A program made the position numbers and the translations under genes. Shown here piece after piece: positions 1 to 64,000 of a DNA stretch of 64,000 nucleotides. The DNA lies in assembly GCA_020723485.1 (NCBI GenBank), contig DYIU01000003.1:186001-250000 (forward strand), in the 5' to 3' direction. This DNA is from Acidimicrobium ferrooxidans (lineage in GTDB: Bacteria; Actinomycetota; Geothermincolia; Fen-727; Anoxymicrobiaceae). Within the stretch, counting starts at the first letter, position 1. Every line of letters begins with the position of its first letter. The notes under the pieces were generated by a model, which saw nothing but the letters and a program-made list of their open reading frames with translations, made no database searches and had not been told where the DNA came from.

Positions 1-68
1 GAGCCTTGCGAATGAGCACCCAGGTCAAGACGAAGGCACGCGAGGACAGCCAGGAAATTGGGGCCCGA

Positions 69-86
69 GCCGACCTGGAGGTCGGC
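69..86. repeat. short palindrome after rplQ
   Basis: Perfect palindrome with arms GCCGACCT and AGGTCGGC, ending one base short of the rplQ stop codon (88-90). A near copy with the same GTAGCGCCGACC edge lies at 38615-38637 behind another gene, so this is a small dispersed hairpin motif. On the minus strand it is not followed by a T-run, so I do not call it an intrinsic terminator. Positions 1-68 show no gene I can support. Confidence 0.5.
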
Positions 87-87
87 G

Positions 88-438
88 CTACACGAGTTCG
101 AGGATGACCATGGGGGCGTTGTCCCCCTGGCGCGGCCCGAGCTTGAGGATGCGCGTGTAGCCACCGTCGCGGTCGGTGTAGCGGGGAGCCACCTCGGCGA
201 ACAGGCGGTGGATGACGTCGCGGTCGTTTATCACCTTGAGCGCCTCACGCCGGGAGGCGACGTCGCCCTTCTTGCCGTAGGTGACCAGGCGGTCGACCAT
301 TGGCCTGGCCATCTTGGCGCGGGTCTCCGTCGTGGTTATTCGTCCGTGGATTATCACCTCGCGGGCGAGGTTGGATATCATCGCTTTCTGGTGGGAGGGG
401 CTCCCCCCCAGACGCGGTCCTTTCTTCGGCTTGGGCAT
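88..438 (-). CDS. rplQ: 50S ribosomal protein L17
   Basis: Large-subunit protein located near the polypeptide exit. The 116-residue product opens with [20 protein letters not shown] and has the L17 core around [20 protein letters not shown], at the compact length usual for bacteria. ATG start behind a GGTGGAG ribosome-binding site. It is the last gene of the alpha operon, 16 bp downstream of rpoA, the classic rpoA-rplQ order. Identification is secure. Confidence 0.97.
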
Positions 439-454
439 CTCTACTCCACCATCT

Positions 455-1390
455 CTATTCCGGGGACTTCAGCGACAGGCCCCTGCTCTGCAGCTTTTCC
501 TTTATGAGCTCTACGGTCTTGGCCCCGAGGTTCCTGATTCCGAGCAGCTCGTCCTCTGTGTGGCTGACCAGGTCGGCGAGCGTCTCTATCTTGGCCCTCT
601 GCAGGCAGTTGTAGGCACGCACGTTCAGGTCGAGCTCGCTGATGCTCGTATCGAGGCCCGCGGCCGCCGCGGCCTCGGTCGGTTCGAAGACGTCGATCAG
701 GCCGGCCTCCTCGGCGAGGTTGGCCAGCAGGCTTATGTGCTCTATCAGTATGCGCGCGCCGTGGCTTACGGCCTCGTCGGGCTTGACGCTGCCGTCGGTG
801 CGCACGAAGAGGGTCAGCTTGTCGAAGTCGGTGCGCTGCCCGACCCTCGTGTACTCCACCCTGAATGTTACGTTCCTCACCGGGGAGAACACGGAGTCGA
901 CCGGGATGACACCGATGGGGTCTCCCTCCCTCTCGTTGTCCTCGGCGGTGGCGTACCCTCTCCCTTTCTCGACAACCAGGTCCATCTCCAGCTTGCCCTT
1001 CTTTGTGAGGGTGCATATGTGCAGCTCGGGGTTGAGGACCTCCACACCCTCCGGCGCGTCTATGTCCGCCGCGGTCACGGGCCCCGCCTTGGTCGCCTTC
1101 AGCTTGACGGTGACGGGCTCCTCCCCCTCCATGGAGAGCACCAGCTCCTTGAGGTTCAGCATTATCTCGATCGTGTCCTCGCGAACACCCTCGATCGCCG
1201 AGTACTCGTGCTGGACCCCCGATATCCGGACCGAGGTGATAGCGGCCCCCGGTATGGAGGACAGCAGGATGCGCCTCATCGAGTTGCCCAGGGTATGTCC
1301 GAGCCCGCGCTCCAGCGGCTCGATGACGAACACGCCCTCGATGTCGTCGAGGTCAAGCACCTTGATCTGGGGCTTCTGGATTCCTAACAA
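455..1390 (-). CDS. rpoA: RNA polymerase subunit alpha
   Basis: Alpha subunit, which dimerises to nucleate RNA polymerase assembly. The 311 residues contain the N-terminal assembly domain ([20 protein letters not shown] near residue 30-50) and the C-terminal DNA-binding domain from about residue 248 ([32 protein letters not shown]), which contacts UP elements and activators. The start is TTG with GGAGG eight bases upstream. It lies in the alpha operon between rpsD and rplQ. Length and both domains are normal. Confidence 0.97.
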
Positions 1391-1418
1391 AAGACCACCC
1401 TCCGTTGCCTTCTTAAGA

Positions 1419-2042
1419 TTAGCGCGAGTAGAGCTCGACGATCATCTCGTCCCTGATCGGAACGTCTATGCTCGTACCCGCCGGCCTCTCGACCACCGTC
1501 GCTGTCAGCTTCTTCCTGTCGACCTCCAGCCATGGGACCTGCTCCCGCTGGAAGCTCTCGAGGGCAGCTTTGAACACCGCGCTCTCGCGGCTCCTTGCCT
1601 TCACCCCGATCACCTCTCCGGGCTTTACCTGGTATGACGCGATGTCGACCTTCTTCTCGTTCACCGTGATATGGCCGTGCGACACCAGCTGGCGGGCCTG
1701 CTTACGCGAGACCGCGAACCCCGAGCGGTAGACGACGTTGTCCAGCCGGCTCTCCAGTATCCGGATGAGGTTCTCGCCGGTGCGGCCTTTCTCTCGAATA
1801 GCCTGCCGGTAATACGCCCTGAACTGTTTTTCGAGGACACCGTAGACCCTGCGCGCCTTCTGCTTCTCACGCAGCTGCATCAGGTAGTCGGTCTCCTTGA
1901 CGCGGCGCCTTCCGTGCTCTCCGGGCGGGTAGGTCCGCCGCTCGACCGAGCACCTGTCGGTGAGACAGCGGTCCCCTTTCAGGAACAGCTTGGTGCGCTC
2001 CCTGCGGCACTGCTTGCATACTGAACCGGTATGTCTTGCCAT
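1419..2042 (-). CDS. rpsD: 30S ribosomal protein S4
   Basis: Primary 16S rRNA binder that starts assembly of the small-subunit body and, in many bacteria, represses the alpha operon. The 207-residue protein is the zinc (C+) form: Cys9, Cys12, Cys26 and Cys31 are all present, followed by the S4 RNA-binding domain (ESRLDNVVYRSGFAVSRKQA near residues 95-115). ATG start; 28 bp upstream of rpoA in transcription order. Confidence 0.97.
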   Translation of the reverse strand: MARHTGSVCKQCRRERTKLFLKGDRCLTDRCSVERRTYPPGEHGRRRVKETDYLMQLREKQKARRVYGVLEKQFRAYYRQAIREKGRTGENLIRILESRLDNVVYRSGFAVSRKQARQLVSHGHITVNEKKVDIASYQVKPGEVIGVKARSRESAVFKAALESFQREQVPWLEVDRKKLTATVVERPAGTSIDVPIRDEMIVELYSR

Positions 2043-2069
2043 AATCGCGCTTCGAGGGCGCCTGAGGCC

Positions 2070-2468
2070 CTACACTCTCCTTTTCTTCTTCGGCCGGCAG
2101 CCGTTGTGCGGCACCGGTGTGACGTCCTTGATGGAGCCTACCTCGAGGCCGTGGGCCTGGAGCGTGCGGATAGCGGTCTCCCTGCCCGAGCCGGGGCCCT
2201 TCACCCTTACCTCGACCTTGCGCATCCCGTGCTCGGCGGCCTGCTTGGCAGCGGACTCGGCGGCAAGCGAGGCGGCGTACGGAGTGCTCTTGCGCGAGCC
2301 CTTGAAGCCGATGGTTCCGGCGCTCGCCCAGGCCACGGTATTGCCCTCCGGGTCCGTGATGTTGATTATCGTGTTGTTGAACGTCGCCTTTATGTGGGCG
2401 ATGCCCTGGGGGACGTTCTTCTTTACCTTCTTACGGCCTCTCGACCGCCCTTTTCCTGGCTTGGGCAA
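2070..2468 (-). CDS. rpsK: 30S ribosomal protein S11
   Basis: Platform protein of the small subunit that lines the mRNA exit. The 132 residues have a basic N-terminus, the core [20 protein letters not shown] and the conserved C-terminus [18 protein letters not shown]. The start is TTG (TTG CCC AAG), supported by a GGGAGGAG site just upstream; no in-frame ATG fits better. It sits in the usual rpsM-rpsK-rpsD-rpoA order. Confidence 0.97.
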
Positions 2469-2489
2469 CTTCGCTCCTCCCTGAAAGGC

Positions 2490-2879
2490 CTACCTGCCGG
2501 CCTGCAGCCGCTGCTTCTTCTTGATGCCGACCTGCGGCCTCGGCCCTTTCCTGCTGCGGGCATTGGTATGGGTACGCTGGCCACGGACCGGCAGCCCTCG
2601 CCTGTGCCTCAAGCCCCGGTAGCAGCCTATCTCCATGAGCCTTTTCACGTTCTGCTGGCGCTCCCTGCGCAGGTCTCCCTCTATCTGGTAGTTGGCGTCT
2701 ATGAACTCCCTGAGCCGCACTACCTCCTCGTCCGTCAGGTCGCGCACCTTGGTGCTGCACGTGACGTTCGCGCCCTCGCACGCCTTGCGGGCCCGGGTGC
2801 GCCCGATGCCGTAGATGTATGTGAGAGCAATCTCGACCTGCTTTTCCCTTGGGAGGTCGATACCCGCGATTCTGGCCAA
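2490..2879 (-). CDS. rpsM: 30S ribosomal protein S13
   Basis: Head protein of the small subunit that contacts the P-site tRNA and forms inter-subunit bridges with L5. The 129-residue product begins [20 protein letters not shown] and contains the helix-turn motif and the basic tail [20 protein letters not shown]. The start is TTG, with GGAGGT seven bases upstream. It follows rpmJ by 14 bp. Confidence 0.97.
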
Positions 2880-2893
2880 CCTGCTACCTCCGT

Positions 2894-3010
2894 TTACCTT
2901 CCCTGCCGCTGCTTGTGGCGGGGATTACTGCAAATGACCATGACCCTGCCATGCCTGCGGATCATCTTGCACTTATCGCACATCTTCTTTACCGACGGCC
3001 TTACCTTCAT
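2894..3010 (-). CDS. rpmJ: 50S ribosomal protein L36 (zinc form)
   Basis: The smallest large-subunit protein, 38 residues, read from ATG at 3010 to TAA at 2894. It begins [20 protein letters not shown] and keeps all four zinc ligands (Cys11, Cys14, Cys27, His32), so this is the C+ form. It sits between infA and rpsM, its conserved position, with 19 and 14 bp spacers. The gene is easily missed because of its size. Confidence 0.96.
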
Positions 3011-3029
3011 CTTCGTTCCTCATCCTGCT

Positions 3030-3251
3030 CTACTTGTAGCGATAGGTGATCCTGCCCCTGCTCAAGTCGTAGGGCGAGAGCTCGACCGTGACCCTGTCGC
3101 CCGGCAGAATGCGGATGTAGTGCATGCGCATCTTGCCTGAGATATGGGCCAGTACCTTGTGGCCGTTGTCCAGCTCGACCCTGAACATGGCGTTAGGCAG
3201 CGGCTCCAGTACAGTGCCTTCGACCTCTATCGCTTCTTCTTTTGGTGCCAA
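3030..3251 (-). CDS. infA: translation initiation factor IF-1
   Basis: IF-1 binds the ribosomal A site during initiation and works with IF-2 and IF-3. The 73-residue protein is a single OB-fold S1 domain with the typical [20 protein letters not shown] and the C-terminal [12 protein letters not shown]. The predicted start is TTG (TTG GCA CCA). The place between map and rpmJ is the standard one. Confidence 0.97.
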
Positions 3252-3290
3252 ACCTGCTTGCTTCCTCCTGAAGGCGCACGAATGAATATC

Positions 3291-4103
3291 TTACCCCAGC
3301 CGGCGCTTTTTTTCCATCCTCCCGGCCGCCGCCGGGGAGTTCGCCGTCAGCACGTCGGGCCCGTCGTCCGTCACGGCCACAGTGTGCTCGAAATGGGCCG
3401 ACAGGCTGCCGTCGGCCGTGTGCACGGGCCAGCAGTCGGCGGAAGCCTCCACCTCGTGCGTACCCATGTTGACCATAGGCTCGAGCGCGAACACCATGCC
3501 GGCCTTCAGGACCGGGCCCGTCCCCGGTGTCCCGTAGTTCGGCACCGGCGGGTCCTCGTGCATGCTGGTGCCGATGCCGTGGCCCACGAACCTCCGTACC
3601 ACGTTGAGCCCTTCCGCCTCGACGACTGCCTGCACCGCGTGCGACACGTCTCCCACGCGGTTCCCCGGCCTGCACATGACGATTGCCGCCTTGAGCGAAT
3701 GCTGTGTCACTTCCATCAGCTTGCGCACCTCGGGGCCGGCCTCACCAATGACCACGGAGACGGCGGCGTCGCCGAAGTAACCGTCGAGCTCCACCCCGGT
3801 GTCAATGCTCAGGATGTCGCCCTCCTCGAGCGGGCGGTCGTCCGGTATGCCGTGCACCACCTCCGAGTTGAGCGACGTGCACAGCGTCGCCGGGTACGGC
3901 CCGCACTTTATGAAATCGGGCTGATACCCCTTGAAGGCGGGTACCGCGCCCGCGTCCCTTATGATCTTCTCGGCGAGCCGGTCCAGCTCGAGGGTGGTCA
4001 CGCCGGCGCCCGCCTTCTCGACGACCGCCTCGAGCACCCTGGCCACAAGGCCGCCTGCCTTCCTCATCTTCTCTATCTCCTCTGCGGACTTCAGTATTAT
4101 CAC
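3291..4103 (-). CDS. map: type I methionine aminopeptidase
   Basis: Removes the initiator methionine from nascent proteins, using two divalent metals. The 270-residue product has the pita-bread fold with the expected metal ligands in DTGVELDGYFGDAAV, GHGIGTSMHEDP, EPMVNMG and FEHTVAV. I place the start at GTG 4103 (GTG ATA ATA CTG), which overlaps the adk TGA by four bases (GTGA), giving the usual N-terminus IILKSAEEIEKMRKAG. The C-terminal about 15 residues beyond the catalytic core look unstructured. Confidence 0.95.
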   Translation of the reverse strand: MIILKSAEEIEKMRKAGGLVARVLEAVVEKAGAGVTTLELDRLAEKIIRDAGAVPAFKGYQPDFIKCGPYPATLCTSLNSEVVHGIPDDRPLEEGDILSIDTGVELDGYFGDAAVSVVIGEAGPEVRKLMEVTQHSLKAAIVMCRPGNRVGDVSHAVQAVVEAEGLNVVRRFVGHGIGTSMHEDPPVPNYGTPGTGPVLKAGMVFALEPMVNMGTHEVEASADCWPVHTADGSLSAHFEHTVAVTDDGPDVLTANSPAAAGRMEKKRRLG

Positions 4104-4762
4104 GCGACCCCCGCGGACCCTGCGCGGTCCACAGCCGACGCGACGTCGGCGAAGACCTCGTCCGGGCTCCTGCTCCCGTCGATGTCCACCAACTTTCCCG
4201 ACGGCCTGTAGAAATCTATAAGCGGCTGGGTCTGGTCCCGGTAGACCTCGAGCCTGTTGCGCACGGTCTCCTCGTTGTCGTCGTCTCTCTGGTAGAGCTC
4301 GCCTCCGCATGAGCACTGACCTTCGACCTCGGGCGGGCCGAAGACCATGTGGTAGTTGCCCCCGCAGTCACGGCAGACCCTCCTGCCGGTGAGCCTCTTC
4401 ACCAGCACCTCGGGGTCCACGACTATGTTGAGGACCAGGTCCAGCGCGCGGCCGCTCTCCGAGAGGATCCGGTCCAGCGCTTCGGCCTGGTGCGCGTTGC
4501 GGGGGAACCCGTCGAGGATGAACCCGCCTGCCACATCGTCGCCAGCGAGGCGCTCCTCGACCAGTCCCTCCACCACCTCGTCCGGTACCAGCGAGCCCGA
4601 GTCCATGTACTTCTTCGCCTCCAGCCCCATCGGGGTGCGCTGCGAGAGCGCTGCCCTGAACATGTCGCCGGTGGCCACCTGCACGAGCCCGTATTTCTCT
4701 ATGAGCCTCTCCGCCTGGGTGCCCTTACCCGCTCCAGGCGGGCCCAAGAGGACGACGTTCAT
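4100..4762 (-). CDS. adk: adenylate kinase (zinc-lid form)
   Basis: Interconverts ATP + AMP and 2 ADP. The 220-residue protein has the P-loop GPPGAGKGTQ at residues 7-16, the NMP-binding segment ATGDMFRAALSQRTP, and a long-form LID that carries a four-cysteine zinc knuckle (CRDCGG and CSCGG), as in Gram-positive and thermophilic enzymes. ATG start; it lies 9 bp from secY and overlaps map by four bases, the secY-adk-map-infA order. Confidence 0.97.
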   Translation of the reverse strand: MNVVLLGPPGAGKGTQAERLIEKYGLVQVATGDMFRAALSQRTPMGLEAKKYMDSGSLVPDEVVEGLVEERLAGDDVAGGFILDGFPRNAHQAEALDRILSESGRALDLVLNIVVDPEVLVKRLTGRRVCRDCGGNYHMVFGPPEVEGQCSCGGELYQRDDDNEETVRNRLEVYRDQTQPLIDFYRPSGKLVDIDGSRSPDEVFADVASAVDRAGSAGVA

Positions 4763-4771
4763 TCCCTCTCC

Positions 4772-6049
4772 CTACTTGCTGAGGAAGCCCTCGTAGTGAC
4801 GCATCTGCATCTGGGCTTCTATCTGCTTCATGGTCTCGAGGGCGACCCCGACTATGATGAGTATCGCGGCGCCGCCGAAAGGCACCTGGCTGGTGCCGAA
4901 CTGGACGAACATTATCGCCGGTATGAGGGCGATGACCGCCAGGTACACAGAACCCGGCAGGTTGATTCGGTTTACTACCTTGCCTATGTAATTGACGGTG
5001 GGCATCCCCGGGCGGATACCCGGTATGAACCCGCCGTACTTCTTGAGGTTGTCGGCCAGCTCGAACGGGTCGAAGATTATCGCGGTATAGAAGTATGCGA
5101 AGAATATTATGAGACCGGTGTAGAGGATGAAGTACAGGGCCGACCCTTCGGAGAATGAGTCAGCAAACCCCTTCAGGGAAGGGAAGAAGTTCGCGATGAT
5201 GAGCGGGAAAGTGATGACCGAGGAAGCGAAGATGATCGGTATTACGCCCGAGGTGTTGACCTTCACCGGTATGTAGGTGCTCGCGCCGGAGTACATCTTG
5301 CGGCCCCTGACCTGCTTGGCGTACTGCACCGGGATGCGCCTCTCGCCCTGCTCGATGTAAACGACCCCCACGACTATGCCGAGCGCTATCGCCAGGAGGA
5401 CGGCCAGGAGGACCGGCTGCCTCTGGTAGACCGTCTTCACCAGCGCGGTTATCTCGCCGGGCATCGATGCGATGATGCTCGCGAAGATGAGTATGGACAT
5501 CCCGTTGCCCACGCCCCGGTCGGTGATGAGCTCGCCGAACCACATGAGGAGCGCCATCCCTGCTACCAGGGTGAGCGTGATCAGCACGCCCTTGGCGAAG
5601 GTGAGGTCGGGCAGGATGGCCTGCGTCTTCTCTCCGGAGCTGAACGAGATTATGAGACTCGCCGACTGCAGGGTGGCGAGCACGAGCGTCATGTAGCGGG
5701 TGATCTGGGTTATCTTCTTGCGCCCTACCTCGCCCTCCTCGTGCCACTCCTTGATCTTGGGGATGACTGCGGAGAGCAGCTCCATGATGATGGACGCGGT
5801 TATGTAGGGCATGATACCCAGCCCGAAAATGGCCATCCGGGAGAGCCCTCCCCCGGTGAAGAGGTTCAGGAACTTCAAGAGGCCGGCGCCGGTGCTCTCG
5901 AACTGCTTGGCCAGGTTGTCCAGGCTCACCCCCGGGGCGGGGATGTAGCAGCCGACCCTGTACAGGGCAAGGATCAGGAAGGTGAACAGGATCTTGTTCC
6001 TCAAGTCCGGGATCTTGAAAGCGTCCCGGAACCCCGAGAATATGCGCAA
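4772..6049 (-). CDS. secY: preprotein translocase subunit SecY
   Basis: Central pore of the Sec translocon in the cytoplasmic membrane, working with SecE (also in this window) and SecG. The 425 residues hold about ten hydrophobic segments, the plug/periplasmic region after helix 1, and the conserved cytoplasmic loops (GERRIPVQYAKQVRGRKMY, DPFELADNLKKYGGFIPGIR). The start is TTG. Its ribosome-binding site GAGGTGAT lies inside the rplO stop region one base upstream, suggesting coupled translation. Confidence 0.97.
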   Translation of the reverse strand: MRIFSGFRDAFKIPDLRNKILFTFLILALYRVGCYIPAPGVSLDNLAKQFESTGAGLLKFLNLFTGGGLSRMAIFGLGIMPYITASIIMELLSAVIPKIKEWHEEGEVGRKKITQITRYMTLVLATLQSASLIISFSSGEKTQAILPDLTFAKGVLITLTLVAGMALLMWFGELITDRGVGNGMSILIFASIIASMPGEITALVKTVYQRQPVLLAVLLAIALGIVVGVVYIEQGERRIPVQYAKQVRGRKMYSGASTYIPVKVNTSGVIPIIFASSVITFPLIIANFFPSLKGFADSFSEGSALYFILYTGLIIFFAYFYTAIIFDPFELADNLKKYGGFIPGIRPGMPTVNYIGKVVNRINLPGSVYLAVIALIPAIMFVQFGTSQVPFGGAAILIIVGVALETMKQIEAQMQMRHYEGFLSK

Positions 6050-6050
6050 G

Positions 6051-6509
6051 CTATATCACCTCTGCCTTGCCTCCGGCTGCCTCGATCTTCTCGCGCGCGG
6101 TGCGGGTGAAGGCGTGCGCCCTGACGGTAAGGCTGGTCTTGAGCTCGCCGTCCCCCAGTATCTTTACGTTCTCGCGCTCCTTCCTGATGAGTCCGGCCTG
6201 CGCGAGTGACGCCGGGTCCACGACCAGGCCGTCATCGAATCGCTGGAGGTCCGATACGTTCACCACGGCGTAGACCTTCCGCTTCCTGGGGGTGAATCCG
6301 CCGAGCTTGGGAACCCTGCGGTACAGCGGCATCTGGCCGCCCTCGAAACCGGGGTTCCTGTGGGAGCCCGAGCGGGCGTTCTGGCCTTTCTGGCCCCGGC
6401 CGGACGTCTTGCCGCCGCCGGCGCTCTCGCCCCTGCCCACCCGCTTGCGGTCCTTGCGCGAGCCGGCAGGCGGCTTCAGGTTATGAAGGCGGATGTCATT
6501 GTCTTCCAT
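6051..6509 (-). CDS. rplO: 50S ribosomal protein L15
   Basis: Late-assembly large-subunit protein. The 152 residues begin [20 protein letters not shown] and show the Gly/Arg-rich L15 signature [20 protein letters not shown]. The C-terminal domain ends in GGKAEVI. ATG start, three bases after rpmD. The final codons contain the secY ribosome-binding site. Confidence 0.97.
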
Positions 6510-6512
6510 TTC

Positions 6513-6737
6513 TTATCCCTCATCGCGCGCGCTCTTGCGCGGCTTTGCTGCGTCCGGGACCTCCTCGACCTCGACCAGGTGCTTGACCTTGAACACCATG
6601 CCGCGTATCTCCGGGCGGTCCTCCTTCTCCACGGTGTGCCCGATCCTCTTCAGGCCGAGCGCCCTGACCGTGCCTCTCTGGTCGGCTGGCCTGCCCACCA
6701 GCCCCTTCTTCAGGGTCACCCTAAGTTTTGAGCTCAT
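6513..6737 (-). CDS. rpmD: 50S ribosomal protein L30
   Basis: Small large-subunit protein of the spc operon. The 74 residues contain the L30 core [20 protein letters not shown] and [20 protein letters not shown], with a slightly basic tail beyond the usual 60 residues. Its ATG lies inside the last codons of rpsE (17-bp overlap), which suggests translational coupling. Confidence 0.96.
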
Positions 6738-7251
6738 CGAAGATGCTCCTCCCGCGGATCTCCTCGACCCGCTTGCCGCGCATCCGCGCGACCTCCTCGG
6801 GGCTCCGGAGCGCCTGAAGGCCTTCCACCGTAGCCTTTATCACGTTCAGGGGGTTGTCAGAGCCGAGGCTCTTCGTGAGAATGTCCTTTATCCCGGCGAG
6901 CTCCATCACCGGCCTGACCGCGCCACCCGCGATCACGCCGGTGCCCGGTGAGGCGGGCTTCAGCAGGACGCGCGCCGCGCCGAACCGGCCGGTCACCTGG
7001 TGGGTTATGGTCCCCGCAGCCATGGGCACCCGGAACATGCTCTTCCTGGCCTTCTGTGCGCCCTTCTCGATGGCTAGCGGCACCTCGCGTGCCTTCCCGT
7101 AGCCTATGCCCACGTTGCCCCGGCCGTCCCCGACCACCACGAGCGCCGTGAACGAGAAGCGGCGGCCGCCTTTCACGACCTTCGCTACCCGGTTAATGTG
7201 GACCACCTGCTCCTCGAGCTCCGGTGCGTCCTGGACCTCCTGCTGGTCCAT
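6721..7251 (-). CDS. rpsE: 30S ribosomal protein S5
   Basis: Small-subunit protein at the mRNA entry, important for decoding accuracy and helicase activity. The 176 residues show the N-terminal double-stranded RNA-binding domain ([20 protein letters not shown]) and the C-terminal domain ([20 protein letters not shown]). ATG start with GGAGGTCGG directly upstream. Its 3' end overlaps rpmD by 17 bp. Confidence 0.97.
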
Positions 7252-7260
7252 CCGACCTCC

Positions 7261-7632
7261 TTAGAACTTGAGCCCGTTCTCCCGGGCGGCGTCCGCGAGC
7301 GCCTTGACGCGCCCGTGGTACTTGTAGCCACCCCGGTCGAACACCACAGTCGTTATGCCCGCCTCTGCCGCCCGCTTCGCCACCGCGGCGCCGAGCAGGG
7401 CCGACGTTTCGGTCTTGGTCGCCTTGCCGGCCGATTTGAATTCCTTCTCCAGGGTGGACGCCGACACCAGCGTCACGCCCCTGTCGTCATCGATGAGCTG
7501 GCACGACATCGCGCCGTTGCCCCGGAAGACCGAGAGCCTCGGGCGCTCGGCGGTGCCGCTGATGCGCTTTCTGACGGTCTTGCGCCTGCGGTCCCTTCCG
7601 GTCGCTCTCTTGCGGACTACGATCTTGCTCAC
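7261..7632 (-). CDS. rplR: 50S ribosomal protein L18
   Basis: 5S rRNA-binding protein of the central protuberance, acting with L5. The 123 residues begin [20 protein letters not shown] and have the L18 core [20 protein letters not shown] and [23 protein letters not shown] start overlapping the rplF TGA by four bases (GTGA). Standard spc-operon position. Confidence 0.97.
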
Positions 7633-8165
7633 TTTATCGCCTTCCCGACTTTCCTGCGTATGTACTCGTCCCTGTACCTTATGCCCTTGCCCTTGTACGG
7701 GTCCGGCTTGCGTAGGCTCCTGATCTCGGCCGCCACCTGGCCGACCGACTGCTTGTCGCAGCCCTTGATGATTATCCTGGTCGGGACCGGGACCTCGAAC
7801 TCTATCCCCTTGGGGGGGTCGACGTGGCGGGGGTTGGAGTACCCGAGCTGCAGCTCTATCGAGCTCCCTTTCAGGGTGGCGCGGTACCCGACGCCCTGAA
7901 TCTCGAGCACCTTCTCGAACCCGTCGGTCACGCCCTTCACCATGTTGTATATGAGGGTCCGGGTGAGCCCGTGCATCGACCTGTCGTAAGGCTCATCGGT
8001 CCTGCGGGTGACCAGCAGCTGTCCGCCCTCCTGCGCCACATCGACGCGGTCGGAGATGCGCTGCTCCAGCTCGCCCTTGGGGCCCTTGACGCGCACTATA
8101 TCGCCGTCGATCACGACGGTTGCGCTCGCCGGCACCTCTATTGGCATCTTTCCAACGCGTGACAT
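7629..8165 (-). CDS. rplF: 50S ribosomal protein L6
   Basis: Binds 23S rRNA near the factor-binding site. The 178-residue protein shows two tandem L6 folds and the C-terminal signature [23 protein letters not shown] start. Its stop overlaps the rplR start by four bases, and rpsH lies 19 bp upstream. Confidence 0.97.
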
Positions 8166-8184
8166 CAGACTTTCCTCTCAGCCG

Positions 8185-8583
8185 CTACCATACGTAGCAC
8201 ATTACCTCTCCGCCGATACCCTGGGCCCCGGCTTCCTTCTCGGTCATCACGCCCTTGGAGGTAGAGAGTATAGCTATCCCGAGGCCCCCCAGGACCCTGG
8301 GCATCCCGTCCTTCTTCGCGTAGACCCGGAGGCCCGGGGTACTTATCCTTTTTATGCCGGAGATCACTTCCCGTCGGTCGGGCCGGTACTTCAGGTAGAC
8401 CACTATGTAGTCGAAGTTGCCCTTCTTCACGACCTCGAACTTCTTGATATAGCCCTCGCGGTCGAGGATGCGGGCTATGTCCGCCTTGGTCCTCGACGCG
8501 GGTATCTCGACCCTGTCTTTTCTCGCGTTGCTCGCGTTCCTGATGCGGGTCAGCATATCCGCTATCGGATCGGTCATTGTCAT
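8185..8583 (-). CDS. rpsH: 30S ribosomal protein S8
   Basis: Primary 16S binder of the central domain and, in several bacteria, repressor of the spc operon. The 132 residues open with [20 protein letters not shown] and end with the conserved [20 protein letters not shown] region. ATG start. It follows the small zinc S14 gene by 13 bp. Confidence 0.97.
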
Positions 8584-8596
8584 CGAGTTGCCTCCC

Positions 8597-8782
8597 CTAC
8601 CAGCTCGACTTGGTGACGCCCGGCAGCTCGCCCCTGTGGGCCAGCTCCCGCAGGCAGATCCGGCACAGCTGGAACTTGCGGTAGAACCCCCGGGGCCTGC
8701 CGCACCGCTTGCAGCGGTTGTAGTTCCTGGTCGAGTACCTCGCCGGCCTCTGCTGCTTGATTACCAGTGACTTTTTCGCCAA
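8597..8782 (-). CDS. rpsZ: 30S ribosomal protein S14, zinc type Z
   Basis: Head protein of the small subunit. At 61 residues it is the short zinc-binding form, with Cys24, Cys27, Cys40 and Cys43 all present around [20 protein letters not shown]. The start is TTG (TTG GCG AAA) behind AGGAGC. It occupies the standard place between rplE and rpsH. The longer zinc-free S14 that many bacteria keep for zinc starvation is not in this window. Confidence 0.97.
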
Positions 8783-8800
8783 GTGCTCCTCCTGGTACTG

Positions 8801-9373
8801 TTACTTCGCCTTGAACGGGAAACCCAGCGCCTCGAGCAGGGCTTCCCCTTCGTCGTCGGTCCGCGCGGACGTGACCACGGTGATGTCCATACCGCGCACC
8901 TTGTCGATCTTGTCGTAGTCGATCTCCGGGAAAATGAGCTGCTCGTCGAGCCCCATGCTGTAGTTGCCGTTGCCGTCGAAAGAACCTCGCTCGAGGCCCC
9001 TGAAGTCCCTCACCCTGGGGAGGGCGATGGAGAGCAGCCGGTCCAGGAACTCGTACATGCGGTCGCCCCGCAGCGTGACCTTGCAGCCCACGGTCATGCC
9101 CGCCCTCAAGCGGAACCCGGCGACCGACTTCCTGGCCTTTATGATGACCGGCTTCTGGCCGGTGATAATGCCCAGGTCGACCGCAGAGGAATCCACCGAC
9201 TTCGGGTTGGTGGTGCCCTCTCCGACGCCCATGTTCACCACTACCTTCTCGAGCCTGGGCACCTGGAAACGGTTCTTGTAGGAGAACGCCTCCATCATCT
9301 CCGGCACGATATCTTCCTCGTATGTCACCTTCAGGCGCGGCACGTAGCCGTTGCCCTGTTCCACCTGTTCCAT
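8801..9373 (-). CDS. rplE: 50S ribosomal protein L5
   Basis: 5S rRNA-binding protein that contacts P-site tRNA and S13. The core includes [20 protein letters not shown] and [21 protein letters not shown] choose the ATG at 9373 (190 residues, [20 protein letters not shown]): a GGGAG site lies upstream and the start shares one base with the rplX stop. An in-frame upstream start at 9400 would overlap rplX further and adds nothing family-like. Confidence 0.95.
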
Positions 9374-9690
9374 CAGAACTCCCGGTTGCACCTCTTGCAT
9401 ATCCTGGTAAACGACTTCTCGCCCGCACGCTTCCTTCCGACCCTGGTCGGCCGCTCGCAGCCGCTGCAGACCAGCATCAGGTTGGACGCGTCGATGGGCA
9501 GCTCCCAGTCAACCACGCCTCCCTGGGGATTAGCCTGGCTGGGGCGCATGTGCTTCTTGGCCCTGTTCACTCCCTCGACGACTATCCTGCGCCGGACCGG
9601 GTCCACCTTGAGCACCTTTCCGCGCTTGCCGGCGTCCTTTCCCTTGACGACCTCCACCGTGTCGCCTTTTCTTATGTGCAGCTTCTTCAT
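9373..9690 (-). CDS. rplX: 50S ribosomal protein L24
   Basis: Assembly-initiating large-subunit protein. The KOW motif is visible near the N-terminus ([19 protein letters not shown]). The 105-residue protein has two C-terminal CxxC pairs (CSGCERP and CKRCNREF), which look like a zinc-ribbon end found in many Gram-positive L24s. ATG start; one-base overlap with rplE. Confidence 0.96.
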
Positions 9691-9703
9691 CAGCAGACTT
9701 CTC

Positions 9704-10072
9704 CTAGAGCACCTCTGGTGAGAGTGAGATTATCTTCATGAAGTTCTTGGCCCGCAGCTCGCGGGCGACCGGTCCGAATATCCTGGTGCCGCGGGGATTC
9801 ATCTGGTTGTCAATGAGCACCACGGCGTTCTCGTCGAACTTGATGTAAGTGCCGTCCGGGCGCCGCTTCTCCTTCTTGGTGCGGACCACCACCGCCCTCA
9901 CCACGTCGCCCTTCTTCACCGACGAGCCCGGAATCGCTTCCTTGACGGTCCCCACAATGATGTCGCCGATGGAGGCATACCGGCGGCCGGAACCGCCGAG
10001 CACCTTGATGACCAGGACCTCCCTGGCCCCGGTGTTATCGGCTACCCTTAACCTGGACTCCTGCTGGATCAT
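9704..10072 (-). CDS. rplN: 50S ribosomal protein L14
   Basis: Forms inter-subunit bridge B8 and contacts L19. The 122-residue product is canonical from [20 protein letters not shown] to the C-terminus [12 protein letters not shown] and has the L14 signature region [23 protein letters not shown] start; 15 bp after rpsQ. Confidence 0.97.
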
Positions 10073-10087
10073 CTGAGGTCTCCCATG

Positions 10088-10345
10088 CTACTTGGCCTTC
10101 TCGACGATCGACAGGAGCCTCCAGCGCTTGGTCTTGGAAAGCGGCCTCGTCTCCATGACCTCGACCAGGTCTCCGAGCCCGCACTGGTTCTCCTCGTCAT
10201 GGGCGCACAGCTTGGTGGTCCGCTTCACGGTCTTGCCGTACAGCGGGTGCTGAACGCGCGACTCGACCGCGACCACTATGGTCTTGTCCATGCTGTCGGA
10301 CACCACCCTGCCGACCCTTACCTTGCGAGACGCCCTTTTCGCCAT
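10088..10345 (-). CDS. rpsQ: 30S ribosomal protein S17
   Basis: Primary 16S rRNA binder of the body. The protein (85 residues from ATG at 10345) carries [20 protein letters not shown] and the loop [20 protein letters not shown]. An in-frame GTG immediately before the ATG is possible but gives only one extra residue. It lies between rpmC and rplN as usual. Confidence 0.96.
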
Positions 10346-10354
10346 CACTACCGC

Positions 10355-10738
10355 CTATATGTCCTTGAGCTCTTCTTCGACTTCTTCCTCGAGCTGTTCC
10401 TCGGACTCGTCGACCACGCCGACGCGCTCCTCGGCTTCCGCCTCCAGCTCCTCGACGACCTCCGCCTCCGTCTCGAGCATCTCCTCGGGCTCCTCCAGCT
10501 CGTGAGCAGGGGCCGCGGCGGCTTCCTCGAAGGCCTCGCCGTGTATCGCGAACTCCCTCTCCGTCATGACCGTGCAGACGCGTGCGATGTCGCGGCGCGC
10601 CTCCTTTATCTTCATGGGGTTATCGAGCTGCCCGGTAGCGTGCTGGAAACGCAGGTTGAAGAGCGTCTCCTTGAGCTCCCGCAGCTTGTCCTCCAGTTCT
10701 TCCTCGTCCAGTATCCTGAGGTCTCTAGCCTTCAGCAT
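10355..10738 (-). CDS. rpmC: 50S ribosomal protein L29 with acidic C-terminal tail
   Basis: L29 sits by the exit tunnel next to L23, near the docking site of trigger factor and SRP. Residues 1 to about 66 are a normal L29 ([40 protein letters not shown]). Residues 67-127 are an unusual Glu/Ala-rich tail with Val-Glu-Glu-Leu and Glu-Glu-Leu runs, likely helical and strongly acidic. Family members are usually 60-75 residues, so the protein is nearly doubled. The tail ends just before rpsQ, and I see no sign of frameshift. Confidence 0.94.
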
Positions 10739-10757
10739 TTAGAACCCCCGTAGGCGA

Positions 10758-11168
10758 TTACTCTTCCCTCTTGACGAAACGGCATTTCATGGGGAGCTTG
10801 TGGGCGGCCAGGCGTATCGCCTCCCGCGCCACGGGCTCCGCGACGCCCGCAAGCTCGAACATGACCTTGCCGGGCTTGACCGGCGCCACCCAGAACTCCG
10901 GATTGCCCTTCCCGCTTCCCATGCGTGTCTCGGCGGGCTTCTTCGAAACCGGCTTGTGCGGGAAGATGTTTATCCACACCTTTCCGCTCCTCTTGATGTG
11001 GCGCGTCATGGCGACCCTGGCGGCCTCTATCTGGCGCGCGGTCACCCATGCCGGCTCCAGCGCCTGGAGGCCGTAGTCACCGAAGTTGACCTTTGTGCCG
11101 CCCTTGGCCTTTCCCTTGAGCCTGCCCCTCTGAACTTTGCGGTGCGGCGGTTTCTTGGGCTGAAGCAT
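10758..11168 (-). CDS. rplP: 50S ribosomal protein L16
   Basis: Contacts A- and P-site tRNA elbows and organises the peptidyl-transferase region. The 136 residues start [20 protein letters not shown] and include the conserved [23 protein letters not shown] start directly adjoining the rpsC stop codon without spacer. Confidence 0.97.
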
Positions 11169-12158
11169 CTACTCCGTCGCCTCCTCCTCGGCCGCTGCCT
11201 GCTCGGTACTCTCCACGGCGGCCTCCTGCTCCACGGCCCCCGCCGTTTCCGGCTCCGGGACCGGCGCGGCCTCTGCCTGCGGCTCTGGGGCTTCCGCGGT
11301 CGCCGTCTGCGGCGCCGGGGCTTCCGCGGCCTCTGCCTGCGGCTCGGGGGCTTCCGCGGTCTCCGTCTTGGGCGCCGGGGTTTCCGCGGTCGCCGTCTCC
11401 GCCTGCGCGCGAGCGGCCCGCGGCGCCTGCGCCGCCTTCGGCGGCCTGGGCCTGTCGCCGGACCTGGGCGGCCTGGGCTTAGAGGGGCGCGCCGAGCCGA
11501 GGGACGCAGGCATCGCCCGCTCCTCCTCGCGCTTCCCGGTGATGTCCCCCTTGTATATCCAGACCTTAACCCCAATGCGCCCGAACGTTGTCCTTGCCTC
11601 GACAAAGCCGTAATCGACGTCGGCCCTCAGCGTATGGAGCGGCACCCGGCCCTCGCGGTACCATTCCCTGCGGGCCATCTCGGCGCCGCCGAGGCGCCCG
11701 CTGCACTGGACCTTTATGCCCTGCGCGCCGAGCCTCATGGTGTTGCCGACCGCCTTCTTCATGGCCCGCCGGAAGGAGACCCGCCCGGATATCTGCTCTG
11801 CGATGTTGCGCGCGACCAGCGTTGCGTCCAGGTCCGGGACAGGGACCTCGATTATGTTGATGTTGACGTCCCTGCCGCAGATCTTGACCAGGTCATCGCG
11901 TATCTTGTCGACCTCACTGCCCTTGCGGCCGATCACTATGCCCGGGCGTGCCGTATGCACGTCGACGGAAAGCTCCTTGGCCTTGCGCTCTATCTCGATC
12001 CGGGAGACTGCGGCATTCGACAGCCGGCCCATCAGGTACCGCCGGATGTGGATGTCCTCCTGCACCAGGTCCGGGTACTCCTTGTCGGCTATCCACCGGG
12101 ACTTCCAGTTGTTGATTATCCCCAGCCTCAAGCCGTAAGGGTGAACTTTCTGGCCCAC
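11169..12158 (-). CDS. rpsC: 30S ribosomal protein S3 with long repeat tail
   Basis: Lines the mRNA entry channel and has helicase function with S4 and S5. Residues 1 to about 206 are a complete S3 ([22 protein letters not shown] domain with [21 protein letters not shown]-domain ending near Trp200). About 120 further residues form a Pro/Ala-rich then Ala/Glu/Pro-rich tail with repeated EAPEPQAEA-type units, encoded by 30-bp DNA repeats at 11281-11400. S3 is normally 210-275 residues. GTG start; zero spacing to rplP. Confidence 0.95.
11281..11400 (-). repeat. 30-bp tandem repeat in rpsC tail (4 copies)
   Basis: Four in-register 30-bp units at 11281, 11311, 11341 and 11371, sharing GGGGCTTCCGCGG on the plus strand, with alternating versions (GGCTC.. 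and GGCGC..) that make a 60-bp higher-order period. Each unit encodes ten residues of Ala/Glu/Pro/Thr, keeping the reading frame. The degenerate edges suggest slippage or unequal exchange followed by drift. Confidence 0.85.
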
Positions 12159-12159
12159 G

Positions 12160-12810
12160 TCAATCCTCGCTTTCGGCGTCTTTGCCTTCGCCGGCCTTGC
12201 CGGACTCTTCTTCCTCAGCCTCCGCGGCCTTGCCGGATTCTTCTTCCTCAGCCTCCGCGGCCTTGCCGGACTCTTCTTCCTCAGCCTCCGCGGCCTCGTC
12301 GGTATCTTCTTCCTCAGCCTCCGCGGCCTCGGGCTCGGCCTCCGCGGTCTCCTCTCCCTCGAGCTCCTCGAGCTCCTCCTCCTCCAGCTCCTCGGTCACC
12401 TGCGCTTCTTCGGCGGCCACCTTAGCCCTTCGCGACGGGCGCCGGATGAAGCGCCGCCGTTTCCCTTCCTTACTCGGCTCCCGCTCGTCGAGCACCAGCG
12501 TGATGTGGCAGGTCCTCTTGTTGATGCGCGTGGCGCGCCCCATGGCGCGGGGGCGGAACCTCTTGAGGGTCGGCCCCTCGTCGACGAACGCCCGGCTTAC
12601 GTAGAGCTCGTCGGCGTTGAGCCCATTGTTGTGCTCCGCGTTCGCTATCGCGGAGTTGAGGATCTTCGAGACCACCCTCGCCGCCGCCTTGTCCGAGTAG
12701 TCGAGTATCTGCTGCGCCTCGGCCACGTCCTTGCCGCGGATGAGGTCGACCACCAGCCTCGCCTTGCGGGCGCTTATCCTTATGTACTTCGAGCTTGCCT
12801 TGGTCTCCAC
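12160..12810 (-). CDS. rplV: 50S ribosomal protein L22 with acidic repeat tail
   Basis: L22 reaches into the exit tunnel with its beta-hairpin. Residues 1 to about 112 are a normal L22 ([40 protein letters not shown]). A basic linker ([14 protein letters not shown], residues 117-130) is followed by an acidic tail to residue 216 built from [11 protein letters not shown] units. Typical L22 is 110-120 residues. GTG start. The tail is encoded by 33-bp tandem DNA repeats (12193-12324). Confidence 0.95.
12193..12324 (-). repeat. 33-bp tandem repeat in rplV tail (4 copies)
   Basis: Four contiguous 33-bp units start at 12193, 12226, 12259 and 12292. The first three are nearly identical and the fourth has diverged in the middle. 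The unit codes for eleven residues (Ala-Glu-Ala-Glu4-Ser-Gly-Lys-Ala) in the L22 tail. Near-identity of three units points to recent expansion or homogenisation. Confidence 0.9.
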
Positions 12811-12828
12811 GCTCTCGTCCTTCCGGGC

Positions 12829-13119
12829 TTACTTGATGCGCGCCCGCTTCTCCTTGGCCAGCTTGCCGCCGTGGCTGCGGAAGATGCGGGTAGGCGCGAA
12901 TTCGCCTAGTTTGTGTCCGACCATGCTCTCGGTCACGTAGACCGGCACGTGCTTCTTCCCGTCGTGCACCGCGATCGTGTGTCCGACCATCTCAGGGAAG
13001 ATGGTGCTCTTGCGCGACCAGGTCTTGAGAACCGCCTTGTCGTTGCGGCGGTTCAGGTCGATGACGCGCGCCATGAGCTTCTCGTCTACGAAAGGGCCCT
13101 TCTTCAGTGAACGCGACAT
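12829..13119 (-). CDS. rpsS: 30S ribosomal protein S19
   Basis: Head protein forming a complex with S13. The 96 residues read [20 protein letters not shown] and contain the S19 signature [23 protein letters not shown] start; one-base overlap with the rplB stop. Confidence 0.97.
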
Positions 13120-13949
13120 TACTTCTGTCTCCTGGTCCTGACGATGTACTTACCGGACTGCTTTTTCTTGTCGCGGGTCCTGTAGCCGAGCGTCGGCTTT
13201 CCCCACGGCGTGACCGGGTGCCGTCCGCACTTGGACTTGCCTTCGCCGCCCCCGTGCGGGTGGTCAACCGGGTTCATCGCGGCTCCCCTGGTCTGCGGCC
13301 TGACGCCGCGGTGTCGGGAGGCCCCGGCCTTGCCGATGCGCACGAGCTCATGCTCGGCGTTCCCGACCACCCCGATGGTTGCCCTGCACTCCAGGTGCAC
13401 CTTCCGGACCTCGCCGGACGGGAGCCGCAGGTTTACGAAACCGCCCTCCCGGGCCATTATCTGGGCAGCGGTCCCCGCCGACCTGACTATCTTGGCGCCC
13501 GCGCCGGGCTTGAGCTCCACAGCGTGCACCATCGAGCCGACCGGGATGTTCCCGAGCGGCATGGCGTTCCCCGGCTTCACGTCGGCGCCGGGGCCCGAAA
13601 CGACGGTGTCGCCCACCTTGAGATCGTTCGGGCACAGGATGTAGCGCTTTTCCCCGTCACGGTAGTTGAGCAGCGCTATCCTGGCCGAGCGGTTGGGGTC
13701 GTACTCTATCTGCGCCACCTTCGCCGGGACGTTGTCCTTGTCCCGCTTGAAGTCGATGACGCGGTACTTCCTCTTGGCTCCGCCCCCGCGGTGCCTGGAG
13801 GTCTTCCTTCCGTAGGAGTTGCGCCCGCCCGACTTCGTGAGCGGCTCCGTCAGGGACTTCTCGGGACCGTCCCTGGTTATCTCCGCGAAGTCAGACACGG
13901 TCGCGAAGCGCCTCCCCGGCGACGTCGGCTTGTATTTCTTTATGCCCAT
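13119..13949 (-). CDS. rplB: 50S ribosomal protein L2
   Basis: Needed for subunit association and peptidyl-transferase centre integrity. The 276-residue protein is full length, from [20 protein letters not shown] to a basic tail. It keeps the C-terminal signature [20 protein letters not shown] with the conserved histidine at the peptidyl-transferase centre. ATG start; 15 bp after rplW. Confidence 0.97.
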
Positions 13950-13964
13950 TTGATCACCCGCTGT

Positions 13965-14252
13965 CTAACGGCTCTCGAAGAACTCTATCCGCTCGCCCTC
14001 GGCGAGGGTCACGATGGCCTTCTTGCCAGTCGCGGTGCGCCCGACCGTAAGGCCTCTGCGGCGGGGCTTTCCCTTCGTGCGCAGGGTGTTCACGCCGGTT
14101 ACCCTGACGTCGAACACCTGCTCGACCGCGTCCTTTATCTCGGACTTGTTCGAGCGAGGGTCCACCATGAACGTGTACTGCCGGTTGTCTATCGCGGCGT
14201 AGCTCTTCTCGCTTATTATCGGGTACAGGATGACATCATGAGGGTCCTTCAT
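13965..14252 (-). CDS. rplW: 50S ribosomal protein L23
   Basis: Exit-tunnel protein that docks trigger factor and SRP. The product (95 residues from ATG 14252) begins MKDPHDVILYPIISEKSYAA and contains the L23 signature NKSEIKDAVEQVFDVRVTGV. I prefer this ATG because GGGGGA lies eight bases upstream. A GTG two codons earlier is an alternative. It overlaps the rplD 3' end by 17 bp. Confidence 0.95.
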   Translation of the reverse strand: MKDPHDVILYPIISEKSYAAIDNRQYTFMVDPRSNKSEIKDAVEQVFDVRVTGVNTLRTKGKPRRRGLTVGRTATGKKAIVTLAEGERIEFFESR

Positions 14253-14871
14253 CGCCACCGTCCCCCTGCAGCCTGTCGAGCGCGCCCTTCAGGAACAGGA
14301 CGCTGTCGAAACGCAGCAGATCGTATGTGTTCAGTTCGCCCGGCAGGAAGGTCTCCACGCCGGAGATGTTGCGGAACGACTTCTCCACGTTCTGGTCGTC
14401 CTCCGCCACCACTATCATCACGCGGCCCGCAAGCTCGAGCTTTCCGAGTATCTCGGCGCCGGTCCTGGTGCTGGGCACGTCCATCGTGAAGTCCTCGAGC
14501 ACCGTGACGCGCTCGGACTGCGCCGCGGCCGATAGCGCGGAACGGAACGCGAGCCTGCGCACCTTCCTGGGCACGCGGAAACCGTAGTCCCTCGGCTTCG
14601 GCCCGAAGACCGTGCCGCCTCCACGCCAGTGAGGAGCCCGGATGCTCCCTGCCCGGGCGCGTCCCGTTCCCTTCTGTCGCCAGGGCTTCGTGCCACCTCC
14701 TCTTACCTGGCTGCGCGTCTTGGTCGAGGCGGAACCGGCGCGGCCGGCCGCTCTCTGCATGCGCACAACCTGGTGGATGGCGTTCCGGTTCGGCTCGATC
14801 CCGAACAGCTCGTCCGAGAGGTCCACCTCGCCGACCTTCTTACCTTCGACGTTCCTCAGCACCGCTTTCAC
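14236..14871 (-). CDS. rplD: 50S ribosomal protein L4
   Basis: Exit-tunnel protein and, in many bacteria, autoregulator of the S10 operon. The 211 residues include the tunnel extension with the basic loop GGGTKPWRQKGTGRARAGSI and the globular C-domain. GTG start six bases after rplC. Confidence 0.97.
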   Translation of the reverse strand: MKAVLRNVEGKKVGEVDLSDELFGIEPNRNAIHQVVRMQRAAGRAGSASTKTRSQVRGGGTKPWRQKGTGRARAGSIRAPHWRGGGTVFGPKPRDYGFRVPRKVRRLAFRSALSAAAQSERVTVLEDFTMDVPSTRTGAEILGKLELAGRVMIVVAEDDQNVEKSFRNISGVETFLPGELNTYDLLRFDSVLFLKGALDRLQGDGGDEGPS

Positions 14872-14877
14872 TGGTTA

Positions 14878-15519
14878 TCACCGCTTGGCTTTCTTCTTGC
14901 TCTTGACCGATTCCCGCACCATGACCACGGTCCCCTTCGCGCCGGGCACCGCGCCCTTCACGAGCAGGAGGTCCTTGTCGGTATCGACCCCGACCACCAG
15001 CAGGTTCTGGACCGTCACACGGTCCGAGCCCATCCTGCCGGGAAGCTTCTTGCCCTTGAAGACGCGGGACGGGGTCGCGCACTGCCCGATGGCTCCCGGG
15101 GCCCTGTGAAAGCGCGCGCCGTGCGAAGAGGGACCTCCAGCGAAGCCCCACCGCTTCACGACGCCAGCGAATCCCTTGCCCTTGCTGATGCCGGTCACAT
15201 CGGTTCGGTCCCCTTCCTCGAAGATGCCGACGGATATCTTCTGTCCCGTCTTGTAGCCGGCCGGGTCGAGGGGCAGCTCGGCGAGCACACGCAGCGCCTC
15301 GCTGCCGGACTTCTTGAGGTGGCCCTTCATGGGCATGTTCACGCTGTCGGGTTTCTTGTCGCCGAAACCGACCTGGACCGCCTCGTAGCCGTCGGTGTCC
15401 CTGGACTTGAGCTGTGTCACCACGCACGGCCCCGCCTTGATGACGGTGACCGGGATCATCAGGTCGTCCTTGAAGACCTGTGTCATCCCCAGCTTCTCGC
15501 CTATAATCGCCTTCTCCAT
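14878..15519 (-). CDS. rplC: 50S ribosomal protein L3
   Basis: Early-assembly protein whose extension reaches the peptidyl-transferase centre. The 213 residues begin [20 protein letters not shown] and carry the long L3 loop with [20 protein letters not shown] and GSIGQ-type context ([20 protein letters not shown]). ATG start; 42 bp after rpsJ. Confidence 0.97.
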
Positions 15520-15561
15520 AACGCAATCCTCTCAGGGTCCCGCAAGGACGCGCGGGACCGC

Positions 15562-15870
15562 CTAGAGCTTGATCTCTATGTCCACGCCCGCCGGCAGGTC
15601 CATGCCCATGAGGGCGTCCACCGTCGCCGGGGTGGGATCCAGTATGTCAATGAGACGTTTATGCGTCCGGATCTCGAAGTGCTCACGCGAGTCCTTGTCG
15701 ACGTGAGGCGACCGGATAACGCAGTAAACGTTCTTTTCGGTAGGCAGCGGAACGGGTCCCGAGATCCCCGCCCCGGTCTTCTTGGCCGTCTCCACGATCA
15801 TCCTCGCGGACTGGTCTATGATCTCGTGGTCGTAGGCCTTGAGCCTTATCCGAATCTTTTCTCTACTCAC
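15562..15870 (-). CDS. rpsJ: 30S ribosomal protein S10 / NusE
   Basis: Head protein that also acts as NusE in antitermination, bridging to NusG. The 102 residues are canonical ([40 protein letters not shown]). GTG start. It opens the S10 cluster, 52 bp downstream of tuf; I see no promoter consensus in that gap. Confidence 0.97.
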
Positions 15871-15922
15871 TCGCGTCCTCTCCGCTGTTGTCCGGCGGCG
15901 CCTGCGCCGCCCTGCGCGGTCG

Positions 15923-17128
15923 TCATTTCTCGATCTTTATGACCCTTCCCGCCCCCACGGTGCGGCCACCCTCACGGATGGTGAAGCGCTGTCCTTCGTC
16001 CATGGCTATCGGCGTTATGAGCTCAACGTCCATCTCGGTGTTGTCGCCGGGCATCACCATCTCCACGCCCTCCGGCAGGGCTATGGTGCCGGTCACGTCG
16101 GTTGTGCGGAAGTAGAACTGGGGCCGGTACCCGGTGAAGAACGGGGTGTGGCGGCCTCCCTCCTCCTTGGAGAGCACGTAGACCTGGCCCCGGAACCTGG
16201 TGTGGGGGGTTATGGAGCCCGGCTCGGCTATGACCTGGCCGCGCTGTATCTCGTCGCGCCCCACGCCGCGGAGCAGCACCCCGATGTTGTCCCCGGCCTG
16301 GCCCTCGTCCAGGATCTTGCGGAACATCTCCACGCCGGTGCAGACCGTCTTGCGGGTCTCTTCGGTCATGCCCACTATCTCCACCTCGTCGCCGGTGTGG
16401 ATCTTGCCCGACTCCACCCTGCCGGTGGCCACCGTGCCGCGGCCGGTGATGGAGAAGACGTCCTCCACGGCCATGTTGAAGGGCTTGTCTATGTCGCGGG
16501 GCGGGGTGGGGATGTAGGAGTCCACCGCGTCCATCAGGTCGATGATGGGCTTGCACCACTGGCAGTCCTCCTTGGCGCAGGAGCACTCCAGGGCCTTCAG
16601 GGCGGAGCCGGATATGACCGGGATGTCGTCCCCGGGGAACTCGTACTCGGTCAGGAGCTCGCGCACCTCGAGCTCCACCAGCTCGAGGAGCTCGGGGTCG
16701 TCCACCATGTCGACCTTGTTGAGGAAGACCACCATGGAGGGCACCTCCACCTGGCGGGCGAGCAGGATGTGCTCGCGGGTCTGGGGCATCGGGCCGTCCG
16801 CGGCCGACACCACCAGGATAGCCCCGTCCATCTGGGCGGCGCCGGTGATCATGTTCTTTATGTAGTCGGCGTGGCCCGGGCAGTCCACGTGGGCGTAGTG
16901 GCGGTTGGCCGTCTCGTACTCCACGTGGGCGATGGCGATGGTTATGCCGCGCTCCTTCTCCTCGGGAGCGTTGTCGATGGACTCGAAGGAGCGCACCTCG
17001 ACCTCGAGGCCCGACTCGTTCAAGACCTTCGTTATGGCGGCAGTGAGCATGGTCTTGCCGTGGTCGACGTGACCTATGGTTCCCACGTTGATGTGGGGCT
17101 TGGTCCTCTCAAACTTCTGCTTGGCCAT
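15923..17128 (-). CDS. tuf: elongation factor Tu, copy 1
   Basis: GTPase that brings aminoacyl-tRNA to the ribosome. The 401 residues contain G1 GHVDHGKT (19-26), G3 DCPGH (82-86, catalytic His86) and NKVD (137-140). Between G-domain helices it has Cys182, Cys184, Cys189 and Cys192, a four-cysteine insert absent from the E. coli protein. Its protein sequence is identical to copy 2 at 32340-33545, and the DNA also looks identical across the gene. It ends the str cluster after fusA (15-bp gap). Confidence 0.97.
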
Positions 17129-17143
17129 GGCTCCTCCTAGTGC

Positions 17144-19285
<2,142 letters not shown>

Positions 19286-19292
19286 GTCGCGG

Positions 19293-19763
19293 TTACCACC
19301 GGTAATGGGCGAAGGCCTTGTTGGCCTCAGCCATCTTGTGGAGGTCCTCCTTCTTCTTGACCGCCGCGCCGGCGCGGTTCGCCGCGTCGAGCACTTCGCC
19401 CGCCAGCCTGCCTGCCATGGTCTTCTCCCTGCGCTGTCGTGAGAACGTCACTATCCAGCGCACGGCGAGCGTGCGGCCGCGCCTCGTCTTGACCTCGACG
19501 GGCACCTGGTATGTGGCGCCCCCGACCCTGCGCGAGCGGACCTCGAGCAGTGGCCGCACATTCTCAACGGCCTTCTGCAGGACCTGCACCGGGTCGACCC
19601 CTTCCTTCTGCCCGATGGAGTTGAGCGCTCCGTAGACTATGCGCTCGGAAGTGCTCTTCTTGCCGTCGAGCATTATCCGGTTGATGAACTGCGCCACCAG
19701 CACGCTGTTGTACACCGGGTCGGGCTGGGTCGCCCTCTTTGTTGCGGGTCCCCTGCGGGGCAT
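19293..19763 (-). CDS. rpsG: 30S ribosomal protein S7
   Basis: Primary 16S binder of the head and E-site protein; a repressor of the str operon in E. coli. The 156 residues begin [20 protein letters not shown] and contain the signature [23 protein letters not shown] start; 15 bp after rpsL. Confidence 0.97.
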
Positions 19764-19778
19764 GCGCTCCTCCGTTCC

Positions 19779-20150
19779 TTACTTCGCCTTCTTGGTGCCG
19801 TACTTCGAGCGTCCCTGTGAGCGGTCTTCGACGCCGGCGGCGTCGAGAGCGCTCCTGATGACCTTGTACCTGACGCCGGGAAGGTCCTTGACCCTCCCGC
19901 CGCGCACCAGCACTATGGAGTGCTCCTGGAGGTTGTGCCCGATGCCCGGGATGTAAGCTGTCACCTCGATCTGGTTGGTGAGCCTCACCCTGCATATCTT
20001 ACGGAGGGCCGAGTTGGGCTTCTTCGGGGTGGTCGTCTTCACCTGGGTGCAGACGCCGCGCCTCTGGGGGCAGCCCTGCAGGGCGGGGGCAGAGGTCTTC
20101 TGCACCCTGCGCTTCCTGCCGTTTCGGACCAGCTGGTTTATCGTGGGCAC
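19779..20150 (-). CDS. rpsL: 30S ribosomal protein S12
   Basis: Decoding-centre protein and classic streptomycin-resistance target. Lys residues in [13 protein letters not shown] and [13 protein letters not shown] are the sensitive form. I place the start at GTG 20150, giving the canonical [21 protein letters not shown]-terminus in 123 residues, because GGAGG lies six bases upstream. The ATG two codons earlier would abut that site with no spacing. First gene of the str cluster, with its own promoter. Confidence 0.96.
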
Positions 20151-20172
20151 CAACATCCTCCAGTCTCAATCG

Positions 20173-20201
20173 AAAAACACGCCCCGCCTAGAGGGCCGGG
20201 G
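20173..20201 (-). terminator. terminator-like hairpin in rpsL leader (possible attenuator)
   Basis: On the minus strand a CCCC..GCC / GGC..GGGG stem with one bulged base and a five-base loop (20182-20201) is followed within a few bases by TTTTT (20173-20177). It lies between the predicted transcription start of the str operon and the rpsL ribosome-binding site, so it could attenuate that transcript or catch read-through from rpoC. Confidence 0.5.
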
Positions 20202-20213
20202 TCACATCACACT

Positions 20214-20235
20214 AAAAAGCGGCGCACTGGCGCCG
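20214..20235 (-). terminator. intrinsic terminator after rpoC
   Basis: Minus-strand hairpin CGGCGC-CAGT-GCGCCG (20220-20235) followed by CTTTTT. It lies 20 bp past the rpoC stop and starts right at the predicted rpsL transcription start, so it should end rpoBC transcripts while leaving the str promoter free to fire. The stem is short but very GC-rich. Confidence 0.65.
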
Positions 20236-20254
20236 GAGTGTGAATGTACCACCA

Positions 20255-24865
<4,611 letters not shown>

Positions 24866-24884
24866 GTGCCAGTCCTCCTACTCG

Positions 24885-27800
24885 TTATTCGAAAAGCTCC
24901 GCGCTCTCGTCTTCCTCGGTACCGGCTATCGGCTGGTTGGTTCGGAGGTCTATGCCCAGCTCCTCCGCGGTCCGGAAGACGTCCTCCTCGGTCTCCTGGA
25001 TCTCGATGGGCTCTCCGTCCTCGGACAGGACCTCTATGTCGAGACCCAGCGACTGCATCTCCTTGACGAGGACCTTGAAGGACTCGGGAATGCCGGGCTC
25101 GGGGATGTTCTCGCCCTTCACGATGGCCTCGTAGACCTTTACGCGGCCAACGACGTCGTCGCTCTTCACAGTCAGTAGCTCCTGCAGAGCATAGGCCGCC
25201 CCGTATGCCTCGAGGGCCCAGACCTCCATCTCACCGAAGCGCTGGCCGCCGAACTGGGCCTTGCCTCCCAGCGGCTGCTGGGTGACCAGGGAGTACGGGC
25301 CGGTGGAGCGGGCGTGGATCTTGTCGTCCACCAGGTGGATCAGCTTCATCATGTATATGTGGCCGACCGTCACCTCGTTCGCGAACGGCTCGCCGGTGCG
25401 GCCGTCATAGAGCCTGGCCTTCCCGGAGGGCGGCAGGCCCGCCTTCTTGAGGGTCCTGACTATCTCCTCCTCCGTGGCGCCGTCGAAGACGGGGGTTGTC
25501 ACGTAGTCCGTGCCGTCCGTCTCGAAACCCTCGTACGCCGCCCAGCCGAGGTGTGTCTCCAGTATCTGGCCGATGTTCATACGCGACGGCACGCCCAGGG
25601 GGTTCAGGACCATGTCCACCGGCGTTCCGTCCTCGAGGAACGGCATGTCCTCCACCGGGAGCACCTTTGAGATGACACCCTTGTTGCCGTGGCGGCCGGC
25701 CAGCTTGTCGCCCTCGCGGATCTTTCGTTTCTCGGCCACGTTGACGCGGACCAGCTCGTTGACCCCGGGCGGGAGCTCGTCCTCCTTGATGAGTGCGACC
25801 CCCCCGGCCTTCTCGATGGCGTTCCTTATCTCGGTGGCTCGTTCCTTGCTCACCTTCTCGGCAATATTCACGGGCGCCTCCTCCAGGAGGGCCTTCGCGT
25901 CCTTGTAGTCGAGGTTGGTGACGGCCATCACCGCCCTGGTCACCGGGTCCTTCTTCTCCCCGTACGAGTAGAGGGTCACGTCAACCTTGCTGCGGGAGAA
26001 CATCTTCACGTCGATGACCTTGCCGGACTCGCCGTGTGGGACCTTGAGGGAGGTGTCGCGCACCTCGCGCGCCTTCTCACCGAAGATGGCGCGCAGGAGC
26101 TTCTCCTCCGCGGTCAGCTCGGTCTCGCCCTTCGGGGTGACTTTCCCGACCAGGACGTCCCCGGCTTTGACCTTGGCGCCGATGCGGATGATGCCCTCTT
26201 CGTCGAGGTCCTTCAGGACCTCCTCCTGGACGTTGGGGATGTCGGCGGTGATGTCCTCTTCACCGAGCTTGGTGCTGCGGGCCTCGACCTCGTGCTCCTC
26301 TATGTGTATGGAGGTGAGCACGTCGTCCTTCACCAGCCTCTCGGAGACCACTATGGCGTCCTCGAAGTTGTAGCCCTCCCAGGGCATGAAAGCCACCAGC
26401 AGGTTACGGCCCAGCGAGAGCTCTCCCTCGTCGGTGCACGGGCCGTCCGCTATTACCTGGCCCTTTCCGATGTGCTCCCCGTCCCTGATGATAGGCCTCT
26501 GGTTGATGCACGTGCCCTGGTTGGAGCGCTCGAACTTCTCCAGGTGGTAGACGTCGCGCTTGCCGTCCTTCTTCTTGACCTCGATGGTGTCGGCGTCTAC
26601 GTAGTTCACCGTTCCGGGATTCCTCGCCGATACCACGTCACCGGTGTCCTTCGCCGCGCGGAACTCCATGCCGGTGGCGACCAGGGGCGCCTCGGGCTTG
26701 ACCAGCGGGACTGCCTGCCTCTGCATGTTGGAACCCATCAGGGCCCGGTTGGCGTCGTCGTGCTCGAGGAACGGTATGAGCGCGGTTGCCACGCTCACCG
26801 TCTGGCGCGGCGAGACGTCCATGAACTCCACCTCGCGGGCGTCCACCATGGAGACCTCTTCGCCGAGCCTGGTGGCTCTGCACAGCACCCGGTCGTACTT
26901 GAACCGGTTCGACTTTGTCAGCGGGGCGTTGGCCTGCGCGATTAAGTACTGGTCTTCCTCGTCAGCCGTGAGGTACTTTATGTTGTCGGTCACCTGGCCT
27001 CTCTTGACCTCGCGGTAAGGCGAGAGCAGGAAACCGAACTCGTTGATGCTCGCGTAGGTGGACAGGTTGCCGATGAGGCCGATGTTCGGGCCTTCCGGCG
27101 TCTCGATCGGGCACATGCGGCCGTAGTGGGACGAGTGGACGTCCCGCACCTCGAACCCGGCGCGCTCGCGCGAGAGCCCGCCCGGGCCCAGCGCGGAAAG
27201 CCGCCGCTTGTGCGTCAGGCCGGCCAGCGGGTTCGTCTGGTCCATGAACTGGGACAGCTGGCTCGACCCGAAGAACTCCTTGATGGCCGCCACGACCGGG
27301 CGGATGTTGATGAGGGTCTGGGGGGTTATGGAGTCCACGTCCTGAGTGGTCATGCGCTCCCGCACGACCCGCTCCATGCGCGAGAGGCCAATCCGTATCT
27401 GGTTCTGGATGAGCTCACCGACGGTGCGCACCCGCCGGTTTCCGAAGTGGTCTATGTCGTCGATCTGGCCGCCGTTGCCTTCGTGGAGGTTGACTATGTA
27501 CCTGACCGACTCGAGGATGTCCTCGCGGGTCAGCACGGTGGTGCTCTGGGGGACCTTGAGGCTGAGCTTCTTGTTCAGCTTGTAGCGACCCACCCGGGCC
27601 AGGTCGTAGCGCCTCTCGTTGAAGAACAGGTTATCGAGCAGGCCCTTCGCGCTCTCGACCGTGGGGGGCTCCCCGGGCCGGAGCTTGCGGTATATGTCGA
27701 TCAGCGCCTCGTCGCGGTTCGCCGTGTGGTCGCGCTCCAGCGTGGCCGCGATAGACTCCGCGCCGTTGAAAAGGGCCAGGAGCTTGTCGTCGTTCTCGAA

Positions 27801-28394
27801 GCCGAGCGCCCGCAGGAGCACGGTCACCGGCTGGCGCCTCTTGCGGTCTATGCGGACCCCAAGGGTGTCCTTCTTGTCTATCTCGAGCTCGAGCCAGGCG
27901 CCGCGGGAGGGGATTATCTTTCCGGTGAAGAGCGCCTTGTCGGTGTCCTTGTCGAGCTCCAGGTCGTAGTAGACGCCGGGAGAGCGGACCAGCTGGCTCA
28001 CCACTACGCGCTCGGTGCCGTTGAAGATGAACGTCCCCTTGTCGGTCATGAGGGGGAAGTCGCCCATGAACACCGACTGCTCCTTGATCTCTCCGGTCTC
28101 ACGGTTTATCAGCCGCACGTCCACGAAGAGGGGCGCCGCGAAGTTCATGTCCTTCTCTTTGCACTCCTCGACCGTGAACTTGGGCTCCCCGAAGCTGTGC
28201 TCGCCGAACTCCACCGCCATGGTCCCGGTGAAATCCTCGATGGGCGAGATGTCCTTGAAGATCTCGGCCAGCCCCTGCCCCTTGAACCATTCGAAGGACT
28301 GCTTCTGGATGGCGATGAGGTCGGGAACGGGCAGGACCTCGGGTATCTTGGCAAATGAAATCCGCTTTCGCTTTCCGTGAAGTGCAACCGACAA
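24885..28394 (-). CDS. rpoB: RNA polymerase subunit beta
   Basis: Main catalytic partner of RpoC. The rifampicin pocket reads [20 protein letters not shown] then [15 protein letters not shown], with the residues typical of drug-sensitive enzymes. I choose TTG 28394 (1169 residues, beginning [20 protein letters not shown]) because GGGGGGGAT lies just upstream and family homology begins at RISFAKI. A more upstream TTG at 28463 would add 23 unrelated residues. It has its own promoter about 100 bp upstream. Confidence 0.96.
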
Positions 28395-28497
28395 AAAGAT
28401 CCCCCCCAACGGCTTGGAATGGGCTATAATCGGACCTACAAACGAATCCCTCGCGCTACGCAACCATCAGAACGACGCACAAACTACGCAAACGGTT

Positions 28498-28526
28498 AAT
28501 ATACCAAATCCCACCAGTATAGTCAA
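28498..28526 (-). promoter_or_regulatory. sigma-70-type promoter of rpoBC
   Basis: Minus-strand TTGACT (28521-28526), 17-bp spacer, TATATT (28498-28503), in a locally AT-richer part of the rplL-rpoB gap. Predicted start near 28491, giving a leader of about 97 nt before the TTG start of rpoB. It separates rpoBC expression from rplJL. Confidence 0.75.
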
Positions 28527-28592
28527 TTATCGGGGCGCCACACGCAGTGACGCCTTTTGGGAAACGGGGCCAGGCTGTGCGTCGCGCGAATA

Positions 28593-28614
28593 CCGGGCCG
28601 CTGGCGCGGCCGGG
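28593..28614 (-). other. RNA hairpin between rplL and rpoB
   Basis: Stem GGCCGC/GCGGCC with a four-base loop, extended by two more pairs across a mismatch, lying 50-70 bp past the rplL stop. No T-run follows, so a processing site or partial terminator is more likely than an efficient intrinsic terminator. In E. coli the same gap holds an attenuator and an RNase III site (established); equivalence here is inference. Confidence 0.35.
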
Positions 28615-28661
28615 TGCGTAGTGCGCCGCCTGACCCCGAAAACATTCGGGCTGCCGGTATG

Positions 28662-29057
28662 CTACTTGACCTCGACGACGGCCCCGGCTTCCTCGAGCTG
28701 CTTCTTGAGCTTGTCGGCCTCTTCCCTGTTGACGCCTTCCTTGACCGGCTTGGGCGCCTCCTCGACGAGAGCCTTGGCTTCCTTCAACCCGAGGTTGGTG
28801 ATGGCCCTGACCTCTTTGATGACCGGGATCTTCTTGTCGCCGGCCGAAACGAGTACCACGTCGAAGGCACTCTTCTCCTCTTCGCCTCCGCCGCCTTCCT
28901 CGGCAGCGGCGGGCGCCCCGGCCGAGGCAACCGCCACCGGCGCGGCCGCGCTAACTCCGAACTCCTCCTCGGCCAGCTTGATGAACTCCGAGAGCTCGAG
29001 CACCGACCACTTCTTGATGGCCTCGATGGCATCCTGTGGGGTCAGCTTGTCCGCCAA
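28662..29057 (-). CDS. rplL: 50S ribosomal protein L7/L12
   Basis: Stalk protein that recruits translational GTPases; multiple dimers bind L10. N-terminal dimerisation domain ([20 protein letters not shown]), Ala/Gly-rich hinge around residues 38-60, and the C-terminal factor-binding domain ([20 protein letters not shown]). I place the start at TTG 29057 (131 residues) because a strong GAGGTGAT site lies just upstream. The GTG at 29066 would sit inside that site. Confidence 0.96.
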
Positions 29058-29062
29058 ATCTA

Positions 29063-29851
29063 TCACCTCTCCTGATCGGTTGTTCCCTGTTGATCTTCCG
29101 CCGGCTCATCGGCGGGCGGTCCCTCTTCGGCCGCCGGTTCCTCTTCGGCCGTCGGTTCCTCTTCGGCTCCGGCCTCCGGCGGCGCGGCGGCTTCCTCCTG
29201 CGGCGCCTCACCGGCGCTCTCTTCCTCCGCCGCTGCGGCGGTCTCCTCCGGCTCGGCCGCCGCTTCCGGCTCGGCCGCCGCTTCCGGCTCGGGCGCGGGG
29301 GCGGCCTGCGGCTCCTCCGCGGCCTCCGGGGCCGGCGCGGGCGCCCTGTCCGCCAGGGCCTGCATCAGGCCGATGAGCTTCCGTATCGGCCCCGCGAGGA
29401 CCCCGACGAACCCCGAGAGCGGGGCGGCGGTGGTCCCCAAAGCCTGGGCGAGGAGCACTTCACGTGAAGGCAGCACCGCGAACGCGTCGACCTCCTTGCC
29501 GGTAAGCACGCGTCCCTCGAGCATGCCGCCCAGCAGGAAGAAGTCCTTCCGGCCTTTTGAGAACTCCTTGAGGGCCCTGGCCACCGGAGCCGGGTCCTCG
29601 TGGACGAACACCACGGCGACCGGGCCATCGAGCAAGGGCACCAGGTCCTGGTTGGGCGTGTCCTCGAGCGCGATGCGGGTCAGGGTGTTCTTGAGCACCC
29701 GGAGCTCCGAGTTCATTCCCTTCACGTTCTCACGGAGCTCGTTGGCCTCGGACACCTTCAGACCCCTGTAATGCAGCACCAGGAGGGAGTCCGATTTCTC
29801 GAACCACTTCTTGATCTGCTTTACCTTGTCTTTCTTCTCCTGGCTTGGCAC
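29063..29851 (-). CDS. rplJ: 50S ribosomal protein L10 with acidic C-terminal tail
   Basis: Anchors the L7/L12 stalk and normally represses its own operon. Residues 1-170 are a standard L10 ([41 protein letters not shown]12-binding C-terminal helix). Residues 171-262 are an Ala/Glu/Pro-rich acidic tail not found in ordinary 165-180-residue L10. GTG start at 29851 with GGAGGT upstream. Stop codon lies five bases before the rplL start. Confidence 0.95.
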
Positions 29852-29968
29852 GGGCCTTACCTCCAAAACAAAAGGCCTCCCGAGAGGCCTGGGCAACCAG
29901 CCTGGGCGGGCGTTTCATTAAGCCTTCCGGCGCCTGCCGTCTCGGGCCGCTGTCTATTCGATTGTGCA
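29852..29968 (-). promoter_or_regulatory. rplJ-rplL leader, L10-leader-like
   Basis: Untranslated region between the predicted promoter and rplJ. It contains GGCTTAATGAAACGCCCGCC and a terminal hairpin with T-run, an arrangement like the Gram-positive L10 leader to which the L10-L12 complex binds (family knowledge). Assignment rests on position and layout; a covariance-model search would settle it. Confidence 0.55.
29864..29890 (-). terminator. attenuator hairpin in the rplJ leader
   Basis: Minus-strand AGGCCTC/GAGGCCT stem with a CGGG-type four-base loop (29873-29890), followed by TTTTGTTTT. The run ends at the GGAGGT ribosome-binding site of rplJ, so the structure can act as a transcription attenuator and also influence translation. 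Confidence 0.7.
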
Positions 29969-29974
29969 CCGGCG

Positions 29975-30004
29975 AGGATAGCAGACCGGCGCGGGGCCTG
30001 TCAA
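29975..30004 (-). promoter_or_regulatory. sigma-70-type promoter of rplJL
   Basis: Minus-strand TTGACA (29999-30004), 18-bp spacer, TATCCT (29975-29980), beginning five bases after the rplA stop codon. Predicted start near 29968. It allows stalk-protein synthesis to be set apart from rplKA. Confidence 0.65.
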
Positions 30005-30009
30005 AACGC

Positions 30010-30732
30010 TCAGCCGGAGGTGACCGTCTCCGGCAGGAGGTCCCTGGTCACGGTCGGGTCGACCGGGACCGCTGGGCTCATCGTGCCGGTGAAGGTTATC
30101 GACCTGAGGTAGCGCCCCTTGGCCGCGGCGGGCCGGGCCCTGATGAGCTCCTCCAGGATCGCCTGGTAGTTCTCGAGCAGGTCCTCCACCGAGAAGGAGA
30201 CCTTCCCGAGCGCCAGGTGGACGTTGGCCTGCTTGTCCACCCTGTACTCGACCTTGCCGCCCTTGGCGTCGCGGACCGCCTTCTCGATGTCGAAGGTCAC
30301 GGTTCCGCTCTTCGGGTTGGGCATGAGGCCCCTGGGCCCCAGTATCTTCCCCAACTTCCCGACCATGCTCATCGCGTCCGGGGTTGCGATGGCCGCGTCG
30401 AACTCGGTCCAGCCTCCCTGGACCTTCTCCACCAGGTCCTCCCCGCCCACGAAGTCGGCGCCCGCCTTCTCCGCCTCGGCGGCCTTGTCCCCGAGGGCGA
30501 AAACGGCCACGGTCACCTCTTTGCCGGTGCCCCTGGGAAGCATCACCGTTCCACGCACCATCTGGTCCGCCCGGCGCGGGTCCACGCCCAGGCGCACCGC
30601 GGCCTCGAACGTCTCGTCGAAGTTCGGGTCGGCCATCTCCTTGACGAGGGCAACCGCCTCGTGTGGAGAGTAGAGCTTGTCCGGCTCTATCTTCTGCAGG
30701 TTCTCCCTGTATCTGCGGCTTCTGCGTCTCAC
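30010..30732 (-). CDS. rplA: 50S ribosomal protein L1
   Basis: L1-stalk protein that helps deacylated tRNA leave the E site and represses rplKA in many bacteria. The 240 residues contain [40 protein letters not shown] and the signature [23 protein letters not shown] start; 20 bp after rplK. Confidence 0.97.
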
Positions 30733-30752
30733 CTTTTCCCTCTTCCCTGGAT

Positions 30753-31181
30753 CTATTCCCCGACCACTTCGAGGCCCATGCTGCGGGCGGTGCCCTCGAT
30801 TATCCGCACCGCCGCCTCAAGGTCCCCTGTGTTGAGGTCAGGCATCTTTATCTTCGCGATGTCGCGCACCTTGTCGCGCGTTATGCTGCCGGCCTTCGTC
30901 CGGTTGGGCTCGCCGCTGCCCTTCTCGAGCGCCGCGGCCTCGAGCAGGAGCCGGGCCGCCGGCGGTGTCTTGAGGACGAACGTGAACGAGCGGTCCTCGT
31001 AGACGGTTATCTCAACCGGCACTATCTGGCCGAGCTGGTTCATGGTCTGCGCGTTGTACGCCTTGCAGAACTCCATTATGTTGACGCCGTGCTGGCCCAG
31101 CGCGGGGCCCACCGGCGGCGCGGGGTTGGCCTGCCCCGCTGGTATCTGCAGCTTGATGATGGTCATTATCTTCTTGGCCAC
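30753..31181 (-). CDS. rplK: 50S ribosomal protein L11
   Basis: GTPase-centre protein needed for stringent-factor activation and the thiopeptide target. The 142 residues show the Pro-rich N-domain ([20 protein letters not shown]) and RNA-binding C-domain ([11 protein letters not shown]). GTG start, 15 bp after nusG. Confidence 0.97.
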
Positions 31182-31196
31182 TGCTCTTCCGCTCCT

Positions 31197-31730
31197 TTAA
31201 AGCTTGATTACCTGGTCGAAAGTCAGCTCGACGGGCGTCTCGCGGCCGAATATCGAGACCAGCACCTTGAGCTTGCTCTGGTCCAGGCTGACCTCGCTGA
31301 TTACGCCGGTGAAGTCCGCGAACGGGCCTTCGATGACCTTGACGCCCTCGCCCTCTGAGAACTCGGCGGACACCTTGGGCTTCTCGGCCTTCTGCCTCGC
31401 CAGTACCCTGTCCACCTCGTCGAGCGATATCGGCGTAGGCCGGGCAGACGTGCCGACGAACCCGGTGACGCCGGGCGTGTTCCTGACCACGTACCAGGAG
31501 TCGTCGTCGAGCTCCATGCGCACCAGTAGGTAGCCGGGCAGCAGCTTCTTCTGCGTGAGCTGTTTCTTCCCGGACTTGTACTCGAGCACGTCCTCGACCG
31601 GGACCACCACCTCGAATATCTTGTCCCTCATGTGCATGGACTCGATGCGGTGCTCCAGGTTGTTCTTGACCTTGTTCTCGTACCCGGAATAAGTGTGTAC
31701 CACGTACCACTTTTCGTTCTTCCGAGGCAT
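31197..31730 (-). CDS. nusG: transcription termination/antitermination factor NusG
   Basis: Binds RNA polymerase and links it to Rho or to ribosomal S10. The 177 residues have the NGN domain ([20 protein letters not shown]) and a C-terminal KOW domain ([20 protein letters not shown]). ATG start. It follows secE by 25 bp in the conserved secE-nusG-rplK order. Confidence 0.97.
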
Positions 31731-31755
31731 GCTTATTGTTTCTCCTCTTTTGTTT

Positions 31756-32058
31756 TCAAGCGATTATCAGCTGCAGCAGTTTCGATAGCCCGAAGTCGAG
31801 AAGCAGGATGAACGTCGCCACGACGGTCACGGTGACCAGCACCACGATGGTGTAGTTGATGACCTCCTGCCTGCTCGGCCAGATCACCTTCTTCATCTCT
31901 ATGCGGACGTCGCGCAGGAACTGGACGATGGTCTTCCAGATGCCCTTTTTCTCGGCCTTCTTCTTCTCGGCGGCCTTCTTTCTCTGGGCCACCTGCCGCT
32001 GCTTCTGGGCTGATTTCTGTGACCTCTCCTGGGTCCTGCGCAGCTCGCGGTTCAGCAT
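31756..32058 (-). CDS. secE: preprotein translocase subunit SecE
   Basis: Essential SecY clamp. From ATG 32058 the product has 100 residues: a long Lys/Gln-rich, probably coiled N-terminus (about residues 1-40), the amphipathic helix [20 protein letters not shown] with the conserved KKVxWPS motif, and a single C-terminal membrane helix. Upstream in-frame codons run into the tRNA-Trp gene, so this start is firm. Confidence 0.95.
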
Positions 32059-32098
32059 GTCGTCCTCTTCTTGCCGGGCTGCCCGGCGCCTCTTATGG

Positions 32099-32174
32099 TG
32101 GCAGGCCCGGAGGGGCTCGAACCCCCAACCTCCGGTTTTGGAGACCGGCGCTCTTCCAGTTGAGCTACGGGCCT
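32099..32174 (-). tRNA. trnW: tRNA-Trp (CCA)
   Basis: Cloverleaf on the minus strand: acceptor AGGCCCG/CGGGCCT, D-arm GTAGCTCAACTGGAAGAGC, anticodon stem CCGGT/ACCGG with loop CTCCAAA (anticodon CCA), T-arm GGGGGTTCGAGCCCC, discriminator G and encoded CCA. It sits between rpmG and secE, the conserved trnW-secE-nusG arrangement. Confidence 0.96.
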
Positions 32175-32193
32175 GCGGCACTTACAGTGAAGC

Positions 32194-32325
32194 TTACCGG
32201 GTCTCCCGATGCAGCGTGTGCCTGCGGCACCACTTACAGTACTTCTTCATCTCGATCCGGTCCGGATCGTTGGTCTTGCTCTTCTTGGTTGTGTAGTTCC
32301 TCCGCTTGCACTCTGTGCAAGCCAT
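32194..32325 (-). CDS. rpmG: 50S ribosomal protein L33
   Basis: Small E-site protein of 43 residues, read from ATG 32325 to TAA 32194. It starts [20 protein letters not shown] and carries two CxxC pairs (Cys3/Cys6 and Cys30/Cys33), so this is the zinc form. Located 14 bp after tuf copy 2 and 19 bp before tRNA-Trp. Confidence 0.95.
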
Positions 32326-32339
32326 TGTGACTATTACTC

Positions 32340-33545
32340 TCATTTCTCGATCTTTATGACCCTTCCCGCCCCCACGGTGCGGCCACCCTCACGGATGGTG
32401 AAGCGCTGTCCTTCGTCCATGGCTATCGGCGTTATGAGCTCAACGTCCATCTCGGTGTTGTCGCCGGGCATCACCATCTCCACGCCCTCCGGCAGGGCTA
32501 TGGTGCCGGTCACGTCGGTTGTGCGGAAGTAGAACTGGGGCCGGTACCCGGTGAAGAACGGGGTGTGGCGGCCTCCCTCCTCCTTGGAGAGCACGTAGAC
32601 CTGGCCCCGGAACCTGGTGTGGGGGGTTATGGAGCCCGGCTCGGCTATGACCTGGCCGCGCTGTATCTCGTCGCGCCCCACGCCGCGGAGCAGCACCCCG
32701 ATGTTGTCCCCGGCCTGGCCCTCGTCCAGGATCTTGCGGAACATCTCCACGCCGGTGCAGACCGTCTTGCGGGTCTCTTCGGTCATGCCCACTATCTCCA
32801 CCTCGTCGCCGGTGTGGATCTTGCCCGACTCCACCCTGCCGGTGGCCACCGTGCCGCGGCCGGTGATGGAGAAGACGTCCTCCACGGCCATGTTGAAGGG
32901 CTTGTCTATGTCGCGGGGCGGGGTGGGGATGTAGGAGTCCACCGCGTCCATCAGGTCGATGATGGGCTTGCACCACTGGCAGTCCTCCTTGGCGCAGGAG
33001 CACTCCAGGGCCTTCAGGGCGGAGCCGGATATGACCGGGATGTCGTCCCCGGGGAACTCGTACTCGGTCAGGAGCTCGCGCACCTCGAGCTCCACCAGCT
33101 CGAGGAGCTCGGGGTCGTCCACCATGTCGACCTTGTTGAGGAAGACCACCATGGAGGGCACCTCCACCTGGCGGGCGAGCAGGATGTGCTCGCGGGTCTG
33201 GGGCATCGGGCCGTCCGCGGCCGACACCACCAGGATAGCCCCGTCCATCTGGGCGGCGCCGGTGATCATGTTCTTTATGTAGTCGGCGTGGCCCGGGCAG
33301 TCCACGTGGGCGTAGTGGCGGTTGGCCGTCTCGTACTCCACGTGGGCGATGGCGATGGTTATGCCGCGCTCCTTCTCCTCGGGAGCGTTGTCGATGGACT
33401 CGAAGGAGCGCACCTCGACCTCGAGGCCCGACTCGTTCAAGACCTTCGTTATGGCGGCAGTGAGCATGGTCTTGCCGTGGTCGACGTGACCTATGGTTCC
33501 CACGTTGATGTGGGGCTTGGTCCTCTCAAACTTCTGCTTGGCCAT
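32340..33545 (-). CDS. tuf: elongation factor Tu, copy 2
   Basis: Second EF-Tu gene, 401 residues, identical in protein to the copy at 15923-17128, including the Cys182/184/189/192 insert. The DNA of the two genes looks the same throughout, with shared sequence stopping about 14 bp upstream of the ATG (through the GGAGGAGC site) and two bases past the stop. This copy heads the tRNA-Thr/tRNA-Met/tuf/rpmG/tRNA-Trp/secE/nusG transcript. Confidence 0.97.
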
Positions 33546-33665
33546 GGCTCCTCCTAGTGCTCAACCGGTGACACGATTTGGCCAGTGCCGGTCACGGTCC
33601 TCTTCTCGATTCTCACAGGGCCCTATCGATACTCGTCCAACCCATGGGCCGAACAACCTGGCTGC

Positions 33666-33741
33666 TGGTAGCGGTGGCTGGATTCGAACCAGCGACCTCA
33701 CGGGTATGAACCGTGCGCTCTTACCGCTGAGCTACACCGCC
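33666..33741 (-). tRNA. trnM: tRNA-Met (CAT), elongator
   Basis: Minus-strand cloverleaf with acceptor GGCGGTG/CACCGCT, anticodon stem CACGG/CCGTG and loop TTCATAC (anticodon CAT), T-arm CTGGTTCGAATCCAG, and encoded CCA. Position 1-72 is a G-U pair rather than the unpaired C-A of initiators, so I call it elongator Met. tRNA-Ile2, which also has CAT, cannot be fully excluded. Confidence 0.88.
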
Positions 33742-33795
33742 GACGCTATTGCGTACAGTAAAAAAATAGACTCCTTCCAGCGGGAGCGCAACCAA

Positions 33796-33871
33796 TGGAG
33801 CCCGGTGTCAGATTCGAACTGACGACCCCGTCCTTACCATGGACGTGCTCTACCGACTGAGCTAACCGGGC
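33796..33871 (-). tRNA. trnT: tRNA-Thr (GGT)
   Basis: Minus-strand cloverleaf: acceptor GCCCGGT/ACCGGGC, anticodon stem CGTCC/GGACG with loop ATGGTAA (anticodon GGT), T-arm GTCAGTTCGAATCTGAC, discriminator T and encoded CCA. First gene of the tRNA-tuf-secE-nusG transcript. Confidence 0.95.
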
Positions 33872-33922
33872 CCGCCCGTTTTTTTAGCCGTGGCCCCTTT
33901 CGGTGCGCCACGGCTCCAATGT

Positions 33923-33951
33923 AGGGTAACAGATTAACGCGCCCGACTCAA
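33923..33951 (-). promoter_or_regulatory. candidate promoter of tRNA-Thr/Met-tuf transcript
   Basis: Minus-strand TTGAGT (33946-33951), 17-bp spacer, TACCCT (33923-33928); predicted start near 33916, about 45 nt before tRNA-Thr. A GC-rich hairpin (33886-33915) follows in the leader. The -10 is only a moderate match. Confidence 0.45.
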
Positions 33952-33962
33952 CAGGGTCCCGG

Positions 33963-34427
33963 TCAACCCCCGGCGCTCTCGGCCCTTTTTTTCAGGGCGA
34001 GGTTCATCATCTCGAAAGGCTCCCTCGAATCCCCCAGGAAGCCCTTCCCGAAGAACGGCGCGGCCAGGCCGTAGACCGCGGCCCCGTGCCGGAGCCTGGT
34101 CACGCCGTCGGGCCTCCCCTCCATCGACCAGTAATGCTCCGAGTCGAAGACGCCCGGGAACCTGGGCCATCCGAGCCAGCGCAGCTCGCGGCCGGGCTCC
34201 ACCACCAGGAGCTTAGGCCTGTAGGTGTGCCCCCTGCTGCCCGGGGGCTCGTAGCGGACCTTCAGCCGGGCCCCGGGGCGCAGCTCGCCCTCCGCCTTTA
34301 TTATCATCGGGTTCCACCCGGGGTAAGAGGCGAGGTCGGCGAGGGCGCTGTACACCCGCTCGGCGGGAGCGTTTATGTCTATCTCGGTGGTCAACTCTTT
34401 CCTGAACATGTCCTCATGCTCCGACAA
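33963..34427 (-). CDS. SRPBCC (START-like) family protein
   Basis: 154 residues with the SRPBCC ligand-pocket pattern: ELTTEIDINAPAERVYSALA at the N-terminus, SYPGWNPMIIKAEGELRPGA, GHTYRPKLLVVEPGRELRWL, and a final helix around PFEMMNLALKKRAESAGG. Such small helix-grip proteins bind hydrophobic ligands; the ligand here is unknown. Single gene between the tRNA promoter and an MBL-fold hydrolase. Its 5' flank at about 34447 contains CCTGACCCC, a possible remnant of the palindromic element described elsewhere. Confidence 0.85.
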   Translation of the reverse strand: MSEHEDMFRKELTTEIDINAPAERVYSALADLASYPGWNPMIIKAEGELRPGARLKVRYEPPGSRGHTYRPKLLVVEPGRELRWLGWPRFPGVFDSEHYWSMEGRPDGVTRLRHGAAVYGLAAPFFGKGFLGDSREPFEMMNLALKKRAESAGG

Positions 34428-34466
34428 TGGCAGGCTTCAATTCAGGCCTGACCCCAGGTTAAGCGG

Positions 34467-35282
34467 TCAGTCGAGCGGCCTGCCGAACAGGTTCCGGTAC
34501 TCGAACTGGTCATGGCTGGCTATGAGGGTCACCTCGTCGAAGTGCTCCCTCATGATCCGCCTGAGCTCACCGACGCAGTGCATTGCCGCCGGGAAATCGA
34601 CGTGAGCCACGCGGCGGAAGCCCCTCACCCCGAGTGAGGGCTTGCCCCGCTGCCTGAGCTCCTCCTTGACGTAGTAAGCGTCGCCGCAGTGCAGTACCCA
34701 CCGCTCACCGGTGTCTACCGCCACCCCCGTCTGGCCGCGCGAGTGTCCCCGTAGCGGGACCAGGAGAATGCCTGGCGGAAGCCCTTCGACGTCCCTTATG
34801 CAGTCCATGCCGAACCATCTCTCGTCCGAGACCGCTTCATGGGTCACCCACTTCGGGCCGTGGGCGAAGTGGCAGGCGCGGTACCGGTCTCTCTCGCGGG
34901 CGCTTCGCGGATTCAACGCGGCTTCCCTCTCGGCGGCGAGCACGTGTACCCTCGCCTCCGGGAAGTCGCCAAGGCCCCCGGCGTGGTCGCGGTCCAGGTG
35001 GGTGCAGATGATATCGCTCACATCGGCGGGGTCCAGGCCCAGTCTCGATATCTGCCGCAAGGCGGGCTGCTCCGGGTCCGCCCGTGTGTTCAGGAGGAGC
35101 TCGCCGCGGCCGAGCCTTCCGGTGTCTGCCATGTCGGCGGTGCCGAAACCGGTGTCCACCAGCACCATCCGGCCGTCAGTCTCGACGAGCATGCAGATGG
35201 CCGGGCTGCGGTCCAGGCATGGCGCGAACGCCCCGGCGAGGCGCGGGAACATCGTACCGCAGTTCAGGTAACGGATTCTCAT
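34467..35282 (-). CDS. metallo-beta-lactamase-fold hydrolase (lactonase-like)
   Basis: 271 residues with the MBL metal motif THLDRDHAGG (HxxxDH form), a later metal histidine in VPLRGHSRGQTGVAV, HCGDAYY, and a C-terminal IASHDQFEYRNLF. The pattern resembles the N-acyl-homoserine lactonase/quorum-quenching branch, but substrate cannot be read from sequence. I start at ATG 35282 (MRIRYLNCGTMFPRL) with a G-rich site upstream; an earlier start nine codons up is possible. Nine-codon spacing suggests coexpression with the alpha/beta hydrolase upstream. Confidence 0.85.
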   Translation of the reverse strand: MRIRYLNCGTMFPRLAGAFAPCLDRSPAICMLVETDGRMVLVDTGFGTADMADTGRLGRGELLLNTRADPEQPALRQISRLGLDPADVSDIICTHLDRDHAGGLGDFPEARVHVLAAEREAALNPRSARERDRYRACHFAHGPKWVTHEAVSDERWFGMDCIRDVEGLPPGILLVPLRGHSRGQTGVAVDTGERWVLHCGDAYYVKEELRQRGKPSLGVRGFRRVAHVDFPAAMHCVGELRRIMREHFDEVTLIASHDQFEYRNLFGRPLD

Positions 35283-35318
35283 TGCCCGGCCCCCGCCTTC
35301 ATCGACCATCCCCCGCGC

Positions 35319-36341
35319 TCATCTCTCCATCATCCTCTTGACCCACGATGATATCGGTCCCACCAGCTCATCCACGTGGTCTGTCATGACCAGGTGCGGG
35401 GCGTCCGGCACGTACACGAACTCCTTCTCGCAGTTGAGCCTGTCATATACCCGGCGTATGTAGTCCTCCGGGAAGATAGTGTCACACCCGGAGTGTATGA
35501 CCATCACCGGGGTCTCGATCTCCTCGACCTTCCTTGCCATCGGGGTTGAGGAAAGCGAGTGGAGGGCGGAGAGGCTCACCGCGCTTGCGACCAGCGGGTC
35601 TTCCTTCATGAACCGGGTCAGGTCCGGTATCAAGCGGCTGGTCTCCACCTTGAGGTCGAGGTACAGGGAGACCGGTGTCATGAGCATGCCCAGGGGCGAA
35701 TCCACGACCGGCTTCAGGATGCCGAGAAAAGGCATCAGGGGTTTGAACATCACCGGCCACCTGGTTATGCGCTCGTTGTCGGGCTCGTCCGGGGCGATGA
35801 CGTTGTGGCATACCGCCGCTTTCAGGCGCGGGCTCGCGGCGGCGCAGTAGAAGGCGACCATCCCGCCCTGGCTCGAGCCCGAGACCGCGACGCGCTCGCC
35901 GTAGGTATCGGCGGCGTAGTCGATGACAGCCATCGCGTCATCCACGACCTGCCCGAGGGTGTACACCCCCCGCTTGCCGGTACTCATGCCGTGACCGCGG
36001 GGGTCGAACCCCACCACGTTGAACCCCAGCCTGCTCAACTTGTACATGTACTCCGTGTAGATAAGAGCGTAGACGCTCGTGCCCGGCACGAAGACCATCA
36101 CCGGGTCACCCGGACCGCTCTCGAAGTGATACACGGCCAGCGTGCGCCCGCTCAACTCGAGGGTGTCCGCGCTCCAGGTCCCGTACAGCTCGCCGAGTCC
36201 CAGGTCCTCGAGGAGAGACCGTGTGTATGCAAGTGCTTCTTCTTCGGTGGGGACGACCTTGTTCATCTTTGCGTAGCTGTAGCCGGCCCATCCCGCCATG
36301 CCCGCGGCCGCCGCTCCCGCCACCAACGTCCTGTTCTTCAC
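35319..36341 (-). CDS. alpha/beta-fold hydrolase with N-terminal membrane anchor
   Basis: 340 residues. A hydrophobic, glycine/alanine-rich N-terminus (about residues 5-24, LVAGAAAAGMAGWAGYSYA) looks like a signal anchor. The hydrolase core has FVPGTSVYALIY, GFDPRGHGMS, the nucleophile elbow GSSQGG, the acid in HSGCDTIFPED and histidine in PDAPHLVMTDH. GTG start with GGAGG five bases upstream. Likely an esterase or lipase; substrate unknown. Confidence 0.85.
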   Translation of the reverse strand: MKNRTLVAGAAAAGMAGWAGYSYAKMNKVVPTEEEALAYTRSLLEDLGLGELYGTWSADTLELSGRTLAVYHFESGPGDPVMVFVPGTSVYALIYTEYMYKLSRLGFNVVGFDPRGHGMSTGKRGVYTLGQVVDDAMAVIDYAADTYGERVAVSGSSQGGMVAFYCAAASPRLKAAVCHNVIAPDEPDNERITRWPVMFKPLMPFLGILKPVVDSPLGMLMTPVSLYLDLKVETSRLIPDLTRFMKEDPLVASAVSLSALHSLSSTPMARKVEEIETPVMVIHSGCDTIFPEDYIRRVYDRLNCEKEFVYVPDAPHLVMTDHVDELVGPISSWVKRMMER

Positions 36342-36483
36342 TGAGGCCTCCTCGCAGTAGCCTGGGTCCCACGCCGCGGAACCGCATGGTCGATACAGTA
36401 CAAGAAAGATATCAAGCAGGGGATGGTGAAGTCCATAATGGGGACGCTGGTGGTCCTGTCTGCGCCCGGCAACGGAAAAGCTG

Positions 36484-36741
36484 CTACGATTCGTCTCTGT
36501 TCGATTCCTCCAGGAGGGCTATTATCTCCCTGTCTTCCCGCACCCGATGGGTGGAAGTCTCCTCCCGCTCCAGGTCGGCCGTCTCCTCCCGGGTGAGCGC
36601 CCGCTCCAGGTCGATCTCGATGCCGACCTTCTCGGCCAGCTGCCTCAGGGCCCTGTCCTGCGCCTCCGCCGCCTTCTCCAGCTCGAGGATGCGGTTCTTG
36701 AAGTGCCTGAACTTTATGTCAAGCTGCTTGTCGTATGCCAT
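36484..36741 (-). CDS. small coiled-coil protein, paralogue A
   Basis: 85 residues, unrecognised family. It is charged and likely all-helical: N-terminus AYDKQLDIKFRHFKNRILEL, then EKVGIEIDLERALTREETAD, ending in a Glu-rich tail. ATG start with AGGAGGAGG upstream. It is clearly related to the gene immediately upstream (36775-37035): same AxDKQ start, same IR/LRQLAE..G.E.DL..LT.EE core. Probably a tandem duplication. Confidence 0.75.
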   Translation of the reverse strand: MAYDKQLDIKFRHFKNRILELEKAAEAQDRALRQLAEKVGIEIDLERALTREETADLEREETSTHRVREDREIIALLEESNRDES

Positions 36742-36774
36742 GCCTCCTCCTGTGCGCGTCCAGCGTGCCGGGTT

Positions 36775-37035
36775 CTACTGGGCGTCGTCCTCCTGGGCTT
36801 CCCTCAGGTATGCCTTCACTTCCTCGGAATCGAGCAGGCGCTTCGAGCTCGTCCTCGCCAGCTCCAGCGCGTACTCCTCTTCCGGGGTCAGCCTCCGCGT
36901 CAGGTCCACCTCGACACCGAGGGTCTCAGCCAATCGCCTGATGGCTCCCTCGCGGGCCGCGGAAGCTCTCTCGAGGTTGGAAAGCCGTGTCTTGAGGCGG
37001 CTGAACGTCTTTGCCGCCTGCTTGTCGAAAGCCAT
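36775..37035 (-). CDS. small coiled-coil protein, paralogue B
   Basis: 86 residues from ATG 37035 (MAFDKQAAKTFSRLKTRLSN), chosen because AGGAG lies seven bases upstream. It shares register and motifs with paralogue A (AIRRLAETLGVEVDLTRRLT). Helical and charged, without Cys or membrane segments. Function unknown. Confidence 0.75.
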   Translation of the reverse strand: MAFDKQAAKTFSRLKTRLSNLERASAAREGAIRRLAETLGVEVDLTRRLTPEEEYALELARTSSKRLLDSEEVKAYLREAQEDDAQ

Positions 37036-37214
37036 CAGAGCTCCTGTCCGCCCGACCTTGCTCACGATCCAGACTGCGTCACAGGAATTATCGAAGGGAG
37101 TAACGGAGTCCTTGAGCTGCGGGCCTGAAGCGCAACAAACGACCTGACCACATTGTGTGTGGAAGGCCGCCGATCAGGTCCTCCGGGAGGCGTGCGAGCC
37201 ATTCGGCAGAAGTA

Positions 37215-37374
37215 CCGCAGGTTTGAATAACTATATTTAACAATAGATTTCAATAATATTATTTATTGAACACCTGCCCCAGCCTCTTGGCAAATACCGG
37301 CCCGACTGCGTAATTATTGAGGTTAAAAAATAGTATTGCTATATATTGATAATTACTGAGATTCAAACCTGCGG
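37215..37374. other. AT-rich island bounded by inverted repeats
   Basis: The 14-bp sequence CCGCAGGTTTGAAT at 37215-37228 recurs inverted at 37361-37374. Between them are two strongly AT-rich arms (including a perfect palindrome TTCAATAA..TTATTGAA at 37249-37270 and ATATATTGATAATTA near 37340) around a GC-rich centre. Nothing codes here. The contrast with the surrounding composition and the paired ends suggest a small inserted element. No gene is seen in the whole 37036-37575 gap. Confidence 0.55.
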
Positions 37375-37485
37375 CGCGCAGTGGTGATTCAGACCTGCGG
37401 CGCGCGGTGGTGATTCAAACCTGCGGCGCGCGGTGGTGATTCAGACCTGCGGCGCGCGGTGGTGATTCAAACCTGCGGCGCGCGG
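37360..37485. repeat. 26-bp tandem repeat, nearly five copies
   Basis: Units start at 37360, 37386, 37412, 37438 and 37464 (last one 22 bp). Consensus GATTCARACCTGCGGCGCGC plus GGTGGT. Copies alternate strictly between CAAACC and CAGACC, so the array may have grown as 52-bp dimers. There are no spacers, so it is not a CRISPR. The first unit includes the right inverted end of the AT-rich island. Confidence 0.9.
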
Positions 37486-37575
37486 CCAAGACCGTAGACG
37501 TTGAATACGGCACGCGGCGGCCCCCACGGGGTTTCGCCCAGACTTCACCAGGGACGTAACCGCCTGGTGAGGTGA

Positions 37576-37660
37576 TGGTGGGGGAGGCTGGATTCGAACC
37601 AGCGTAGGCTGCGCCAACGGATTTACAGTCCGCCCCCTTTAACCACTCGGGCACTCCCCC
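37576..37660 (-). tRNA. trnY: tRNA-Tyr (GTA)
   Basis: Class II tRNA on the minus strand: acceptor GGGGGAG/CTCCCCC, anticodon loop CTGTAAA (anticodon GTA), a long variable arm around TTGGCGCAGCC, T-arm GCTGGTTCGAATCCAGC, encoded CCA. Length 85 nt. Confidence 0.94.
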
Positions 37661-37675
37661 TTCGCAGCGGGATGA

Positions 37676-37704
37676 ATGATAGCACCGGGCTGGGGTGCAG
37701 GCAA
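37676..37704 (-). promoter_or_regulatory. promoter of tRNA-Tyr
   Basis: Minus-strand TTGCCT (37699-37704), 17-bp spacer ending in TGC, then TATCAT (37676-37681). Predicted start near 37669, about nine bases before the mature tRNA end, as is usual for single tRNA genes. Confidence 0.6.
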
Positions 37705-37733
37705 GGAAACCGGGAGGGCTGCCCGCGGTCCGG

Positions 37734-38567
37734 CTAGAATAGGCGCTCGTCCTCCGGTGGGGGCTCGACGGTGACGACCGTGTCCCCCAAGAGGCCCCGG
37801 AGCATCCTCTCGAACGTGCGCGCGTTGGCGGGCGCCTGCCCCTTGTAGTGGTTGTTGAAGATGATGTAGGTGCGGTCCGAGCTCTCCGACAGGATCTCGA
37901 CCTTCGGGACCCACTCGGCGAGCTCAGACTCGCTGTAGAGGTAGTCGTAGCGCTCCCATGACTCGCGGCCCGAGTCCCACCAGGTGTCGTAGTTGCGCCC
38001 GTGGAAGCGCACGTACGTGACGTCCCCCGTCACCTCGACCCTGGGCGAGACGAGCCCCTCGAGTTGGGGCTCGTCCACGCAGCAGTACCCCAGGCCAAGG
38101 CGCCGCAGTTCCTCGAAGGTCGCCGGCTCCTCCCAGCCGCTGTTCCTGAACTCCACGACTGTGTCCAGGCCGTCCAGCCGCCCCGCGAGCACCTCCAGGT
38201 ATTCGCGGTTTGCCTGCGTGTTCTTGAACCCCCACGGGAACTGGACCAGCACGCAGCCGAGCTTCCCGTGGTCCTCGAGCGGCCTCAAGGCCGCGCGGAA
38301 CTCGGCGCAGACCCCCGGGCCCTCGCCTATCTCATGGGTCATCTCGCGGTTGGCCTTGACGGTGAACTGAAAATCGACGGGCGTCCGCCTCGCCATCGAG
38401 TCCAGCCTCTCGGGTGGGGGTATGGCGTAGTACGTCGAGTTTATCTCGACCACCCCGAAGTGGCGCGCGTACTCCTTCAGCATGCTCCGGGGCTGGATGT
38501 CGTCAGGATAGAACGTGGACTTCCAGTCCTTGTAGCTGAACCCGGCGGTTCCGACGAAGACGCTCAA
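37734..38567 (-). CDS. DUF72 domain protein (YecE-like)
   Basis: 277 residues, full-length DUF72: N-terminal VFVGTAGFSYKDWKSTFYPD, EINSTYYAIPPPERLDSMAR, VVEFRNSGWEEPATFEELRR, and C-terminal YIIFNNHYKGQAPANARTFE. The fold is a TIM-barrel related to UPF0759; the reaction is not established. TTG start with GGGAGG about ten bases upstream. Last gene of the minus-strand run that begins near amrS. Confidence 0.9.
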   Translation of the reverse strand: MSVFVGTAGFSYKDWKSTFYPDDIQPRSMLKEYARHFGVVEINSTYYAIPPPERLDSMARRTPVDFQFTVKANREMTHEIGEGPGVCAEFRAALRPLEDHGKLGCVLVQFPWGFKNTQANREYLEVLAGRLDGLDTVVEFRNSGWEEPATFEELRRLGLGYCCVDEPQLEGLVSPRVEVTGDVTYVRFHGRNYDTWWDSGRESWERYDYLYSESELAEWVPKVEILSESSDRTYIIFNNHYKGQAPANARTFERMLRGLLGDTVVTVEPPPEDERLF

Positions 38568-38614
38568 TGCCTGCGGGCCTCCCGGGAGTGAACGGCGGCT
38601 TCACGATAGAACAT

Positions 38615-38637
38615 GCCGACCGGAGGTCGGCGCTACA
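38615..38637. repeat. short palindrome, second copy
   Basis: GCCGACC-GGA-GGTCGGC followed by GCTACA, two bases before the stop codon of the ATPase gene. Nearly the same as the sequence behind rplQ (69-90), including orientation relative to the gene and the GCGCTACA edge. Confidence 0.5.
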
Positions 38638-38638
38638 T

Positions 38639-39070
38639 TCAGGCGCGGCGCTTCTTCTCCATGCGGACGACCGTGCCCTCCTGCTCGCTCACTATAGTCA
38701 CGGTGTCCATGAGCCCCTTGATGAGCGGGATCCCGCGCCCGTGGTTCGCCAGGGCTGGGACGGGGGTGTCAATCACCTCGCCCACGTCGAACCCCGTGCC
38801 GATATCGGATATCTCGACGGAGATGGTGTCGTGGTCGGCGGTGCACTCGAGGTGCATGTTATTGTCGGCGGGACAGGCGTGCTGGATTATGTTCTTGAGC
38901 GCCTCCTGTGCCGCGAGCGCGATGTCCTCCGCCTCATCCGCGAAGCCGTGGTCCGTCGCGAACTTGACGAGTTTAGAGCGAGCCCGGATGAGCGACTTCT
39001 TGCCGCAGGGAAGGTCCACGACCAGGTGGTGGGTCCCGTCAGGTGAGGTCTGAGAAGAACTCTTCGTCAA
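38639..39070 (-). CDS. RsbW-like serine kinase / anti-sigma ATPase
   Basis: 143 residues with a GHKL ATPase fold: N box QEALKNIIQHAC (residues 50-61), G1 DIGTGFD, and G2-like HGRGIPLIKGLMD. Such proteins bind a sigma factor and phosphorylate a STAS antagonist. The partner STAS gene overlaps its start by 32 bp. TTG start; no ATG is available. No sigma factor or PP2C phosphatase is nearby, so the target is elsewhere in the genome. Confidence 0.85.
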   Translation of the reverse strand: MTKSSSQTSPDGTHHLVVDLPCGKKSLIRARSKLVKFATDHGFADEAEDIALAAQEALKNIIQHACPADNNMHLECTADHDTISVEISDIGTGFDVGEVIDTPVPALANHGRGIPLIKGLMDTVTIVSEQEGTVVRMEKKRRA

Positions 39071-39419
39071 CGTATCCGCCTGTTACGCCTACGTCTTGGA
39101 GCGCCCGCCCCAGGTTGGGGAACACCGGAAACACCTTGTCCAGGTCGACGAGCTTGAATATCTTGAGGATGCGGGGGTTGTCCACGACGTACGCGATCTC
39201 CCCCTCTACGGACTGCACTTTCTGGAATATCTCGATCAGGCTGCCCAGCCCGCTCGAGTCGATGAAAGTGACCCTTGTCAGGTCGAGTATGAGGTCGTGC
39301 CTGCGGTCTCCCTCCAGCTTGAGGACGACCTTTCTGAACAGCGGCACCGTGTAGATGTCGAGCTCCCCCACCGGGGAGACGATGTGGTAACCCTCTTTCT
39401 CTTCTACTTCTATCTCCAA
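39039..39419 (-). CDS. STAS-domain anti-sigma factor antagonist (RsbV-like)
   Basis: 126 residues, single STAS domain: GELDIYTVPLFRKVVLKLEG then the phosphorylatable serine motif VTFIDSSGLGSLIEIFQ near residue 55. It would bind the adjacent RsbW-like kinase in its unphosphorylated form. TTG start. The C-terminal tail YVDEEFFSDLT reads into the kinase gene, implying translational coupling. Confidence 0.88.
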   Translation of the reverse strand: MEIEVEEKEGYHIVSPVGELDIYTVPLFRKVVLKLEGDRRHDLILDLTRVTFIDSSGLGSLIEIFQKVQSVEGEIAYVVDNPRILKIFKLVDLDKVFPVFPNLGRALQDVGVTGGYVDEEFFSDLT

Positions 39420-39463
39420 CGGAGAGCTTTGCCTCCCTCTTCGGGCGCCGGGGCGGGTAGTCG

Positions 39464-39814
39464 TTACTTGTTCGCCGACGAGGCCTTCACTGCGAAGGCT
39501 ATTCCCGCCAGCAGAGCGAGCAGGAGCACCAGCTTGCGCCTCTTGCGGCGCCGCTTCTTGGCGGCCTTCTTCGTGGCCTTCTTCGCGAGCTTCTTCTTGT
39601 CGCGCTTGCTGAGCGCCGTCACGGTCACCTCTTCCGCCGGGACTGCCTTGCCCTTCTTGGCCGGCTTCAGCGCCTTGCGCGCGGCTTTCTTCTCTGCCTG
39701 CTTCTCCTTGATCTTGCTCGCGAGCAGGTTGAGCACCATCGTGACCACCATACGCAGGATGACCTGGTAGATGTCCTGCTGCGCTTCGGTACCCTTCTCT
39801 TTGCGTCCCGGCAT
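39464..39814 (-). CDS. lysine-rich protein with C-terminal membrane helix
   Basis: 116 residues from ATG 39814 with AGGAGG upstream. N-terminus PGRKEKGTEAQQDIYQVILR, a hydrophobic stretch VVTMVLNLLASKIK, a very basic middle (KRDKKKLAKKATKKAAKKRR) and a C-terminal hydrophobic helix LVLLLALLAGIAFAV. No family recognised. The basic part could bind nucleic acid or acidic lipid; this is speculation. Confidence 0.7.
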   Translation of the reverse strand: MPGRKEKGTEAQQDIYQVILRMVVTMVLNLLASKIKEKQAEKKAARKALKPAKKGKAVPAEEVTVTALSKRDKKKLAKKATKKAAKKRRRKRRKLVLLLALLAGIAFAVKASSANK

Positions 39815-39855
39815 CGAGTCCTCCTGTGTGTCGGAGTGTCGCGGCAACAACGCGA

Positions 39856-40839
39856 CTATACTACAAAGGGCAGGGTGTTTCCACAGTGCGCGCACCGGTC
39901 TCCGTCGAGGCCACGCGCCCTGGTGATGTACCCGTCGCGCTCGACGACCGGCTCTCCGCAGGACGGGCAGCAGCTTGTGCCGGCGTCCTCCTCCCGGATG
40001 TTGCCCATGTAGACGTAGTCGAGCTTCTCGCGGGCCATTTCGTAGGCCCTGCGAAGGGTCGAGACCGGCGTCGGCTCGACGGTCATCTTGTAGCAGGGGT
40101 AGTAGGCCGAGAAATGGAGGGGTGTGTCCCTGCCGAGGCCGGCCACGAAGTCTATCAGCTCCCCGAGCAGCTGGTCGGAGTCGTTCATCGTGGGGATGAC
40201 GAGGTTCGTGATCTCCACGTGGCAGGAGCGCCTGGCCCTCTTGATGGTCTCGAGCACCGGCTCGAGCTTCGACTTGCACACCTTCCGGTAGAACTCGGGG
40301 TCCATCGACTTGAGGTCTATGTTCATCGCGTCCACGTACGGCACGAGCTCCTCGAACGGCTCCGGGTTGACGCTCCCGTTGGTGACCAGCACGTTCTTCA
40401 GGCCCCTGTCGCGCACCTTCTTTGCGCACTCCAGGACGAACTCGAACCATATGAGGGGCTCGTTGTATGTGTAGGCTATTCCTATGGAGCCGCCCCTGTC
40501 GGCCATGGCCGCCACCTCGTCGGACGTGATGTAGGTGCCGGAGGATTCAGTCTCTATCATCTCCCAGTTCTGGCAGAAGTCGCAGCGCTGGTTACAGCCC
40601 CTGGTGCCGATCGAGAGCACCGGTTTCCCCGGGTGGAAATGGTACAGGGGCTTCTTCTCGATAGGGTCCAGGTGCGCGGCGAGGATGTGCTCGTAGATGT
40701 CGCTGTAGAGCACGCCCTCGTGGTTGCTGCGCGCGCGGCAGAATCCCTTCTTGCCGTCCTTTATCTTGCACTCCTGCGGGCAGAGGTGGCAGTGGACCCT
40801 GCCCTCTCCCAGCTTCTCGTAGTAGGCCGCCTCTTCCAT
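39856..40839 (-). CDS. amrS: AmmeMemoRadiSam-type radical SAM enzyme
   Basis: 327 residues. N-terminal HCHLCPQECKIKDGKKGFCR, radical SAM cluster motif CNQRCDFCQNW (CxxxCxxC), and a C-terminal zinc-ribbon-like CCPSCGEP..CAHCGNT. This is the AmrS family, often found with AMMECR1 and Memo proteins (family knowledge), neither of which is in the window. The substrate is not established. It heads the minus-strand run down to the DUF72 gene. Confidence 0.9.
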   Translation of the reverse strand: MEEAAYYEKLGEGRVHCHLCPQECKIKDGKKGFCRARSNHEGVLYSDIYEHILAAHLDPIEKKPLYHFHPGKPVLSIGTRGCNQRCDFCQNWEMIETESSGTYITSDEVAAMADRGGSIGIAYTYNEPLIWFEFVLECAKKVRDRGLKNVLVTNGSVNPEPFEELVPYVDAMNIDLKSMDPEFYRKVCKSKLEPVLETIKRARRSCHVEITNLVIPTMNDSDQLLGELIDFVAGLGRDTPLHFSAYYPCYKMTVEPTPVSTLRRAYEMAREKLDYVYMGNIREEDAGTSCCPSCGEPVVERDGYITRARGLDGDRCAHCGNTLPFVV

Positions 40840-40929
40840 CAGGCTCCTCCGGCTCCCGGCGCATAACAGGTTGCAGGTGCGGTCGTTAGTATCTTCAATG
40901 CGCGGGCGCCTAACCCTGTCATGCCCACG

Positions 40930-41298
40930 TCAGTCCCCTGCGCCGTGGCCGTGCGGCTGGCTCCAGTCGAGCACGACGGAGTGTCCCTCGGGCAGGTAAC
41001 CGCCTTCGTCACTCTCGGGCGGATGAGGCTCCTTGCTGTAGCGATAAGACCTGTGCAACAGGTAAGGGAATGAGGGTGCGTACGCGGCCAGGAAGAGCCC
41101 TCCGAGGAGGAGCCACTGCCTGGACTCGAGTTCCAGGAACAATCCCAGCCTACCCGCCGCGAAATCTTCGAGGGCGAAGATGGCCAGCAGGAGATACAGG
41201 CCCACCGCCGGCGAGAAGACGATCACGAGCATCACCGCGGCGAAGGGAACCATGCCGAATATGACGTAGATGACGAGCTCTCTTCGAAGTCCGGTCAT
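40930..41298 (-). CDS. small membrane protein, unknown
   Basis: 122 residues with three predicted membrane segments (about 8-28, 30-45 and 60-80) and a hydrophilic, proline/histidine-containing C-terminus (EGHSVVLDWSQPHGHGAGD). No family recognised. ATG start. It sits between the polysaccharide deacetylase and amrS genes on the same strand. Confidence 0.65.
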   Translation of the reverse strand: MTGLRRELVIYVIFGMVPFAAVMLVIVFSPAVGLYLLLAIFALEDFAAGRLGLFLELESRQWLLLGGLFLAAYAPSFPYLLHRSYRYSKEPHPPESDEGGYLPEGHSVVLDWSQPHGHGAGD

Positions 41299-41334
41299 CG
41301 CCGCATTGCCCCCATGGGCTACATGATACCCGAA

Positions 41335-42465
41335 CTAGTTCGTGATGTCCTTGACGAAGGCGAAGTTGACGCCTGCGCCCTTAAGCTCCTTGACCATTTC
41401 GCCCACTATCGTGGGGGTGTTCGGCCTGTGCCAGTGGCAGATGCCGATGGCGGTCCCGTTTTCCCTGGCGATATCGACCAGCCGCCCGAACGCGGAGCGG
41501 ATGTACGCGGGGTCGTTCTGGTGGTCGATGAAGACCTGGTTCTTCCTCTTGGGCTGGCCGAGCGCCAGGGTGGCGGGCGTCACCTGGCTGTTCACCGAGC
41601 TGTTGCTGTCCACGATGTAGAAGCCCCTGGACTGCGCCCACTGGCACATGCTGGTCATAAGGCCCAGGTCGTCGCAGCCGAGGCCCCCCTGGTGGTTGTT
41701 GATTCCCCCGACGTAGGGGATTCCCACGACATCGGCGTCCAGCTGAGTAAACACGGCTGCGCGGTCCATGCCGACGGAGAGCTGGCCTTTTCCGGAGAAC
41801 GAGTTGGGTGGAGCGTTCTGAGTGGGGATGTGCATCATCACCTGGTAACCGGATTGGTGGAGCTGCCAGGCAAGCTCCGTGGCAACGGGCGGGTAAGGCA
41901 TCACAGAGAACGAGATAGGCGCGTCGATGGCGGTCCACTTCGCCAGGGGCTCACGGGTGTTGCCGACGTCATCGACCACGATGGCAATAGTCGGAGGGGT
42001 CTTGACTGATTTCTTCTCCTTCGGCTGCGGCGGCTCGAATGCGACCCAGCAATAAGACCCGGGCTGCTTCGAGTCCCGCGGAGGCGCGGAGCCCGCACCG
42101 GCTGCCGGTTGTGACTCGGGCGCGGCTGCCGGCTTTATGGCAGCCGGTTGTGAAGCGGGTGCCGAGGCCGGCTGAGATGAAGGCGGCCGGCTGGACGCCA
42201 CGCCCGTCGCCTCTGCACCGCTGCTGGTCGGGTTCGCGGAGGTCTTCACGGGTGAGTCCCAACGGGCAACCACGACCCCGAGGGTCACGAAAAGGGCGAC
42301 CAGCAGAACGACCGCAACCGACCAGAATATCCTGGCGCGCTTCCGCTTGAGCTCCCTTTTTCTTGCTCTGTTCGCGCGGAGTCTTGACCTCTCGTCCGGG
42401 TTTACCGGGTCAAGGAACTCCTCTTCGAATTCCCCGCTCTCCCCCGGGTCCTTGAACTCATCCAT
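41335..42465 (-). CDS. divergent polysaccharide deacetylase family protein (YibQ-like)
   Basis: 376 residues: cytoplasmic charged N-terminus, one membrane anchor (ARIFWSVAVVLLVALFVTLG, about residues 44-66), an Ala/Ser/Pro-rich linker to about 140, then the YibQ/DUF610 catalytic-like domain with IAIVVDDVGNTREPL, ISFSVMPYPP, MHIPTQ, VGGINNHQGG and ICHWHRPNT. Likely acts on cell-wall glycan outside the membrane; activity in this branch is poorly defined. ATG start. Confidence 0.88.
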   Translation of the reverse strand: MDEFKDPGESGEFEEEFLDPVNPDERSRLRANRARKRELKRKRARIFWSVAVVLLVALFVTLGVVVARWDSPVKTSANPTSSGAEATGVASSRPPSSQPASAPASQPAAIKPAAAPESQPAAGAGSAPPRDSKQPGSYCWVAFEPPQPKEKKSVKTPPTIAIVVDDVGNTREPLAKWTAIDAPISFSVMPYPPVATELAWQLHQSGYQVMMHIPTQNAPPNSFSGKGQLSVGMDRAAVFTQLDADVVGIPYVGGINNHQGGLGCDDLGLMTSMCQWAQSRGFYIVDSNSSVNSQVTPATLALGQPKRKNQVFIDHQNDPAYIRSAFGRLVDIARENGTAIGICHWHRPNTPTIVGEMVKELKGAGVNFAFVKDITN

Positions 42466-42566
42466 TTAGTCTTCCGGCGGCCGAGGGCTCCAACCCTCGC
42501 AACCAGTATAACCTCCATGCAGTCAGATGGCATTGGGATCTCGATAGTTCCACGGTACAGCCCGCC

Positions 42567-43451
42567 CTACAGCAGCTTGAGGCCGTGCAGCACCCCGGAG
42601 ATGTCCTCCCGGCAGGCCGCGGATACCGAGAGCAGCGGCAGCCTGAGCTCGTCCGAGTCGATGACGCCCATGAGCCTCATCGCCGCCTTCGCCGGCGCCG
42701 GGTTGGGCTCCTTGAACATCACGCGGACAAGAGGCAGGAGGTGGTAGTGCAGGCGCCTGGCCTCCTCCAGGTCTCCCGAGCCGACGGCCCGGCACATCGC
42801 CAGGAACTCGCCCGGGAGGACGTGGCCGCTCGCCAGTATCCCGCCATGTCCGCCCAGACAGCAGATGCTGAACAGCAGGTGGTCCTCCCCTGAGAGTACG
42901 GAGAAGTTCTTGGTCCTGGCGAGTATGCTCATGGTCTGGTTGATGTCCGCGCTCGCGTCCTTGATGCCGACGATGTTGGGGATCCGCGCGAGCTCGACCA
43001 CGGTGCCCACGTCGATGTTCCGGCCGGTCCTCATCGGGATGTTGTAGAGGATGATAGGCCTGTCGGTAACCTCGGAGACGGCCCTGAAGTGGGCGATTAT
43101 GCCCTCCTGGTTCGGGCGGTTGTAGTAAGGGCACACCACCAGGTAGCCCTGGAGGTCCAGCTCCTCCGCCCTCTCCATCAGAGTGATGCTCTCGCGGGTG
43201 TCGTTGGTGCCGATGCCGGCGATGACCGGTACGCGCCCGGCTGCCTGGTCGACCACCGCCTCGATCACGTCGATGTGCTCGTCGTGAGAGAGGGTGGCGC
43301 TCTCACCGGTCGTGCCGCACGGGACAAGGCCGTTCGCGCCCGCTTCCACCAGGTAATCGACGAGCCGGCGGAGAGACCCGTAATCTATCTCGCCGTCCTT
43401 GAACGGGGTGACGTTGGGTACGAACACACCCTCGAAACTGACCTCGGACAA
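42567..43451 (-). CDS. dapA: 4-hydroxy-tetrahydrodipicolinate synthase
   Basis: First committed enzyme of lysine/diaminopimelate synthesis, condensing pyruvate with aspartate semialdehyde. Full DapA barrel: NVTPFKDGEIDYGSLRRLVD, GTTGESATLSHDEH, catalytic tyrosine in YYNRPNQEGI, and Schiff-base lysine in VGIKDASADI. I start at TTG 43451 (294 residues) because GGGAGG lies five bases upstream; a GTG two codons earlier overlaps that site. No other lysine genes are adjacent, so a related aldolase role remains possible. Confidence 0.88.
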   Translation of the reverse strand: MSEVSFEGVFVPNVTPFKDGEIDYGSLRRLVDYLVEAGANGLVPCGTTGESATLSHDEHIDVIEAVVDQAAGRVPVIAGIGTNDTRESITLMERAEELDLQGYLVVCPYYNRPNQEGIIAHFRAVSEVTDRPIILYNIPMRTGRNIDVGTVVELARIPNIVGIKDASADINQTMSILARTKNFSVLSGEDHLLFSICCLGGHGGILASGHVLPGEFLAMCRAVGSGDLEEARRLHYHLLPLVRVMFKEPNPAPAKAAMRLMGVIDSDELRLPLLSVSAACREDISGVLHGLKLL

Positions 43452-43483
43452 AAGCACCTCCCGACCTTACGCCTGCTTTTGGT

Positions 43484-45007
43484 TCATTCTATACCGATGG
43501 CGCGGCCCAGAATAGCCGCCGCGCAGTTTATCCCCGCCGAGCACGCGCAGTCCATCGCCACGCCGAAACCCCGGGCGGTGTCGCCCGAGAAGTACAGCCC
43601 CTCGAGGCCCGGCGCCTTGACCTCCGGCTTCAGGGTCCCCGCCTGCGAAACGGACTTGGCGACTCCCTCGAGCTTCCAGCACATCGGGTAGAGAGCCCAG
43701 TCAACCGCGTCCTTGAAGCCGGGATAGGTCCTCTCCAGGAACTCTGGAACGGCCCTGACCACGGTCATGACCTTCTCGCGGTCCCGCGACTCCTCCTCGG
43801 TGAGTGGCAGGTATGCCGTGAGGAGATGCTTCCCGGGGGGGGCACACCTGGGGTCCGTCACCGACTGCACGTTCCAGCACATGTAGACGTCGTAATCGAA
43901 CAAACCGTCCGACGGGACGACCACCGGGGTCTTGAGCAGGCGTTCGGCCTCGTCGCGCGGCATCGGCAGCCCGTTCAGCCCGAAGTACGGCGCCAGGCTG
44001 CCGTACCCGTAGAGCGAGCGTGCCTGTTCCACGAAATCGCCCGGGAAGGCTGATGGATCGACCACTCCGAACGTCTCCTGGACGGGAATCGTGCTCACGA
44101 CCTTCGCGGCCTGGATGAACTCGGTCTCGCCTCCCGTCAGCGCCACCTCGACCCCCATCACGGCGCCTGCCTCGACCCTCACCGACTTCACGTCGGCCCC
44201 GAGGACGAGAGTGCCGCCGGCGCTCTGGAACCAGTCCGCGACCGCACGGGACCAGTTGATGATCCCACCCTCGGCGAAGCCGCCCACGTGTATCTCCTCG
44301 CCGGCCGCCAGCAGGGGCGGGGCTATGTCGTTAGCGAAGCGGAACAGCTCACCCGCGGATATGTCCAGGGGGCTGTTGATCGTGCTGAACAACGTCCCGA
44401 TGCAGCGTATGGAGTTGAAGACGACCGGGTCCTCGGTCAGCCCCAACCGCTCGCAGTGCTCCCACAGCGAGACCTTATCCATCTCCTCCAACCACTCGTC
44501 GCTCTTCCCGATTCCCTCGGTTATCCACGACCAGTAGTTGATGCCCTTTTCCTTGCATATGCGGTACAGCTTGTCGTCCAGGCGGGGCTCGCCGAGCCGC
44601 GGTTCCTCGTAGTACACGCCGTCGTTGTACAACCCGGTGTCGCACGGGTGCACCGCGACCTCGAGCCCGAGGTGGTCGAGCAGGCGTCCGAGATATCCGC
44701 GTCCCGCGACCGGAACGCCGTGATACCCGAGGTCTATCGTGTAGCCGTCGAGCACCCGCTTCTCTACTATCTCGTCTATGCCCGGGTCGGAGTCCGCCAG
44801 GTAGCAGTAGTGTCTGCCGAGCATCTTCCTGTACCAGTCGGCGCCGTTGTCCGATATCTCGCTTCCCCCGATGGAAAGGGCGCGTCCCCCGACGCGGTCC
44901 TCACGCTCGAGGACCGCCACCTTCAGCCCGTCTTTCGCGAGCAGGGCGGCGGCTGAGAGCCCGCCTATTCCGGCCCCTATGACGACGACGTCATACTTCG
45001 CGTCCAT
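43484..45007 (-). CDS. FAD-dependent oxidoreductase, phytoene-desaturase-like
   Basis: 507 residues. N-terminal dinucleotide fold DVVVIGAGIGGLSAAALLAK with the second motif RVGGRA, and C-terminal FAD contact GLYFSGDTARGFGVAMDCAC. The layout fits the NAD(P)/FAD oxidoreductase group that includes CrtI-like desaturases and amine oxidases. No carotenoid genes are nearby, so substrate is open. ATG start with GGGGGATGA. Element 1 of the palindromic family lies just upstream. Confidence 0.88.
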   Translation of the reverse strand: MDAKYDVVVIGAGIGGLSAAALLAKDGLKVAVLEREDRVGGRALSIGGSEISDNGADWYRKMLGRHYCYLADSDPGIDEIVEKRVLDGYTIDLGYHGVPVAGRGYLGRLLDHLGLEVAVHPCDTGLYNDGVYYEEPRLGEPRLDDKLYRICKEKGINYWSWITEGIGKSDEWLEEMDKVSLWEHCERLGLTEDPVVFNSIRCIGTLFSTINSPLDISAGELFRFANDIAPPLLAAGEEIHVGGFAEGGIINWSRAVADWFQSAGGTLVLGADVKSVRVEAGAVMGVEVALTGGETEFIQAAKVVSTIPVQETFGVVDPSAFPGDFVEQARSLYGYGSLAPYFGLNGLPMPRDEAERLLKTPVVVPSDGLFDYDVYMCWNVQSVTDPRCAPPGKHLLTAYLPLTEEESRDREKVMTVVRAVPEFLERTYPGFKDAVDWALYPMCWKLEGVAKSVSQAGTLKPEVKAPGLEGLYFSGDTARGFGVAMDCACSAGINCAAAILGRAIGIE

Positions 45008-45025
45008 TCATCCCCCTGCAACATT

Positions 45026-45100
45026 GGGGTCAGGTCGTTTTGTTGCATTCCGAGCGGCATCGATGTCGCGGAATGCAAATGCGACAAAACGACCTGACCC
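45026..45100. repeat. palindromic element 1 (GGGGTCAGGTC family)
   Basis: Left arm GGGTCAGGTCGTTTTGT (45027-45043) and right arm ACAAAACGACCTGACCC (45084-45100) are perfect inverted copies. Inside, TGCATTCCG and CGGAATGCA form a second pairing with small offsets. It sits between the FAD oxidoreductase start (45007) and the dehydrogenase stop (45111). Left edge GCAACATTGGGG matches the edge of elements 2 and 4. Confidence 0.85.
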
Positions 45101-45110
45101 TGTTCTGCGT

Positions 45111-45995
45111 CTACAGCTTCCAGTAGGAGACCTGCTCGCCGGTCGAGTAGTCGTACCAGCCCTTGCCGGTCTTGCGTCCCAGCAGCCCCGCCGCGACCAT
45201 CCTCTGCATCAGCTCGGGCGGAGCGTAGCGCTCGTCCTGGGTCTCGTTGTAGATGGCCTTCATCGCGTTCATCAGGACGTCGATACCGGTGAGGTCAGAG
45301 GTCTCGAGCGGCCCCATACGGTGCGCGAAGCCGAGCTTCATCGCCTTGTCGATGTCCTCCGGTGTCGCCACGCCGCGCTCGACCAGGCTGATCGCCACCG
45401 CGGACATGGCGAGGCCGACCCGGTTGGCTATGAACCCGGCGACGTCCTTCTGGACCACCACGGTCTCCTTGCCGATGGTGTGAGCGTAATCGATGGCGGC
45501 GTCGAGCGTCTCGTCGGAGGTCTGGAGGCCGCGGATGAGCTCGCAGAGCCTCATCATCGGCACGGGGCTGAAGAAGTGGGTCCCCACTACCTTCTCCGGC
45601 CGCTTCGTAACCGAAGCAATGCTCGTTATGGAGATTGCGGAGGTGTTGGTCGCGAGTATGCAGTCCGGCTTGCATATCTCATCGAGCTGTTTGAACACGT
45701 CCTGCTTGAGCTCTATCTTCTCGAACACGGCCTCGACCACCAGGTCAGCGTCAGCCGCGTCGGCCATCTCAGTCGTGGTCTTGATGTTGGCGAGCGCCTT
45801 TTTGGCCTGGTCCTCGGTTATCTTCTCCTTGCTGACGAACTTTCCGAGTGAGCGCTCTATCTCCTTCATGGACTTGTCCAGCGGTTCCTGGGCTATGTCC
45901 CGCATCACGACCTCGTAACCGGCGGTGGCGGTCACCTGGGTGATGCCTCCACCCATGAGCCCCGCCCCTACCACGAACACTTTCTTGACAGCCAT
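45111..45995 (-). CDS. 3-hydroxyacyl-CoA (3-hydroxybutyryl-CoA) dehydrogenase
   Basis: 294 residues from ATG 45995 (AVKKVFVVGAGLMGGGITQV), chosen for the GGGGG site upstream. NAD fold GAGLMGGGI, catalytic region THFFSPVPMMRLCELIRG with the His, and the C-terminal domain DKAMKLGFAHRMGPLETSDL then GWYDYSTGE. It oxidises or reduces 3-hydroxyacyl-CoA in butyrate/crotonate metabolism or beta-oxidation. No thiolase or crotonase is adjacent in this window. Confidence 0.92.
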   Translation of the reverse strand: MAVKKVFVVGAGLMGGGITQVTATAGYEVVMRDIAQEPLDKSMKEIERSLGKFVSKEKITEDQAKKALANIKTTTEMADAADADLVVEAVFEKIELKQDVFKQLDEICKPDCILATNTSAISITSIASVTKRPEKVVGTHFFSPVPMMRLCELIRGLQTSDETLDAAIDYAHTIGKETVVVQKDVAGFIANRVGLAMSAVAISLVERGVATPEDIDKAMKLGFAHRMGPLETSDLTGIDVLMNAMKAIYNETQDERYAPPELMQRMVAAGLLGRKTGKGWYDYSTGEQVSYWKL

Positions 45996-46104
45996 CTCTA
46001 ATACCCCCTTGTCGGTGAACGGGCTACTCTTGTTTTTCAAGTCCGAAAGTCTATCACATCGCGGCGGCGTCGAAGCCGGGCAGCGGGGGCCGAGCGGGGG
46101 CTTG

Positions 46105-46524
46105 TCAGGGCTTGAGTTCGTCGTCTTTGCCGGACTTCAGCAGGGTGCTGTAGCCCCTGAAGGAAAAGACCACCTCTACGACCGTGTAGGCTATGAAGAG
46201 CGCAAGGAAGCTGAGAAGCAGGCTGAGCGTATCGAGCGCCTTGACGTAGGTGAGCCCGAAGAGGACCGCGCACAGGAGTAACAGCCGTCCCCACATGACT
46301 CCCAACATGATGGTCGGCATGACAGACGGCGGCTTCTTCGCCGCCCACCTGATGGTGGCGAACGCCAGGAACGTGTTGAGGGAAGCCACCGCGAGCCCGA
46401 CGAAGGAGCCAGCCAGCCCCTTCCAGCCGGCTGCGGCGCCCGAGATTATCAGGCTCAGGGGTATGATGAAGGCCCCGACGATGGCCATCGCCGTCGCCAT
46501 CCTGCGGTTGATCTCATCGCTCAC
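46105..46524 (-). CDS. atpI: AtpI-like ATP synthase protein I
   Basis: 139 residues from GTG 46524 (SDEINRRMATAMAIVGAFII) with GGAGG upstream. Four membrane segments with a short charged loop (IRWAAKKPPSVMPTIMLG), fitting the ATP synthase I family, which assists c-ring assembly or Mg uptake. It directly follows atpZ, but no atpB, atpE or other ATP synthase gene follows; the next gene is a dehydrogenase. Confidence 0.7.
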   Translation of the reverse strand: MSDEINRRMATAMAIVGAFIIPLSLIISGAAAGWKGLAGSFVGLAVASLNTFLAFATIRWAAKKPPSVMPTIMLGVMWGRLLLLCAVLFGLTYVKALDTLSLLLSFLALFIAYTVVEVVFSFRGYSTLLKSGKDDELKP

Positions 46525-46587
46525 TTGCCCGCCTCCGCGCGTGCCGTCCCCCGGGGCCACGTGAGCCCCGGCTCGAAAACCTCGAAC

Positions 46588-46812
46588 TCAACCGCCGCTG
46601 GCGCGCCGCGCCCTGCGCACCAGGTCGTACATCACGAAGACCCCGCCCAGGACCGCGCCCGCCAGCAGGAACCACGGCATCGTCCCGAGCGCCCTGTCGA
46701 GCGCGTAACCACCGAAGACCAGGAGCGCCATACCCGCCCCCATCCGCAGCCCCAGCTCCAGGCCCGACAGACGCCGCTTCCCGCCGCGGCGCGCATCCCC
46801 GGCGCCGCTCAA
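46588..46812 (-). CDS. AtpZ/AtpI family membrane protein
   Basis: 74 residues: basic N-terminus and two membrane segments (GLELGLRMGAGMALLVFGGY and WFLLAGAVLGGVFVMYDLVR), the AtpZ pattern. The start is TTG 46812, which overlaps the TGA of the upstream glycosyltransferase by four bases (TTGA), so translation is probably coupled. AtpZ normally pairs with AtpI at the head of ATP synthase operons (family knowledge); here the pair stands alone. Confidence 0.75.
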   Translation of the reverse strand: MSGAGDARRGGKRRLSGLELGLRMGAGMALLVFGGYALDRALGTMPWFLLAGAVLGGVFVMYDLVRRARRASGG

Positions 46813-47924
46813 GCCCCCTCGGCCTCCTCGCACTTCGTGGCCCTCCGGCCGGCGCGGGCCGCCCTGTGCCTGCCTCCCCTGCCGTTCTCGCCCCTGATGA
46901 TCGGCGGTAGAGCCGTCAGGGCGAAACCCACGATGGCGAGCCCGAGGGTTATCCAGAGCACCTTGTTGTTCGCCTTGAACTTCAGGGCCAGGCTGGTGCC
47001 GCAAAGGAGGGCCGTCCAGAAGTACAGCAGGAGCACGGCCTGCCTCTGGGAGTGGCCCATGTTGAGCAGGCGGTGGTGTATGTGCTCCTTGTCGGCGTGT
47101 GTTATCGACTGCCCCCGGCGCAGTCTCCTGATTATCGCCATGCCGGTGTCCAGTATCGGTATGGCCAGGGCCATCAGGGGGACCACCAGGGCGACGGCGG
47201 CGATGCTCTTCAGCACTCCCTGTATCGTGACCGCGCCCAGCAGGAAACCGAGCAGCATGCTGCCCGAGTCGCCCATAAAGATGCTCGCGGGGTTGAAGTT
47301 GTAGCGCAGGAACCCCAGGGTCGCCCCCGCCATCACTATCGATATCAGCGCGGCGTCGACGAACGCGCCGCCGACCCCCGTCTGGGTCGTGTAGTAGAAC
47401 ATGGAGAAGGCTGTAATGCAGGTGATGCCCGCGGCGAGACCGTCCAGGCCGTCTATGAGATTGATGATGTTGATGAACGCGACCACCCACAACAGGGATA
47501 CCACGACCGAGAGCTCAGGCGAGAGCGACACCACCGCGGTCCCGGGGAAGTGGATGTTCTGTATCTGCACGCCCATTATGACCAGGACCCCCGCGCCCAG
47601 TATCTGGCCGAACAGCTTCGGAAGGGGCGAGAGCCCGTGTATGTCGTCGATGGCGCCGAATATGAGGATGACGGTGGCACCTATGACGACACCCAGCAGG
47701 TCGGCGGTGACCTTCTTGTCGGCGATGACCACGTAGACGCCGATGCCGAGCATCATGGCCGCGTACAGCGCCAGGCCCCCGAGGGTCGGGGTGACCTTCT
47801 CGTGGACCTTGCGGTCTTCAGGGACGTCCACGGCGTTGAGGCGCAGTGCGAGCCTGCGCGCGACGGGCGTCAGAGCCAGCGCCGCGGCCAGCGCCACGCC
47901 GAATGCGATGAAGTAATAACCCAT
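46809..47924 (-). CDS. undecaprenyl-phosphate sugar-1-phosphate transferase (WecA/TagO type)
   Basis: 371 residues, about eleven membrane segments. Conserved MraY/WecA motifs: DVPEDRKVHEKVTPTLGG, GAIDDIHGL, FINIINLIDGLDGLAAGI, FMGDSGSMLLGF and a basic HADKEHIHHRLLNMGHS loop. It transfers GlcNAc-1-P or a relative to undecaprenyl phosphate for wall polymer synthesis. A positively charged tail follows the last helix. Located upstream of atpZ-atpI and downstream of dCMP deaminase, a common Gram-positive neighbourhood. Confidence 0.9.
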   Translation of the reverse strand: MGYYFIAFGVALAAALALTPVARRLALRLNAVDVPEDRKVHEKVTPTLGGLALYAAMMLGIGVYVVIADKKVTADLLGVVIGATVILIFGAIDDIHGLSPLPKLFGQILGAGVLVIMGVQIQNIHFPGTAVVSLSPELSVVVSLLWVVAFINIINLIDGLDGLAAGITCITAFSMFYYTTQTGVGGAFVDAALISIVMAGATLGFLRYNFNPASIFMGDSGSMLLGFLLGAVTIQGVLKSIAAVALVVPLMALAIPILDTGMAIIRRLRRGQSITHADKEHIHHRLLNMGHSQRQAVLLLYFWTALLCGTSLALKFKANNKVLWITLGLAIVGFALTALPPIIRGENGRGGRHRAARAGRRATKCEEAEGA

Positions 47925-47955
47925 ATCATGAAGGCAGGGGGCCTACCCCTGCCGC

Positions 47956-48405
47956 TCAACCTTCCAGAATCATCTTCTGCGTGAGTATCCCGGCCTCCTC
48001 CAGCAACTTCTGGGCCAGCGGGTCCGGGTAAGGCTCCATGTAGTAGATGGCCCAGAGCCCGGCGTTTATCACCATCTTGGTGCAGAGGACGCACGGCTGA
48101 TGGGTCGTGTACATCACCCCGCCGTCGATGGAGACGCCGTGGAGGGCGGCCTGTAGGATCGCGTTCTGCTCGGCGTGCAGGCCCCGGCAGAGCTCGTGCG
48201 TGGTCCCTGAGGGGGCGCCGGCCTCCTCGCGCAGGCAGCCCACGTCGTAGCAGTGGGCCAGGCCGCGGGGAGCCCCGTTGTAACCGGTGGTGAGGATGCG
48301 CTTGTCCTTGACTATGAGCGCGCCGACCTGCCTGCGCAGGCACGTGGAGCGCCCCGACACCACCTTCGCTATGCTCAAGAAGTATTCGTCCCACGTGGGT
48401 CGCAT
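47956..48405 (-). CDS. comEB: dCMP/cytidine deaminase family protein
   Basis: 149 residues from ATG 48405 ([20 protein letters not shown]), with AGGAGGAG upstream; nine further codons upstream are in frame but unlikely. Zinc site HAEQNAI and PCVLCTKM, with the dCMP-deaminase features [13 protein letters not shown]. It likely makes dUMP from dCMP. The symbol reflects the Gram-positive homologue next to competence genes; no such genes are here. Confidence 0.9.
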
Positions 48406-48526
48406 CGTCTCCTCCTGGTAACACCATACCATTTTACGGTCACCGGGTTCCCGCCCGGCCAGCTGGAACTGGCGGGACGAGTATCATAGGATAATCCCTG
48501 CCAACTCTTTCTGAAGGAGGATCGCA

Positions 48527-49906
48527 ATGTCTTCCCGATACGCACGTACCATCTCAGTCCTGGTATGCGCTTCGCTCACTGCCCTGCTGTGCGCCGGCCT
48601 GGGTGTGGGAGAGCCCCCCGCCGTGGGCGCGGAATCCCTCGACACCTGGTACCTCGCCGAGGGCACGAATGACTGGGGATTCGTCTCGTACTTCTACGTA
48701 CTCAACCCGAACACCAGCCCGGTAACCGTGCGGGTCACCCTGATGCGTCCCGGCCAGCCTCCGACCGGGAGTGATATCCCCGTACCGGCGGAGCAGCACG
48801 TCTCACTCGAAGTGAACCGCGAGGCCTACACCGGTGACTTCTCTACGAAGTTCGAATGCCTGGACATGAAGCCGATCGCGGTATCCAGGGCTATGGTCTG
48901 GCCGTCGGATGCGGGGGACGCCGCGGGCGTGCATACCGCGTGCGCCGTACCGGCTCCCGCCAATAAGTGGTACCTGCCCGAAGGCTCCTCGGCCTGGGGG
49001 TTCGAGTGCTACTTGTGCGTCCAGAATCCGAACGCCACCGCCGCCTACTGCCAGATGACCTACATGATAGAGGGCGTCGGCCCCCAGGTGGTGAACCACG
49101 TCGTGCCGGCGAACTCGAGGCAGACGTACTCGATGGTAGACGAGATCGGAAACCACGACGCTTCCATAATGATCGAGAGCGACCAGAGCATCATCCCCGA
49201 GAGGGCGATGTACAGGAACGGGAAGCGGGAAGGGCACGAGTCCACCGGGACGACCTCCCTGTCGAACGACTACTTCCTGGCGGAGGGCACGAGCTCCTGG
49301 GGATTCACCACCTACGTGCTGGTGCAGAACCCGAACACGCAGCCGGTGGACGTAGACATCACCTACATGACCACGGAGGGGCCGGTGCCGCATCCGAGGT
49401 TCAGCATGCCCCCGAACTCGCGGAAGACCATCCGGGTCAACGACTACCTGCCCGGGAAAGACTTCTCGACCAGGGTCCACGGCTCGCTTCCCATCATCGC
49501 GGAAAGGTCGATGTACTGGGACAACGGCACAGGCGAAGCGTGCCACGACTCTATAGGCCTCTCGGCCCCCCACATGAAGTTCTATTTCGCTTACGGCGAG
49601 GTGCATCCCGACCCGGATTATTTTACGGAGACATGGACGATGGTCCAGAACCCGAACGGCGCCCCCGTGCGGGTCAGGCTTACCTACTATTCGAACGCAA
49701 TGGACCCTTACCCCAAGACTGTGAGGAACGAGACCGTGCCGGCCAACTCCAGAAGCACCTTCGAGATGCCGAATGACAACGGGGCGACCACTACATCAGT
49801 CGTTGTCGAAAGCCTCGACGCGGGCAGGCCTATCATGTCGGAGCAGGCCACATATTTCCTCAACAGAATGGAGGGCGGGGACACGATAGGCTCGTTCTCG
49901 GGTTAG
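48527..49906 (+). CDS. secreted protein with four AEGT-type beta repeats
   Basis: 459 residues with a signal peptide (about 1-36, ending AVGAES). Four related modules start near residues 43, 148, 247 and 348, each with WYLAEGTNDWGF-type then V.NPN....V.V.Y and PANSR, ending SI..ERAMY or similar. The fourth module (KFYFAYGEVHPDPDYFTETW) has lost much of the first motif. Such repeats are common in deep actinobacterial lineages; ligand unknown. ATG start with AAGGAGGATC. It is convergent with a two-component system. Confidence 0.85.
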   Translation: MSSRYARTISVLVCASLTALLCAGLGVGEPPAVGAESLDTWYLAEGTNDWGFVSYFYVLNPNTSPVTVRVTLMRPGQPPTGSDIPVPAEQHVSLEVNREAYTGDFSTKFECLDMKPIAVSRAMVWPSDAGDAAGVHTACAVPAPANKWYLPEGSSAWGFECYLCVQNPNATAAYCQMTYMIEGVGPQVVNHVVPANSRQTYSMVDEIGNHDASIMIESDQSIIPERAMYRNGKREGHESTGTTSLSNDYFLAEGTSSWGFTTYVLVQNPNTQPVDVDITYMTTEGPVPHPRFSMPPNSRKTIRVNDYLPGKDFSTRVHGSLPIIAERSMYWDNGTGEACHDSIGLSAPHMKFYFAYGEVHPDPDYFTETWTMVQNPNGAPVRVRLTYYSNAMDPYPKTVRNETVPANSRSTFEMPNDNGATTTSVVVESLDAGRPIMSEQATYFLNRMEGGDTIGSFSG

Positions 49907-49909
49907 GCT

Positions 49910-51397
49910 TCAGCCGACCGGCAGGGTCACCGTGAAAGTCGTGCCTTGGCCGACGAGGCTCTGGACCCTGATGGTCCCGCCGAGCGTCTCCACCAGCTCC
50001 TTGCATATGGAGAGGCCCAGCCCGGAGCCCCCGAGCTTCTTTGCCCGCGACCTGTCTACACGGTGGAACCTCTCGAAGATGAGCGGGAGTTGTTCCGGCG
50101 GGATGCCGGGCCCCGTGTCGGCTACCGATATCCTGGCGAAGCCGTCCTGCGCGGCTGCCGAGAGGGCTACCGTCCCGCCCTCGCCGGTGTACTTCAGGGC
50201 GTTGTCAAGAAGGTTCGTGAGGATACGCTCGAGGCGGTCGCTATCGGTGAAGAGGCTGAGCGGCCGCCCGGGGGCGTCCACCCTCAGGGTGACGCCCATC
50301 GACTCCGCCCTGCCGGAGTACATGCTCTCCAGCTTGCGCAGCATGTCGACCAGGTCGACCGGCTCCTTCTCCGCGGTCAGCTCTCCGGCGTCGATCTGCG
50401 AGAGGAGCAGCAGGTCGCCCAGCAGCCGGTTCAGACGCTTGCTCTCCTGGTTTATTATCTCGAGCGAGCGCCTCTGTTCCTCGGGGCTCCTGCTCACGCC
50501 GTCGAGCAGGGCCTGGCTAAAGCCCTCGATGCTGGTGAGCGGGGTGCGCAGCTCGTGCGAGACATTGCCCACGAAGTCGCGCTGCAGCTCGTAGGCGGTG
50601 CGCACGCGCTCGGACATCACGTTGAAGTCGTGGGCGAGCTCGGCCGTCTCGTCCGAGCCGCGCACCTCGACCTCCTGGTCGTAATCCCCGGCCGCCATCC
50701 TCTGCGCAGCCTCGGTGACCTCGCGCACCGGGCGGCTTATCGCCGAGGAGAGGTAGAACGCGAGCGCCATGGTGAGCGCGAGCGCTATCAGGCCGGCCAG
50801 CGCCACGTAAGCCACCAGCGAGCCGGCGACCGGGCGCACGGGTTCGATGTTCTTTATCGCCGCCAGGTACCCGAGCTGGCCCTTCGCCAGCGCGGTCGGG
50901 GCGGTGGCGAAAAGGTAGTCCTTCCGCAGTCCGGGGAAGTACCTCTCCACGACCACGGGCCCCGTCTCGCTGAAGATGCCCTCGGGCAGCTGTATCACCC
51001 TGTTGCCGAACACCGGCTTTCCGGCCGATTCCTCGACGACCTGGCCCGTGGGGCCGACCAGCAGCAGCTTGGCCTCGAGCACCTCAGCCTCGGTGTTCAT
51101 GATGTTGCCGATGAGCTTCCTGGCCTGGACCTCGGTGTTCTGCTCCGAGGGCGCGGACTGCGCCTGCCCCGGGAGCTTCGAAGGCGCGCTCTGGCCGGAG
51201 ACCGCGGGAAGGAACTGCCTGTTGACCTGCTTTATGTCCCGGGCGACAGCGTCCACCTGGCGCCCGAGGTCCTCCCTGTCGCTCGTGCGGATGTACCGCC
51301 CCAGGAAGAACAGGAAGAAGAGGCTCGCAAGGAGCAGGGATATGAGGACCACCAGGAAGTACGTTGCGGTTATCCGTCCGCGGAGGGTCTTGAACAT
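49910..51397 (-). CDS. sensor histidine kinase
   Basis: 495 residues. Two membrane segments (about 10-32 and 190-215) bracket an extracytoplasmic sensor region. Then HAMP (SRPVREVTEAAQRMAAGDYD), H box NVSHELRTPL, N box LLDNALKYT, G1 DTGPGIP, F box FERF and G2 GSGLGLSI. It is of the PhoR/ResE kind. ATG lies one base after the response-regulator stop. Its gene ends four bases past the secreted repeat protein, tail to tail. Confidence 0.93.
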   Translation of the reverse strand: MFKTLRGRITATYFLVVLISLLLASLFFLFFLGRYIRTSDREDLGRQVDAVARDIKQVNRQFLPAVSGQSAPSKLPGQAQSAPSEQNTEVQARKLIGNIMNTEAEVLEAKLLLVGPTGQVVEESAGKPVFGNRVIQLPEGIFSETGPVVVERYFPGLRKDYLFATAPTALAKGQLGYLAAIKNIEPVRPVAGSLVAYVALAGLIALALTMALAFYLSSAISRPVREVTEAAQRMAAGDYDQEVEVRGSDETAELAHDFNVMSERVRTAYELQRDFVGNVSHELRTPLTSIEGFSQALLDGVSRSPEEQRRSLEIINQESKRLNRLLGDLLLLSQIDAGELTAEKEPVDLVDMLRKLESMYSGRAESMGVTLRVDAPGRPLSLFTDSDRLERILTNLLDNALKYTGEGGTVALSAAAQDGFARISVADTGPGIPPEQLPLIFERFHRVDRSRAKKLGGSGLGLSICKELVETLGGTIRVQSLVGQGTTFTVTLPVG

Positions 51398-51398
51398 G

Positions 51399-52097
51399 CT
51401 ACGCGCCCTTGAACCTGTAGCCCACGCCCCGCACAGTCTCGATGAAGCGGGGGTTCTCGGCGTCGTCGCCGAGCTTCTCGCGAAGGTGCCTTATGTACAC
51501 GTCGACCGTGCGCGTGTCACCGACGTACTCGTAGCCCCACACCTTCTCCATGAGGCGGTCGCGGGTGAGCACGATGCCCGGGTTCGCGGCGAGCACGTAG
51601 AGAAGGTCGAACTCCTTGGCGGTGAGCTCCACCTCGCCGTGGCCCTCCACTTCCACCCTGCGCCGGTCGGCGTCCACTGTAAGCCCACGGCGGCGCAGGA
51701 CAGGTTCGGCCTCCTCGACCGCGGGCCTCGACCTGCGGAGGACCGCCTTGACGCGGGCAACCAGCTCCCGCGGGCTGAAAGGCTTGGTCAGGTAATCGTC
51801 GGCGCCGAGCTCGAGGCCTACCACCTTGTCCACCTCCGACTCGCGGGCGGTGAGCATTATGACAGGGACCCGGGAAGACTTGCGTATCGTGCGCAGCACC
51901 TCCAGCCCGTCCATCCCGGGGAGCATGATGTCGAGCACCAGCAGGTCGGGCTTCTCGACGCCGAATTTCTCCAGGGCTTCGGCTCCTTCGCTCGCGCTGA
52001 GGACGCTGTAGCCTTCCTTGCCCAGGTACAGCTCGACCAGCTCGATGATGTGCTCCTCGTCGTCGACGACCAGAATCTTTTCAGGTGTCCCTTCCAT
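51399..52097 (-). CDS. OmpR/PhoB-family response regulator
   Basis: 232 residues. Receiver domain with ILVVDDEEH, the phospho-acceptor in VLDIMLPGMDG and the KPF lysine (LTKPFSPRELVARV), followed by a winged-helix domain (ELTAKEFDLLYVLAANPGIV, WGYEYVGDTRTVDVYIRHLR). I start at ATG 52097 with GGGGAG upstream; a GTG two codons earlier is possible. Pairs with the kinase one base downstream. Confidence 0.93.
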   Translation of the reverse strand: MEGTPEKILVVDDEEHIIELVELYLGKEGYSVLSASEGAEALEKFGVEKPDLLVLDIMLPGMDGLEVLRTIRKSSRVPVIMLTARESEVDKVVGLELGADDYLTKPFSPRELVARVKAVLRRSRPAVEEAEPVLRRRGLTVDADRRRVEVEGHGEVELTAKEFDLLYVLAANPGIVLTRDRLMEKVWGYEYVGDTRTVDVYIRHLREKLGDDAENPRFIETVRGVGYRFKGA

Positions 52098-52137
52098 GAT
52101 CACTCCCCGGGCTCGAGCCCTTGCGGCACGGCTCGAG

Positions 52138-54078
52138 CTATATGGACCGCCCCACCTCGAATCCCTCGTGAATGGCCTCGTACGCCTTCCGGGGCTTCAC
52201 GCAGTCGCCGAGCGAGTAGAACTCGATGCCCTCGAGCATGCCTTCCTCGACCAGCCTTTCCCGCAGGCCATCCTCCGGCCGCGACCCTACCGCTATCACC
52301 ACGGTGTCGGCCGCGAACACTCGCTCCTCCCCGCCGGCCTCCGCGACGACGCCCTCTGGAATAATCTTCGACACCCGGCAGCTTTCCACCATCTTGACGC
52401 CGGCCGCGGCCGCGTCCTTGAGGATCACCCAGCGGCTGGACTGGCCTATGTCCGCACCGCACCTGTCCATCATCTCCACGACCGTGACCTCGCGGCCTTC
52501 CTCGGCCAGCAGCGAAGCCGTCTCGACGCCGACCGCGCCCCCTCCCACCACCACTACCTTGCGGCCGGTCTCCGCGATGCGGGTAAGGATGTCCCACGCA
52601 TTGACCACGTTGTCACCTTCAATGCCCTCGATGCGGGGGATCAGCTGCCTGGCGCCCGTCGCGGCGACGAGGGCGTCCGGCGAGAGCTCGCGCACGAGCT
52701 CGACCGTCACCGGGGTGTCGAGCCTCACCTCGACTCCCTTGTTGTCGAGCTGGCGGGTGAGGTAGCGGACCATCTCGGCCCACTCCTCGCGCCCGGGCGG
52801 GACCGCCGCCAGGTTGCCCTGGCCCCCCAGCTTCGAGGACTCCTCGCAGAGGATGACCCTGTGGCCGCGGTGCGCCGCCACCCAGGCGACCTCCATCCCG
52901 GCGGGGCCTCCGCCTGCGACGAGCACCGTCTTCTTCTCGCTCGCCGGCGAGAGCTCTGTCTCGCGCTCGCGGTTGACCCGTGGGTTGAGCGTGCAGGATA
53001 TCGGTTGGAGGAGCAGCACGTGGTCGAAGCACCCCTGGTTGCACGCGACACAGGTGCGGATGTCCTCGAGTCTTCGCTCGTATGCCTTGCGCAGGAAGTT
53101 CGGGTCGGCGAGGAAGGCGCGGGCCATCCCGACTATGTCTGCCCTGTCGTCGGCCAGTATCCGCTCGGCGAGAGCGGGGTCGTTGATGCGGTTGCAGCAG
53201 GCGACCGGGATGCTCTCGACCGACTCGCGTATGCCCTCCGCCAGGTAGACGAACGCCCCGCGTGGGACGTTCATGGTGATCTGGGGCACCCGGGTCTCGT
53301 GCCAGCCACCGGTCACGCTTATCATGTCCACGCCGCAGCGCTCCATCTCGGCGGCGACCACCTTCGTCTCCTCCAGGGTGTGGCTTCCCTCCACGAAGTC
53401 GGAGCCCGACAGCCGGCAGATAAAGGGAAAGCCCGGCCCTATCTCTTCCCTGATGGCCGCTATGACCTCACGCATGAAAGTCATGCGCGCGTCTATGTCT
53501 CCGCCGTAGCGGTCGGTGCGCCGGTTGACGAGCGGCGAGAGGAACTGGTTGACGATGTAACCGCCGCAGACTATGAGCTCGACCGCGTCGAAGCCGGCCT
53601 CGACCGCGCGCCTGGCGGCGTGACCGTAGTTGAGCTCGACCTCGATTATCTCCTCCGGCGTGAGCTCTCGGGGCACCTCCGGGTTGAACTTGGACGCCAC
53701 CGCCGAGCACGATACCGGCTGCTCCCCGGAGAGGAAGCTGAAAGCGTAGCGCCCGGAGTGGTAGAGCTGGGCCGCCACCGGCTGGGAGTGCTTGTGGATG
53801 CGCTCGGTGAAGCGCTGGAGCCCGGGGATGTATTTGTCGTCGTCGATGGCGACCATGCTCGGCGTGCCCATGCCGCGCCTCTCTGTGTAGCAGCCCCCCA
53901 GTATCATCAGGCCGGGGCCTGGGCCTGCCTTGGCCCGCTCCTCGTAGAAGTCGATGAGCCCGTCGCTCATGAAGCCGTCCGGCGCCATGTTGAGGTGCAT
54001 CGCGGGCATGAGGATGCGGTTCGCGAGCTCGAGGCCCGCCACTTTCACCGGGGAGAATACGTGCTCGAGTTCTGGCAT
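52138..54078 (-). CDS. FadH-like NADH:flavin oxidoreductase (OYE/2,4-dienoyl-CoA reductase type)
   Basis: 646 residues. N-terminal FMN barrel (HVFSPVKVAGLELANRILMP, QLYHSGRYAF, GFDAVELIVCGGYIVNQFLS), an iron-sulfur motif CVACNQGCFD..SCTLNP, then a two-dinucleotide disulfide-oxidoreductase-type domain (VLVAGGGPAGMEVAWVAAHR, KVVVVGGGAVGVETASLLAE). It probably reduces an enoate or unsaturated CoA ester. I start at ATG 54078 (PELEHVFSPVK), which matches family N-termini and has GGGA upstream; ATG 54096 is an alternative. Confidence 0.9.
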   Translation of the reverse strand: MPELEHVFSPVKVAGLELANRILMPAMHLNMAPDGFMSDGLIDFYEERAKAGPGPGLMILGGCYTERRGMGTPSMVAIDDDKYIPGLQRFTERIHKHSQPVAAQLYHSGRYAFSFLSGEQPVSCSAVASKFNPEVPRELTPEEIIEVELNYGHAARRAVEAGFDAVELIVCGGYIVNQFLSPLVNRRTDRYGGDIDARMTFMREVIAAIREEIGPGFPFICRLSGSDFVEGSHTLEETKVVAAEMERCGVDMISVTGGWHETRVPQITMNVPRGAFVYLAEGIRESVESIPVACCNRINDPALAERILADDRADIVGMARAFLADPNFLRKAYERRLEDIRTCVACNQGCFDHVLLLQPISCTLNPRVNRERETELSPASEKKTVLVAGGGPAGMEVAWVAAHRGHRVILCEESSKLGGQGNLAAVPPGREEWAEMVRYLTRQLDNKGVEVRLDTPVTVELVRELSPDALVAATGARQLIPRIEGIEGDNVVNAWDILTRIAETGRKVVVVGGGAVGVETASLLAEEGREVTVVEMMDRCGADIGQSSRWVILKDAAAAGVKMVESCRVSKIIPEGVVAEAGGEERVFAADTVVIAVGSRPEDGLRERLVEEGMLEGIEFYSLGDCVKPRKAYEAIHEGFEVGRSI

Positions 54079-54232
54079 CTGCTGTTTCCCTTTCATGGTC
54101 GGGTCCGGCCGCCCGGACGGGCTCCCGGCACTGCTAAAGAGAATTCTATTCTAGCGGATTTCCGCGCCTGCCACGGGCGGGAGGCCCGGGTGACGGGGTT
54201 TCCGCAACTGTGATAATCTCAACCCCGCAAAC

Positions 54233-54324
54233 GCAACATCGGGGTCAGGTCATTTTGTTGCATTTGCGGCCCGTTTAACGAAAACAATTGGAAATGCAAC
54301 AAAATGACCTGACCCCGATGTTGC
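54233..54324. repeat. palindromic element 2 (GGGGTCAGGTC family)
   Basis: Perfect 33-bp inverted repeat: left arm 54233-54265 (GCAACATCGGGGTCAGGTCA then TTTTGTTGCATTT), right arm 54292-54324, 26-base loop. It lies in the divergent gap between the FadH-like gene and the amidohydrolase, ending seven bases before the AGGAG site of the latter. Confidence 0.92.
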
Positions 54325-54340
54325 ATCGAAAGGAGCGGAA

Positions 54341-55189
54341 GTGATAATCGACGTCCACACTCACATTTTCCCGCCCGAGGTTATAGAGCGCCGGGAGATC
54401 TACGCGAAGCGCGACTCCTCTTTCGACTTCATCTACGGGAACCCGAAGTCACGCATGGTGACCTTCGAGCAGCTGGTCGAGGAGATGGACACCGCGGGCG
54501 TCGACAGGTCCGTCGTCTGCGGATTCCCCTGGAGGAGCCTCGACATATGCCGTCAGCACAACACCTACATGATGGAGGCGGTTGCGGCATTCCCGGACCG
54601 GCTCGTGGGCCTGGCGACGGTCAACCCCGTAGCAGGCAAAGCGTGCGACACCGAGCTCGAGCGGTGCTTCTCGGGTGGGCTCAAGGGCGTGGGCGAGATT
54701 TCGGCGGACGCCCAGGGGTTCAGGCTCGACGACGAGAGCACCTGCGGCCGCGTCGTGGGAGCGGTCGAGGAGGCTGGGCTCTTCGTCCTGCTGCACGCCA
54801 ACGAGGATGTCGGTCACTTCTACCCCGGAAAGACCCCAACGACCCCGGCCTCGGTGTACCGGTTCCTGGAGAAGTTCAGCGACGTGACCGCGGTGCTGGC
54901 CCACTGGGGCGGTGGGCTCTTCTTCTACGAGCTCATGCCGGAGGTCGCCAAGGTTACCTCTTCTGTCTACTACGACACCGCGGCCTCACCGTTCCTCTAC
55001 CGCCCCGAGGTCTACCGCCTCGCGGTCGACATCGTGGGCCCCGGCCGAATACTGTTCGGCACGGACTACCCCCTCCTGCGCATGCAGCGGCACCTGAACG
55101 AGATAGACCAGGCCGGGCTTTCCGCGGACGCGAGGGAAGCGATACTGGGAAGGAACGCCCAGGGCCTGCTGGGTGAGACCTTCGATTAG
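54341..55189 (+). CDS. amidohydrolase-2 family metal-dependent hydrolase
   Basis: 282 residues. Metal-binding start IIDVHTHIFPPEVIE, then VVCGFPW, GEISADAQGF, LLHANEDVGHFYPG, VLAHWGGGLFFYELMPE and LFGTDYPLLRM, all placed as in TIM-barrel amidohydrolases of the decarboxylase-like group. Substrate unknown. GTG start at 54341 with AGGAG upstream. Its leader is dominated by palindromic element 2. It overlaps the convergent HAD gene by four bases at the 3' end. Confidence 0.87.
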   Translation: MIIDVHTHIFPPEVIERREIYAKRDSSFDFIYGNPKSRMVTFEQLVEEMDTAGVDRSVVCGFPWRSLDICRQHNTYMMEAVAAFPDRLVGLATVNPVAGKACDTELERCFSGGLKGVGEISADAQGFRLDDESTCGRVVGAVEEAGLFVLLHANEDVGHFYPGKTPTTPASVYRFLEKFSDVTAVLAHWGGGLFFYELMPEVAKVTSSVYYDTAASPFLYRPEVYRLAVDIVGPGRILFGTDYPLLRMQRHLNEIDQAGLSADAREAILGRNAQGLLGETFD

Positions 55190-55908
55190 AGGCCCAGTAT
55201 GGGTAGCAGCTCGTAGAGGTCTTTTATGACCGGCACGTCGGCCGGGTTGCCGAACCCGAACCTGTCAATCATCACCGGGTGTATGCCTACGCTGCGCGCG
55301 CCCAGGACGTCGGCGTAGTAGTGGTCGCCCACGTGTACGGCACGCTCGGGCTCGACGCCCACCCTCGAGCACGCCACCTGGTAGATGCGCGGGTCGGGCT
55401 TGATGAGGCCCACCGAGGCCGACGAGAGAACCGCGTCGAGGTACCGGAACAAGCCCATGTCGAAGCAGAGTTTTGCCAGGCGCGCGTCCCAGTTTGAGAC
55501 CAGGGCGAGGCGGTAACCCTCGGCCCTGAGCCGCTCGAAGACAGGCACCACGTCGTCGTAGGTGCGCCACCGGGCGCCGTCGCCGAAGTGGTCGTATATC
55601 GCCCTGCCGATGAGGTGTCGGTCGCCGTCGACTCCCATCTCCTGGAGGGCCACGGCGTATAGCTCGGCCCACATCTCGGAGGCGTCGGTCTCGTTGGCCC
55701 AGAACGTGTCGTCGTTCCAGTAGCGCTCCTCGTAGTAGCGGTCGGCGGCGATGACCCCCCGGAGCATCTCCTCGTCGGTGGGGTCGTAGCCGAAGCGCGC
55801 CATCACCTCGCGCACCACCGCCTCGAGCGACGGGTACGGCTTGAAGAGCGTGTTGCCGACGTCGAAGAACACGGCGTCTATGGTGCTTCTGTCCAGCCTT
55901 TCATCCAT
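55186..55908 (-). CDS. HAD-superfamily hydrolase
   Basis: 240 residues from ATG 55908. HAD motif I AVFFDVGNTLFKPY, a cap region, motif II LVSNWDARL, motif III IKPDPRIYQ and motif IV VHVGDHYYADVLGA. The pattern is like small-molecule phosphatases of the REG-2/YjjG group. The second aspartate of motif I is Asn (DVGNT), as is common in that group. An earlier GTG start at 55935 is possible. Confidence 0.88.
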   Translation of the reverse strand: MDERLDRSTIDAVFFDVGNTLFKPYPSLEAVVREVMARFGYDPTDEEMLRGVIAADRYYEERYWNDDTFWANETDASEMWAELYAVALQEMGVDGDRHLIGRAIYDHFGDGARWRTYDDVVPVFERLRAEGYRLALVSNWDARLAKLCFDMGLFRYLDAVLSSASVGLIKPDPRIYQVACSRVGVEPERAVHVGDHYYADVLGARSVGIHPVMIDRFGFGNPADVPVIKDLYELLPILGL

Positions 55909-56001
55909 TTTCACTGTCTTTCTCCGGTTCCTCACTATACAACACCACTACCCCGCAGAATATCAATGTCGGGCCCCGGACATGCCGATGATAATAGTGA
56001 T

Positions 56002-56154
56002 ATGAAAGACATCAGGATGTTCTGGTGGAGACTGAGGAAGAAGCTGGGTTCGCCCCGGCTGCTCTGCGATACCTGCATGTACGACTACCCGAGCGCCTGC
56101 ACCAACCCGAAGCGCCCCAACGCCACCTCCTGCCCCGACTATAAGAAACGATAG
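56002..56154 (+). CDS. tiny Cys-rich protein, possible zinc knuckle
   Basis: 50 residues from ATG 56002: a basic Trp-containing N-terminus (KDIRMFWWRLRKKLGSPRLL), then CDTCMYDYPSACTNPKRPNA and SCPDYKKR. The four cysteines (CxxC, then two singles) suggest a zinc-binding module. No family name known to me. Weak ribosome-binding site. The TAG stop is formed with the first base of palindromic element 3. Confidence 0.6.
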   Translation: MKDIRMFWWRLRKKLGSPRLLCDTCMYDYPSACTNPKRPNATSCPDYKKR

Positions 56155-56269
56155 GGGTCAGACCACTTTCGTTCCATTTGCAACACAAGCCACTTCAACC
56201 ACAACGACCATCGTTGCCGTGTTACGTGAGTCAACTGATGTTGCCAATGGAACGAAAGTGGTCTGACCC
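56155..56269. repeat. palindromic element 3 (GGGTCAGACC variant)
   Basis: Perfect 24-bp inverted arms (56155-56178 and 56246-56269), GGGTCAGACCACTTTCGTTC plus CATT, extended inward by a further pairing with one mismatch (CCATTTGCAACA / TGTTGCCAATGG). It lies exactly between the TAG of the tiny Cys-rich gene and the TAG of the convergent radical SAM gene. It is a sequence variant of the GGGGTCAGGTC elements with the same design. Confidence 0.9.
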
Positions 56270-57144
56270 TAAAGGGAGTGGATGGTGCGGGGGCCGAGCA
56301 TGGGGTTGTGGGGGGCGGCCAGGGCGTCGTCTATGGCGGCGAGCATCTCTTCCCTGTCCTCGGGGAGCTTCCCGTAGATGGGCAGGTAGTTCGAGACGTG
56401 GTCGCTCAGGAACTGCGCTCCCTCCACCTCGAGGTTCTCGAGCAGCAGCCGCGTCTCGAGCGCGACCTCCCTGCCGGTCAGTTCCTCGAACTCGCCTGTC
56501 CCGAGCTGGTCATACATCGGGAAGCCCGGCATCAGCACCAGGGTACGGATACGTATGTAGTCGGGGCTCATCCGGTTGAGGGTCTTCGCGGAGTTGAGGG
56601 CGTGCTCGTGCCAGCGCTCCCGGCCCCCGAGCCCCGCCAGGACGTAGGTGGACAGCTCGATGCCGGCTTCGCGCAGCTTCTGCGCGGCCCTGACGTAATC
56701 GTCGGAGTCGGCGCCCTTGCGCACCCTCTCGAGTATCACGTCGTCACCGCTCTCGAGCCCCATGTAAACTATCTTGAGCCCGTGCTCCTTCAGGCGCTTC
56801 AGGTCCTCGACCTTGCGGCCCTTGATGAAACGGGCCCCGCCGTAGCAGGAGATGCGCCCCACGTTCGGAAAAGCCTCGCGCACGTAATCCAGCACCTGCA
56901 CCAGGTCGTCGGTCCTCATCGCGATGGTGTTGCCGTCCGCGAGGAACACCGAGTACGGGTCGGACCACACCCGGCGTGCCATTTCCAGGTCCTCGGCGAC
57001 GTCGGAGAGCGGCCGGACGCGGTACTTCTTTCCCTTGTACATACCGCAGAACATGCACTGGTTGTGCGGGCAGCCGATGGTGGCCTGGATGATGAGGCTG
57101 CCGGACTCGCAGGGCGGCCTGAACACAGGCTCCTCGTACCTCAA
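56269..57144 (-). CDS. radical SAM protein (Elp3-like fold)
   Basis: 291 residues. Radical SAM cluster CPHNQCMFCGMYKGKKYRVR (CxxxxCxxC spacing), then DGNTIAMRTDDLVQVLDYVR, YGGARFIKGRKVEDL, YMGLESGDD and LAGLGGRERWHEHA, typical of the family. Start is TTG 57144 with GGAGGT upstream, overlapping the Nudix gene TGA by four bases. Probably a coenzyme or oxidation-related function, but no substrate is indicated. Longer upstream in-frame sequence is just the Nudix gene in another frame. Confidence 0.88.
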   Translation of the reverse strand: MRYEEPVFRPPCESGSLIIQATIGCPHNQCMFCGMYKGKKYRVRPLSDVAEDLEMARRVWSDPYSVFLADGNTIAMRTDDLVQVLDYVREAFPNVGRISCYGGARFIKGRKVEDLKRLKEHGLKIVYMGLESGDDVILERVRKGADSDDYVRAAQKLREAGIELSTYVLAGLGGRERWHEHALNSAKTLNRMSPDYIRIRTLVLMPGFPMYDQLGTGEFEELTGREVALETRLLLENLEVEGAQFLSDHVSNYLPIYGKLPEDREEMLAAIDDALAAPHNPMLGPRTIHSL

Positions 57145-57719
57145 GCGTCCACCTCCAGCGTCTCGACGGTCAGATCGGTCAGGGCGACCCTGTAGCGGAA
57201 AAGGTCCCAGCCGGAGTCCAGCAGGACCTGCCGTATGGGGCCCTGCAGCTCGGCGAAGGTCGCCCACCGTGCCTCCGCTATCTCCACGGTGTCTATCGGC
57301 TCCAGCCTGCCGTCGAGCTCGCGCGCCTCGACGATGTGACTGGTCCAGTCGATCGGGTCTCTTCCTTCGCAGGTGAACCTGGCGCGGATCCGCACCAGGT
57401 AGCGGGTTAGCTCTATGTCGAGGCCCGTCTCCTCACGCGCCTCGCGAAGTGCCCCTTCCACCAGGGTCTCACCCGGGTGCGCCGCCCCGCTCGGGGCCCT
57501 GAAAGCACCCGGAGGGAAGAACGGCTTGCTCACCACCACGAGCATTCCAGGGTCGCTGCTGCTGCGGATGAAGAAGGTGACGTCGTGAGCGCGCCCGTGG
57601 CGCATGCTGCCCACCACCACCTCGTGCTCCCAGGGGGCTATCTCGTATTCCATCTCGCGCTCGACCGGAGAGCCGTAGCCGTCCTCAAGCTCGCGCACGT
57701 GTTCCTCTGTGGTGTACAT
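57141..57719 (-). CDS. Nudix hydrolase
   Basis: 192 residues with a full Nudix box, GAAHPGETLVEGALREAREE followed by TGLD (GX5EX7REUXEEXGU). N-terminal domain has an HxxE-rich region; C-terminus ends with the DTVEIAEARWATFAELQ region. It hydrolyses nucleoside diphosphate-linked compounds; substrate unknown. ATG start. It is translationally coupled with the radical SAM gene. Confidence 0.9.
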   Translation of the reverse strand: MYTTEEHVRELEDGYGSPVEREMEYEIAPWEHEVVVGSMRHGRAHDVTFFIRSSSDPGMLVVVSKPFFPPGAFRAPSGAAHPGETLVEGALREAREETGLDIELTRYLVRIRARFTCEGRDPIDWTSHIVEARELDGRLEPIDTVEIAEARWATFAELQGPIRQVLLDSGWDLFRYRVALTDLTVETLEVDA

Positions 57720-57801
57720 GGTCCAATTTTACAACGGAGCGGCCGCACCCGCTTTGAGCGAGGTCATGGAGAGGACCCGGCGCCGTGACGCCCCCGGCGG
57801 T

Positions 57802-58173
57802 TCAGCCCCGGTTGATGTAGAAGTTGAGCTGCCGGCGCATGTTCTCGAATGTCGGCAGGCTGACCGAGCCTGATGAGTCCTTCCTTCCGAAGTTGGGCCA
57901 CACGGAGATGAGCTCCGCCTGGAGGCGCACGACCTCGGGGCTGTCAGGGGGCTTCTCCATCAGGACCTCCTCCAGCTCATCCACCAGGGCGCTCGCCTCC
58001 CTGGCCGCGTCCGCCATCTCCCTGTCCTCCGTGAGCACCTCGTCCCACGCCGCCTGGTCCTTGCGGTCAGCGGAGGCGACGACCGATATCATCGACACGC
58101 CGATCACAGCAGTGAACACCACTATGACGAGCAGGGGCGCGATCCTCTTGATGTCCAGGTAACGTCTTGCCAA
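57802..58173 (-). CDS. hypothetical membrane-anchored protein
   Basis: 123 residues, basic N-terminus then one membrane segment (IAPLLVIVVFTAVIGVSMIS, about residues 11-31), followed by an acidic, likely helical extracytoplasmic part and C-terminus PTFENMRRQLNFYINRG. No family recognised. TTG start. It lies upstream of the Nudix gene, but 82 bp separate them. Confidence 0.6.
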   Translation of the reverse strand: MARRYLDIKRIAPLLVIVVFTAVIGVSMISVVASADRKDQAAWDEVLTEDREMADAAREASALVDELEEVLMEKPPDSPEVVRLQAELISVWPNFGRKDSSGSVSLPTFENMRRQLNFYINRG

Positions 58174-58363
58174 GCGGGCCCTCCGGTCATCCCGTGCGTC
58201 CGCGGGCCGGGAAAGGCCGGCTCGAACTCTTCACGCACGCGCGTATCCATGCGTGAGATGCTCCTGATGAATCCCCGTCCTTCCGGCTCACCCGCGGTGG
58301 TGTACGTAGTATTTTTCTGCCGGTCACTGCCGCACTCCTTGTGACCTTCCGCGGTCGGGCACG

Positions 58364-58372
58364 TGGTATACT
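58364..58372 (+). promoter_or_regulatory. extended -10 promoter candidate for ADP-ribosylglycohydrolase
   Basis: TGGTATACT: an extended -10 element with a near-consensus TATACT at 58367-58372 and no convincing -35. Predicted start near 58379, 37 bp before the GTG start at 58416. The gap 58174-58415 otherwise shows no gene on the plus strand that I can support. Confidence 0.45.
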
Positions 58373-58415
58373 TCGGGCGTCATCAGGCGATCCTTTAGCG
58401 GAGCAACCGGTCCAA

Positions 58416-59384
58416 GTGGAGCACGTATCAACCCTGGAAAAGTTCAAAGGCACGCTCGTCGGGTGCGCTGTCGGCGACGCCCTCGGCGCTCCCGTGGAGG
58501 GGATGACGCCCGAGGCCATCGCCGAGATGCACGGGCGTGTGACGGGATTCATAGACGCCCGGTTCGGCGCGGGGCGGATAACCGACGACACCCAGATGAC
58601 GGTCCTTCTCGCGCAGACCATCGTCGAGATAGGCAAGTTCGACCTCGAGCAGGCGGGAATCAAGTTCGGCAGGTGGATTGCCGCCTCCGATGCGGGCGTC
58701 AAGGAGGCGCGCGGGGTCGGGATGGCGTGCGGCGTGGCCTGCCGCAGGCTGAATGAAGGCGCGGACCCACTGACGAGCGGGGTGGATTCAGCCGGTTGCG
58801 GCGCCGCCATGCGCGTGAGCCCGGTCGGCCTGCGCTACTACCACGACCCGGACGAGCTCCGCCGGACGGCTGTCCTGCAGTCCCGCATCACCCACACCCA
58901 CCCCGAGGCCGCCGCCGGGGCCGCGGCCGCGGCGTTCTCGGTCGCGCTCGGGGTTGCCGATGATGGGGGGCTCGACCGCCCGGGACTCGTCGAAAGAGTG
59001 GCGGGCTTCGTCGAGCGCATAGACCGCGGCATGTCCGTCAAGATCTCGGGGCTCACCGACTACCTGGACGCGAGCCCGGCCGAGGGGTTCGCCTACACCG
59101 GTACCGGCGGCCACGTGATGGAGACGGTGCCGGCGGCGCTTTTCGCTTTCCTTCGCAGCCCCTACGATCCCGAGGAGACACTCCTGACGGCGGTCAACGC
59201 AGGTGGGGACACGGATTCGCTGGCGGCGATCGCCGGGTCGGTGAGCGGGGCTTTCAACGGTCTCGCGGCTCTGCCGGCGCGCATGCGCGACGAGGTCGAA
59301 GGCAGGGATTACCTGGAAGGCCTGGCGCAGCGCCTGTACACACTCACTCCGGCGGGCAAACCGTTCCGTCGCCCCCTCTTCTGA
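58416..59384 (+). CDS. ADP-ribosylglycohydrolase family protein
   Basis: 322 residues from GTG 58416, chosen for the upstream GGAG site and because the family begins just after (KFKGTLVGCAVGDALGAPVE). Metal-binding motifs are intact: TDDTQMTVL near residue 58 and NAGGDTDSLAAIAGSVSGAF near the C-terminus. It may reverse ADP-ribosylation, for example of nitrogenase regulators in related proteins, but no such target is nearby. Its TGA stop abuts palindromic element 4. Confidence 0.9.
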   Translation: MEHVSTLEKFKGTLVGCAVGDALGAPVEGMTPEAIAEMHGRVTGFIDARFGAGRITDDTQMTVLLAQTIVEIGKFDLEQAGIKFGRWIAASDAGVKEARGVGMACGVACRRLNEGADPLTSGVDSAGCGAAMRVSPVGLRYYHDPDELRRTAVLQSRITHTHPEAAAGAAAAAFSVALGVADDGGLDRPGLVERVAGFVERIDRGMSVKISGLTDYLDASPAEGFAYTGTGGHVMETVPAALFAFLRSPYDPEETLLTAVNAGGDTDSLAAIAGSVSGAFNGLAALPARMRDEVEGRDYLEGLAQRLYTLTPAGKPFRRPLF

Positions 59385-59479
59385 GCGCAAAATCGGGGTC
59401 AGGTCATTTTGTTGCATTTCCAGAGCTCTGCTCACTACAGGATTAAATGCAACAAAATGACCTGACCCCGATTTTGCGC
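59385..59479. repeat. palindromic element 4 (GGGGTCAGGTC family)
   Basis: Perfect 35-bp inverted repeat (59385-59419 and 59445-59479) around a 25-base loop, containing GGGGTCAGGTCATTTTGTTG. It fills the entire space between the stop codon of the ADP-ribosylglycohydrolase and the stop codon of the convergent HAD gene, with no other base left. Its edge GCGCAAAATCGGGG resembles element 2. Confidence 0.93.
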
Positions 59480-60388
59480 CTAGAGCGAGAGGAGGGTCTC
59501 GACCACCTCGGCCCAGCCATCGCCCATCTTCCCCTCGGTGACAAAGACGTTCTCGGCCTCGTCGATGGCGACGGCGAGGTGCGGGTTGTTGTCGAGGCCG
59601 TTCCTCACCATGAAGAACGCCCCCGCCGCGCCGGAGAACGGGAGGTCGGCCTCCGCGTCGCCCACCGCGGCCGTCGCCTCCCGGGGGATGCCGCGCAGCT
59701 CCTGGTCCTTGCGGACCGCCTGGTCCTTGCTCACCCCGCGCGGCACCAGGTGGTAGGCGCGCGTCACCGGCACGTCCAGGGTCGGGCTCTTCCTTGGGAT
59801 GACGCCGTTGTCCACCAGCTCGAAGGAGTCGAATCCCCGCTCGCTCAACAGCGCGTGCGCCTCGTCCAGGTCCACCATCCCGCGCATGAGCGGCGTGCAG
59901 TCCCTCTCGTCGGACCACGGTGTGTGCATTTCCAGGCGCCCTGGGAAGCGCTCGAGAAGGAGCTCCACGACGCCGGTGTCCATGATGCTCCGGTAGACTG
60001 AGTCGCACGAGGGCTCGAAGTCACCCAGGTTCATCACTACCTCGGTCCCGAGGTTGTACACGAGCTCGGTGCCTAACTCTGCGACGTAGTTCATGCACCC
60101 AAGCAGGCGCGCCGTCTCCCTGAGCTGCGCCTTGTGCCTTCCGGAGACGAGCATGATGTCGACGTTGCGGGCGTGCGCGGCCAGGAGGGCCCGCGCCGGC
60201 CTCAGGGTCAGCTCCCAGTCGCTGTCACGGAAGAAGCACCCCAGCGGGCCGACCATGGTCCCGTCCAGGTCCGTGTAGATGACGCGCGGCGCGAGCAGGT
60301 TGTCGCGCAGCCAGGGGAGGTTGGAGCGCACGCTCTTTCGCGCGGCCACCTCTTCGATGTAGGCCTCCTGCGCGTGATGGTCGTTCAT
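59480..60388 (-). CDS. HAD phosphatase, likely glucosyl-3-phosphoglycerate phosphatase
   Basis: 302 residues, Cof/MPGP-like HAD: motif I IYTDLDGTMVGPLG, VDIMLVSGRHKAQLRETARL, and motif IV TAAVGDAEADLPFSGAAGAF, with a C2-type cap between. Located two genes from gpgS on the same strand, which makes removal of phosphate from glucosyl-3-phosphoglycerate a reasonable guess (inference). ATG start overlaps the upstream membrane gene stop by four bases (ATGA). Confidence 0.8.
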   Translation of the reverse strand: MNDHHAQEAYIEEVAARKSVRSNLPWLRDNLLAPRVIYTDLDGTMVGPLGCFFRDSDWELTLRPARALLAAHARNVDIMLVSGRHKAQLRETARLLGCMNYVAELGTELVYNLGTEVVMNLGDFEPSCDSVYRSIMDTGVVELLLERFPGRLEMHTPWSDERDCTPLMRGMVDLDEAHALLSERGFDSFELVDNGVIPRKSPTLDVPVTRAYHLVPRGVSKDQAVRKDQELRGIPREATAAVGDAEADLPFSGAAGAFFMVRNGLDNNPHLAVAIDEAENVFVTEGKMGDGWAEVVETLLSL

Positions 60389-60993
60389 GCCGCGGCCTCT
60401 CCCCTGCTCGACCCGGACCCGAAAGCGAGCCTCAGGGCGCCCCCTGCGATGAGCAGGACGCCCGCGGGGATGAACAGCCAGAAACCGGGGGCCACGTGGA
60501 CGGTCAGCATGTTCTTCACGAGCTCTGATATCGCCTGGCCCAGGAACTCACCGATGAACGGGATGCTGCGGGCGAGGTTGACCACGTCGCCGATGATGGC
60601 GTTTATCTTCTTCCAGGCGCCGATGAAGAACAGCACGTTGAAGGCCAGGCAGAAGACCCCCGAAGCGAGCACTATCGCCCCGCGCGTCTGCACGAACCAA
60701 ATGCCCGTGAGGATGAGCGCGAGGACCCCGACCATCGCCCAGGCCCAGGGGCTGACGAAAAGGCCGTAGCTCTTCTCGGGCACGCCCATGCCGAGCGCCT
60801 GCCCGATGCCGAAGACATCCTTGATGCCGACCGTTATCCACGGAAGGGCGAAGACCGAGACGCAGTAGAGCACCACCCCCGCCACCGACAGCCAGTCGCC
60901 TATGAGTCGCATCGGGGGCGCCTGCGGCCCGTGCAGCGGTGAGGTCAGGAACTCGATGACCGGGTTGCGTCTTGACTCAGAGGTACCTTCCAT
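60385..60993 (-). CDS. hypothetical membrane protein in gpgS operon
   Basis: 202 residues with about four membrane helices (near 30-50, 85-105, 110-128 and 170-190) and a short hydrophilic C-terminus. No family recognised. Its position between gpgS and the HAD gene, with overlap of the latter, suggests a role linked to that pathway, such as export or osmosensing (speculative). Confidence 0.65.
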   Translation of the reverse strand: MEGTSESRRNPVIEFLTSPLHGPQAPPMRLIGDWLSVAGVVLYCVSVFALPWITVGIKDVFGIGQALGMGVPEKSYGLFVSPWAWAMVGVLALILTGIWFVQTRGAIVLASGVFCLAFNVLFFIGAWKKINAIIGDVVNLARSIPFIGEFLGQAISELVKNMLTVHVAPGFWLFIPAGVLLIAGGALRLAFGSGSSRGEAAA

Positions 60994-61014
60994 CGTTCTC
61001 CCTGTCCGCGGTTT

Positions 61015-61983
61015 CTATAACGCGCGCTCCCTGTACTCGGGGATGCTCGCCATCGGCGGGCGCTCGATGACCCGCACCTCGGAGCGTTCCTCTACGTACT
61101 CGCCGCCGGAGCGCCTTACCGTATTGTAGACCGTCTGCGGCGGGGTCTTCACGGAGACCTTTCCGTCGTCCTCCAGGCGGCGGAACAGCGCCTGCAGTAT
61201 CCCGAACGACATCTTCGATAGTGACTCTATCCCCTGGTTGTGGTGGACGCGCACCTCGAGGTCGGTCTGCGCGATGGCCTCCACCCCGTACCGGTCGTAG
61301 ATATCTATGAGGAGCCCTGTCTCCACGCCGTAGCCGGTGAAGAACGGTACGCTCTCGAGCACCGAGCGCCTGCCGCCGTACTCGCCGGAAAGCGGCTGGA
61401 TAAGCCCGGCCAGGTCCGGGTAGAACATGTTGAGCATCGGGCGGACCGTGAGCTCGGTGACCCTTCCTCCGCCCGAGGGCTTGAGCTCGCCGCCCTCGTT
61501 GAGCGGCCTCTCGTAGAAGCCCTTGACGTAACCGATGTCGGGGTCCGAGAGCAGCGGGCCGATCACGCCGTACGCGAACCGCGGGTGGATGTTCTCGATG
61601 TCGGAGTCGATCCAGGCGATGATGTCACCCTCCAGCACGAACAGGCTCTTCCAGAGCGCCTCCCCCTTGCCGGCGGCCGGCGTGAGCCCGGGCAGTATCT
61701 CGTCGTCGAAGAATATCTGGGCGCCCTCGGCCTCGGCCGCCTCCAGCGTTCCGTCCGTCGAGCGCGAGTCGATGATGCAAAGCTGGTCGATGAGCGGGTA
61801 ACGCTCGACGAGTTCGGTCCTGAAGGCGCGCAGGGTGGCGCCCACCGTCCCGACCGTGTTGAGCGTCGGCAGGCAGACGCTCACCTTACTGCCCGCCTTC
61901 TCCTTTAGCTCCACCAGGGCGCCGATGTCGGCGAAATCGCGGTGGTGAAAAGTCCTCTTGCCGAACCACTCGACGCGGTCCAT
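61015..61983 (-). CDS. gpgS: glucosyl-3-phosphoglycerate synthase
   Basis: 322 residues, GT81-type retaining glycosyltransferase: KVSVCLPTLNTVGTVGATLR, IDSRSTDGTLEAA, the metal motif WIDSDIENIH, RPMLNMFYPDLAGLIQPLSG and VHHNQGIESLSKMSFGILQA. It makes glucosyl-3-phosphoglycerate from NDP-glucose and 3-phosphoglycerate, precursor of glucosylglycerate or methylglucose polysaccharide. ATG start with GAGGAGAGGT upstream. It is first in a three-gene operon. Confidence 0.92.
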   Translation of the reverse strand: MDRVEWFGKRTFHHRDFADIGALVELKEKAGSKVSVCLPTLNTVGTVGATLRAFRTELVERYPLIDQLCIIDSRSTDGTLEAAEAEGAQIFFDDEILPGLTPAAGKGEALWKSLFVLEGDIIAWIDSDIENIHPRFAYGVIGPLLSDPDIGYVKGFYERPLNEGGELKPSGGGRVTELTVRPMLNMFYPDLAGLIQPLSGEYGGRRSVLESVPFFTGYGVETGLLIDIYDRYGVEAIAQTDLEVRVHHNQGIESLSKMSFGILQALFRRLEDDGKVSVKTPPQTVYNTVRRSGGEYVEERSEVRVIERPPMASIPEYRERAL

Positions 61984-62011
61984 ACCTCTCCTCTCGTGGG
62001 GGCCGCCGGTC

Positions 62012-63313
62012 TCAGCCGCTCCTGCGGTCGAGTATGCGCTTTGCCTTTCCGGGCGAACGCTCGAGCGAGTTCGGCTCCTTCAGGCTCACCGACGCGCGCA
62101 CGTTCAGGGCGCTCTTCAGGTGGGCCTCCACCCGCTCCGCGAAGCCTCGCATCACCCTCGTGTCATCCGAGAAGACGCCCTCCGAGACCTCCACCCAGAC
62201 CTCCAGCGAATCGAGCTCGCCGTGCCTGTCGACCACTATGAGGTAGTGGGGCTCGATGCCCTCTACCTCGAGGAGCGCCCTCTCGACCTGCGACGGGTAT
62301 ACGTTCACCCCGCGGATTATGAGCATGTCGTCGGTGCGTCCGAGCACCTTGCTCATGCGCGCGTTGCGCCGCCCGCAGCCGCACGGTTCCCGGGTGAGCC
62401 GTGTGAGGTCGCCTGTGCGGAACCTGACGACCGGGACCGCCTCCCGGGTTAGCGTGGTGAGGACCAGCTCCCCCGTCTCTCCGTCGGCCAGGCGCTGCCC
62501 GGTGGCCGGGTCGATGACCTCGGCGATGAAGTGGTCCTCGGCGAGGTGCATCCCCTGCTTGAGCTCGCACTCGCCGGAAACACCCGGCCCGAGCACCTCC
62601 GAGAGCCCGTAGTTGTCCGTCGCGATTATGCCCATGCTCTTCTCGATGCGTTCCCGTATCCCCTCGCTCCAGGGCTCCGCCCCGAAGAGACCGATCCTGA
62701 GCCCGCTGGACTGGAAGTCGAAGCCCAGCGCGCGCCCGGCGTCGGCGAGGTGCAGCGCGTAGGTGGGCGTCGAGACCAGGACGGTCGTGCCGAGGTCCCT
62801 CATGAGCGCGAACTGCAGTTCCGTGTTGCCCCCCGAGGCCGGCACCACCGTGGCGCCCACCTTCTCGAGCCCGTAGTGCAGGCCGAACCCGCCGGTGAAG
62901 AGCCCGTAGGTGAACGACACCTGGGCGACGTCGCGCTCGACCACGCCGGCCGCCGTGGCGAACCTCGCCACCAGCTCCGCCCACGTGTCGAGGTCCCCCG
63001 CGGTATAGCCGACCATCGTCCTGCTGCCGGTGGTGCCCGAAGAGGCGTGCACCCGCACAACGCGGTCGAGCGGGACCGCCATCATGCCGAACGGGTAGTT
63101 CTCCCGGAAATCGGTCTTCCTCGAGAACGGCAGGCTTTCCAGGTCGTCGAGGGAGGCCACGCTCCCGGGAGTCAGGCCGGCATCCTCCATGCGCGCGCGG
63201 TAGGGGGTGCGGGCTTCCCAGACGGCCGTGAGCGTCCGGCCGAGCCTCTCCAGCTGGAGCGCCTCGAGCTCCGAGCCGGTGAGCGTCTCCATCTTCTCGT
63301 TCCAGATCTTCAC
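62012..63313 (-). CDS. paaK: phenylacetate-CoA ligase family protein
   Basis: 433 residues from GTG 63313, overlapping the iorB TGA by four bases (GTGA). Adenylate-forming fold: VHASSGTTGSRTMVGYTAGD P-loop, TDNYGLSEVLGPGVSGEC, RFRTGDLTRL, and C-terminal GRTDDMLIIRGVNVYPSQVE with the catalytic lysine region. It activates aryl acids to CoA esters. Coupling to indolepyruvate oxidoreductase suggests salvage or reverse formation of arylacetates in amino-acid fermentation. Upstream in-frame codons run into iorB and are not used. Confidence 0.93.
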   Translation of the reverse strand: MKIWNEKMETLTGSELEALQLERLGRTLTAVWEARTPYRARMEDAGLTPGSVASLDDLESLPFSRKTDFRENYPFGMMAVPLDRVVRVHASSGTTGSRTMVGYTAGDLDTWAELVARFATAAGVVERDVAQVSFTYGLFTGGFGLHYGLEKVGATVVPASGGNTELQFALMRDLGTTVLVSTPTYALHLADAGRALGFDFQSSGLRIGLFGAEPWSEGIRERIEKSMGIIATDNYGLSEVLGPGVSGECELKQGMHLAEDHFIAEVIDPATGQRLADGETGELVLTTLTREAVPVVRFRTGDLTRLTREPCGCGRRNARMSKVLGRTDDMLIIRGVNVYPSQVERALLEVEGIEPHYLIVVDRHGELDSLEVWVEVSEGVFSDDTRVMRGFAERVEAHLKSALNVRASVSLKEPNSLERSPGKAKRILDRRSG

Positions 63314-63933
63314 GGCTTTCTCCCGGCAATCTCGACGCCCGCCAGGAAGGCGTTGCGGTTGGCCTCGAGCGCCTTCTCCGGGACCAGCCGCTCGATGGCG
63401 TCTAGCCACTCATCGGAACCCACCGGGAGGAGCGGGCTGAGTATCCCGAGGAGCACTGTGTTCGCGGCCCGGGCGTCACCTGCCTCGGCCGCTATCCCGG
63501 CCGCGTCAACTATGATGCTGTCGGGCACGAGCTCCAGTAACCTCTCCTCGGCGTCCTCCGGGTATGCGACCGCCCCCTGCAGGACCGGGAGCGGGTCGAC
63601 CCTGGTCCTGGAGCCGATCACCTTTCCGCCGGGCGCCAGGAACTCCAGGTTCCTGAGCGTCTCGAGCAGCTCCGTCGAGACGAGCGCGTCCGCCTGGCCG
63701 GACCCCACAAGCGGGCTCGCCACGTCGGAACCGTAGCGCACCATGCTTATGACGCTCCCGCCGCGCTGCGCCATGCCGTGGACCTCGCTGGTCTTTACGT
63801 CGTAGCCGTGCGCTACGAGCGCGCTTGCCAGCAGGTTGGCCGCGGTTATGGTCCCCTGGCCGCCGACGCCTGCGAGCACCACCGACCTGGTGGGAACGTA
63901 TTCCTCGGGTCCGCCGCCGCGGGCTGCCGTCAT
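63310..63933 (-). CDS. iorB: indolepyruvate oxidoreductase subunit beta
   Basis: 207 residues of the 2-oxoacid:ferredoxin oxidoreductase gamma-type domain: VVLAGVGGQGTITAANLLAS, HGMAQRGGSVISMVRYG, then DALVSTELLETLRNLEFLAP. Together with IorA it decarboxylates aryl pyruvates to aryl-acetyl-CoA, reducing ferredoxin; oxygen-sensitive enzymes typical of anaerobes. ATG start with GAGAGG upstream, 12 bp after iorA. Confidence 0.92.
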   Translation of the reverse strand: MTAARGGGPEEYVPTRSVVLAGVGGQGTITAANLLASALVAHGYDVKTSEVHGMAQRGGSVISMVRYGSDVASPLVGSGQADALVSTELLETLRNLEFLAPGGKVIGSRTRVDPLPVLQGAVAYPEDAEERLLELVPDSIIVDAAGIAAEAGDARAANTVLLGILSPLLPVGSDEWLDAIERLVPEKALEANRNAFLAGVEIAGRKP

Positions 63934-63945
63934 CCGGATACCTCT

Positions 63946-64000
63946 CTATCTCTCCTGTATGGCCTCACGCTTGCACACCTGCGCGCAGACGCCGCAGCCG
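63946..64000 (-). CDS. iorA: indolepyruvate oxidoreductase subunit alpha, C-terminal end (partial)
   Basis: Only the last 17 complete codons lie in the window: GCGVCAQVCKREAIQER and TAG at 63946-63948. The CxxCxxxC pattern fits the C-terminal ferredoxin-type 4Fe-4S domain of IorA, and the neighbour iorB confirms it. The rest continues beyond 64000. Confidence 0.75.
   Translation of the reverse strand, partial: GCGVCAQVCKREAIQER

Follow-up and report, generated by a model that had tools for sequence, protein, structure and literature searches.

REP-type repeats favor the 3' ends of genes. In Pseudomonas, REPINs are inverted REP doublets that form hairpins, with a spacer of set length and poor conservation and with compensatory changes (PMC3116915). 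GTAG and CGTC REPs occur mostly between tandem or convergent genes, <20 bp from 3' ends, and some of them supply a TAG stop codon (PMC3733652). The TIR motif of TIRYT genes is GGGGWSAS (PMC3733652). Most TIRYTs belong to HuH subclass 2.1, for which an NHFH motif, a YVVLNP motif, and an HTH-like tail are listed, and TIRtrons are probably this same subclass (PMC6006769). In E. coli, TnpA-REP cleaves between C and T (PMC8266576), and inverted repeats downstream of stop codons, as well as intrinsic terminators, have been described (PMC6060812).

The palindromic element studied here lies between two convergent genes in a 64,000-nucleotide stretch of DNA (the window, to which all coordinates without a locus prefix refer). 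It is one of about 100 copies of a dispersed hairpin family in its genome, which we call the GGTC family. The site, its neighboring copies, and one copy of a sister family (the ACC family) are laid out as follows.

59385-59479, no strand: palindromic element (inverted pair) with a 37-bp stem; the 21-nt apical region also folds
59386-59419, plus strand: left arm, C-GCAAAATCGGGGTCAGGTCATTTTGTTGCATTT, a match to the family arm pattern
59420-59444, no strand: variable loop, near constant in length (~26 nt) and unrelated in sequence between copies
59445-59478, minus strand: right arm, the left arm inverted, with the same variable dinucleotide (AT)
59382-59384, plus strand: TGA stop of the ADP-ribosylglycohydrolase gene (58416-59384)
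59480-59482, minus strand: TAG stop of the HAD-type phosphatase/hydrolase gene (59480-60388)
54232-54324, no strand: inverted GGTC-family pair in a divergent intergenic region, with no adjoining stop
45018-45110, no strand: a further inverted GGTC-family pair; 1 nt separates its right end from the TAG of the minus-strand gene 45111-46040
56155-56269, no strand: palindrome, a copy of the sister ACC family

The element between two stop codons

A sequence-only reading of this DNA had reported that the element starts right after the TGA and ends right before the HAD stop, and the sequence confirms it: the 95 bases between the TGA (59382-59384) and the CTA (59480-59482) are filled exactly. They form a 37-pair stem with a folding energy of -66.1 kcal/mol, versus -20.5 for shuffles (z = -14.2, 0/200). 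The same reading counted all 95 intergenic bases as element. The full fill stands, but the unit defined by the family consensus is slightly shorter (~93 bases), consisting of GCAA...TTGC (59387-59477) and one pyrimidine per side (59386 and 59478). In the family, the base outward of GCAA/TTGC is C or T, and the two sides vary independently (51% agreement, 51% expected); we therefore place the element proper at 59386-59478, bounded on either side by a single spacer base, the outermost G (59385) and C (59479), which pair by happenstance. The flanking genes are assigned by Pfam to ADP-ribosylglycohydrolase (PF03747, 9e-69) and Hydrolase_3 (1.5e-9).

Anatomy and relatives of the family

The arm pattern GGGTCAGGTCNNTTTGTTGCATTT, which describes the GGTC-family arms (GGGGTCAGGTC), has 105 + 97 matches in the 3.36-Mb genome, compared to 0 for the reversed control. 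We collected 94 elements of a family total of about 100 and read them together with their surroundings; 53 are inverted pairs (~94 bp) and 41 are solo arms (~34 nt). The arms are near invariant across copies. The loops are too diverged to show recent whole-copy duplication, with the possible exception of two copies 2.7 kb apart. Solo arms are self-complementary (AACGCAACA...TGTTGCGTT), and the idea that they are decayed pairs was rejected, as a second arm occurs at chance level. Fifteen copies lie between divergent genes and five inside called genes. Other members of the class essentially lack this family. Pattern scans of the whole species gave 0 matches and then 3 single matches, about chance level by our own estimate, and a search of Rfam gave no match above the gathering score and only generic hairpin (miRNA) matches below it.

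Much of this anatomy is that of REPINs. The conserved units are inverted at fixed spacing (53 pairs, loop mostly 24-29 nt), the spacer is poorly conserved (loops resemble each other no more than shuffled ones do), and changes in the hairpin are compensatory, since the variable arm dinucleotide is the same on both sides in 51/52 pairs (AC 24, GT 14, AT 12, GA 1), with ~27% expected from the column makeup. Also shared are the copy number (~100 or more), the extragenic position, and the occurrence of solo units. Unlike REPINs, the GGTC family has no GTAG foot and no cognate RAYT in the form of a Y1 gene with GGTC-family flanks in this assembly, its arms are paired over their whole length (33-37 bp), and its register with stop codons is exact.

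With the TIR elements of TIRYTs and with TIRtrons, the family has in common the GGGGTCAG core, partly self-complementary units, and dispersed dimers. This core occurs in nearly all GGTC-family arms, is shared with the sister ACC family, and fits the TIR motif GGGGWSAS. The difference is that the GGTC family has no flanked Y1 transposase of its own in this assembly, whereas the ACC family has one (L052). GTAG and CGTC REPs are likewise close to gene 3' ends; in contrast to them, the GGTC family carries no unpaired GTAG or CGTC end tag (its outer flanks vary) and stands 0-3 nt from native stops of all three types, TAG supply being confined to the ACC family. The inverted repeat right after a stop codon is also reminiscent of E. 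coli intrinsic terminators, but the GGTC element belongs to a dispersed family, has a much longer stem and a 26-nt loop, and in its paired form lacks a T-tract.

Register with stop codons

Sampled stretches totaling about 600 kb of the genome were annotated with our own codon-model gene finder, in which stops are exact and some small genes may be wrong. Distances to the flanking genes were counted from the pyrimidine preceding GCAA, which we took as the edge of the element. The survey shows that a fixed register directly behind the stop codon is a trait of most GGTC-family copies that face a gene 3' end. The median distance to the 91 gene 3' ends facing elements is 1 nt (exactly 0 in 35 and 0-3 nt in 63), while for the 87 gene 5' ends it is 65 nt. 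At tandem sites, the stop is ≤3 nt away in 37/55 cases. Random placement in the remaining spacer predicts 6, and the expectation rises to 17/55 if the last 30 nt ahead of the start codon are excluded and to 28 if 60 nt are excluded. Solo arms at tandem sites that turn their outer end toward the stop are 0-6 nt from it in 15/15 cases; oppositely turned arms are mostly distant (-21, 3, 32, and 71-93 nt). Convergent pairs with an element have a total residual gap of ≤4 nt in 12/15 cases versus 11/37 for element-free control pairs (p = 0.0016).

The 95-base gap is thus filled at our site because the element's family sits directly behind genes' own stops. The sequence-only reading had judged a landing of such precision unlike chance, and the 63 of 91 ends at 0-3 nt make it more than a coincidence at one site. 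Its suggestion, one of two alternatives, that the element "selects gene ends" is borne out, genome-wide and to the base, where position is meant; as to route, it is compatible with either targeting or selection.

Origin of the register

We consider it probable that the feature is a REPIN-like, non-autonomous transposable hairpin, brought into register with stop codons by targeted insertion combined with purifying selection. The mobile unit would comprise two inverted units of ~34 nt with the GGGGTCAG core and a 26-nt loop, and its spread very probably took place in the form of a single-stranded DNA hairpin. Given that no Y1 gene has GGTC-family arms at its ends, we infer the mover from this anatomy and from the sister family, which flanks such a gene; it would be an IS200/IS605-like HuH (Y1) transposase of the TIRYT/RAYT kind. 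The two convergent genes probably almost touched beforehand, as in several relatives, in which case a unit placed behind one stop would automatically be flush with the other. The least certain steps are those that would produce the register itself, namely, insertion at a short target provided by the stop (C-T-R-R and then a pyrimidine) and the purging of copies that landed in genes or promoters.

Some features of the flanks bear on the proposed target. A C precedes the stop in 21/35 of the exact (0-nt) cases versus 123/375 controls (p = 0.0025). This excess may reflect a CTRRY target, although it is a weak, post hoc hint that does not extend to copies lying elsewhere than at stops. Element ends that do not adjoin a gene 3' end carry a stop triplet in only 6/81 cases, and a plain DNA motif needed by every insertion was therefore rejected; a soft preference for A- or purine-rich flanks remains. 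No target-site duplications were seen by eye at convergent sites. That the insertion machinery recognizes the stop signal itself (C-T-R-R-Y), so that all three stop codons would offer a genome-wide safe harbor in which proteins stay unaltered, is a tentative idea that we regard as rather doubtful.

It is unlikely that the position instead reflects selection for function, with the host keeping the element as a two-way 3'-end device (a terminator, an insulator against colliding transcripts, or a shield for mRNA 3' ends). Several observations would suit such a device: the placement at gene 3' ends, the unusual tightness of convergent sites that bear an element, the near-invariant arms beside random loops, the pairing maintained at variable arm positions, the TTT(T), and no longer T-run, with which solo arms end, and the occurrence, in two relatives (G006 and G011), of different palindromes that directly follow this HAD stop. 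However, a terminator has no need to sit at 0 nt, and the copies between divergent genes and inside called genes do not fit this role. The sequence-only reading had anticipated an "efficient two-way terminator barrier." Instead, a T-run (≥5 T among the ten bases following the hairpin) was found in just 1 of the 50 flanks of pairs that abut a stop, and a terminator scan at 59385-59479 called none, with a T-tract lacking on both strands. An intrinsic two-way terminator role for inverted pairs is therefore unlikely; Rho-dependent roles or roles at the mRNA end (RNase III, blocking of 3' exonucleases) are possible. Under the reading of targeted insertion and purifying selection, the element, if transcribed, would form a strong 3' UTR hairpin in the RNA and not an intrinsic terminator.

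A further alternative is that copies inserted anywhere in ordinary spacer and that a deletion bias then removed neutral spacer up to the stops. The genome is indeed compact (~90% coding in the sampled stretches), but we consider this highly unlikely. Copies with perfect arms are as near stops as worn ones (rho = -0.05), which argues against slow trimming as the source of the register, control convergent gaps are rarely 0-4 nt (3/29 of those that do not overlap), and deletions ending exactly at the element edge in most copies are implausible.

Native gene ends

It is likewise highly unlikely that the element landed in last codons and that its terminal bases form the stops, as happens in the sister ACC family and as reported for GTAG REPs (PMC3733652), because stop usage and protein lengths near GGTC-family elements look ordinary. 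Stops 0-5 nt from an element are TGA in 28, TAG in 23, and TAA in 16 cases, matching usage in control genes (173, 134, and 68; p = 0.53). Relative to the nearest relative (G001, of which 1.1 Mb was read), 15 element-adjoining proteins have a C terminus of the same length in 9 cases, shorter in 5, and longer in 1, with no shift versus 84 control proteins (38, 26, and 20; p = 0.48). Inspection of the sequence showed that none of the frames entering a GGTC arm meets a stop codon there. At our site, the ADP-ribosylglycohydrolase has a C terminus of the same length as that of its closest comparable orthologue (G003); the HAD protein falls 1-3 residues short of its counterparts in relatives that lack this element, which counts in favor of supply. 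From the native-like stop usage and the orthologue-like C termini, we conclude that the element did not create these gene ends, and the proposal that it "supplies the gene ends" is not supported for the GGTC family.

The comparison with orthologues that the sequence-only reading had suggested gives near-identical C termini and some tiny spacings, contrary to the notion that the element defines gene ends. The gap between the two convergent genes is 5 (G003), 14 (G007), 5 (G010), and -4 nt (G002) in four element-free relatives and 171-396 nt in three others. With an ancestral gap as tiny as in some of these lineages, any element inserted behind one stop would abut the other.

The same intergenic position holds other repeats elsewhere. 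Directly behind the HAD stop are different palindromes in G011 (L098, GGTGCCAGGCACC type) and G006 (L099, AAACGCAACACTTGGGGTCAGGCCCC type), which look unrelated and may mark a recurrent landing or retention site. In G001 (L094), the spacer between the two genes is 257 bp long and contains direct repeats of GAGTGGCGTCGGACAATTTCACACGTAGACC. Related families in G006 and G011 are close to stops without an exact register, in small numbers. One family in G006 (e.g., L228), AAAACGCAACA..GGGGTCAGGCCCC..TGTTGCGTTTT, is apparently homologous to the solo arms described here and has terminator-like A- and T-flanks.

The sister family and candidate transposases

The sister ACC palindrome family (GGGTCAGACCACTTTCGTTCC) has 56 + 59 arm matches in the same genome and about 60 copies, six of which lie within 8 kb at one locus (L210). 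Near stops, ACC-family copies have a TAG in 38/51 cases, and 23 of those TAGs use the element's own first G. The GGTC register, in contrast, is exact to the base and holds for three native stop codons. This contrast between two families of one genome makes targeting versus selection directly testable. It is also a warning to annotators, as repeat boundaries and gene ends here coincide for a mechanistic reason.

ACC-family arms flank a cognate Y1 transposase gene (L052:2936-3688, 250 amino acids), and its product has the NHFH and YVVLNP motifs and the HTH-like tail listed for HuH subclass 2.1. In the 95%-complete assembly, no transposase gene with flanking GGTC-family arms was found; the other two Y1 genes (L053 and L054) have no such arms at their ends, and the single Y1 gene found in G006 has no flanking GGGGTCAG repeats. 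An AT-rich inverted repeat of 160 bp (CCGCAGGTTTGAATAAC...) lies at 37215-37374 of the window. A similar one (L053:3766-3922) starts at the 3' terminus of the gene for the second Y1 transposase (L053:2941-3780) and is perhaps the mobile repeat of that transposase.
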